Source of the DNA: Deltaproteobacteria bacterium
GTDB lineage: Bacteria > Myxococcota_A > Polyangia > HGW-17
Reading direction: 5' to 3'
Length of the DNA stretch: 39,197 nucleotides
Assembly (NCBI GenBank): GCA_016937155.1
Contig: JAFGWM010000077.1
Span: 1 to 39,197, forward strand
The notes below the pieces were generated by a model, which was given only the letters and a program-made list of their open reading frames with translations, was not told where the DNA came from and did not search any database. The position numbers were made by a program, and so were the translations under genes. This document shows, piece after piece, positions 1 through 39,197 of this stretch; positions within the stretch are counted from its first letter, which is position 1, and every line of letters begins with the position of its first letter.

Positions 1-203
1 GGGCAAAATCGATGGGATAACTGTATTCTGAAACGGCAAATCCTAGTTAAAACGATACAAAATAAGCGCGAGAAACCACAAAATTCAGCAACAGAAACAG
101 ATGGGAAAAAACCAGGAAGGAAAAATAAGAAATATACCCATTCTCATAAAAACTAACCTGGGTTAATAAATTATATTGGATTAAAGACTCCTAAAAATGG
201 TTA

Positions 204-255
204 TCCTTGATTCTAATCAAGGAAACAATAAGTTAAATGAACTAAGAATAGAACA
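204..255 (+). promoter_or_regulatory. FNR/CRP-type operator and class II-like promoter of hcp
   Basis: Positions 207-220 read TTGAT-TCTA-ATCAA, an exact match to the FNR-family consensus TTGAT-N4-ATCAA, inside a longer perfect palindrome with 8-base arms (204-211 and 216-223). A TAAGAA -10-like hexamer lies at 243-248. If transcription starts near 255, the operator centre falls at -41.5 and the -10 box at -12 to -7, the geometry of class II FNR-activated promoters. hcp genes are commonly controlled by FNR, DNR or HcpR regulators, so the assignment fits. Which regulator binds is inference. Confidence 0.7.
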
Positions 256-266
256 ACATTTGAACA

Positions 267-288
267 TTGTCATCACTCCTGATGACAA
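267..288 (+). promoter_or_regulatory. Second perfect palindrome in the hcp leader
   Basis: Two perfect 9-base arms (267-275, TTGTCATCA, and 280-288, TGATGACAA) flank a CTCC spacer. The palindrome lies just downstream of the predicted transcription start and ends 14 bases before the AAAGGA ribosome binding site. It could be a repressor operator, a site for a second nitrosative-stress regulator, or an mRNA hairpin. The arms differ from the FNR consensus, so a different protein is likely. Confidence 0.55.
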
Positions 289-315
289 GTGATTTATCAC
301 AGAAAGGATTTTTAA

Positions 316-1929
316 ATGAGTATGTTTTGTTATCAGTGTCAGGAAGCAGCAAAAGGTACCGGATGTAATATAAAAGGAGTTTGTGGGAAAACTGAAGAGA
401 CAGCTAATTATCAGGATACACTTATATATATCTTAAAAGGAATTTCCAGGGTACAGGTAGCATCTGAACACGCTGTTGATAGTGAAGTAGGAAGTTTTAT
501 TGCTGATGCACTTTTTGCTACTATAACTAATGCCAACTTTGATACTGAAAGATTCATTAACCTCATTAACGAAGGCATCAGTATAAGAAACCGATTGATT
601 AGAGAATTTTCAGTGAATGACCACCATGACACTGTCACATGGAAGCCAGAACGGGATAGTGACTATTATAATCATTTTGATATTTCATCCATACTTTCAG
701 TTACTAATGAGGATATTCGTTCACTAAGAGAATTATTGATTTACGGTCTTAAAGGAGTTGCAGCTTATATGACCCATGCAACTACTCTAGGTAAAAATAA
801 TACGGAAATATATAATTTTATGATTAAAGCACTAGACTCTACAACCAGAGATCTCACGGTAAACGAACTGGTGTCGCTAGTAATGGAATGTGGAAAATTT
901 GCAGTTGATACGATGGCTCTACTTGATAGTGCAAACACTGAATCGTATGGAAATCCTGAAATTACAGAAGTAAATATTGGGACAAAATCTAACCCCGGTA
1001 TACTTATCAGCGGCCATGATCTAAAAGATATGGAACTCCTTCTCAAACAAACAGAAGGCACAGGTATTGATATTTACACCCATAGTGAAATGCTTCCGGC
1101 AAATTACTATCCTGCTTTTAAAAAATATAAACATTTTGTTGGCAATTATGGAAATGCCTGGTGGAAACAAGGCGAAGAGTTTGAAACGTTTAATGGTCCA
1201 ATACTAATGACAACAAACTGTATTGTTCCTGTTAAGGATTCATACAAAAATCGCATTTTCACAACAGGTATGGCAGGATATCCCGGCGTAAAGCACATCA
1301 GCGAAATTAATGGAACGAAAGATTTTGGTGAAATTATAAAACTTGCAAAATCATGCAATCCGCCTGTTCAGATTGAACAGGGTAAAATTATTGGTGGGTT
1401 TGCACATCATCAGGTTTTGTCACTTGCTGACAAAATAATTGATGCGGTAAAAACCGGTGCTATTAAAAAATTTGTAGTTATGGCTGGATGCGATGGTAGA
1501 CATAAAAGTAGAGAATATTACACAGAAGTTGCGAACATCCTTCCAAAGGATTCTGTTATACTGACAGCAGGTTGTGCAAAGTATAGATATAACAAACTTA
1601 ACCTGGGTGATATTGGTGGAATTCCCAGAGTGCTTGATGCAGGACAGTGTAATGATAGTTATTCACTTGCTGTAATAGCATTAAAACTTAAAGAAGTATT
1701 TGAACTTGCAGATATTAATGATCTTCCGATTGAATATGACATTGCATGGTATGAGCAAAAGGCAGTTGCAGTACTTCTGGCACTGCTTTATCTTGGCGTA
1801 AAAAACATAAGATTAGGACCAACACTTCCTGCTTTTCTATCACCAAATGTGGCTAATGTACTTATTGAAACCTTTGGTATTAAAGGAATAAACACTGCCA
1901 AAGCAGATGTTTCTGAAATGATGAGTTAG
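316..1929 (+). CDS. hcp: Hybrid cluster protein (class I hydroxylamine reductase)
   Basis: Redox enzyme of nitrosative-stress defence, known as hydroxylamine reductase and NO reductase/S-nitrosylase. The 537-residue length is normal. The N-terminal motif C5-x2-C8-x8-C17-x5-C23 is the class I spacing that binds a [4Fe-4S] cubane in anaerobes. All ligands of the hybrid Fe-S-O cluster are recognisable: H234, E258, C302, C392 (in AGCDGR, the persulfide Cys), C420, C445, E480 and K482. AAAGGA precedes the ATG by 7 bases. No hcr-type reductase or regulator gene lies alongside. The stop codon overlaps that of the opposing lipoprotein gene by two bases, leaving no room for a terminator. Confidence 0.97.
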
Positions 1930-3512
1930 CGGAAAACCACTTGCTTTTGTAACTGGGTGCTTCTTATTGAGTTCTTATCTGAACAATCCAGTTTTAGAAA
2001 ATATCTGCCACTAAGTTTACGTGGAATTCTGAAAACAGTATTAATACGCATGGGAGAAATTGAGTGATACCACGTATTTTTTACCTGAAAGGCTGAACTT
2101 TTATACTCAGGAGCCTCCAAAAGGGGCTTTGTGACTGAAAAAACACATTCGCTTGAAGTTTCAAAGTAATCAAGGGTATGACCAGCAACAGTTTTCGACA
2201 ATTTATTAGCTTTCATTCCTTCCATCACAAAGGATGCATGAATAGTTCCCGGAACCCTTAAAACTGGATTTTTATCAGTAATAAAAATTCCATTATTTCC
2301 TAACTGCAGCTTTTTCACTGTATACCCACTGGCAGGTTTTAACTCCCTGCCACCCACATTGAATACTGCTTCATATTCGAAGAATCTGGAATCCATTTTC
2401 ATTCTTAGTTTAACTGCATATTTGCCTGCTGGAGCAAACTCAGGTACGGTAAAAGGAAAAGAAATCGCAGTTCCATTTGGATGAATCTCACGCTTGGTAT
2501 TTTTTTTAATAAAATAGATCCCCTTATCTGGACCGGTAATACCAACATCTATGACAACACTACCCTTACCAAAGAACATTGCACTGAGCATTCCTTCATC
2601 CTGCCGATACCATATTTTACCAGGATTTGCATCCGGATTCAGAATCATAACATTCGCAATAGGTCCGGGTGATACCACCTTTATTCCCTCACCTGTTTTT
2701 ATCCTTTTTCCTTCTGTTTCAATGCTTACAAGCATCTGATAATTCGATGCTTCTTCTGGAGCAATCAGTGTAAAAACTTTCCACATGTTTATTCGATGCT
2801 TATCTACTGTGATATCTTTTGCAACTGTTGAAAGTACACTGCCCCCCTTACGTCTTATCTGAAGATTGACTGAAACCTTTTGGCCCTTTTTTACTCCACC
2901 AAGTAGAATGTATACCGGAAATTTTCTTCCTGAACTTATTTTCTCAGGGTAAATAACTTCCCTTAACTGAAAACCCTTTCCGGCATATTCTCTTGATGAA
3001 ACTTCAAAAGGTGCAATTATAGTGCCTGATTTGCCAGTCTGAGAAATGTCTGCCTGAATAGAGTACATTCCCGTAGGCCAGTCGGAACCAGTGTTTAGCA
3101 CTAAGCCAACAATTCCATTCGAACCTTTTACACTACTTCCCTTTAACAACGTCCTACTGTCCTTGTAATAAACTCCCTCAGGACCAACTATTTTAACATC
3201 AGCTTTCAGGTTCTCATTTTTTATAAGCCCTTTTATATTAATAAAACAGCTTAATTTTTCACCAGCCTTTACCGGTCCTTTTTTCCCACCACCTGAAACA
3301 ATCAGCCCTTCAACCACTTTATATTTTCCAGAAATAACCCAGGCACTTTCCGACTTATCTTTTTTTGGTGCTAATTCAAGATTTGCTTTTTTCTGAACAT
3401 CAATACTTTTGTTATTTTTTTCTTTATCCTTTTCACAGGATAAAAAAAGAAAAGAAATACAAAACAAAAAGAATCCTGTGCTTTCCTTAAAATTAGAATT
3501 CAGGAGTGACAT
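1926..3512 (-). CDS. Lipoprotein with about four Ig-like beta-sandwich modules
   Basis: No named family recognised. The N-terminus is a lipoprotein signal peptide with lipobox FLSC (Cys about residue 26), followed by a Lys/Asp/Glu-rich linker. The remaining roughly 450 residues look like four consecutive beta-sandwich modules of about 100 residues. Each opens with a V/I-x-P or 'G..v' strand and alternates short hydrophobic strands with Gly/Lys turns, including phrases such as GKYAVKLRM and TGMYSIQAD, resembling MG2- or Ig-like folds. The third-person partner is unknown. The gene overlaps the end of nadB by 13 bases, with GGAG 9 bases before its ATG, so the two are probably cotranscribed. Likely envelope-facing; whether it sits in the inner or outer membrane cannot be told. 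Confidence 0.8.
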
Positions 3513-5104
3513 GGACCAACTCCTCTGAAAAGTACAGTACTCCTTTTATGAAAATCACTTTTTTCAGGGTGATCAAGATTATAGTGAAGCCCCCTGCTTT
3601 CCTGCCGCCTCTGGGCTCCGTGTACGATAATATCTGCAACAAGTGCCAGATTCCTTAATTCAAGCAACTCCGGTGTTACAAGAAAATCCCAATAATAATT
3701 CCTTATTTCATCTCTGATTAGATCTATTCTGGCCTTGGCTCTGGCCAGTCTTCGGTCACTTCTAACTATTCCAACGTAATTCCACATTGTTCTTCTGATT
3801 TCGTCCCAGTTCTGGGAAACAACAACACCCTCATCACTCGAAACTGCGTGTCCGGACTTCCATGGTATAATTCCTCCAGGTCTGACAAGTTCACATTCTT
3901 TCACAGCATCAGAAGCTCTATGGGCAAAAACAAGGGCTTCCAGTAGTGAATTTGATGCCATTCGGCATGCTCCATGCAATCCTGTATGTGATGCCTCTCC
4001 GATTGCAAAAAGATTCTGAATATTTGTTCTACCATTTTGGTCAACAGCAATTCCTCCACAGCTGTAATGAGCAGCAGGAACTACTGGAATAGGTGATTCC
4101 CGCATATCAATACCAAATTCTATAAGTTTCTTAAAAATATTTGGAAATCTATGTTCAAGAAATACTCCATCAAGATGAGTCATATCGAGCAGTGCACTGT
4201 CGTCACCCGATTTTTTCAGCTCCGAGTCAATAGCCCTTGCCACCACATCTCTAGGAGCAAGCTCACCACGGCTATGGTAACTACTCATAAATGCAGTTCC
4301 ATCCATACGTCTCAAAACGCCGCCTTCTCCTCTTAAAGCCTCACTGATGAGAAAACTTTTTGCGTTTGGATGGTATAAACAGGTGGGATGAAACTGGTAA
4401 AACTCCATATTTTCAATTTCTGCCCCTGCTCGATACGCAAGCGCAATACCATCGCCTACACTTGTATCCGGGTTGGATGTGTAAAGATAAACCTTCCCTG
4501 CGCCCCCTGATGCAATAATAGTTGAACGGGCTATTATTGTATCTATAGTATTAGTTTCTCTGTCCAGAACAAACGCACCAAAACAGGAATTTCCGCCACC
4601 ATATTTGGACATTGAAAGCAGATCAACAGCCATGGTGTTCTCAATTATTCTAATACTGGTATTACGCCTTACACTTGCTTCAAGTCTGGCCATAAGCCCT
4701 TCACCAGTAAAATCTTCAATATGAACAACCCGTCTTTTTGTGTGTCCACCCTCAAGGCCCAAATCAAACTTGCCTTCCTTTTGGCCACTAAAGACTACTC
4801 CAAAATTGTCCACAAGATCCTTAATTCTGTCGGGACCGCTTTCCACAGTAAGACGAACAACATCCTCATTGCAAAGTCCGGCACCAGTAATCAGGGTATC
4901 GTTTACGTGCGCTTCAAAGGAATCATCATCTCCTAGAACACTTGCTATACCTGCCTGTGCAAGAACAGTTGTTCCATCCCTGAGACTTCTTTTTGTCACA
5001 ATTGTCACTTTACCGTGCTTACTGGCGTGTGAAGCGAAATAAAGCCCCGCAAGGCCGCTACCTATTACTAAATAATCTGTATCTATAATTTTTGGCATTC
5101 TCAT
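3500..5104 (-). CDS. nadB: L-aspartate oxidase
   Basis: FAD enzyme that oxidises L-aspartate to iminoaspartate, the first step of de novo NAD synthesis. The N-terminal dinucleotide fold reads VIGSGLAGLYFA. Later family motifs are visible: AQAGIA, QFHPTCLYHP, LRGEGGVL with GRGEL-type Arg (HSRGELAPRDVVARA), HYSCGGI and the C-terminal FAIGEASHTGLHGACRMASNSLLEALV FAD-binding block. HYSCGGI and the early Gly-rich stretch fit NadB rather than SdhA/FrdA, and no sdhBC neighbours exist. The frame is open back to a TTG at 5140, but ATG at 5104 (or 5098) lies beside the first beta strand and gives about 534 residues. GGGAG lies rather far upstream, so the start is not certain. nadA and nadC are not in the window. 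Confidence 0.95.
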   Translation of the reverse strand: MRMPKIIDTDYLVIGSGLAGLYFASHASKHGKVTIVTKRSLRDGTTVLAQAGIASVLGDDDSFEAHVNDTLITGAGLCNEDVVRLTVESGPDRIKDLVDNFGVVFSGQKEGKFDLGLEGGHTKRRVVHIEDFTGEGLMARLEASVRRNTSIRIIENTMAVDLLSMSKYGGGNSCFGAFVLDRETNTIDTIIARSTIIASGGAGKVYLYTSNPDTSVGDGIALAYRAGAEIENMEFYQFHPTCLYHPNAKSFLISEALRGEGGVLRRMDGTAFMSSYHSRGELAPRDVVARAIDSELKKSGDDSALLDMTHLDGVFLEHRFPNIFKKLIEFGIDMRESPIPVVPAAHYSCGGIAVDQNGRTNIQNLFAIGEASHTGLHGACRMASNSLLEALVFAHRASDAVKECELVRPGGIIPWKSGHAVSSDEGVVVSQNWDEIRRTMWNYVGIVRSDRRLARAKARIDLIRDEIRNYYWDFLVTPELLELRNLALVADIIVHGAQRRQESRGLHYNLDHPEKSDFHKRSTVLFRGVGPCHS

Positions 5105-5245
5105 GGTATTCAGTAATATTACTCCCAGAATTGTTCGCAACTATTTTTATTTTCTGAAGTGAAAAAAACTCCCTGATATGCAATAAATACCTGTTAAGCA
5201 GTCTTTGAATAGAATTCTGCAATTATTATAAAGGATTATTTTTGT

Positions 5246-6238
5246 ATGAAACCTGTCTTACTGGAATTTACCCTCCCTCTTTTAGGTAAAATAACATTTC
5301 CCGCCTATTTCACCATGCTTGCAATTGCCTTTATTGTTGGACTTATACTGCTGGAAAGAGCTGCAAGGAGCTTAAGGATATCTCCACTCAGACTTTATGA
5401 TATGGGAATTTTCATTGTGGTAATTTCTCTTTTTGGCGCCAGATTCTTGCATGTAATTGCCGATGGACAGTTGACTGATTATGTAAATCTGTGTGTTGCC
5501 CCCCAGAAAGTAGAGGTGCCTGTTGGCAAAGGAGGGCCAAAAACCTATGTATGCTCATCATCATCTGAATGCGGTGACGGATTCTTATGTGACGGGGAAT
5601 CAAAAAAATGCTATCCGGAGAGGGATTGTCTTACGGTATTTAAGGTATGGAGAGGAGGACTGGTATTTTATGGCGGATTTATTTTCGCCTCTCTTTTCAC
5701 TGTCTGGTATCTCCGAAGATTCAAACTGCCTTCGTGGAAAGTACTTGATGTATTTGGCTATATAATGCCTCTAGGTCTTTTTATTGCGAGACTGGGGTGT
5801 CTGCTGAATGGCTGCTGTTATGGAAAAATCACAAGTGTACCATGGGCTATAAGATATGGCCGCTGGAGAGGGCCATGGGAAGATCACCTTAAGGCTGGAC
5901 AAATAGATATTACATCTGAATTTTCAAAACATGTACATCCCACCCAGCTCTATCATAGTGCAGCTAGTTTACTAATCTTTCTGATAGCTTATTTTATTAT
6001 CAGAAAGAGGAAGACATGGGATGGTCAGGTTTTGGCTTTTTTCCTCGTTGGATATTCAATCCAGAGATTTATTATTGAGTTTTTCAGAAATGACCCCCGT
6101 GGAAGTGCACTCCATCTTAGTACTTCACAGCTAATATCACTTGCTGTAATTGCCGTGGGACTCTGGATATACTGGAAAAAACCATCAATACATAACGGAC
6201 TTAAAAATGCATCCGAAACTATCCCCTCAGATAATTGA
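5246..6238 (+). CDS. lgt: Prolipoprotein diacylglyceryl transferase with Cys-rich insertion
   Basis: Inner-membrane enzyme that moves diacylglycerol from phosphatidylglycerol to the lipobox Cys of prolipoproteins. It has about seven TM helices, the signature ARLGCLLNGCCYG (residues 181-193), HPTQLY near 241-246, and the essential-Arg segment RFIIEFFR near 274. Between residues about 80 and 129, in the loop before FKVWRGGLVFYGG, lies a roughly 45-residue insertion with six Cys (83, 103, 109, 115, 122, 128) in a CGxGFxCD pattern. E. coli Lgt has nothing like it, and by topology it should be periplasmic. AAGGA precedes the ATG by 10 bases. The 3' end overlaps tsaE by 32 bases. The host's many lipoproteins are its substrates. 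Confidence 0.96.
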   Translation: MKPVLLEFTLPLLGKITFPAYFTMLAIAFIVGLILLERAARSLRISPLRLYDMGIFIVVISLFGARFLHVIADGQLTDYVNLCVAPQKVEVPVGKGGPKTYVCSSSSECGDGFLCDGESKKCYPERDCLTVFKVWRGGLVFYGGFIFASLFTVWYLRRFKLPSWKVLDVFGYIMPLGLFIARLGCLLNGCCYGKITSVPWAIRYGRWRGPWEDHLKAGQIDITSEFSKHVHPTQLYHSAASLLIFLIAYFIIRKRKTWDGQVLAFFLVGYSIQRFIIEFFRNDPRGSALHLSTSQLISLAVIAVGLWIYWKKPSIHNGLKNASETIPSDN

Positions 6239-6698
6239 AATATTTCAAACAAATTCAGTAAATGAAACTCGAAAACTGTCTGAAAAACTTGGTAAAGTTC
6301 TTAAAGCAGGAGACAATGTGGCTCTCACTGGAAATCTTGGAGCCGGAAAAACTCATATGGCACAAGGAATTGCGTTAGGAGTGGGTCTTACCAGTGACAA
6401 TTATATAACAAGTCCAACTTTCACATTAATTGATGAACATTATCTGAATGATATCATCTTTTATCATATGGATCTTTACCGCCTAAATGACATCGATGAA
6501 CTTCTTGAACTGGATTTCCATGATATCATCCGGAGCGGAAATATTTCTGTGGTGGAGTGGTGGGACCTTTTCCCTGAAACAATTCCTTCTAACACCCTGA
6601 TTGTAGCGATTGATATAATATCTGAAAATTCAAGGGAAATTTTAATGGCATCCGGAAAACCTGAAAACTGGACAGACAGATTGTCAAATATCAGATAA
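6207..6698 (+). CDS. tsaE: tRNA t6A37 biosynthesis ATPase TsaE
   Basis: P-loop ATPase that with TsaB and TsaD makes N6-threonylcarbamoyladenosine at position 37 of ANN-decoding tRNAs. The Walker A motif is GNLGAGKT (residues 42-49). The family blocks SPTFTLIDEHY, HMDLYRL and VEWWDLFP follow in the expected order, and 163 residues is normal. The frame is open from 6150, but ATG at 6207 begins the conserved region and has GGAC upstream; this start lies 32 bases inside lgt, so translation is probably coupled. tsaB, tsaC and tsaD are not in the window. Confidence 0.93.
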   Translation: MHPKLSPQIIEIFQTNSVNETRKLSEKLGKVLKAGDNVALTGNLGAGKTHMAQGIALGVGLTSDNYITSPTFTLIDEHYLNDIIFYHMDLYRLNDIDELLELDFHDIIRSGNISVVEWWDLFPETIPSNTLIVAIDIISENSREILMASGKPENWTDRLSNIR

Positions 6699-6710
6699 TT
6701 TCTCTATTAT
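6681..6710 (+). promoter_or_regulatory. Candidate sigma-70 promoter of argF
   Basis: TTGTCA (6681-6686) and TATTAT (6705-6710) are separated by 18 bases, each matching five of six consensus positions. The site overlaps the tsaE stop codon and lies about 90 bases before the argF ATG. I saw no clear ARG box. It is a pattern match only. Confidence 0.4.
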
Positions 6711-6800
6711 TCAGCTTCCTGTTTCAATTTTCTAGTGTTAGTTATCTACCAGTCAATACTTTTCGGGGAAACCTGAAGGAACATTTTTTGGAGGTCAGAT

Positions 6801-7778
6801 ATGCCAGTAAATCTTAGAGGACGCCACTTTTTAAAACTGCTTGATTTCAAACCTGAAGAAATTGCATTTCTTCTTACCCTGTCCAAAAAACTTAAGGAAG
6901 ACAAAATGGTAGGGACTAGACATCGTCTTCTTGATGGAAAAAACATTGCGCTTATCTTTGAGAAAGCATCCACAAGGACTAGATGTGCATTTGTTGCAGC
7001 ATGCATTGATGAAGGTGCCCACCCTGAATATCTTGGAAAAGGAGATATTCAACTGGGAAAGAAAGAAACTGTAAAGGATACTGCAAGAGTTCTTGGAAGA
7101 TATTTTGACGGAATAGAATTCCGTGGTTTCTCACAAAAAACTGTTGAGGAACTGGCTGAATTTGCTGGAGTACCGGTGTGGAATGGCCTGACTGATCTTT
7201 ATCATCCCACTCAGATTCTAGCTGATTTTCTAACTGTAATGGAAAACTTTGGAAAACTGGAAGGAATCACCCTTGCTTATGTCGGCGATGGCAGAAACAA
7301 TATGGCCAGAAGTCTCCTTATCGGAGGAATGAAAATGGGGATGAACATTAAAATAGTTGCCCCGGAATCACTGTTTCCTGATGATGAACTGATTTCCAAG
7401 GCCACTGAAATTGCATCTGAAACAGGAGCTTCATTTGAACTCACCAGTAGCGTGGATAAGGGTGTAAATGGCGCACACGTTATCTACACAGATGTGTGGG
7501 TAAGTATGGGTGAGGAAAGCCAATGGAACGAAAGACTTAACCTCCTCATGCCATATCAGGTTAACGAATCAATGATGAAAAAAACCGGACGGGATGACAC
7601 TATTTTCCTTCATTGTCTCCCTGCTTTTCATAATAATGATACTGAACTTTCAAAAGAGACAGGAGCTCTGGAAGTCACTGAAGAAGTATTTGAAGGAAAG
7701 GCCTCAAGAGTTTTCGATCAGGCGGAGAACAGAATGCACACAATCAAGGCCGTCATGGTTTCCACACTTGGTGCCTAA
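6801..7778 (+). CDS. argF: Ornithine carbamoyltransferase
   Basis: Cytosolic enzyme joining carbamoyl phosphate and ornithine to give citrulline in arginine synthesis. It shows the carbamoyl-phosphate loop STRTR (residues 57-61), [23 protein letters not shown] (the ornithine-binding SMG loop) and FLHCLPAFH, whose HCLP motif marks ornithine rather than aspartate transcarbamoylases. The length of 325 residues is typical. GGAGG stands 6 bases before the ATG. Its stop is only two bases from the opposing pit stop. No other arg gene is adjacent, so argF appears to be a single-gene unit. Confidence 0.97.
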
Positions 7779-7780
7779 AT

Positions 7781-8719
7781 CTATAAAATTCCCAGTTTTA
7801 AAACAGCAGCAGTTATTCCCCAAGTAAGGCCAAAACTTACGGCAGGGGTACCAATCCACCCAAAAATAATTTTAACCAGTGTTGAGGTATTTACTGTCTT
7901 AACCCCACGAATAATGCCAATACCTAAAACAGCACCAACAACTGCCTGAGATGTGGATACAGGCACACCAACTTCTGCATAAATATGAACTGTTATTGCC
8001 TCAGATAAAACAACAACAAACGCGCTGAAAGCATTAAGCTTTACCAGCCCTGCCCCAACGGTCATCATAACATTTCTTGAAAATGTAAGTATCCCCAAAC
8101 CAATGGATAATCCACCAATGAGTGCTCCCATTGATGGTGATAATTCACCGGAGGCAACAAAAGGGCCGGTGACATTTGCCACATTGTTTGCACCAAGAGC
8201 ATAAGCGCCATAACTTCCAGCAGCTATAAGACCTATCCTCAAGACCTTGTCATACATAAACAGTGAGAAATCAATTCTGTTAAAAATCTCCCCAAGGATG
8301 AAGTAAAGTAAAATTGCCACCAGCATAGCTCCCAAAGGAGTTCCTACCCAGCATAAAACCACTTTTGTGAGGCCGCCCCATTCAATTGAATTCCTGAGTA
8401 CACCCATAGCAACCATTGACCCGACAACTGCCTGAGAAGTTGAAACGGGAAGTCCCCAAATTGTCATAATAGTTACTGTAACTGCTGCACTCAAAGATAC
8501 AATAAACGCAAAATTAAGCCCATAAGTGCTTAATCCTTTATATGTATGCATTCCACCCGTACCCTGTAATAAGGCTCCAAGAAGAACAAACACACTGCAT
8601 AATACCGCTGCAGTCCAGAATTTTACCATTCTGGAGGCAACGGCTGTTCCAAAAACATTTGATGCATCATTTGCACCCAGTGACCATCCTAAAAAAACGC
8701 CTGAAATTAACTGCCACAT
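7781..8719 (-). CDS. pit: PiT-family inorganic phosphate transporter
   Basis: Low-affinity, cation-coupled phosphate permease of the inner membrane. The two halves each carry the family signature: GANDASNVFGTAVASR near residues 16-31 and GANNVANVTGPFVASG near 176-191. The repeats PVSTSQAVVG also occur twice, in line with an inverted duplication. About eight to ten TM helices are visible. At 312 residues it is at the short end of the family. It starts 10 bases after the DUF47 gene with GAGG upstream, the usual regulator-transporter pair. Confidence 0.94.
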   Translation of the reverse strand: MWQLISGVFLGWSLGANDASNVFGTAVASRMVKFWTAAVLCSVFVLLGALLQGTGGMHTYKGLSTYGLNFAFIVSLSAAVTVTIMTIWGLPVSTSQAVVGSMVAMGVLRNSIEWGGLTKVVLCWVGTPLGAMLVAILLYFILGEIFNRIDFSLFMYDKVLRIGLIAAGSYGAYALGANNVANVTGPFVASGELSPSMGALIGGLSIGLGILTFSRNVMMTVGAGLVKLNAFSAFVVVLSEAITVHIYAEVGVPVSTSQAVVGAVLGIGIIRGVKTVNTSTLVKIIFGWIGTPAVSFGLTWGITAAVLKLGIL

Positions 8720-8729
8720 TGATCAACCC

Positions 8730-9380
8730 TCAAATTCTTCGTTTAATGGCAATGATACTCATTCGATCAGCACTGTCCTGACATCTGTCACTGATTCGGT
8801 TGATAGAACTGATTATTGCTTTAAGTTGATTTTTATGTGCAAGTTCCAGATCAGATTTAAAAATGGACAGCACTATATCCTGCTGCATTGTGTCAGCTTT
8901 TGATTCACGGGAATCTATCTCTTTATCGATGTAAAGGGTTTCTCTCGGATTGTTCAAAATAGCATCAACAGCTTTTCGTATAAGAGAATATGCCTCCAGA
9001 TTCACTTCAAGAAGATCAGGAATAATTTTTTTTACAAATTCAGTGATCTCAGGTCTTTCAAGATAGAATATATTAATGGAACCTTCAGCAGCTCCAGGAA
9101 TATTATCAATCGATTCAAGCATTCCCAGAAGATCACCTCTGGACTCCGGTAAAAGTGCTTTGCCATAAAGTTTGAACTCTATTTCGCGCCGGATATCATC
9201 AGCACGGCTCTCAGCCTGATGTGTTTTTTTATTCAGTGTTATAAATGTGTCCGTACAACCATTTGTGATATAGTCTTCTATACCGTTACTGCAGGATTGA
9301 ATGCACTCATCAACACTGAGCATATAGTTTTCTATCATTTCTTCTACGGATTTGGATTTACTCCAGAAAAATGGTGCCAT
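8730..9380 (-). CDS. DUF47 (PhoU-like) accessory protein of Pit
   Basis: Helical PhoU-like protein of the DUF47 family, usually encoded next to PiT transporters and thought to modulate phosphate uptake. The 216-residue sequence is almost all amphipathic helix, with the family pattern E-x-x-AD-x-xRREIE (ESRADDIRREIE) and a second half repeat ESKADTMQQDI that could hold metal ions. The frame is open four codons further to a GTG, but that codon is part of the ribosome binding site GTGGAGG, so ATG at 9380 is the start. It is the first gene of the pit operon. Confidence 0.9.
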   Translation of the reverse strand: MAPFFWSKSKSVEEMIENYMLSVDECIQSCSNGIEDYITNGCTDTFITLNKKTHQAESRADDIRREIEFKLYGKALLPESRGDLLGMLESIDNIPGAAEGSINIFYLERPEITEFVKKIIPDLLEVNLEAYSLIRKAVDAILNNPRETLYIDKEIDSRESKADTMQQDIVLSIFKSDLELAHKNQLKAIISSINRISDRCQDSADRMSIIAIKRRI

Positions 9381-9403
9381 ATTTTCCTCCACGCAAAACG
9401 CTC

Positions 9404-9431
9404 ACTATATCAAAGAATTCAATAATTACAA
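9404..9431 (-). promoter_or_regulatory. Candidate extended -10 promoter of DUF47-pit
   Basis: On the minus strand TTGTAA (9431-9426), a 16-base spacer and TATAGT (9409-9404) are preceded by a TG-A extended -10 element. The layout is nearly identical to the candidate promoter before the M3 peptidase gene (TTGTAA, 16 bases, TGA-TATAAC), which strengthens both as the housekeeping pattern of this organism. Confidence 0.5.
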
Positions 9432-9457
9432 TATTTCACAATTAATTTTGAAGAAAA

Positions 9458-9931
9458 TCATTCAGAAAAAAAGCTTTCGAGAAACACCACAGTAGCTGAT
9501 ATACAAACCAGGAGCAGTATAGAGAATGTAAAAGGATGGTTCCACGGGTGTTTCATATGCCCACTCAATAAAAGACCCATTGGAAATCCTATAGTTGTAC
9601 CAGTAAGAGTCTTCAGAAATGGTGTTCCTATACTCCTTCGTTTCATATGTTCATATGCCCAGTGCACCCATCCCGTGGAAGCAACACCCCAGAATATTAC
9701 TGCTCTCATAAGGAGAGATAGCTCCAGATTGAAAATTAAATCCAGTCCAACTGCCATGGCCATGGTAGTGTAAACTCCCAGACAGCGGGCGCATATCCAG
9801 TACTTTTTTGATCCAAAACCAATTGCAACGCATTTGTGATCACAATCTCTATGATTGTGGTGAGCCAGTATGAAGCGATAAATTGGTCTGACTTTAGAGA
9901 TCATCATCCAGTATGTCTTTCGGAGTTCCAT
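9458..9931 (-). CDS. DUF2085 small membrane protein
   Basis: Predicted integral membrane protein of the uncharacterised DUF2085 family. Residues 24-34 hold a His/Cys cluster (HH..H..C30..HKC34) and residues 47-55 read CARCLGVYT, the family's CxRC-x-G-Y signature, so a metal site formed by four Cys and His is plausible. Three to four TM helices follow (about 53-70, 75-92, 108-122, 132-150). Function is unknown. The frame overlaps the preceding lipoprotein gene by 38 bases, and the first ATG lacks a clear Shine-Dalgarno sequence. ATGs at 9907 or 9904 are alternatives, the former embedded in GATGATGATCTC at the upstream stop. Confidence 0.8.
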   Translation of the reverse strand: MELRKTYWMMISKVRPIYRFILAHHNHRDCDHKCVAIGFGSKKYWICARCLGVYTTMAMAVGLDLIFNLELSLLMRAVIFWGVASTGWVHWAYEHMKRRSIGTPFLKTLTGTTIGFPMGLLLSGHMKHPWNHPFTFSILLLVCISATVVFLESFFSE

Positions 9932-10379
9932 TTGATGATGGATTTTCTATTTTTTGTTTCGGGATAGTGTTTTCAGTCTTTTTATCCACAGGTTTTTTGA
10001 TCTTCAATTTCAGTGCTTTTACTTTATTTTTATTTAATTTAAGAACAATACTGTATTCACCATCCATAAAATACCCTGGCTTCGGGAGCCCGATAGGATG
10101 TATCACCACACCTGGTTCATCTACACTGCTGAAACGTTCTCTAATAAGAACGGACTTATTTTCGCTATCCCTGTAATACCAGTGTGAGGAGACTTCAGTT
10201 CCATAGGGGGCTTTATCCAGAGTAATCTTCAGTATCAGTGTATTTTCCCCTGTGAGAGTATCAGAGCAATTTTCCCCTGAGCAAACAACAGCCTGAGAAA
10301 TTTCAGCTTCACCAACAACAAAATGAAAACCACAACCGGAAAAGAATATCAGGACTAGAACTGGTAAAAACTTCATCAC
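9894..10379 (-). CDS. Small lipoprotein, unknown function
   Basis: A 161-residue predicted lipoprotein with lipobox FSGC (Cys16). The mature part begins with a VCSGENC pair likely to form a small disulfide loop. It continues as a probable beta sandwich of about 90 residues (strands around TLILKITL, SSHWYYRD, GEYSIVLKL), and ends in a Lys/Asn/Pro-rich tail and DILDDDL. I do not recognise a family. It follows the PPC-repeat lipoprotein gene by 48 bases and overlaps the DUF2085 gene, so all three are probably one transcript. Confidence 0.75.
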   Translation of the reverse strand: MMKFLPVLVLIFFSGCGFHFVVGEAEISQAVVCSGENCSDTLTGENTLILKITLDKAPYGTEVSSHWYYRDSENKSVLIRERFSSVDEPGVVIHPIGLPKPGYFMDGEYSIVLKLNKNKVKALKLKIKKPVDKKTENTIPKQKIENPSSNGTPKDILDDDL

Positions 10380-10427
10380 TCGAAAATGCCTCAGATAAGA
10401 GCATGTTTCAAGTAAATTCCTTAAATA

Positions 10428-12095
10428 TCAGCGTATCGGACCCTGTTTACCTGAAACATTTACCAGTCTCAATTCATAAGGCACTTTTGAATTCTCAGAG
10501 GAATTTTCCCTGTCCATAATTTTTATGTAGTAAGTCTTATGAGGATGAACAGGAGTTTTAACTGAACGCTGACCGTTATAAACTCCTCTGGTATCACCTG
10601 TGACCATATTTCCATAGCTGTCATAAAGCTCCAGAACAGGATTTATTCCCTCACCACCAACCAGTGAAGCCTTTAAAACAGGGGGATTTTTTAAAGTTCC
10701 AGGAAAAGAAAACTTAAAATAATCAACATCACCTTTTGGGAAAATATATGCCTTGACTGGCTGATCCACTTTAATGGGATTAGCTGAATTTATTTTATTA
10801 TTGGGCTCTTTTTCATCACCCTGACTTGCCATTCTTCCTGAGAATTCCAGTTCGTATGGAGTATGAGGATGCCCTCCATTCAGGGATCGGATCTCGATGA
10901 AATGCTTTCCTTTTGATAAAAACTGATGTTCGATTTTAAGTGGTTCGTCTCCTTTTGATCTGGCACATATTTTCTTTTTACCCCACAGACAAATCTCGAG
11001 TTTGAGCCCTGTAGGTGGGACCAACCTGAAACTTACCAGTGAATCCTTTTGTAGAAATGTAGAAAAGACATCAGTATCTTTACCATGATCGATAAACCCC
11101 TGAATTTTACCATCGGAAAATCTAGCTGTATTTGCAGTTTTTCTTAAATCATTCGGCTCTTTTTCCATGTATTCTGAAGGAGATTCAATTGATATTTTAA
11201 AGCTGTATTTGTCTTTAAGAGAATACCTTCCACTGGATGACATAACACCTATGTAATCAAAAAATCTGGCACTGTATTGCCTCAAAATCAGTTTATCATT
11301 TTTCTTTGATGTAATATTAAAGATACTTCCTTTATCCTTATCTTTCCAGAATGAGAGGGTCATTGCAGTAGAAGGAATTGGATTAAGTTCAATTCTATAA
11401 ATCATATCCCTGTTTGAAATTTTATAAAAATCTACATCTTTTGACGAACTGATAAAACCAAGAACTGATTTACCAAGAACAATCTTATTAGCCTGAACTC
11501 TTCTATCATTGGGTTCGATTTCATCCCCATCAACAGGTGTTGATAACTTCCAGAAAAGGGTATAGGGAGTTTTTAGATTGAATTGATTAACTCCGGTTTT
11601 CTTCAGGGAACCAATTCTAAAATGATATTTTCCGGGATTCAGAGTTACGTTAACTATCAGTTCCTCTGAATTTTCACCGTTGATATCCTGCAGTACTATT
11701 TTATTTCTTTCACTATCAAAAAGCGCAATGAAGGTATCCACTCCAGGTACCGCAGTTAGCCTTGCCCATAGTATTTTTTTTTCTTTCCCAGGAACATCAA
11801 TAATATAGACATCCCTGTCACCCCTGATTCCCTCAGGAAACTTTTTTTCCCGGTTAATAAAACCTCTTACACCTGCACCCTGTGGAAGATACTGTGCCCA
11901 TGCCGGATAATCATTAGGCTCCTTTTCATCTATCAGAGGCACCATCTCCTGGCTTGAATTTTCCTTTTGAGATGGCATCGAAAGATGCACCTTATGATAT
12001 AAATCCTCTTTTCTTCTGGATTTTTTACGATGTGTTTCTTTTCCCGAGCATGAAACCGACAGGAAAAAAATTAGCAGTATTGAGATTCGATTCAT
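10428..12095 (-). CDS. Lipoprotein with four PPC-like repeats
   Basis: 555-residue predicted lipoprotein (lipobox SVSC, Cys16), followed by a strongly basic stretch KKSRRK. Four modules of about 120 residues each begin with E-x-EPND/N (EPN at about residues 59, 194, 313 and 430), then 'AN.I..g..v.GfI...kDvDfy'. This is the pattern of the bacterial pre-peptidase C-terminal (PPC) domain, a jelly-roll module common in secreted proteins and often binding ligands or surfaces. No peptidase domain is present: the protein is PPC modules only. GGAAAG precedes the ATG, 11 bases after the skp stop, so it is in the bamA-skp operon. An envelope scaffold or adhesion role is inference. Confidence 0.82.
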   Translation of the reverse strand: MNRISILLIFFLSVSCSGKETHRKKSRRKEDLYHKVHLSMPSQKENSSQEMVPLIDEKEPNDYPAWAQYLPQGAGVRGFINREKKFPEGIRGDRDVYIIDVPGKEKKILWARLTAVPGVDTFIALFDSERNKIVLQDINGENSEELIVNVTLNPGKYHFRIGSLKKTGVNQFNLKTPYTLFWKLSTPVDGDEIEPNDRRVQANKIVLGKSVLGFISSSKDVDFYKISNRDMIYRIELNPIPSTAMTLSFWKDKDKGSIFNITSKKNDKLILRQYSARFFDYIGVMSSSGRYSLKDKYSFKISIESPSEYMEKEPNDLRKTANTARFSDGKIQGFIDHGKDTDVFSTFLQKDSLVSFRLVPPTGLKLEICLWGKKKICARSKGDEPLKIEHQFLSKGKHFIEIRSLNGGHPHTPYELEFSGRMASQGDEKEPNNKINSANPIKVDQPVKAYIFPKGDVDYFKFSFPGTLKNPPVLKASLVGGEGINPVLELYDSYGNMVTGDTRGVYNGQRSVKTPVHPHKTYYIKIMDRENSSENSKVPYELRLVNVSGKQGPIR

Positions 12096-12106
12096 TCTTT
12101 CCGGAT

Positions 12107-12658
12107 CTAGCGGCTTAAAATACTTATAAGTTTGTCCGTCACATCAAGACTGGGTTTAGCATATAAAAGAACCTGTGGATTAGCCGGATCATGCGCAATA
12201 ATGAAGGCATAGCCATTTGCAGCAGCTACACTTGCTGCGGCTTTCTTCAGTTTGTTGCTGAACGGTTCAGCTATTTTTTGAAAATCACCAGCAAGTTTCT
12301 GCTGTACCTTTGCCAGTTTTACCTGAATTTTCTTAACTTTTTCTACCCATGCATCATATTTTCCCTTTAAAACCCCAAGTCTTTTCTTTCTTTCCTTGGC
12401 ATTAAGAACACTCTGATTTTCCTGAAAATTCTTCCACTCTTTTTCGATTGTAGCCTTTTCAACCTGAAGTGGTCTCTCAGCAGATTTTCTTTCGTTCTCG
12501 AACTTCAGTTGAAGTGCTTTCTGCTTTGCTAAAACTGCCTTGCCTGAAGATGAGTTTTTCAGAACTTTTGAGGGGTTGAACCACGCAATACCCTGTCCAT
12601 AAGCACTGGTGACAAAACCCATAACCAAGGCAAAAATTATAATACTTGTAATTCTCAT
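12107..12658 (-). CDS. skp: OmpH/Skp-family periplasmic chaperone
   Basis: Skp holds unfolded outer-membrane proteins in the periplasm and delivers them to BamA. The 183-residue product has a classical signal peptide (cleavage near AYGQG, about residue 22), a short beta segment IAWFNPSKVL with the family's 'GKA' turn, and a long charged coiled-coil hairpin (about 40-140). A C-terminal strand region (YAFIIAHDP...VLLYAKPSLDVTDKLISIL) follows, which is the usual OmpH ending with D-x-T-x-x-hI. It is the second Skp homologue in the cluster, 75 bases after a lipidated one. Confidence 0.88.
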   Translation of the reverse strand: MRITSIIIFALVMGFVTSAYGQGIAWFNPSKVLKNSSSGKAVLAKQKALQLKFENERKSAERPLQVEKATIEKEWKNFQENQSVLNAKERKKRLGVLKGKYDAWVEKVKKIQVKLAKVQQKLAGDFQKIAEPFSNKLKKAAASVAAANGYAFIIAHDPANPQVLLYAKPSLDVTDKLISILSR

Positions 12659-12733
12659 GAAAAATAACTCCTTTATCTTAAATCAAACTAACAACTGATA
12701 GTATTACTTTCTCAGTACAACAATATTCAATTT

Positions 12734-13240
12734 TTATTCTCCGCTATCCAACCGCATTATCACTTTCTCAGTAATATCCACTGTATCATCCGCGAAAAGA
12801 ACAACACCTCTGAATAGTGAGAAAACAATATTCAATTTTTTCTCAACAGCAAGCTGAGATGAAATATTCTTTACTTTTGTGAGAATTTTTCCCGCATAAT
12901 CTTCATTCAGTTTTTCCACTTCCCTCTGAAACTGTCCCCTCAGTCTTGCACACTTATGAACCAGATTATTTTTTAATTCCTCAGTTTTTAAAAATTTTTC
13001 AGAATTTTCGGTTTTAAGTTTTTTTAATTCCAGTGAAATTGCCTTCATCGGCTCTGAACACTCAGTTTCCCACTTTTTCTCACGTTTTGCTATTTCCTGA
13101 GCTATCAATTTCTGATGCTTCTTTCCCCAACTGGATGTATCCATAACCGTTTTCATGTTCACCACTCCTATTTTGACAGATTTAGGAGCACAGCCAATAA
13201 CAGAGGTTGAAAAAAGAAAAATAATCAGTGAACGGTACAT
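12734..13240 (-). CDS. Lipidated OmpH/Skp-like protein
   Basis: A 168-residue Skp homologue with a lipobox (VIGC, Cys17) instead of a plain signal peptidase I site. After it come IGVVNMKTVMDTSSWGKK (matching the OmpH 'vdm.kil..s..Gk' start), a coiled-coil arm (about 45-125) and LNIVFSLFRGVVLFADDTVDITEKVIMRL, the family's C-terminal strand and helix. It starts within the last base of bamA and so is translationally coupled to it. Two Cys in the arm (about 59 and 93) are unusual for Skp. Membrane tethering of a normally soluble chaperone is the oddity here. Confidence 0.85.
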   Translation of the reverse strand: MYRSLIIFLFSTSVIGCAPKSVKIGVVNMKTVMDTSSWGKKHQKLIAQEIAKREKKWETECSEPMKAISLELKKLKTENSEKFLKTEELKNNLVHKCARLRGQFQREVEKLNEDYAGKILTKVKNISSQLAVEKKLNIVFSLFRGVVLFADDTVDITEKVIMRLDSGE

Positions 13241-15675
13241 CAGAACGAATTTCCTATGTTAAATTCAAAAACAATGGGTTTTTCACCAGGCTGAGGATCA
13301 ATAGGAATACCCCACTCAAATCTTAGAATGCCAAGGAATGTATACCATCTGAGTCCAAATCCCCAACTGGCCCTGAGATCTGTAAGAGAAAAATTCTCAT
13401 CATCATCAAACGCATTACCTGCATCCACAAAGAAAACACCCTTTATCATCATTTCCTTGAACAAATCAAATTCAAGCTCCCAGTTAAAAACAAGACTCTT
13501 ATCACCACCTTTTCTAAATGAGAATAGTGCAGCACCAGGATCGGGAGACACAGGAACCTGAATTTTTGGTCCTATACTATAGGGAGTAAACCCACGGATT
13601 GTATTAATTCCACCGAGGAAAAACCGTTCAAATATTGGCACACCGCTTTTCTCAGTTGATGTGATCATTCCAATATCCGCATTTGCCTTTAACACAAAAG
13701 GTCCCCAGATTGGATAATAGCCTCTGACAAAAGACCGATATCTGTTGAATATATTTTGTGAACCAAATTCATCTCTGGCCACTTCAACACTTGCATTAAA
13801 TAAAACGCCCTTGGTTGGGAACATCCTGTTGTTTCTCTTGTCCCAGGTAACTGCACCTTTCACACTGGAAGTAATTCCATCCTTAAAAAGATTTGCAATA
13901 TATGCTGTGGATGGAATTGTAAGCCTTGAAGTACTTCCCCACAAAACCCCCCCGGAAGATGTATCAATACTTACGTCCTCAAGTTTATATGTCAGGAAAA
14001 CACGCCAGAACGGAGTTAAAGCATATCCCCATGTTAAAGTACCACCATTAGTTGTACGGTTGAAACTTTCAAACGCATAAAGGCTGTTATAAAGAGAAAA
14101 TGAAAAATACCAGTCAGTATCAAGAAAATGTGGTTCAATAAATCTGAGTGTAAAAAACTGTCTCAGGGAAGAGAGAGCTCCCTGAAGCATGAGAGTCTGA
14201 CCTCTTCCAAGGAAATTTTGCTGTGTAATCTGAGCCTGAGCAATAAAATTCTCAACTGTGGAAAACCCTGCACCAATATTAAAAGTACCCGTTGAGGTTT
14301 CAACAACCTTAATAACGATTATAATCTGATCATCACTACTGCCTTTACGGGTTTTTAACTTAATGTCCTTAAAATATCCAAGGCGGTAAATTCGTTTCTG
14401 TGAAACTTCTATTCTGGTGGAAGAATACTTATCCCCTTCATTGATAATTATCTCCCTGCGGATAACTTTATCTCTGGTCTTGGTATTTCCTTCTATTTCT
14501 ATACGCTCTATATAAACAAGCTTATTGGGCTTTATTTTAAAATCAACACTCACCGTGAGATTTCTATCATCGATTGGGGAAACCGGAATTACATTTACAT
14601 AAGCATAACCCATATCCCGGTAATAAGTAGTGAGCCTCTTGAGATCCATGGCCAGCTGTCCACGGTTAAACCACTGACCTCTCCGACTCTTGATAAGATT
14701 GCGATGAATATTTTTTAACTCTTCAATCGCTTTTTTATCCCCTGCCTTAATTTTTTTCATTAACTTCGGTGAACCAAGAAGATCACCGCTTATATTAATG
14801 TTTTCTATTCTGTATCTTTTCCCCTCTTCAATAGGAATATGAATATAAACTTTATTCTGAGCACTTGAAAACTCAATTTCCGGGGGACCTACTTTTGCTT
14901 TGATAAATCCGCTGTTAAAATAGAGGTTCTGTATTTTGAGAAGATCCGTCTTTAACTCGCTCTCCTTGAAAACACCGCTTTTGTCATTAATAAAACTGAA
15001 AACCCCCGGGGGTTTTGTCTCAATACCGTTTCTCAGAAGTTTGGATTCATAAGTGAGATTTCCACTGAAGGAAACACCCCCGACCTTAACTCTGGGACCC
15101 TCATTTATGTAATAGTGAATTTCCGCAGTATTTTTCTTTCCCGCCTTTATTCCCATTCTTACTCTCGCGAGATAAAAGCCGTCTTCCTGATACCGCTGTT
15201 TTATTTTAACACTGTTGTCCTTTGCTGCACTTTCATCAAGAATGATTCCAGGCTTAATAGTCACAACCTTATTTATGGTTTCAAGATCAATCTCCTTATT
15301 TCCATGCACAATAATTGATTTTATTGAAGGTTTCTCCTTGATTATGAAAACAAGAATAATCCCCCGTGATGTTTCAACTTTTTCCACCTGCACATGGCTG
15401 AACTTTCCCATATTCCAGATAGCTCGCACATCTCTGGCCAGCTGTTCAGTGCTGAAAAAAGTCCCTTTTTTTGAAGATGTTACATTCAAAATTGCAACTT
15501 TTTCAGCTAGAAAATTCCCTCTTACTTCTACCTCAATTATTTTAGGTCTGCGCGTTCCCTTGAATACCGGCAGATCTGTTGCAACCTGAGCCAGAGAATA
15601 GCCAGACGACAGCATCAGTGAGGCGAATGTAAAAATGTTAATAATTTTAAGAAATCCCTTAATTTTATGGGACAT
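13240..15675 (-). CDS. bamA: Outer membrane protein assembly factor BamA
   Basis: Omp85-family outer-membrane insertase. From this start (811 residues) there is a signal peptide ending near LAQ. Five POTRA domains follow, recognised by hydrophobic-GN/GD beta turns: VEVRGNF, IIVHGNK, VSFSGNL, INISGDL and IEIEGNT. Then comes a 16-strand barrel (about 440-811) with the loop-6 motif IRGF (canonical VRGF) and a terminal Phe. POTRA4 has a basic helical insert (KKIKAGDKKAIEEL). The frame opens at GTG 15702/ATG 15699 inside lolD, but ATG 15675 gives a normal signal peptide, so I prefer it although its ribosome site is weak. skp follows directly. Confidence 0.95.
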   Translation of the reverse strand: MSHKIKGFLKIINIFTFASLMLSSGYSLAQVATDLPVFKGTRRPKIIEVEVRGNFLAEKVAILNVTSSKKGTFFSTEQLARDVRAIWNMGKFSHVQVEKVETSRGIILVFIIKEKPSIKSIIVHGNKEIDLETINKVVTIKPGIILDESAAKDNSVKIKQRYQEDGFYLARVRMGIKAGKKNTAEIHYYINEGPRVKVGGVSFSGNLTYESKLLRNGIETKPPGVFSFINDKSGVFKESELKTDLLKIQNLYFNSGFIKAKVGPPEIEFSSAQNKVYIHIPIEEGKRYRIENINISGDLLGSPKLMKKIKAGDKKAIEELKNIHRNLIKSRRGQWFNRGQLAMDLKRLTTYYRDMGYAYVNVIPVSPIDDRNLTVSVDFKIKPNKLVYIERIEIEGNTKTRDKVIRREIIINEGDKYSSTRIEVSQKRIYRLGYFKDIKLKTRKGSSDDQIIIVIKVVETSTGTFNIGAGFSTVENFIAQAQITQQNFLGRGQTLMLQGALSSLRQFFTLRFIEPHFLDTDWYFSFSLYNSLYAFESFNRTTNGGTLTWGYALTPFWRVFLTYKLEDVSIDTSSGGVLWGSTSRLTIPSTAYIANLFKDGITSSVKGAVTWDKRNNRMFPTKGVLFNASVEVARDEFGSQNIFNRYRSFVRGYYPIWGPFVLKANADIGMITSTEKSGVPIFERFFLGGINTIRGFTPYSIGPKIQVPVSPDPGAALFSFRKGGDKSLVFNWELEFDLFKEMMIKGVFFVDAGNAFDDDENFSLTDLRASWGFGLRWYTFLGILRFEWGIPIDPQPGEKPIVFEFNIGNSF

Positions 15676-15679
15676 TCTG

Positions 15680-16375
15680 TCAGTTTTCTCTTCGATCATC
15701 ACCTGTGACTACTCCATCAGCCAGTGTAACCTGTCTGGAAAAAAGTGACGCCATTTGAGTGTTATGAGTAACCACAAACAATGTCATTCCAAGTTTTCCA
15801 TTCAGATCAAAAAGCAGTTCATTAATTTTCTGCCCGGTATTTGAATCCAGATTACCGGTTGGTTCATCAGCAAGCAGTATTGAAGGTTCCATTACAATAG
15901 CCCTCGCAATTGCAACCCTCTGCTGTTCCCCACCACTGAGCTGTCCGGGTCTGTGTGTCAGACGGTGGTCAAGCCCTACTACATCAAGTGCTTTTTTTGC
16001 TTTACTGCGGGCTTTTTCTCTGTCCATCTTTCTGATAAGACATGGAATCATAACATTCTCAACTGCAGTAAATGCCTGAAGCAAATGATGAAACTGGAAA
16101 ACAAATCCTATCTTTTCTGCCCGGTATGCAGCAAGTTCCTTACTTGAGTATTTTGCAATATCACTACCCTCAAAAAAAATATTCCCACCACTTGGAGTAT
16201 CCAAACCTCCAAGCAGGTGCAGCAAAGTACTCTTTCCAGCGCCGCTTGCCCCAAGTACTGCAATACTCTCACCGTGAAGAATATCCAGATCAACAGAATT
16301 CAATATTCTCAGTGTCTTACCACCATGATCAAAGCTTTTTACAAGTTTTTTAACACCAAGAAGAATATTACTCAT
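15680..16375 (-). CDS. lolD: Lipoprotein-releasing ABC transporter ATPase LolD
   Basis: ATPase of the LolCDE/MacB-like family that extracts outer-membrane lipoproteins from the inner membrane. It shows Walker A GASGAGKST (residues 42-50), Q-loop QFHHLL, signature LSGGEQQR (146-153), Walker B ILLADEPTGNLD (166 on) and H-loop VVTHN. At 231 residues it is a stand-alone ATPase. The usual lolC/lolE membrane partner is absent from the window, so the partner must be elsewhere, or another FtsX-like permease could use it. The candidate start of bamA overlaps or abuts its stop, linking lipoprotein and OMP export. Confidence 0.92.
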   Translation of the reverse strand: MSNILLGVKKLVKSFDHGGKTLRILNSVDLDILHGESIAVLGASGAGKSTLLHLLGGLDTPSGGNIFFEGSDIAKYSSKELAAYRAEKIGFVFQFHHLLQAFTAVENVMIPCLIRKMDREKARSKAKKALDVVGLDHRLTHRPGQLSGGEQQRVAIARAIVMEPSILLADEPTGNLDSNTGQKINELLFDLNGKLGMTLFVVTHNTQMASLFSRQVTLADGVVTGDDRREN

Positions 16376-16449
16376 ATAAGAATTCCAGAAATATCACCAC
16401 ACAACCGACAGGAACTGAAAGTTATTCCCGCTACCTGAATCCCGGATAC

Positions 16450-16478
16450 GATAAACCAGATCAGGGTCATTGTGTCAA
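16450..16478 (-). promoter_or_regulatory. Candidate promoter of lolD-bamA-skp operon
   Basis: On the minus strand a perfect -35 hexamer TTGACA (16478-16473) is followed after 17 bases by TTTATC (16455-16450) with an extended TG-G element. It begins immediately after the FHA-protein stop codon, in the 104-base gap before lolD, and would give the envelope-assembly genes their own promoter. The -10 match is poor, so confidence is moderate. Confidence 0.45.
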
Positions 16479-16479
16479 T

Positions 16480-17085
16480 TCAATAAAAAACCAGTTTTGA
16501 GTTACCCATATTGAAGTGGAGATCCTTACGGATAACAACCTTGGATTCAGAAGAGACATTATGTACCAAAATTTTTGCATTCTTGCCAATAATATTAATA
16601 ATTTTATCATTATCTCCACATATTATTTCTCCATGGTGTCTGGAAATACCATTTCCTTTCAGTTTCAGGTAACAGTCACTTCCCCTGCCGAAGTAAATCT
16701 GTCCAGTCTGAGGCAGTGTAAAACTATCAATAAGTTCGTCATCATTACTCATCAGACTGCAATATATCAATTCGGGAAATGCTGGCATTTCAATCAGTTC
16801 CACGTAATATTCGTTATCGGATATTTTTAGAACAAAATGACCGGTGAAAACTCTCTGTTCCAAATATTCAACTTTTTCCCCGTTAAAAAAGATATCCTCA
16901 AAAGAAAGATTCTGAAAAAACCTGTGACGATACCCCAGAAAAACTCTAAAAATATCACCGATTGATTTTATATGTGGAATAATAAACCTACGATTTTTTC
17001 CGGAAATGAGCTCGTTTCCATGAAAAAACCATATAACACCTGATCTGCATTCATTTCTTAAAAGCTCAATTTTCAGTCCTCTCAT
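16480..17085 (-). CDS. FHA-domain protein
   Basis: 201 residues, no signal peptide or TM segment, so cytosolic. The C-terminal third is a forkhead-associated domain: GQIYFGRGSDCYLKLKGNGISRHHGEI carries the Gly-Arg and Ser-Arg-His-His phosphothreonine-binding residues, followed by the strand pattern up to LVFY at the C-terminus. The N-terminal half contains a second FHA-like strand order (FIIPHIKSIGDIF...FFNGEKVEYLE..FTGHFVLKI) without the key residues, suggesting a degenerate second copy. Its ATG overlaps the upstream stop as ATGA. A phosphothreonine partner is expected, but no Ser/Thr kinase is in the window. Confidence 0.85.
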   Translation of the reverse strand: MRGLKIELLRNECRSGVIWFFHGNELISGKNRRFIIPHIKSIGDIFRVFLGYRHRFFQNLSFEDIFFNGEKVEYLEQRVFTGHFVLKISDNEYYVELIEMPAFPELIYCSLMSNDDELIDSFTLPQTGQIYFGRGSDCYLKLKGNGISRHHGEIICGDNDKIINIIGKNAKILVHNVSSESKVVIRKDLHFNMGNSKLVFY

Positions 17086-18083
17086 TTTTTCAATGCGGGC
17101 CCCGTAAACCCTTCAGTACCATCACATTCGGCAATACCCATTGGTGTAATAACTTCATTTTGATGAACCCCCTCAACTGAAGTATTATCCCATACCACTG
17201 ATGAATTAATGACCACCTCGTCTCCATAACTGATATTTTTTCCAGTAACAACGTTACCTGTACATTTCACATCCTGAGGTATTTTCTCCTCTGAAAATAT
17301 CCTTCCTGATTCAGTCTCAGTAATCATGCCGGTATCGATATTATGACGTTTCAAAATGGAGATCCTTCTTTTATCAAGAAGATTAAAATTCCCCTGAAGA
17401 TATCGTGAGGGAGTGGAATGTTCAAACCAGTAATCACTGTCAGACATTATAAATCCACCAATTGGAATATTTTTTCTGAAGTATTTAAGGTAGCCATCTC
17501 TTATAAGACAAGCCGGTCCTTCAGGGAAATCTTTGAAAAACTCTTTTTCGATAATCTGGATTCCAGTGAACATATACGGAGCAGATCCGGTTTCTTCACC
17601 ATTTGAATTTTTTCCAAGAATTGAAGAAATCCGTCCTTCATTACATCCTACACTACCCCACTTTGATGCATCAGGATCCTTTCTAAGCACCATCGTGGCA
17701 ATATTTCCACTTTCTTTATGCTGCCTAAGCAGAGAGTTGAAATCAAAATCAGTAATTATTTTTCCATTCAGAACAACAAATGGCCCGTCCCCAAGAAGTG
17801 GTAACGCGAAATTTACACCTCCACCGGTTCCCAGAACCTGCCCTGATTCTCTTGACCAGTTTATCCTGACATCCATACCACTTCCATTTCCAAGCATATC
17901 AGGCAGCATATCACCCAGATGATGACTGTTTATAACAAATTCCGAAATCCCTTCACTTTTCAAAAAATCAATAACGTATTTTATTATAGGTTTTCCTAAA
18001 ACCTTTAAGGCTCCCTTGGGGAGCTGTTTACCAAGTATACCAAGCCTTGTTCCATACCCCGCTGCGAGAATCATCGCTTTCAT
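17082..18083 (-). CDS. Sugar-phosphate nucleotidyltransferase homologue, metal ligands substituted
   Basis: Rossmann-type nucleotidyltransferase (MurU/GlmU/RmlA-like) with a short C-terminal left-handed beta-helix. The N-terminal signature is AAGYGTRLGILGKQLPKGALKV (residues 7-28) and GTGGG is at 85-89. The normally invariant Mg2+-binding Asp of the NGD motif is Lys108 (VLNGKIIT), and the second metal site, usually W-x-D-x-GTP, reads YWFEHSTP (Glu221, His222). Residues about 265-305 form hexapeptide-like repeats. It starts one base after the upstream stop with GGGAG. Either a pseudoenzyme with sensing or scaffold duties or altered chemistry; substrate unknown. Confidence 0.85.
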   Translation of the reverse strand: MKAMILAAGYGTRLGILGKQLPKGALKVLGKPIIKYVIDFLKSEGISEFVINSHHLGDMLPDMLGNGSGMDVRINWSRESGQVLGTGGGVNFALPLLGDGPFVVLNGKIITDFDFNSLLRQHKESGNIATMVLRKDPDASKWGSVGCNEGRISSILGKNSNGEETGSAPYMFTGIQIIEKEFFKDFPEGPACLIRDGYLKYFRKNIPIGGFIMSDSDYWFEHSTPSRYLQGNFNLLDKRRISILKRHNIDTGMITETESGRIFSEEKIPQDVKCTGNVVTGKNISYGDEVVINSSVVWDNTSVEGVHQNEVITPMGIAECDGTEGFTGPALKK

Positions 18084-18084
18084 C

Positions 18085-19803
18085 TTACATCTCCCACTTG
18101 ACGTGAATCATTAACCAGATTGTTGCCACAATTACGAAACCCACAATAGAAGCAATAATCACCCCAAACGCGATTGCTTTTCGCCGGGCATCAATCTCAT
18201 CACGGGATTTATGCAGATTAGCCCAGAATGACTCGTTCCCGTCAGAATCCGCCATTATAGAGCTCATATCCATTATGGATTTCTGTCTTTGGCGGATGGA
18301 ATAGAATACTGCAAAAAATACAGTAAGAACAAGAATAATACCACTTAAAGCTATTATTGAGAGTATTACCAGTTGCCCACCCCGTTTTGTACGGTTAAGC
18401 TTTGATTCTCGTAATTTTCTTGTATCCTTCAGAAGTTTTACCTCATAATGATACCGATCAAGAAGTCCCCCAAAAAAATGAATATCATCCTGAACACTAT
18501 ATCCACTTTTCCAGACAAGACCATTTTCTGAAATATATCTGAGATAATCAGATGTGGGATCATCCATCTGTTTAATTTTAAGAGCCTCAACTACAGCTTC
18601 ATTGACGATTTTGGGATCGTTCAGATAGGGGTGTACCCAAAAAGTTGTGTTAGCCATTGAATTATGAAGGGGCAGATATGACAAACTGGACTGTGCTTTG
18701 TACATTCCATAAAGACCGCCAGTATCAATTGTCGCCATACCTTCATAATCTGCCAGAGGTACTGTATAACCTTTAACCCACTGGGATTTACTGTAAATAT
18801 CAAGCCAGAATGGACCATTACCAAGACCTGTAACCGGAAAACTGATGTTCTTTTCAGGAGGTACAATTCGTGAAAAATATCCGATGAAAACATCATCCTC
18901 AAGACCACCAATATCAAATTCTGTTTGGGGACCGGTTCTAACAGAATCTCCCTCTTTTATTGAATAATTAATTTTAAAGGATACACCACTGGTCATGGGG
19001 TAAACAGTAAGTGAATCCAACCCAAGACTGTCGGTGGTCAACTTGAACGGAATCTTTTCTCCATCCTTTATTTCCACCATACATTTTGGGAGTTCCTTTG
19101 GTACAAGATAAGGAATGCAATCAACATTTTTAGGAATTCTTATAGTTCCGCTTTTTACCTCAAGTGATATTTCAGCTCTTAATGGCTTACCAGATTTTTC
19201 ATGAGCTTTGACATAGAGAATATCACGAATTCTGTTTCGGAATCCCCTTCCATTATATGGATGAAGACTGATTACATTTCCAAGAGAATCTACTTTTGAG
19301 GATGAAGAACTGAGTTGAGTGTAATTTGTATCCTGCTCACCGCCTTCTTCTTCCAGAATTCTGGGAAGTTCAGGTGGATTTGAACTTAATTTTATAATCG
19401 ACTTCCAGTTTTCAGTTCCAGTTTCTGTGGTTATGTTCCAGTTTATTTTATAGTCGCCCTCTTTTAGGGGGGGAAAAAGAACATTCAGATTAACTGCTTT
19501 TTCACCAGGTTCCATAGTAGCTTTACCTAGCATAACTTTGTTATCATCAACATCAATGGATAACTCAACCTGTAGTTTTTCAACAGGTTTTGATAGCTTA
19601 CCTTTTCGGGCAATGATTCTGAATGCACCACTTGATCCGGCTTTGAAAGAGTCATTCCCATAAATTCTTACCCAACCGGAAATATTCATTCTTGAAATAA
19701 AAATACCAAGACTCATGAGGAAAGTTGCTGCAACCGGTAATCCGATAAGAAGAATTTTCTTCATGGGAGATGCCTTGAACGATATGGAAGTATTGTCTTT
19801 CAT
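18085..19803 (-). CDS. Three-TM protein with large beta-rich extracytoplasmic region
   Basis: No family recognised. From ATG 19803 (572 residues) there is a TM helix at about residues 16-38 and an extracytoplasmic region of roughly 440 residues. The latter has at least three Ig/MG2-like beta-sandwich stretches (for example FKAGSSGAFRIIARKGK, DILYVKAHEKSGKPLRAEISLEVK). A second TM (about 483-507), a cytosolic loop of about 45 charged residues (RQRQKSIMDMSSIM...) and a final TM (about 545-567) complete it. The start is set by ATGA overlap with the preceding lipoprotein gene plus GGGAG. Its position before the nucleotidyltransferase and FHA genes suggests an envelope receptor or anchor linked to cytosolic partners. 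Confidence 0.82.
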   Translation of the reverse strand: MKDNTSISFKASPMKKILLIGLPVAATFLMSLGIFISRMNISGWVRIYGNDSFKAGSSGAFRIIARKGKLSKPVEKLQVELSIDVDDNKVMLGKATMEPGEKAVNLNVLFPPLKEGDYKINWNITTETGTENWKSIIKLSSNPPELPRILEEEGGEQDTNYTQLSSSSSKVDSLGNVISLHPYNGRGFRNRIRDILYVKAHEKSGKPLRAEISLEVKSGTIRIPKNVDCIPYLVPKELPKCMVEIKDGEKIPFKLTTDSLGLDSLTVYPMTSGVSFKINYSIKEGDSVRTGPQTEFDIGGLEDDVFIGYFSRIVPPEKNISFPVTGLGNGPFWLDIYSKSQWVKGYTVPLADYEGMATIDTGGLYGMYKAQSSLSYLPLHNSMANTTFWVHPYLNDPKIVNEAVVEALKIKQMDDPTSDYLRYISENGLVWKSGYSVQDDIHFFGGLLDRYHYEVKLLKDTRKLRESKLNRTKRGGQLVILSIIALSGIILVLTVFFAVFYSIRQRQKSIMDMSSIMADSDGNESFWANLHKSRDEIDARRKAIAFGVIIASIVGFVIVATIWLMIHVKWEM

Positions 19804-20108
19804 TTTGACTCCCTTTTGCCTTTTTTGGCAGTCCTGAAAAAGCATCTTACGAACGCGTCACAGTCTTTTATCCTGAGACAACTGTTAATTCTCCGGGCAT
19901 CACCGAAATCACCTTTTCTTGACCTGCATGGTTCAATAACCACCTCATCCAGAAGGTGAGAATAGTTACCAACGGATTTTTTTTCCGTGGAATAAACTGC
20001 ATCAAAGTCTGCCTTACACCCCAGCATTTTTTCCTTCAATTTGTCACAATCAACAGTTTTAGAACATCCTGAAACCAATAACAGTATTGTAATTACAGGT
20101 TTTTTCAT
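19800..20108 (-). CDS. Cys-scaffold lipoprotein, paralogue A
   Basis: 102-residue lipoprotein (lipobox VSGC, Cys15) with Cys at 15, 21, 31, 61, 77, 83 and 89. The spacings C-x5-C-x9-C and C-x15-C-x5-C-x5-C are identical to those of the gene just upstream, and the words TVDCDKLKEK and RRINSCL recur there as KVDCEKLKQR and KNINKCL. The two are therefore tandem paralogues. Six Cys beyond the lipid-bearing one allow three disulfides. No Shine-Dalgarno is evident, so it may depend on translation of the upstream copy 9 bases away. Function unknown. Confidence 0.82.
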   Translation of the reverse strand: MKKPVITILLLVSGCSKTVDCDKLKEKMLGCKADFDAVYSTEKKSVGNYSHLLDEVVIEPCRSRKGDFGDARRINSCLRIKDCDAFVRCFFRTAKKGKRESK

Positions 20109-20117
20109 CAGTAAATT

Positions 20118-20459
20118 TTATTTCAGAACAGTTTTAAGGCAGGCATGAACATCCACACAACTGGATGCCTCGAGGCATTTATTGATATTTTTCGCCCTGC
20201 TGTCTCTTCCTGAAGAAGCACTGCATTTTTCAACGAAAAAGGAGTCAATTGCTTCAGCATAGGAAGCAGCAGTTGATTTTTTATCGGCTGCAAACTCTTT
20301 CTTCTCAAGTGGTCTTCCGGATGGATTAACCTTACTGTAATTATCCATCATACAACTTGTAAGTCTCTGTTTGAGTTTCTCACAATCAACTTTTTCCTTG
20401 CATGCACTACCACCCATCAGGGTTATACCAAGAATGCAACAGACAACAGTTCTTCCCAT
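20118..20459 (-). CDS. Cys-scaffold lipoprotein, paralogue B
   Basis: 113-residue lipoprotein from ATG 20459, chosen because AAGGA lies 10 bases upstream and the signal peptide then begins normally (MGRTVV); the frame extends to 20489. Lipobox GSAC gives Cys20. Cys at 20, 26, 36, 79, 95, 101 and 107 match the spacing of paralogue A, with a longer Lys/Ser-rich middle (residues 45-70). First gene of a tightly packed five-gene unit ending with the FHA protein. Probably an oxidised, disulfide-locked periplasmic domain; no function can be assigned. Confidence 0.82.
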   Translation of the reverse strand: MGRTVVCCILGITLMGGSACKEKVDCEKLKQRLTSCMMDNYSKVNPSGRPLEKKEFAADKKSTAASYAEAIDSFFVEKCSASSGRDSRAKNINKCLEASSCVDVHACLKTVLK

Positions 20460-20505
20460 TATGGTCACCGTCCTTTCAGCATACGGCAATTTAACATAAG
20501 TGATG

Positions 20506-20519
20506 GATATTGCAATATC
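20506..20519 (-). promoter_or_regulatory. 14-base perfect palindrome before the Cys-lipoprotein operon
   Basis: GATATTGCAATATC is its own reverse complement and lies 47 bases upstream of the first start codon of the five-gene operon. A dimeric regulator could bind here. I could not fix a confident -10/-35 pair around it, and A+T-rich DNA yields such palindromes by chance. Confidence 0.35.
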
Positions 20520-20556
20520 TATGTGATCGGTAAAGATTCAAGCGATAAGGAGGGAA

Positions 20557-20814
20557 TTAGTAACATACACAGTCATCACCACTGGCGAAATACTCGCATG
20601 TACCGCCAACATAACCAAGATCATAGCAGTCGAGATCACAGTCAGTGATATAATCCCAGTCACAGTCATTTGTACAGCCTTCACCAAGGTCAATGGCATT
20701 AAGACATGTTGGAAGATCACCGTACATACATTCGCATGAGTCTTCAACTACACAGGAGGAAGCTCCAAAAGCCAGAAATACGCTGATAAAAGCAATAGAC
20801 AACAGTTTTTTCAT
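20557..20814 (-). CDS. Acidic 11-Cys mini-lipoprotein
   Basis: 85-residue product with lipoprotein signal peptide (lipobox ASSC, Cys21). The mature 65 residues contain ten further Cys (27, 29, 37, 47, 51, 59, 63, 73, 82, 84) and about a dozen Asp/Glu but no Lys or Arg, an extreme composition. Five disulfides or a metal-binding role are possible. A strong AAAGGAG site 7 bases before the ATG and an extended -10 promoter directly upstream support a genuine gene. No known family recognised; the CxC pairs and DCDxDC stretch recall small disulfide-rich or EF-hand-like acidic loops, but this is only resemblance. Confidence 0.8.
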   Translation of the reverse strand: MKKLLSIAFISVFLAFGASSCVVEDSCECMYGDLPTCLNAIDLGEGCTNDCDWDYITDCDLDCYDLGYVGGTCEYFASGDDCVCY

Positions 20815-20854
20815 ATTAATATTCTCCTTTCAATGGTTAATTTTCATTGCCCTA

Positions 20855-20863
20855 TGTATAGCA
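20855..20863 (-). promoter_or_regulatory. Extended -10 element of the mini-lipoprotein gene
   Basis: Minus-strand TG-C-TATACA lies 41 bases before the mini-lipoprotein ATG. No good -35 box stands in front, as is usual for extended -10 promoters. Confidence 0.4.
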
Positions 20864-20888
20864 CAGATAAAATAAAAAACATGCTGTT

Positions 20889-22535
20889 TCAGGCAAACTG
20901 CTTAAATTTTTCAAAAAACTTATTCAGAAGCTGTCTTCTTTCAGGATGGAGATAATCAAAATTCTCTCCCCTGTCAATTACTTCCCAGAAATCCTTGGTC
21001 TGAACGCTTAGAAGTTCACTTCGGATACTCCTCATTCTTTCCTCGGGTTCATTTTTCATATCCATATAAATCCTGTGTGCACGTTCTTCATCACCCATAA
21101 GAAGAAAGTAGGTAGCCATTTTTATCTGAGCTTTCCTTACTCCTCTTAGCCCCTTTTCCTGCATTTCCCCCTCAGCTTCCTTGTCAACTTCCAGTAAAAC
21201 CTCCAAAAGATCATCCCCCACAAGAGCACCTGCGCTGAATGCCAGTTCACAAAGCGTGGTAAGATCATACGCTATAGTTTCCGTTATAAACGGAACATTC
21301 ATATTGAATGCAAGCTGTCCGTAATATTTGAAATAACCTGCAATTTCCAGAACCTGATCATCCATACCAGCTCTGAGTACACTTTCACTGAGTAGACGAT
21401 ACTGATGAAACACATTATATGCCGTTCTGATATCTTTGGCATTGAGTGTGGCCCGTATAAAAGTATTGAAAAATTTTATTACAAGTTTAAGAACTTCTGA
21501 ATCATCTCTGGATATAGCTTCTTCACCAAGATATCTTGTATCAATAGCGATGATATAATCTATATCTCGCATCCTGTTCAGGCTTTCATTATATATCATC
21601 TGATACTGTCTTAAAACCTTGTATTCCAGCCATATACGCTTTCCGGCAATATCATCAAGAATTTCCCTGTGCATGGAAATGAAATCCGGATTTGTCCTGA
21701 GGTTCGGCCCGAGAAAGAACCATTCCGCATCCAGTTCTCTTTTCATCTCGAGATAATCCTTGAGAAGATCTCTCAAAGAATCTATCGACCCGGTTGCCAG
21801 CCCTTTATCCTTCTGCTCTATTGCGTTCATTGCAATATCTGCCAGTTGCTCCACCCCCTGAAGTACCTGAAGCTGCGTTTCTTCAACACATCCGGTGGAT
21901 TTCAGATGAACCAATTGATTAAAAGCCTGACGTTCAATACCTCTGACGATATTTCCAGGTTCCAGAAATTTGAAGACATACAGAAAATATGGAGCAATAA
22001 GAAGCAGACTTATTGTCATAAGAATAACATTCAAAATACTACCCGCCACTGGAATAAAAGTCAGAGCAGGATTTGAGGAATCTCCTCTTATTACAAAGTT
22101 TACCCAAAGGCAGTAGACAGCACTAACCACAAAAAATGCCAGTATCGAAAGATTAGTGCGATCTTTAAAAAACATTTCAGTAATTCTGGGAGTATACCTG
22201 GTTGCAGCCAGTTGAACGATAATAGATGCAACCGTAATGACAATACCAAGTATGGCAGCAATGACCTCACCCATACCACCAAGAACCTGCCTGGCGTCAT
22301 CAATACTCATTTTATGAAAAATCTCGAAAAAGCCCAACTGGCCCCTAACCCCAAGGAGAAAATAATCCAGAACAAACACAATGCCAAAAACCACAAGTGG
22401 CACCACACCCAGTGCAAGAGTAGAAACTGCCCATGTGGAAACTCTTGTGGTAGATTTCATCATTTCACCTTGCCAGTAACCAGGAATTCTTTTAATACTT
22501 GTCTGGCCCTTTGGATAATTTTCCTGTTTTGACAA
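20889..22535 (-). CDS. DUF2254 family membrane protein
   Basis: 548-residue predicted inner-membrane protein of the uncharacterised DUF2254 family. Four N-terminal TM helices (about 38-62, 90-112, 128-150, 165-190) surround the family core LAATRYTPRITEMFFKDR (about 109-126), equivalent to the typical 'ass.fSPR.l..f..Dr'. The C-terminal 350 residues are helical, cytosolic and TPR-like, with no enzyme motif. The start is probably TTG at 22535, since AAAGGA stands 5 bases ahead; ATG at 22463 after AAGGTG is an alternative that removes 24 residues but keeps all TM segments. Function unknown. Confidence 0.82.
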   Translation of the reverse strand: MSKQENYPKGQTSIKRIPGYWQGEMMKSTTRVSTWAVSTLALGVVPLVVFGIVFVLDYFLLGVRGQLGFFEIFHKMSIDDARQVLGGMGEVIAAILGIVITVASIIVQLAATRYTPRITEMFFKDRTNLSILAFFVVSAVYCLWVNFVIRGDSSNPALTFIPVAGSILNVILMTISLLLIAPYFLYVFKFLEPGNIVRGIERQAFNQLVHLKSTGCVEETQLQVLQGVEQLADIAMNAIEQKDKGLATGSIDSLRDLLKDYLEMKRELDAEWFFLGPNLRTNPDFISMHREILDDIAGKRIWLEYKVLRQYQMIYNESLNRMRDIDYIIAIDTRYLGEEAISRDDSEVLKLVIKFFNTFIRATLNAKDIRTAYNVFHQYRLLSESVLRAGMDDQVLEIAGYFKYYGQLAFNMNVPFITETIAYDLTTLCELAFSAGALVGDDLLEVLLEVDKEAEGEMQEKGLRGVRKAQIKMATYFLLMGDEERAHRIYMDMKNEPEERMRSIRSELLSVQTKDFWEVIDRGENFDYLHPERRQLLNKFFEKFKQFA

Positions 22536-22564
22536 AAATCCTTTTCAGGACTGTCTGCGGGTAG

Positions 22565-22593
22565 ATTTAATCAAACAAAGGCCTATTAGTAAA
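22565..22593 (-). promoter_or_regulatory. Candidate promoter of the DUF2254 gene
   Basis: Minus-strand TTTACT (22593-22588), 17-base spacer and TTAAAT (22570-22565) with a TG-A extended element, about 30 bases before the TTG start. Pattern match only. Confidence 0.35.
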
Positions 22594-22616
22594 CAGATAT
22601 TTTTGAGGTTTTAGAT

Positions 22617-22850
22617 ATGAGTGAAATTAAAGAAGAGATTCAAAACATTATTATTGATGTTTCCGGTTTTGAAGGACAGATTGATCCTGAAACTGATCTT
22701 GTTGGCAAACGAATTATAAAAAGTGTAATGCTTCTGGAAATAATCTCAATTATTGAAGAGGATTATGATCTGGAAGTAACCGCTCAGGATGTTTATGATG
22801 GTCACTTCAAATCCTTAAATTCTATGGTTGCATTTGTGCAGTCAAAATAA
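22617..22850 (+). CDS. Orphan acyl-carrier-protein-like protein
   Basis: 77-residue protein with the four-helix ACP/PP-binding pattern: an acidic N-terminal helix, 'IDPETDL' loop, then IIKSVMLLEIISIIEEDYDLEVT and a final helix. The phosphopantetheine-attachment Ser is retained (Ser36), but the preceding Asp of the usual DSL motif is Lys (IKSV). No ketosynthase, adenylation enzyme or other partner is adjacent, so it is not the fatty-acid ACP of a fab cluster. GAGG lies 8 bases before the ATG. It could carry an acyl or aminoacyl group for an enzyme elsewhere, or have lost carrier function. Confidence 0.82.
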   Translation: MSEIKEEIQNIIIDVSGFEGQIDPETDLVGKRIIKSVMLLEIISIIEEDYDLEVTAQDVYDGHFKSLNSMVAFVQSK

Positions 22851-22870
22851 ACTTAACGGAGATGCGGAAA

Positions 22871-24490
22871 ATGATGACTAGAAAACACGTATTGTTCACA
22901 TTTGCAGTTATTATGGCTGTTGCCGGGTGTGCAAAACCAAATCCATGGAAAATAACCCCCACAATGGATCTTGATGACCCTTCCGGTTCACCATCCATCT
23001 CAAAAGTTATCGATGGTGGAAGCAGACATATCCCATGGACTGGAATCACCAAACCGTTTACATCAGATGGAGTGTTCACAACTGGAGAATCAATGATTGT
23101 TCGCGGAACAAATTTCGGAAGGCTGCCTACAGTAAGTGTCTGTGACAAACCAGCAGAAATCAAAGGAAGAACCCAGGACGGTGGCATAATAACCAGAATA
23201 CCTGTTGGTATAACCCCGGGAAACTGTGAAGTTGTTGTGGCTACAGAAAAAGGCACTTCAGGGAAAAAAATTAAGGTTTCAAGATACAGCGCAATAAGTA
23301 TTCCTGGTGAAAACAGCTTTGCTGTTATGGATTATAATGGAAATCAGGAAATTTCCCGGTTTTCAGAAGGTGATGCAAAAGCACTTATCTTCAGTCCATC
23401 CTCACCATTTTTGTATGCAGCAGTGGAAAATAACTGTAAGGCTGAAAAATGTACCAATAATCTTATAACAGTTGAGCTTTCCACCGGAAGTAAACCCTCT
23501 ATTAAAAGCAGGGAAAAACTTCCCGGAGGAAAGATTATCAGTTTAGGATATTCAAAAATCAGTAAAACACTTACAGCCGTCTGCACAGGAGGAATTCAAA
23601 TATTTTCAACAAAAATTCCTGAATCTCCAGTCGGATATTCCGTTCAGAAGTGGCCTGAATCCATTGTCATTGCAGATATACTAAAGGCTTCGGTTTCCCC
23701 GGATGGAAAAACTGTTGCAATTCTTCAGAAAGGAAAAAACTCTGCTTTTCTGATAGATGTGCAGGTTCCTGACTTTATCAGACCTGCCGGGCCAACGGTT
23801 CTTCTTCAGAATGAAAAAGCTGCACTCCTTAAAAATATCTTCAGTTACAGTGATGGTTCATCCAGTTATCTTACAGCTCTCAGTGGAGATACATCAGCTT
23901 CTCTGGTGGTGGGTTATCACCCAAGCGACATGATAACCGCACAAATCAAAAGTGCTAAGAATTCCACTGTAAAACCCGAGATACTCAATATTACAAAGAC
24001 TTCTCTCATGACGGAAAAATACACACCGGTATCATTTAAACTGGTTTTCCATGGAATGAATTCTGCAGAGGATGCCGGACATTCAAAATGGAAAAGATAC
24101 TTCTATTTTTCAATGGCTCATTCTGAACTTCTTGTTTTAGGAAGGTTTAATCTATCCACACCAACTGGTGCACAAAAAGCAATGGAAGTTATGAGTAAAT
24201 ACAAGGAAACAGCACTGATTAACAGACTTGATGAAAAAAATAATCCTAAAAAAATAACTGCAACAACAGGTGTCTACGGGGCAATCTCAGTAAGACCTGA
24301 TGGTAAATCTTTTCTTGGAATTAACTGTTTGCCCATAATAAATCCCAAGGATTTCAGTTCCACAGTAAAATGCAGCGTTCATTCAATAGATTTAAGAACC
24401 GGTAAAAAAACTGAATTCGGAAAAGGGACATTAAAACCCGAACAATTCATCCCACCTTTCACTTTTGGGACAGTAGCATTTCAGGATTGA
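22871..24490 (+). CDS. Lipoprotein with IPT/TIG and beta-propeller-like domains
   Basis: Predicted lipoprotein (lipobox VAGC). The frame opens at ATG 22862, but GGAG there abuts it, while ATG 22871 has GGAG 9 bases ahead and yields a normal 20-residue signal peptide. Residues about 60-140 form an IPT/TIG fold (GVFTTGESMIVRGTNFGRLPTVSVCDKPAEI, the typical 'G..v.I.G.nFg....v.v'). The remaining 380 residues have repeats such as ALIFSPSSPFLYAAVEN, ASVSPDGKTVAILQK and ISVRPDGKSFLGI, typical of YVTN/WD40-like propellers. It lies 20 bases after the ACP-like gene and overlaps the region just before panB. Binding partner unknown. Confidence 0.82.
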   Translation: MMTRKHVLFTFAVIMAVAGCAKPNPWKITPTMDLDDPSGSPSISKVIDGGSRHIPWTGITKPFTSDGVFTTGESMIVRGTNFGRLPTVSVCDKPAEIKGRTQDGGIITRIPVGITPGNCEVVVATEKGTSGKKIKVSRYSAISIPGENSFAVMDYNGNQEISRFSEGDAKALIFSPSSPFLYAAVENNCKAEKCTNNLITVELSTGSKPSIKSREKLPGGKIISLGYSKISKTLTAVCTGGIQIFSTKIPESPVGYSVQKWPESIVIADILKASVSPDGKTVAILQKGKNSAFLIDVQVPDFIRPAGPTVLLQNEKAALLKNIFSYSDGSSSYLTALSGDTSASLVVGYHPSDMITAQIKSAKNSTVKPEILNITKTSLMTEKYTPVSFKLVFHGMNSAEDAGHSKWKRYFYFSMAHSELLVLGRFNLSTPTGAQKAMEVMSKYKETALINRLDEKNNPKKITATTGVYGAISVRPDGKSFLGINCLPIINPKDFSSTVKCSVHSIDLRTGKKTEFGKGTLKPEQFIPPFTFGTVAFQD

Positions 24491-24492
24491 AT

Positions 24493-25284
24493 ATGAGAAA
24501 AAAAATTACCATACCTGAAATTATTGCAATGAAAGGAACTGAAAGGATCAGTTGCATTACAGCATATGATCATGCCTTTGCGAGATTTGCCCAGCAGTCA
24601 GGCATTGACCTCATTTTAGTGGGTGACAGTCTTGGGATGGTTTTTCAGGGGAAAGAGACAACTCTTGAAGTTACCTGTGAACAAATGATTTATCATTCCA
24701 GAATAGTCGCAAATGCTGTTTCCATACCTGTAGTTATTGCTGACCTTCCATTTTTATCATCCAGAATAAGCATAGAAAATCTTGTCGAAAACTCACTCAG
24801 ACTTATTACTGAGGGAAGGGCCCATGGGGTCAAAATAGAAGGAGCCTCTGATTTCATTCTGAAGGGCATAAACCATCTCACATCAAGTGGAGTTCCAGTT
24901 ATGGGTCACCTCGGGCTGACACCACAGTCCTACCATCAGTTGGGGGGATTTAAAAAACAAGGGTTGAATTCCAGTGATGCTGAAGTTATGCTGAACAATG
25001 CAAAATCACTGGAGAAATCAGGAGTATTTTCCATTGTTCTGGAGTCAATCCCGGAATCACTGGGAGAATTAATTACTAATTCAGTCAGTATTCCCACAAT
25101 AGGAATTGGTGCAGGAGCCGGATGCGACGGGCAGGTTCTTGTTATAAACGATCTTTTGGGTATGGATGAGCGTTTTTCCCCTTCCTTTGTAAAAAAATAT
25201 GCCAACTTACATGAAATTATTACAACCGCTCTTTCAAAATACAACAGCGAAGTCAAAAACGGGGCTTTCCCCACAAAAAAATAA
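24493..25284 (+). CDS. panB: 3-methyl-2-oxobutanoate hydroxymethyltransferase
   Basis: First committed step of pantothenate synthesis: adds a hydroxymethyl group from 5,10-methylene-tetrahydrofolate to alpha-ketoisovalerate. It shows ITAYDHAFARFA, GDSLGM (Mg ligand Asp), IADLPF (second Mg ligand), the KIEGA segment with active-site Lys/Glu, VLESIP (catalytic Glu) and IGIGAG. The length of 263 residues is normal. ATG 24493 is preferred over TTG 24487, with CAGGA upstream; the gene begins two bases after the upstream lipoprotein stop. panC follows four bases downstream. panD and panE are not present. Confidence 0.96.
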   Translation: MRKKITIPEIIAMKGTERISCITAYDHAFARFAQQSGIDLILVGDSLGMVFQGKETTLEVTCEQMIYHSRIVANAVSIPVVIADLPFLSSRISIENLVENSLRLITEGRAHGVKIEGASDFILKGINHLTSSGVPVMGHLGLTPQSYHQLGGFKKQGLNSSDAEVMLNNAKSLEKSGVFSIVLESIPESLGELITNSVSIPTIGIGAGAGCDGQVLVINDLLGMDERFSPSFVKKYANLHEIITTALSKYNSEVKNGAFPTKK

Positions 25285-25288
25285 CAGC

Positions 25289-26158
25289 ATGAAAATATTT
25301 AAAACAAAAACTGAAATCAGAAACTATACCAGACTCAGAAAATTAAACGGTGAAATATGTGGATTTGTACCAACCATGGGATATTTGCATCAGGGACATC
25401 TATCTCTTATGGACATTTCCATTACAAGAAGTGATTTCACTGTTGTATCAATATTTGTCAACCCGATGCAGTTTTCCCCCACCGAGGATCTGGAAACATA
25501 CCCTGTGGATATTGAAACTGACCTGAATCTTCTCCGTGAAAAGGGTGTTGCTGCTGTTTTTATTCCTTCGGTTTCTGAAATATACGGTGAATCTTTTCAG
25601 ACCCAGGTCAGTGTAACCCGAATCAGCCTTCCTCTTTGTGGAGCTTCCCGTGGTGTTTCACATTTTACTGGAGTTTCCACAGTGGTTCTCAAACTGTTCA
25701 ACATAATCAATCCCGATATTGCAGTGTTCGGAAAAAAAGATTTCCAGCAACTGGCTGTTATTAAAAGAATGGTGAAAGATCTGGATCTCGAAGTTGAAAT
25801 CATCTCTGGAGAAACTGTAAGGGAAAAAAATGGTCTTGCCATGAGTTCCCGGAACTCCTATCTCAATGCAAATGAGAGAAAGCAGGCTCCTGTTATTCAG
25901 GAAGCACTGAAGGAAGGAAAATTTTTTCGGTTGAACACTTCCACTGATTCTGTTTCAGTTGAGAAACACATAATAAACCAAATCCGTAGTAATGCACCGG
26001 ACAGCAGGATTGACTACATAAAATGCCTTGATGCCGATACCCTTGAGGATACTTCTCCTGAAACAGATAATATTCTTCTGGCTGCCGCTGTTTTTCTTGG
26101 TAAAACCAGACTCATCGACAACATAGTTTTTTCTGTAAAGTCAGTGGAAAAATCATAA
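25289..26158 (+). CDS. panC: Pantothenate synthetase
   Basis: ATP-dependent ligase joining pantoate and beta-alanine to give pantothenate. HIGH-type motif FVPTMGYLHQGHLSLM (His-x-Gly-His near residues 33-36), FVNPMQFSPTEDLETYP, GVSTVVLKLFNI, GKKDFQQLAVIKRMVKDL and MSSRNSYL are all present. 289 residues is normal. The open frame continues back inside panB to 25199, but ATG 25289, four bases after the panB stop, begins the conserved region. It lacks a strong ribosome site, so translation is probably coupled to panB. Confidence 0.96.
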   Translation: MKIFKTKTEIRNYTRLRKLNGEICGFVPTMGYLHQGHLSLMDISITRSDFTVVSIFVNPMQFSPTEDLETYPVDIETDLNLLREKGVAAVFIPSVSEIYGESFQTQVSVTRISLPLCGASRGVSHFTGVSTVVLKLFNIINPDIAVFGKKDFQQLAVIKRMVKDLDLEVEIISGETVREKNGLAMSSRNSYLNANERKQAPVIQEALKEGKFFRLNTSTDSVSVEKHIINQIRSNAPDSRIDYIKCLDADTLEDTSPETDNILLAAAVFLGKTRLIDNIVFSVKSVEKS

Positions 26159-26174
26159 TTCTATTTTGAAATAC

Positions 26175-26203
26175 TTGTTTTTATTAACATCAGGTATTAA
26201 TAT
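26175..26203 (+). promoter_or_regulatory. Weak candidate promoter of the coiled-coil gene
   Basis: TTGTTT (26175-26180) and TAATAT (26198-26203) are 17 bases apart in the 139-base gap after panC. Only four of six bases match in each hexamer. Confidence 0.3.
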
Positions 26204-26297
26204 TCCATCAGCTGGGCATTTTCCCGGCAGGACAGATTGTGAATATAACATTTTTTCTGATTTCCATCATATTAATTTTTTAACGAGGTAATAAACA

Positions 26298-28142
26298 ATG
26301 AAAGAACATCTGCCTTTTCAGGCTCAATGGTCAGTAAAAGTACTACAATGGCTTGTTACAAGAAATCTGAGCCTTGAAGAACTGTTAACAGATGAAGATG
26401 TACTGGCTGGTGTAGTCAGTTTTTTTACAAAAAAAGTACAGTGTGACAACGATCCTCAGGCACCTCAGGATGAAGGAGAAATCAATAAACTGGCCGAGGA
26501 ACTTGATTTTGTAAAATGTCGCCTTGCGGGGGCAGATCAGCAAAGACAAAATGAAGTCACCAGACTTGAAGACAGGAATGCTGAATTACGTGAAGAGATA
26601 GTTAAACTCACTCAAAAGCTAAAAGCTTCTGAAAAAGAAATTTTTGAATCCCGGTTTTCCGTTGGGAAAGTCAAAGCTGAATTAAGAAAAACAGAAGAGG
26701 AAGCTAGGGATTTCCGGAGAGATAATGATAAAAAAGACAATAAAATTAAAGAACTTGAGCAGCAAATCCAAAATTTTGAAGACCAGAGATCCAGAGTCGA
26801 CAAAAATGCTTCGGAGGTACATCGAAAACTTGATGAACAGAAACGGAACCATCAGTCCCAACTGGAAAACGCAAGACAGCAGTATACTAAAGAGAAATCT
26901 AAGTTGGAGTTCCTTGTTGAGGAAAGGGATAATGCGCTCAGTGAGGCCCGTGAGGGGCAGGCTGCAGCAACCAGAGAAATTGAAAATATGAGGAAAGAGC
27001 TTGATAAAGCTGAAAACAGACTCTCCCTCCTTGAAATGGAAGCAATTGAAAAAGGCGTTCCAATGATCCGTGTTGGGGACAACCCGGTTGTAGGTCATAC
27101 GGTAGCCGAAGCAATGAAAAAGGAAAATGGCAAAGTAGCTGTTATTGATGAAGAGGATGTGGATAATGACAACTGGTCTAAAAAAAGCAAAAAGAACAAC
27201 CGCACTCCCGAACCCTCTTCATCCATTCAACTTGGAAAAAATGGTGAAGGACTGGATCTTTCAAATGATACCAGACTTCCAGAGCTTCATTCCATTGAAC
27301 TTGATGAATCAACAACAGAATCAGCATCAGAAGATTTTTCTCTTGATGAAATAGACTACACCGGTTCTTCATACAGCCTTGGAGAAACTTCCAGTATAAA
27401 ATCCGAACCTGAACAGAAACAACTGGAAACTAAAAAATCAACGAAGAGCAGACATCGAAAAAATACTAAATCTCCTGCAAAGAATTTGAAAACTGATTCA
27501 AAGATGGAGAAACCTAAGATTAAGAAAACTGAAGTACAAGCCGGTGCTAAAGTTAAACCAGTAAAAACAGTTGAAAAAGTCGCCCCGGGGAAAGTTACCA
27601 AAGAGGCATCCAAAGATCGAACCAAAACACCTGTAAAAGAAACAGGTAGGAATAATCAGCAGGTAATGAAACAACCACCCGCTTCCTTACCGGTTAAACC
27701 TCTGGATGCTCTACCAGTAAATAACTCTAAAAAGATTGAGACAAATTCTTCTCAAAAGAAAAAAGCAGTATCTGAATCAGTAGCAAAGCATTCTGAGAAA
27801 AGTTCAAAATCAGCTGAAATTGAAAGTCCGAAAAAAACTCCTGCAAAGGCAAAAAGTAGGAGAAAACCAACAGAATCTTCAAAAACATCCACTGAAAACT
27901 CAGCCGTCGAAACCAGGAAGACCGCTGAAAAAGTTGATGTGAATGAAGATAAAAAAACAGATATCAAAGCTGCTCCTAAAACCACAGATAAAAAATCGTC
28001 ATCTGCCAGAGCTGGAAAAACAACTTCAAAAGGTTCATCAAAATCAGGGAAAACCAGTAAAACAAAAAAGACAGATGAAAAATCCACGGTTGAATCAGAC
28101 GCAAAGAATTCTGTAAAACCCAAGCCGGAAAAAGAAAAATAA
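26298..28142 (+). CDS. Long coiled-coil protein with Lys/Ser/Thr-rich tail
   Basis: 614 residues, no signal peptide or TM helix. A short globular head (1-50, MKEHLPFQAQWSVKVLQWL) precedes a coiled coil (about 60-265) rich in Glu, Lys, Arg and Gln. A linker with RVGDNPVVGHTVAEAM, an acidic Ser-rich stretch (about 300-370) and a low-complexity basic tail (about 375-614) of Lys, Ser, Thr, Pro and Ala follow. The tail has histone-H1-like KTPAK/KSS words. Such tails bind DNA or polyanions in AlgP- and H1-like proteins; a cytoskeletal or nucleoid role is inference. GAGG precedes the ATG and a hairpin terminator follows, so it is monocistronic. Confidence 0.78.
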   Translation: MKEHLPFQAQWSVKVLQWLVTRNLSLEELLTDEDVLAGVVSFFTKKVQCDNDPQAPQDEGEINKLAEELDFVKCRLAGADQQRQNEVTRLEDRNAELREEIVKLTQKLKASEKEIFESRFSVGKVKAELRKTEEEARDFRRDNDKKDNKIKELEQQIQNFEDQRSRVDKNASEVHRKLDEQKRNHQSQLENARQQYTKEKSKLEFLVEERDNALSEAREGQAAATREIENMRKELDKAENRLSLLEMEAIEKGVPMIRVGDNPVVGHTVAEAMKKENGKVAVIDEEDVDNDNWSKKSKKNNRTPEPSSSIQLGKNGEGLDLSNDTRLPELHSIELDESTTESASEDFSLDEIDYTGSSYSLGETSSIKSEPEQKQLETKKSTKSRHRKNTKSPAKNLKTDSKMEKPKIKKTEVQAGAKVKPVKTVEKVAPGKVTKEASKDRTKTPVKETGRNNQQVMKQPPASLPVKPLDALPVNNSKKIETNSSQKKKAVSESVAKHSEKSSKSAEIESPKKTPAKAKSRRKPTESSKTSTENSAVETRKTAEKVDVNEDKKTDIKAAPKTTDKKSSSARAGKTTSKGSSKSGKTSKTKKTDEKSTVESDAKNSVKPKPEKEK

Positions 28143-28152
28143 TTTTCAGGTG

Positions 28153-28190
28153 CAGTTGCCCGGTATTCACTCCGGGCAACTGATTTTCCC
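28153..28190 (+). terminator. Rho-independent terminator
   Basis: An 11-base perfect stem (28153-28163 CAGTTGCCCGG with 28172-28182) and an 8-base loop, followed by ATTTTCCC. It stands 10 bases after the coiled-coil gene stop. The T-run is short, but the stem is strong and G+C-rich in an A+T-rich context. Confidence 0.8.
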
Positions 28191-28282
28191 TAATATGCAA
28201 ATACAGCGAGTACTTTTGTGGTAAAACTTTCCTCCGGTATGTGTTTGTATCTTTTAAGAATTTTTAGTTTTGTGATAAGTTT

Positions 28283-29320
28283 TTAGTAAAATGGACGATG
28301 ACTTCCAACAACAATTAATCGATCATTTTCATCCAGTTTAAAAGAACCCTGAGGTGCAAATATATTCTTTTCATCTCTTCTGATTCCAATAACTGCCAGG
28401 CCCTTTTCTTCTACATTATCACGTATTTCACCGAAAGTGGTTATTTCAGGAGGTTTTATAATATAAATCTGATTTCCATACTCATTACTCGTTAGTTCAG
28501 TTATTACACTGTGAACACCAGGATCAAGAACCTCCTGAATCATCATCTGGGATGATAACGAGCTTATTGAAACAATGGAATCGCATCCGGCTCTTTTAAA
28601 AAATATTTCATTTTCAGGATTTATACAGTGAACAACTGTAAAACATTCAGGTGAAGTTCTTTCAATAGTAAGTACTATAGCGAGATTTCTCAAATCAGAA
28701 TTTTTTATATCACTGGTGATTGCGTTTATAATAATTCCTGAAGATTCCTTATAGTTTGCCTTTATCAGTGTAGCCTCACGTGAAAGATCACCTCTCACAA
28801 AGAAAACCCTCAACTGAGACAGTTCTTCCGGTAATTGTTCCAAGGATTCATCAATAAGAACAATATCGGAATTCTTTGTTTTGAGATCCTGCCTGATTTC
28901 GCTGACAAGCTTCATAGTCTCCCCAAAATTATTATAGTTACAAATAATTATATGATTCTTAAAAACTATCTGTTTCATACCCTTCATCTCTCTGATTTTT
29001 GATTCAACAATCTTTGAAGCTGCCAGCGATAACATATAACCAAGTACACCAACTCCTAAAAGCATGGTAGGCACACCGATAAAAACTCTTCCTTCAAACG
29101 TGGATGGGAAATAATCACCATATCCAACTGTCGTCATTGTTACCAGTGACCACCAGAGAGAATCAATCCACTTAAGATCAGGTTTTACAGGCAATTCATA
29201 ATATAAAAAACCAGTTGAACTATAAATTATAAGTGAAATCAGAAAAAATGTAGTTACAAACCATGGTCTTCTGACTCCTTCCCTTGCGTAACTTAAAAAA
29301 TGAAAAAGATATTTAATCAT
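28283..29320 (-). CDS. Two-TM potassium channel with RCK/TrkA domains
   Basis: MthK/Kch-like K+ channel, 345 residues. TM1 (about 21-42), the pore helix and selectivity filter TTVGYGD (residues 63-69), and TM2 (about 79-103) come first. A cytosolic RCK N-domain starts at HIIICNYNNFGE and a TrkA-C-like domain (about 275-345) ends the protein. The RCK dinucleotide loop, normally GxGxxG, reads N128-Y-N-N-F-G133, so classical NAD binding is doubtful, though the acidic residue after strand 2 (VLIDES) remains. ATG 29320 overlaps the upstream stop as ATGA, with GGAG 8 bases ahead; the longer frame to 29341 is rejected. Confidence 0.92.
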   Translation of the reverse strand: MIKYLFHFLSYAREGVRRPWFVTTFFLISLIIYSSTGFLYYELPVKPDLKWIDSLWWSLVTMTTVGYGDYFPSTFEGRVFIGVPTMLLGVGVLGYMLSLAASKIVESKIREMKGMKQIVFKNHIIICNYNNFGETMKLVSEIRQDLKTKNSDIVLIDESLEQLPEELSQLRVFFVRGDLSREATLIKANYKESSGIIINAITSDIKNSDLRNLAIVLTIERTSPECFTVVHCINPENEIFFKRAGCDSIVSISSLSSQMMIQEVLDPGVHSVITELTSNEYGNQIYIIKPPEITTFGEIRDNVEEKGLAVIGIRRDEKNIFAPQGSFKLDENDRLIVVGSHRPFY

Positions 29321-29958
29321 CTTTTTCTCTCCGAATACCACATTTGTTTCAATGATATGGCAAGACTTCTGGACTTCTCATGACTCCAGATTCCCAACCC
29401 TGAATTCACTGCCTGATGCTCAATTTTAAGATATTCCTTCTCACGGCTGAATTCATATCTTGTGTAAACCATCGTGAGACCCCTCTTCAGTATTTCTTTT
29501 GCAATATCGACTGAATATTTTTCAGTCTCCCTGCCAGAATCCACGTGAACATACGCAAGAAGGCGTCCCCTTTTGTCCTTAGCTTTCTCCATCAGAATTA
29601 TTTTTGCTTTTTTCCCCTCATAATTTGATTTAATAAAATTGAAACACTGCTCACCAAAACGGGGAAATAAAAATGCTCCGGCGAATGGATCAAAAGATTT
29701 TATACCAAGAAGCCTAACCAAGGTCCGCTTGCCAGCTTTATTTGATACAGACATCTCATCAGCATCCACTACTTTTTCAATTTTTACAATTTCCCCGGAT
29801 TTAAAAAGATCCGGATTTTTAGAAATCAGTCTGGATTTGAACTGCCACGAACCGATAATGAATCTAACTGAAAAAGCCAGAAGTAAAATACTCAATCCCA
29901 GTACAAAATATCGATCCATGTGGATTAGAAATTTTTTAAATTTAGAATTACCAGTCAT
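29317..29958 (-). CDS. Membrane-anchored staphylococcal-nuclease-like protein
   Basis: 213 residues: an N-terminal TM anchor (about 17-35) followed by an SNase/TNase-like OB-fold domain (about 55-195). Visible equivalents are VVDADEM (normally V-D-GDT), VRLLGIKSFD (normally VRL-GIDTPE) and DKRGRLLAYV with the catalytic Arg. GLGIWS closes the domain as in the family. Two active-site positions differ: the Asp of GIDTPE is Lys, and the catalytic Glu is Asp, so nuclease activity may be reduced or lost. It precedes and is translationally coupled to the K+ channel gene, an odd pairing. Ribosome site weak. Confidence 0.83.
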   Translation of the reverse strand: MTGNSKFKKFLIHMDRYFVLGLSILLLAFSVRFIIGSWQFKSRLISKNPDLFKSGEIVKIEKVVDADEMSVSNKAGKRTLVRLLGIKSFDPFAGAFLFPRFGEQCFNFIKSNYEGKKAKIILMEKAKDKRGRLLAYVHVDSGRETEKYSVDIAKEILKRGLTMVYTRYEFSREKEYLKIEHQAVNSGLGIWSHEKSRSLAISLKQMWYSERKR

Positions 29959-30055
29959 ATCAAACCGGACTCTAATCCTTTAAGACAATTTTGTAAAAAG
30001 CTTTCGGAAAAGGTGTTTTATTGTTTTATGATTAATCACTTCTTCAGGCATACCA

Positions 30056-30083
30056 TTGTAAATTTCATTGTGAATGATATAAC
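30056..30083 (+). promoter_or_regulatory. Candidate extended -10 promoter of the M3 peptidase gene
   Basis: TTGTAA (30056-30061), a 16-base spacer and TATAAC (30078-30083) preceded by TG-A. The arrangement duplicates that of the DUF47-pit promoter. It lies 45 bases before the start codon. Confidence 0.5.
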
Positions 30084-30127
30084 TCTGAGCTCATAAAGGA
30101 GAACTAATTCTCAGGAAAGGAAATCCC

Positions 30128-32230
30128 ATGAAAAAATTCATAGTTTATTTTATGGTTCTTGCTTTAGGCGGATGTAATAATTCCTCCAAAGGATCTGGAC
30201 AGAAAACAACTGAAAATAAAATTGTAAACACTTCTGGAGATCAAAAGAAAACACCAGAAGTTGAAAACAAAAAGCAAACTGAAGTTAAAAAATCAATAAT
30301 TATAGAGCCCGAAATATGGAATACTGTTGCTGAAGTGGAAAAGGCCTGCTCCAGTCATTTAGGTATAGCTCAAACACATCAGAAAGTACTCGAAGGAAAT
30401 ACTCTTGATGGTAAAGTTAAAGCACTTGATGTAATGAATGAACTTCTGATTGAGATGGACAGAATTCTTCCTGCAGCTGAACTCATAGCTAATGCTCATG
30501 AAAATAAAAAAGTCCGTGAAGCAGCAGAAAAATGCGAACAAAAAGCCAAAAAATTTGCCAGTAATTTAAAACTGAATCAGGCTGTTTATAAAACACTTAA
30601 AAGTACACCGGAAAATTCACTGGATCCATTATCCAAAAGGTTCAGAAGCCGGATTCTTCTGGATTACAAACGCAGCGGTGTTGATAGAGATGAAAAAACC
30701 CGTTCACAACTTGCACTCATTGAAGGCAAAATAGTAAAACTTTCTCAGGAATATGGAAAAAATCTGAGGGGTGACAAAAAAACTGTATCTGTAAAAAAAT
30801 CTGAACTTAAAGGACTTCCTGAGGATTTCATCAAATCGAGAAAAACAGACAAAAAAGGTAATTTGATTATTTCCACTGACTATCCTGATTTCTTTCCTGT
30901 TCAAAAATATGCAATCAGTGAGAAACTACGAAAGAACCTCTACACAAAATTTCTTAGCAGGGGATATCCTGCAAATGAAAAAGTCCTTCAGGAAATACTA
31001 ACTCTCAGAAATCAGTATGCCACAATTCTGGGATATTCTTCCTGGTCACAGTACATGGCTGAGGATAAAATGGTTAAAACATCCAAGGCTGTTAAGGATT
31101 TTATTGATAAAGTAGCTGATATTTCCAGAAAACGCATGAAAGAAGATTTAAAAGCTCTTCTTACGAGGAAAAAGAAGGATAACCGAAGAGCCAGAAATGT
31201 TGGTGTCTATGATCGTTTTTATTATGTACAAAAAATTCAGTCTGAAAAATATGGCGTTAATCCTCAGGAAGTAAGAGCCCATTTCAATTTTAACAGTGTA
31301 AAACAGGGTGTTCTTGATACAGCCCAAAAAATGTATGGAGTAAAATTCCTGAAAGTTGAAAACGCAAAAGTGTGGCATAAAAGTGTTGAAGCTTACAATA
31401 TTATGGAAAACGGCAGAATAATCGCAAGATTTTACCTTGATATGCATTCAAGAGATGGGAAATACGGTCATGCAGCCGAATTCCCCATTTACAGCGGAGT
31501 TTCAGGAATCCAGCTTCCCAGTGCAGCTTTGGTTACAAATTTTCCGGATCCTTCAAAACATGCTGATGGTGTAGCACTCATGGAACACGGTCAGGTGACA
31601 ACATTTTTTCACGAGTTTGGCCACCTTATGCATCAGTTGTTCAGTGGGAATCATAAATGGATAAATCAGTCAGGGATAAACTGTGAGTGGGATTTTGTTG
31701 AAGCTCCTTCCCAAATGATGGAGGAATGGGCATGGGATACAGATGTTCTCAGTAAATTTGCTTTTCATAATAAAACAAAAAAACCAATTTCCAAAGAGTT
31801 GGTGGAAAAAATGAAAAAAGCCAATGAATTCGGAAAAGGAGTTCATATTATGAGGCAGATGTTTTATGCAGCTCTCAGCCATACTTATCATGACAGAATA
31901 CCGGGAAAACCGGATCTGATGAAAATTCTCAGGAATGTTCAGAAAAAATACAGTCCGTGGGATTATCTTCCAAAAACTGCCACTTATGCAAACTTCGGTC
32001 ATCTTGTGGGCTATTCTTCCCAGTACTATACTTACATGTGGTCTCTTGTTATAGCTAAAGACCTTTTTACAAAATTTACAAAAGATGGATTGATGAACAC
32101 TGACACCGCAAAACTGTATAGAGACAAGGTACTTGCAAAAGGTGGCAGCAGGGACGCTGCTGATATGGTCAGTGACTTCCTTGGAAGACCCTACAATTTT
32201 GAGGCTTTCAAAAAATACCTGCTGAAATAA
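30128..32230 (+). CDS. Lipid-anchored M3A (thimet-type) oligopeptidase
   Basis: Zinc oligopeptidase of family M3 carrying a lipoprotein signal (lipobox LGGC, Cys16) and a Lys/Thr/Glu-rich linker, so it should act outside the cytoplasm. Zinc site: HEFGH at 495-499 with third ligand Glu525 in DFVEAPSQMMEEW, the M3A signature. Near the C-terminus GHLVGYSSQYYTYMWSLVIAKDLF contains the conserved substrate-binding Tyr residues. The 700-residue length fits the M3A fold after the linker. AAAGGA lies upstream of the ATG. It would trim short peptides in the periplasm or at the outer membrane; most characterised M3A enzymes are cytosolic. Confidence 0.93.
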   Translation: MKKFIVYFMVLALGGCNNSSKGSGQKTTENKIVNTSGDQKKTPEVENKKQTEVKKSIIIEPEIWNTVAEVEKACSSHLGIAQTHQKVLEGNTLDGKVKALDVMNELLIEMDRILPAAELIANAHENKKVREAAEKCEQKAKKFASNLKLNQAVYKTLKSTPENSLDPLSKRFRSRILLDYKRSGVDRDEKTRSQLALIEGKIVKLSQEYGKNLRGDKKTVSVKKSELKGLPEDFIKSRKTDKKGNLIISTDYPDFFPVQKYAISEKLRKNLYTKFLSRGYPANEKVLQEILTLRNQYATILGYSSWSQYMAEDKMVKTSKAVKDFIDKVADISRKRMKEDLKALLTRKKKDNRRARNVGVYDRFYYVQKIQSEKYGVNPQEVRAHFNFNSVKQGVLDTAQKMYGVKFLKVENAKVWHKSVEAYNIMENGRIIARFYLDMHSRDGKYGHAAEFPIYSGVSGIQLPSAALVTNFPDPSKHADGVALMEHGQVTTFFHEFGHLMHQLFSGNHKWINQSGINCEWDFVEAPSQMMEEWAWDTDVLSKFAFHNKTKKPISKELVEKMKKANEFGKGVHIMRQMFYAALSHTYHDRIPGKPDLMKILRNVQKKYSPWDYLPKTATYANFGHLVGYSSQYYTYMWSLVIAKDLFTKFTKDGLMNTDTAKLYRDKVLAKGGSRDAADMVSDFLGRPYNFEAFKKYLLK

Positions 32231-32271
32231 ATTTCCTTATCCTCTCAGTAAATAAATACCATCCAATTCAC

Positions 32272-33888
32272 TTATTTTAATCTGCGCAAAACTCTTTCAA
32301 TATCCTTATAGAAAGGATCCTTTTTATCAGCGGTTTTCAGAAACATTTCAAAATACGGGATTGCTTTTTTATACTTACCTCTCAACTGCCATGTACTCCC
32401 AGCCACCAAGAGAGCCCAGCTGTTTTCAGGATTCAATTTTAATACTTTTTCAACTGTTGACAGTGCTAGTTCGTCCTTTTTTGATGCATGATAAGCCAGA
32501 GACAGAAGTGCCATGGTATAACTGTCCTCTTCCTTTTTACTGATACTGTAACTGAACATTTTAACAGCCTCAGAATACTTTGATCTTGAGAGTGCATTCA
32601 AGCCATCTCTTACACATTGCGGGCAGCCACTGTTTTCAATTCCATCATCTCTGTGTTTTGAAAGAGCATGTTTTACAAGGAGATTCTCGGTTGGTATCCC
32701 TTCTCCGGCACTTAACACCGGCTGTTTATTATCCTTTTTAACTGTTTTTGGTTTTTCAACTTTGGGGAGTTGTTTTTTCACATTAATCTGGCTGTCCCCT
32801 ATTGTTTTTTCCTTTTTCGGGGTGACCACAATATTTTTTTCCTTTGAAACATTCATCTCTGAGTCAGAATCCCGGCCAAACCAGTAATAAGCAATAGCAC
32901 CAATAATTATAAACAGGCCAAAAAGCCCTATTGTCAAACCTGTTTTTCTCGACCTGACAACGCTGAAGTCAGGTTGAAATTCATTTTCAGTTAACTTTTG
33001 TTCAGAGTTATCTTTTTCAGAAGAGGAATTTTCAGAAAAGGAATTATAAACATCCTCAAAATCACTGTCATCATTTAAAACAGTATCAGATGAACCAGGT
33101 ATGTAGGCATCAGGAAAAAGAACGTCACTCTCACCTGTTTCATGTCTGTAGACGTTTTTGCCTTCCTCATCAAGGGCAAGACTGGCATCTATATCCAGCA
33201 AACTGGTTTTCTTTGTGTGTAAATCAGTTTTCGGTTTTTGCTCTATATGTATCATAGGATCAGAAATTTCTGCCGGATGTTCTGATTCAACACTTTCAGA
33301 TATTTTAATTTCTTCTGATTTTTCCTTAGATATATCATGAGAATTATCCTCAGGCTTATCTTCTGCTTTCTCAGACTCATAAATTATTTCCTGAGGATCT
33401 TTCATTAAACTTAAAATAAAACTGGCTGTTCTGGAATCATGTTCTGAAAGCAGCCGAAATGCTCCACTGGCAAGTGCCTGCCTTTTTCTGATAGAAATTG
33501 TATCAGAAAGAATCATTGGAATTATTTCAGTCAACTCTTCCTCATTTGTTATACATACTACTCTATCAAAATTTCTTGCTCCAAACCTTAAAACTGTTTC
33601 AGTTTCCAGAACTGAAGCTTCCAGAACATTATTCTGTGGTTTCAAAGGGGTTACAAGCAACAGTAATTCAGTTTCCTTTCCTTCAAAATTCATTTGAATA
33701 TGATTTCTTAAAATTGCCGGTGCCTGACCTGGTTTTAAAACATCCACCTTCATTTTTCGGGACTGGAATTCATCAGCATTTCTTTCACTGCAGTAAACCC
33801 TGACACTTTTTCCAAGAAGTGTTGCGGTAGCTAAAACGACATTTTCAGTGACATCAGATGTTACAATTGCTCTGGTAATTGTGCTCAT
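32272..33888 (-). CDS. Single-TM protein with C-terminal TPR repeats
   Basis: 538 residues. Residues 1-165 are an unrecognised alpha/beta cytosolic domain (repeating ILVTxx/VVCI strands). Residues 166-312 are an acidic, Ser/Glu-rich disordered linker. A TM helix spans about 317-337, then a Lys-rich linker and a CPQC motif (422-425), and residues about 425-538 form three TPR-type helix pairs (ALSRSKYSEAVKMFSYSI, KVLKLNPENSWALLVAGSTW, GKYKKAIPYFEMFL). Topology places the TPRs in the periplasm. The layout resembles bitopic signalling proteins of delta-proteobacteria, but no function can be assigned. It ends convergently, 41 bases from the peptidase gene, with no evident terminator between. Confidence 0.78.
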   Translation of the reverse strand: MSTITRAIVTSDVTENVVLATATLLGKSVRVYCSERNADEFQSRKMKVDVLKPGQAPAILRNHIQMNFEGKETELLLLVTPLKPQNNVLEASVLETETVLRFGARNFDRVVCITNEEELTEIIPMILSDTISIRKRQALASGAFRLLSEHDSRTASFILSLMKDPQEIIYESEKAEDKPEDNSHDISKEKSEEIKISESVESEHPAEISDPMIHIEQKPKTDLHTKKTSLLDIDASLALDEEGKNVYRHETGESDVLFPDAYIPGSSDTVLNDDSDFEDVYNSFSENSSSEKDNSEQKLTENEFQPDFSVVRSRKTGLTIGLFGLFIIIGAIAYYWFGRDSDSEMNVSKEKNIVVTPKKEKTIGDSQINVKKQLPKVEKPKTVKKDNKQPVLSAGEGIPTENLLVKHALSKHRDDGIENSGCPQCVRDGLNALSRSKYSEAVKMFSYSISKKEEDSYTMALLSLAYHASKKDELALSTVEKVLKLNPENSWALLVAGSTWQLRGKYKKAIPYFEMFLKTADKKDPFYKDIERVLRRLK

Positions 33889-34021
33889 AATTATTTTCCG
33901 GTTTATTCTGCATAATTAACTATTACTGTCTTATCCCACGAAACATACTTTCGGCTGTTTTTTTTAAATCATTAACCGGATTTCGGAAGTAACTCAGTAT
34001 ACTAAAATTTCCTAAAGGGTT

Positions 34022-34049
34022 TTGCATGGACATAACAGAAGTATTAAAT
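34022..34049 (+). promoter_or_regulatory. Weak candidate promoter of the sugar ABC operon
   Basis: TTGCAT (34022-34027) and TTAAAT (34044-34049) with a 16-base spacer, 51 bases before the ATPase start. It is the best pair I could see in the 212-base divergent gap. The -10 box is poor, and no clear operator or sugar-regulator site was found. Confidence 0.3.
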
Positions 34050-34100
34050 TAGAGTGATAACCATTATCTATATTATCCTTGGTTGAAATTAAGGAGTAAC

Positions 34101-35174
34101 ATGGCAAAAGTAGTTTTTAAAAAAGTAGTTAAGTCGTATGGGGAAGTTACAGTTGTTCCTGAGCTTGATCTTGAAATTGAAGATGGAAGGTTCACTGTGC
34201 TTGTGGGTCCCAGCGGATGCGGAAAATCAACTACACTCAGAATGATTGCAGGACTTGAAGAAGTCACTTCCGGTGATCTGCTGATTGGCGAACGAAAGGT
34301 AAACAATGTTCTTCCCAGAGACAGGGATATTGCCATGGTTTTCCAGAGTTATGCACTCTATCCCCATATGACTGTAAGGGAAAACATGGCTTTTGGGCTG
34401 AAGTTGAGAAAAATTCCACAAAAGGAAATTGCCGCTAGAGTTGATGAAGTTGCTACAATGCTCTCTTTAAATGAATATCTGGATAGAAAACCAAAAGCTC
34501 TCAGCGGTGGCCAGCGTCAGAGAGTTGCCATGGGAAGAGCTATAGTAAGGCGTCCCAGTGTCTTTCTTTTTGACGAACCTCTTTCCAATCTTGATGCAAA
34601 ACTCAGGGGGGAGATGAGACGGGAAATTGCAAAGCTTCACCAGACGATTAAGACAACAATTGTATATGTAACCCATGATCAGGTTGAAGCAATGACTCTT
34701 GCAGACAATATTGTTGTTATGGAAAAGGGAATTATCCGTCAAAAAGGTCAGCCACTGGAACTTTATCATAAACCTGCAAATAGGTTTGTTGCCGGATTTA
34801 TAGGATCTCCAACAATGAATTTTGTCGACTGTAAAGTTGAAAATGGAAAACTTTCCAGTGAATCTTTTTCCATAAAAATACCGGATAATTTTAATACTGA
34901 AAATCACCAGAAAGTTACACTGGGTATTAGACCTGAAGATGTCATGCATGTAGAAAAGAAAGAGGATGGCGTAATCGAGGGAACCGCGGAAATAGTTGAA
35001 CCCCTTGGAGCTGAAATTCTTGTTACATTTAACACAGACTCTGCATCAATCATGGCTGGTTTTGAACCTACCTTCAAAATTGCTGTGGGTGACAAAGTAA
35101 TGTTGAAATTCCCTCCAGATAAAATCCATATTTTTGCTGCAGATTCCATGGGCGATTCTCTCAGGAGGGCATGA
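34101..35174 (+). CDS. Sugar ABC transporter ATPase, MalK/UgpC/MsmK type
   Basis: Cytosolic ATPase of the CUT1 sugar importer encoded by the next three genes. Walker A GPSGCGKST (residues 36-44), Q-loop FQSYALYPHMTV, signature LSGGQRQRVAMGRAI, Walker B VFLFDEPLSNLD and H-loop YVTHDQVEAMTLAD are present. The C-terminal 120 residues form a TOBE/OB regulatory domain with the LGIRPEDV motif. The start is ATG 34101 after AAGGAG; the frame back to 34083 is not needed. 357 residues is normal. The stop overlaps the binding-protein start (ATGATG). CUT1 systems import oligosaccharides or glycerol-phosphate; the substrate is not visible from the ATPase. Confidence 0.95.
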   Translation: MAKVVFKKVVKSYGEVTVVPELDLEIEDGRFTVLVGPSGCGKSTTLRMIAGLEEVTSGDLLIGERKVNNVLPRDRDIAMVFQSYALYPHMTVRENMAFGLKLRKIPQKEIAARVDEVATMLSLNEYLDRKPKALSGGQRQRVAMGRAIVRRPSVFLFDEPLSNLDAKLRGEMRREIAKLHQTIKTTIVYVTHDQVEAMTLADNIVVMEKGIIRQKGQPLELYHKPANRFVAGFIGSPTMNFVDCKVENGKLSSESFSIKIPDNFNTENHQKVTLGIRPEDVMHVEKKEDGVIEGTAEIVEPLGAEILVTFNTDSASIMAGFEPTFKIAVGDKVMLKFPPDKIHIFAADSMGDSLRRA

Positions 35175-36517
35175 TGGATACTTTGAAAAAATGGGGACCT
35201 CTATCAGTTGTAATTGCAGTTGTTGTGCTGCTTACAGGTCTTCAGAGCTACCTAAGATTCAGTGCTGTAAAAAACAGATCCTCCCGGATAGTGTTGTGGC
35301 ACTCCTACATTGGGAAAGAAGCTGATGCACTTAAAGAAGTAATCTCTCGGTATAACAGCGATCCCAGCCTTAACGGAGGATTTCAGATAGAAGTACTGAG
35401 TGTCAGTTTCAATAATCTCCCGGATAAACTTACAAACTCCCTTCCACGGGGACAGGGTCCTGATATTTTCATATACGGGCATGATCGACTTGAAGACTGG
35501 AAACTCAAGGGTCTTCTGGCTCCTCTGGATTTCTGGGCGGATGGAAATTTGCTTAATAACTTCTTTCCTGAAAAAACTATTGATGCATTTATTTCTGAGA
35601 ACAGGCTGTACGGAATTCCCCTTACAGCTAAAAATCTTGCACTATACTACCGCGTTCTTCCTGATGGCAGAAATCCTGGAAAAGAAATAAAAATGCTACA
35701 GGACAAAGGTCAGTGGAATTTTAAAAATTTTGTAAAACTGGCCAAATCATATACCGGAAACTGTAAGTGGAAAAACGATTCCAACTGTTATGGCCTTGGA
35801 TATCTGGCAGATGATGCATACCATCATGCCCCCTGGCTTCATTCGGTCAACGGAAGATTTGTAACTCAGGATGGCAAGATTAATATCACTTCTCATCAGG
35901 GAATCAGAGCAGCTAAAATGGCCTGGGATTTGGCAGGGGATCACAAAAATGCTGTATGCCCTCCAGAACTGACATATCCTCTTATGAGTGACCTTTTCAA
36001 TCGGGGTGAAATCGCTATGGTCATTTCAGGTCCCTGGTTCATGAGTCAACTTGATCTTAATAAAATCAAAATTGGTGTCACATCACTTCCTGAAGGTGAT
36101 TCAGCTCCGGCTTCACCATTCCTTACAATAGAGGGTATGTATCTGAGTTCTAAAAGTGAAAACCCTCTCGCTGCCTTCCGGGCTATCAGATTTCTCACAG
36201 GTGAGTTCAGTTCGGAAATAAGGGCAAAAAAAGCCGGCCAGCTCCCTGTGCTGAAAACAGTGTCTCAAAAACTTAAAGCTTTATGCTCATCAGACTCAGG
36301 ATGTGCATACAATAAATTCCATTTTGAGGAATTCCTGAAAGTTGCCAGAAACGCTATAATTATGCCTGGAAGCGCTCAGGCCAGAATAATGTGGCCACCT
36401 TATACAAAAGCACTCAGCGCAATAATTCGAAGAAATGTATCCCCTGAAAAAGCTTTGAAGGAAGCTGCATGGGAAACGGACAAATACCTTGGTGCATGTC
36501 TCAGGAGGGGAAAATGA
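35171..36517 (+). CDS. Sugar ABC transporter substrate-binding protein, MalE type, N-terminally anchored
   Basis: 448-residue extracytoplasmic solute-binding protein of family 1. After a hydrophobic segment (about 10-27) come the family motifs VLWHSYIGKEADAL, NSLPRGQGPDIFIYGHDRL, LYGIPLTAKNLALYYR, LFNRGEIAMVISGPWFM and YTKALSAIIRRNVSPEKALKEA. There is no lipobox and no clear signal peptidase I site, so the protein probably stays tethered to the inner membrane. Cys pairs in GNCKWKNDSNC and CSSDSGC suggest disulfides. GGAGG precedes the ATG. The 3' end overlaps the next gene by four bases. Substrate unknown. Confidence 0.93.
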   Translation: MMDTLKKWGPLSVVIAVVVLLTGLQSYLRFSAVKNRSSRIVLWHSYIGKEADALKEVISRYNSDPSLNGGFQIEVLSVSFNNLPDKLTNSLPRGQGPDIFIYGHDRLEDWKLKGLLAPLDFWADGNLLNNFFPEKTIDAFISENRLYGIPLTAKNLALYYRVLPDGRNPGKEIKMLQDKGQWNFKNFVKLAKSYTGNCKWKNDSNCYGLGYLADDAYHHAPWLHSVNGRFVTQDGKINITSHQGIRAAKMAWDLAGDHKNAVCPPELTYPLMSDLFNRGEIAMVISGPWFMSQLDLNKIKIGVTSLPEGDSAPASPFLTIEGMYLSSKSENPLAAFRAIRFLTGEFSSEIRAKKAGQLPVLKTVSQKLKALCSSDSGCAYNKFHFEEFLKVARNAIIMPGSAQARIMWPPYTKALSAIIRRNVSPEKALKEAAWETDKYLGACLRRGK

Positions 36518-38217
36518 AGTTCTACTGTCCTATTCCCGGAAAACAGCGAAAAATTATAGCTTTTACTCTGATGTCTGTTTCAATTCTGTTGTTTTCTGGT
36601 CTTTACGTTGTGATGAGAGTTCAGAACAGATTTCTGGAAAATAACGCCACCCAAAACGCAATGAGACATATGGTGAATGCCTACAGTGGAAAAAGTCCTG
36701 ATTCAGAAGGGCTTGCTGGATTTTATATCATCAATTACAAAACCACATATAATGGAAAATTACCTTCATTCAGTTTTATTTCAGGATTTGATAAGGCTAA
36801 TCCCCAAAGACAGTTTTCAGGGCCACTATCAAAATATGCTGAAAAATCAAATAATAAGAGAATAATAGCTCTAACAAGAAAAATACACGACATTGGCTCA
36901 CAGGTAATAACAACCGGAAAGTACTTTAAAAAATTTGAGACCTCCCCTGGCAAACCCCCCGTAATTCTTCTGGGTGAAAAAACCAGTAGGAATCAGGTTA
37001 CTGTTGTTTTTATGCCACTAACATCCCGAGGACCATCTATTCCATGGCTTTCTCTGGTACTTGCCCTTACTTTGGCTATTTTACTTGCAGCATTTTTAAA
37101 AGATCCCTTCGGACCTCTCTGGGGCACATTACTTTTCGGAATTGTCTGGGGTCTGGGAGTATCAGCCTATAGACTGAACCCCGACTTTGGTGCTTTTCAA
37201 TATCTATCTCTGGGATTAAAGGGATTTTCAAGAGGGTACTTCCCCGTAGCATGGATTATTGTGTTTTCAGTTTCTTTCCTCCTTTCACTTTCCTGGTTCA
37301 CAGGCCATGGGAAAAGATTCTTTCGTGCCATTAAAGATTTTAAAATGGCCTATACATATATTTTTCCTGCTATGGCAGGGATGATGGTTCTTGTACTGAT
37401 ACCGTTCGCTGCAGGTCTTGCTCTGGGTTTCTTCAACCACTGTCGTGGACAATTTCAGTTTGTTGGAATTTCCAATTTCATTGAGATACTCAGCGGTGGC
37501 GGAAGCAGTATAACAAATCCGTTGAATTTCTGGTTTACTCTGGGTGTTACAATACTCTGGACATCCGTAAATGTATTTTTACATGTTGGAATCGGGCTTG
37601 GTATTGCTCTGCTGCTGAAAGATCCATTACTTAAAATGAAGGGAATCTATAGAGTCCTTTTAATAATCCCATGGGCAATGCCAAACTATATCACTGCACT
37701 GATGTGGAAAGGAATGTTCCAGCAACAGTATGGTGCCCTTAATATTCTGCTGGACAATATTGGAATTGGTTCAATCAGTTGGTTCTCCAGTTTCTGGCCG
37801 GCGTTCATGGCTAACGTAATCACAAATACATGGCTGGGCTTCCCTTTTATGATGGTTGTTTCACTTGGAGCTCTTCAATCCATTCCTGCTTCACTTTATG
37901 AAGCTGCTCAGGTGGATGGAGCATCAAAATGGCAACAATTCCGGATGATCACTCTTCCACTTTTACGCCCTGCTCTTTTCCCTGCAATAGTTCTGGGTTC
38001 CATTTGGACATTCAACATGTTTAATATCATTTATCTGGTCAGCGGGGGAGAACCCGGAGGAGCTACTGATATATTAATAACAGAAGCATACCAGTGGGCA
38101 TTTAAAAGAGGGGAAAGATATGGTCTTGCCGCAGCCTATGCTTCTCTAATTTTTGTTATTCTGTACCTTTATACCAAAGCCGCAAATAAAATCACAAGAG
38201 CAGCGGAGGATATATAA
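36514..38217 (+). CDS. Sugar ABC transporter permease, MalF type, with N-terminal extracytoplasmic domain
   Basis: 567 residues from ATG 36514 (GGAGGGG upstream, four-base overlap with the binding-protein stop); the longer frame is rejected. TM1 (about 13-36) is followed by about 130 extracytoplasmic residues (37-165) of mixed alpha/beta sequence, then three TM helices (about 168-188, 195-215, 240-265). The standard MalF core follows, starting at YTYIFPAMAGMM, with the EAA motif EAAQVDGASKWQQFRMITLPLLRPAL (about 460-485), the coupling helix for MalK. E. coli MalF places its periplasmic insert between TM3 and TM4; here it lies after TM1, so the two are not equivalent by position. A sensing or gating role is inference. 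Confidence 0.92.
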   Translation: MKFYCPIPGKQRKIIAFTLMSVSILLFSGLYVVMRVQNRFLENNATQNAMRHMVNAYSGKSPDSEGLAGFYIINYKTTYNGKLPSFSFISGFDKANPQRQFSGPLSKYAEKSNNKRIIALTRKIHDIGSQVITTGKYFKKFETSPGKPPVILLGEKTSRNQVTVVFMPLTSRGPSIPWLSLVLALTLAILLAAFLKDPFGPLWGTLLFGIVWGLGVSAYRLNPDFGAFQYLSLGLKGFSRGYFPVAWIIVFSVSFLLSLSWFTGHGKRFFRAIKDFKMAYTYIFPAMAGMMVLVLIPFAAGLALGFFNHCRGQFQFVGISNFIEILSGGGSSITNPLNFWFTLGVTILWTSVNVFLHVGIGLGIALLLKDPLLKMKGIYRVLLIIPWAMPNYITALMWKGMFQQQYGALNILLDNIGIGSISWFSSFWPAFMANVITNTWLGFPFMMVVSLGALQSIPASLYEAAQVDGASKWQQFRMITLPLLRPALFPAIVLGSIWTFNMFNIIYLVSGGEPGGATDILITEAYQWAFKRGERYGLAAAYASLIFVILYLYTKAANKITRAAEDI

Positions 38218-39065
38218 TGAACAAAAACTCCAGAATGCGAATGATACTGACACATCTGTTTCTCATTGTTTTCACAATTCTGACACTTTACCCGGTAATG
38301 CTTGTGGTTCGTAAAAGTATAACTCCTGGAGATAATTTTTCCAGGAGCCTGAACCCTGTTCCGTCGGAAATAACAATGAAACACTACAAGGATGTGGTCA
38401 CAAGCACTGACAGTGCAGGAAGAGCCCTTTTTGCCCGTCAGTTTCTCAACAGTCTTGTCGTTTCAATGATTACTACCCTTGCGGGAATGTTTCTGGCGTC
38501 CACAGCAGCATACAGTTTTTCAAGATTCAGATTTGCTGGTAGACAGATAGGACTGACTATGTTTCTGGTGGTTCAGATGTTCCCCGCCACTCTGATAATG
38601 ATTCCTCTGTATGTAATTCTTGATAAACTGGGGCTTTTAAATTCAATTTCAGGACTGATACTTGTATACAGTACCACTGCTATTCCTTTTTGTGTATGGA
38701 TGCTGAAAGGATACTTTGACACAATTCCCCGGGAGCTTGAAGAGGCAGCTTGGATTGATGGTGCCACAAGATTTTCCATGTTCTGGAGAGTTGTTTTGCC
38801 ATTAAGTAAACCTGCACTTGCTGTAACAGCTCTCTTCAGTTTCATGACTGCATGGAATGAATACATTTTAGCTGAAACCTTCCTGAATGAGGAAACTGCC
38901 TACACTCTCCCAGTGATGCTGCAACACTATGTTGGTTCACACAGTACTTCCTGGGGTAAATTTGCCGCTGGAAGTGTAATAGTCAGTATTCCCATTATGG
39001 TGCTGTTTTACGTACTTCAAAAACATCTGGTGGGTGGACTTACCGCAGGGGGTGTTAAAGGATAA
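38217..39065 (+). CDS. Sugar ABC transporter permease, MalG type
   Basis: 282 residues, six TM helices. EAA motif EEAAWIDGATRFSMFWRVVLPLSKPAL (about residues 176-202), preceded by the conserved VYSTTAIPFCVWMLKGYFDTIP. TATAATG joins the preceding stop to this start with a one-base overlap. The C-terminal VGGLTAGGVKG is typical of MalG-like proteins, whose tail reaches the ATPase Q-loop. It completes the importer (ATPase, binding protein, two permeases). No glycosidase or regulator follows within the window. Confidence 0.95.
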   Translation: MNKNSRMRMILTHLFLIVFTILTLYPVMLVVRKSITPGDNFSRSLNPVPSEITMKHYKDVVTSTDSAGRALFARQFLNSLVVSMITTLAGMFLASTAAYSFSRFRFAGRQIGLTMFLVVQMFPATLIMIPLYVILDKLGLLNSISGLILVYSTTAIPFCVWMLKGYFDTIPRELEEAAWIDGATRFSMFWRVVLPLSKPALAVTALFSFMTAWNEYILAETFLNEETAYTLPVMLQHYVGSHSTSWGKFAAGSVIVSIPIMVLFYVLQKHLVGGLTAGGVKG

Positions 39066-39070
39066 AAAAA

Positions 39071-39092
39071 ACCCCCGGATTATTCCGGGGGT
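39071..39092. terminator. Strong hairpin after malG-like gene, T-run on the minus strand
   Basis: Perfect 9-base stem ACCCCCGGA/TCCGGGGGT with TTAT loop, six bases after the malG-like stop. The A-run (39064-39071) lies on its left, so read on the minus strand the hairpin is followed by Ts and would be a good intrinsic terminator. On the plus strand no T-run follows it. It probably stops transcription coming from beyond the window, and perhaps the ABC operon as well. Confidence 0.6.
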
Positions 39093-39114
39093 CTACGCAT
39101 GGAGGTTCATCACT

Positions 39115-39156
39115 ATGACAATTGAAGGAGAAGATGTCACAATCTCTACTTGTTAG
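39115..39156 (+). CDS. Possible 13-codon leader ORF
   Basis: ATG at 39115 with GGAGG 9 bases upstream opens a 13-residue frame (MTIEGEDVTISTC) before a TAG. The good ribosome site is the only evidence. It may be a leader peptide for a gene beyond the window, or chance. Confidence 0.2.
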   Translation: MTIEGEDVTISTC

Positions 39157-39197
39157 ATATAGCCCATTATGTTAGAGTTGTCTACAATTATTTTTAA

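Follow-up and report, generated by a model that had tools for sequence, protein, structure and literature searches.

A conserved Myxococcota operon encoding a predicted membrane-anchored mini-macroglobulin and a MurU-like nucleotidyltransferase homologue with an altered site: a possible trans-envelope control system

The window analysed here, a stretch of 39,197 nucleotides that is contig C41 of a 4.1-Mb Myxococcota MAG, carries an operon for two Cys-braced lipoproteins (LipB and LipA), a predicted membrane-anchored mini-macroglobulin (the ectodomain protein), a MurU-like nucleotidyltransferase homologue and an FHA protein. The best explanation that we can offer, held with somewhat less than even confidence, is that the products of the operon form an inner-membrane complex for envelope surveillance, linking the state of the cell wall or periplasm to sugar-nucleotide status. 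A fuller claim, that it represents a trans-envelope control system undescribed before, in which peptidoglycan or periplasm is read by an anchored macroglobulin-fold protein coupled to a nucleotide-sugar-sensing, class-wide NGK/EHST MurU-like pseudo-nucleotidyltransferase, is put forward as a tentative possibility. All parts belong to known superfamilies. A literature search, largely outside subscription journals, found no description of the combination, of the membrane-anchored mini-macroglobulin family or of the NGK clade of nucleotidyltransferases, nor any work on such an operon or on M23 peptidases with macroglobulin.

The five open reading frames, all on the minus strand, were read from the window and lie where the earlier note had placed them (Table 1). 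The four junctions, also read directly from the sequence, agree with it as well: 9 bases separate LipB from LipA, LipA overlaps the ectodomain gene by ATGA, a single base separates the latter from the nucleotidyltransferase gene, and a second ATGA overlap leads into the FHA gene. The ectodomain frame has a further upstream ATG at 19845, giving a mechanical ORF of 586 aa, and an ATG at 19803 that overlaps the LipA stop. The natural start is the ATGA at 19803, which yields 572 residues; ectodomain residue numbers throughout are those of the 586-aa ORF. A promoter/terminator scan of the operon returned nothing in excess of shuffles.

Table 1. Positions in the window of the operon genes and of two nucleotidyltransferase motifs.
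Feature	Position	Strand	Description
LipB	20118..20459	-	113-aa lipoprotein; lipobox Cys20 and six invariant Cys; Lys at +2
LipA	19800..20108	-	102 aa; LipB paralogue sharing its Cys pattern; LipA/LipB cross-match in relatives
Ectodomain protein	18085..19803	-	572 aa from ATGA start; predicted membrane-anchored mini-macroglobulin (fold and HMM alignment)
Nucleotidyltransferase homologue	17082..18083	-	MurU/GMPPB-like; NGK and EHST; left-handed-helix-like C-terminal tail
NGK motif of nucleotidyltransferase	17760..17768	-	codons 106-108, counted from ORF start 18083
EHST motif of nucleotidyltransferase	17412..17423	-	codons 221-224, counted from ORF start 18083
FHA protein	16480..17085	-	201 aa; FHA domain C-terminal; GR and SRxH retained

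Two flanking genes were considered separately. A putative 85-aa Cys-rich lipoprotein (11 Cys) is encoded at 20557-20814, 97 bases upstream of LipB; it was rejected as an operon member, as it was not found upstream of LipB in genomes G001, G003 and G005. On the other side, positions 15680-16375 encode lolD without an adjoining lolC/E, and lolCE-type permeases, whose matches score below the family cut-off, are encoded on other contigs of the source genome (C48, C29). The ectodomain protein was rejected as a LolC/E replacement on the basis of these genes elsewhere and of having no FtsX-type Pfam match.

The nucleotidyltransferase homologue matches PF00483 (3e-21), and the NTP_transferase fold with its GxGxR and PK signature is present. 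Its best NCBIfam match is MurU, at 144.5 bits against an equivalog cut-off of 250, and its closest solved relatives by sequence are MurU (8hhd, recorded as N-acetylmuramate alpha-1-phosphate uridylyltransferase; 4y7t) and GMPPB-like enzymes. In contrast to MurU, the window protein is longer, has an LbH-like tail and carries NGK in place of NGD. Lys108 of this motif aligns with the catalytic/metal Asp of NGD. Aligned Asp residues are described as catalytically critical in VTC1 (Asp111 and Asp219), and the Lys108 site corresponds to Asp111 (PMC9168903).

An alignment of 54 homologues demonstrated that K108 occurs together with H222, S223 and E/D221 in 43/43 members of one clade, while the remaining 11/11 carry D108 and D221 without HS. 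The (E/D)HST of the NGK clade (one member has N for T) replaces the D[ILV]GT of canonical homologues, and the GxGxR, PK and GTGG region is kept. A tree built without the motif columns places the difference on a single change of state (support 84/85); in other classes, the top three matches have the Asp form of the site. The substituted metal ligand described in the earlier note is thus real and conserved. On this alignment the NGK/(E/D)HST site is a coordinated re-tooling, not decay, and random decay as the cause of metal-ligand loss is ruled out because the change is coordinated, of single origin and conserved. The re-tooled site is probably non-catalytic.

GMPPA offers a comparison. This paralogue, itself non-catalytic, binds the sugar nucleotide and acts as an inhibitor of its active counterpart (PMC11228364), and it likewise joins a nucleotidyltransferase and LbH-like architecture to lost catalysis (PMC11228364, PMC9168903). 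Judged by sequence, the window protein has also lost the catalytic residues and kept those that bind nucleotide. Unlike GMPPA, it is bacterial, has no evident active partner and shares an operon with a membrane protein. A search of the source genome for a close active (NGD) paralogue gave nothing nearer than a 30%-identical NGD homologue, and a GMPPA/GMPPB-type pair is therefore not evident. No ectodomain gene was found near the NGK nucleotidyltransferases of families f5-f7, f9, f12, f13, f15, f18, f21, f23 and f24; since most NGK families lack such a neighbour, the nucleotidyltransferase has a role without a macroglobulin partner. In ten families (f2, f5, f9, f12, f13, f15, f18, f21, f23 and f24; loci L104-L110, L113, L114 and L062) the NGK gene has a PP2C gene (MSTSFPLDG...-type) nearby or in convergent orientation, which may point to an older connection with Ser/Thr phosphorylation.

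Were the NGK nucleotidyltransferase instead an enzyme that has changed its chemistry or metal use but stays active, making a particular activated sugar that the other members export, attach or control, then the retained GxGxR, PK and GTGG region, the acidic E/D221 at the second ligand site and the coordinated, conserved character of the site changes would be accounted for. The UDP-sugar dehydrogenase gene and the genes judged epimerase-like by eye among neighbours in other families, and malQ or alpha-amylase 3' of the nucleotidyltransferase in genus g4 and family f3, also favour such an enzyme. However, Lys cannot be a Mg2+ ligand, and the operon contains no glycosyltransferase or flippase gene. 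The aligned Asp is, in addition, catalytically critical in homologues (PMC9168903). We consider an enzyme of this kind unlikely, though deserving of weight; that the altered site may still catalyse something is the main uncertainty in our interpretation.

The gene order is conserved beyond chance. LipB-LipA-ectodomain-nucleotidyltransferase-FHA-lolD-bamA-skp is kept in the sister genome, the congener G001, and in G003 and G005, which are species from a different genus, and truncated versions occur in G002, G004, G006, G007 and G009. G002 has the ectodomain-nucleotidyltransferase part on a contig that begins inside a Lip gene and ends after the nucleotidyltransferase. Its ectodomain frame (L005, 350-2044) contains one in-frame TAG just past the second TM helix, either a mutation or an assembly error. 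In a third genus, g4 (G004, G006 and G007), a single Lip gene is followed by the ectodomain and nucleotidyltransferase genes and then by malQ (by eye); FHA is absent, and this version of the operon sits at a different genomic place. G009, of another family (f3), has LipB-LipA-ectodomain at a contig end, with the nucleotidyltransferase starting another contig. Directly 3' of the nucleotidyltransferase in g4 and f3 lie genes for alpha-glucan enzymes, malQ by eye and an alpha-amylase/glucanotransferase by Pfam (L017-L019, L102).

Among the genomes examined, the ectodomain gene is also followed by the nucleotidyltransferase gene in f2, in f4 and in most of those from f10. The pair is thus present in f1, f2, f4 and f10 (f3 is consistent across its contig break), always co-directional and with the ectodomain gene upstream, while lipoprotein genes adjoin it in no families other than f1 and f3, and FHA accompanies it in two genera only. 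Near the pair in f10, Hsp20 and/or DegP-like protease genes were observed (L064, L065, L068, L069). On the basis of this distribution across genera and families, we conclude that the ectodomain-nucleotidyltransferase pair is the ancient core, that the lipoproteins are intermediate, and that FHA is the youngest and most dispensable member.

The earlier note had described a five-gene coupled unit belonging to no familiar module. The tight junctions and the recurring order bear out the coupling, but the five genes are not equally tight in their association. Profile matches do not assign every member to unrelated known systems, and no profile matches the set of five to a known system.

The two Lip proteins of the operon are paralogues. 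In an alignment of Lip sequences, 13/13 carry the lipidated Cys and all six of the other conserved Cys, in keeping with the two Cys-scaffold lipoproteins originally described. The lipobox Cys20 is likewise found in 13/13, with a weak -3 position in LipB (GSAC). In LipB the other invariant residues are Cys 26, 36, 79, 95, 101 and 107, a pattern compatible with three disulfides. A model of LipB is predicted to be all-helical (pLDDT 84). A Lip fold search of the PDB gave no match (best E 2.1) and a sequence search gave nothing of note; this lack of structural relatives is no evidence of a new fold. Lys is present at +2 in 7/8 LipB sequences, as it typically is in the inner-membrane lipoproteins of M. 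xanthus (8/12; PMC3222651). Under this Myxococcus rule for sorting, the predicted location of LipB is the inner rather than the outer membrane, so that it may share the membrane of the ectodomain protein. The layout proposed earlier, with lipoproteins, an inner-membrane ectodomain protein and cytosolic proteins, holds. A third Lip homologue is encoded elsewhere in the source genome, and the family is expanded in f2, with 7-9 copies per genome (G008, G011).

The FHA assignment was upheld by PF00498, which the window protein matches at 24.0 bits (gathering score 20.7); the G001 orthologue falls just under, at 20.3. The phosphothreonine-binding residues GR and SRxH are present in 4/4 orthologues despite overall identities of 24-28%. 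The window protein shares this core with known FHA phosphothreonine-binding proteins, but is very divergent from them, and its N-terminal half has no family match. A PDB sequence search with the FHA protein returned nothing convincing. Binding of FHA to the cytosolic loop of the ectodomain protein is not favoured, because the loop has no Thr in FHA-bearing genomes.

These distributions bear on whether the operon might be an accretion rather than a complex, with only the ectodomain protein and nucleotidyltransferase cooperating and the lipoproteins, FHA and downstream lolD-bamA merely co-transcribed. The many Lip copies in the order that lie away from the ectodomain gene, the missing FHA in g4 and surroundings of the operon that vary between genera would all fit. 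Nevertheless, every junction is tightly coupled, and Lip is kept beside the ectodomain gene across two families whose ectodomain proteins share only 31-48% identity; simple accretion is in our judgment distinctly unlikely.

The ectodomain protein has no family match in Pfam or NCBIfam. An AlphaFold2 model built from 31 relatives (pLDDT 84.8, pTM 0.77) supports the three-TM protein with a large extracytoplasmic part that had been proposed: a TM helix at 27-51, an ectodomain of about 52-474 and a pair of TM helices at the C-terminus, lying within 475-532 and 548-581 and joined by a short cytosolic loop at about 515-548. In the model, three beta-sandwich (MG-type) regions (about 57-154, 190-315 and 319-404) are followed by a helical stretch. 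The top Foldseek match is 4ziq, E. coli A2M (9e-12). In VIA, residues 56-477 align with complement C5, C3, C4, CD109 and A2M at Z 10-16; 75 chains reach Z>=8, the best being complement C5 (Z 15.8, 290 residues, rmsd 6.5).

The ectodomain profile aligns with MG1 of bacterial A2M (57-150 to 58-154, i-E 5e-15) and, more weakly, in a second stretch toward the A2M bait domain (175-354 to 371-542, i-E 9e-4); both values are from a six-protein database, and a genome-wide search gave 1.1e-8 for the same A2M protein. A PDB sequence search with the profile gave nothing significant. The A2M proteins so aligned, of the same class, carry TED, MG2 and A2M domains. In the ectodomain protein, PF07678, PF00207 and PF01835 gave no match at E<=10, whereas these profiles do hit the class's true A2M proteins. 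By model and profile we class the ectodomain protein as a membrane-anchored mini-macroglobulin; being without TED, MG2 and A2M domains, it is related to macroglobulins but is no A2M itself. It has the MG-domain fold of residues 56-477 in common with A2M (E. coli A2M; Type II MagD) and the beta chain of complement C3/C4/C5, but differs from them in its length of about 570 aa, its three TM helices, its lack of a TED/thioester and the nucleotidyltransferase encoded alongside. The family is phylum-wide in Myxococcota, although some of the matches listed are long A2M proteins.

In 9/12 loci from other classes (five families), an M23/Csd3-type endopeptidase is encoded upstream of the ectodomain gene on the same strand, directly adjacent in 7 of them, with gaps ranging from overlap to 101 bases. 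One of the nine peptidases was scanned against Pfam and the remainder are BLAST relatives. This pairing was seen outside the class only, and its bearing on the window operon is therefore indirect; the four M23 genes found in the source genome are on other contigs. In f11, a divergent histidine kinase gene lies beside the ectodomain gene in four loci (L021, L052, L053, L058), and the kinase in L053 is a hybrid with receiver and Hpt domains.

A further comparison is with MagB, the Mag anchor of 589 residues with a predicted TM at 26-48, by which the A2M MagD is kept at the inner membrane (PMC5764988). Pseudomonas aeruginosa MagB resembles the ectodomain protein in its length, its N-terminal TM and its place as the inner-membrane protein of a macroglobulin-related operon, but it has one predicted TM and no nucleotidyltransferase or FHA partners. 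A periplasm-protection (protease-inhibitor) complex like Pseudomonas Mag, with the ectodomain protein as A2M anchor or partner, would suit the macroglobulin fold, the similar size and N-terminal TM of the MagD anchor (PMC5764988), the DegP-like protease genes nearby in some f10 loci and three MG2 proteins encoded elsewhere in the source genome, but it is improbable given that there is no thioester domain, that no full A2M is encoded adjacent and that the nucleotidyltransferase and FHA protein would be left unexplained.

In the envelope-surveillance complex that we prefer, the MG-type domains, seen by fold and profile, would form a periplasmic scaffold or sensor that binds proteins. Here they would be partnered in the periplasm by the two small lipoproteins with their Cys bracing, and in other Myxococcota by the M23 peptidoglycan endopeptidase encoded just upstream, an interaction suggested by adjacency. 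The two C-terminal helices and short cytosolic loop would couple the ectodomain protein to the cytosolic nucleotidyltransferase, which most likely binds a nucleotide sugar of a cell-wall or polysaccharide pathway and would act as a GMPPA-like regulatory subunit, not a producer. In two genera, the FHA domain would make its protein an adaptor tying the complex to Ser/Thr phosphorylation through a presumed ligand. The parts encoded by the operon would be in physical contact, and the net effect would be to match the state of the cell wall or periplasm to sugar-nucleotide status. GMPPA may be taken as a precedent for a regulatory nucleotidyltransferase, and the Mag complex shows that a macroglobulin system can have a small anchor in the membrane. 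We infer, as had the earlier note, a role in envelope-to-cytosol signalling or polysaccharide control, and the M23, PP2C and hybrid histidine kinase neighbours elsewhere point that way.

If this is true, a membrane-anchored macroglobulin fold would serve cell-wall control rather than protease trapping or immunity, and, in much of the class, a bacterial sugar nucleotidyltransferase would have been turned into a conserved protein that is non-catalytic or altered in its chemistry.
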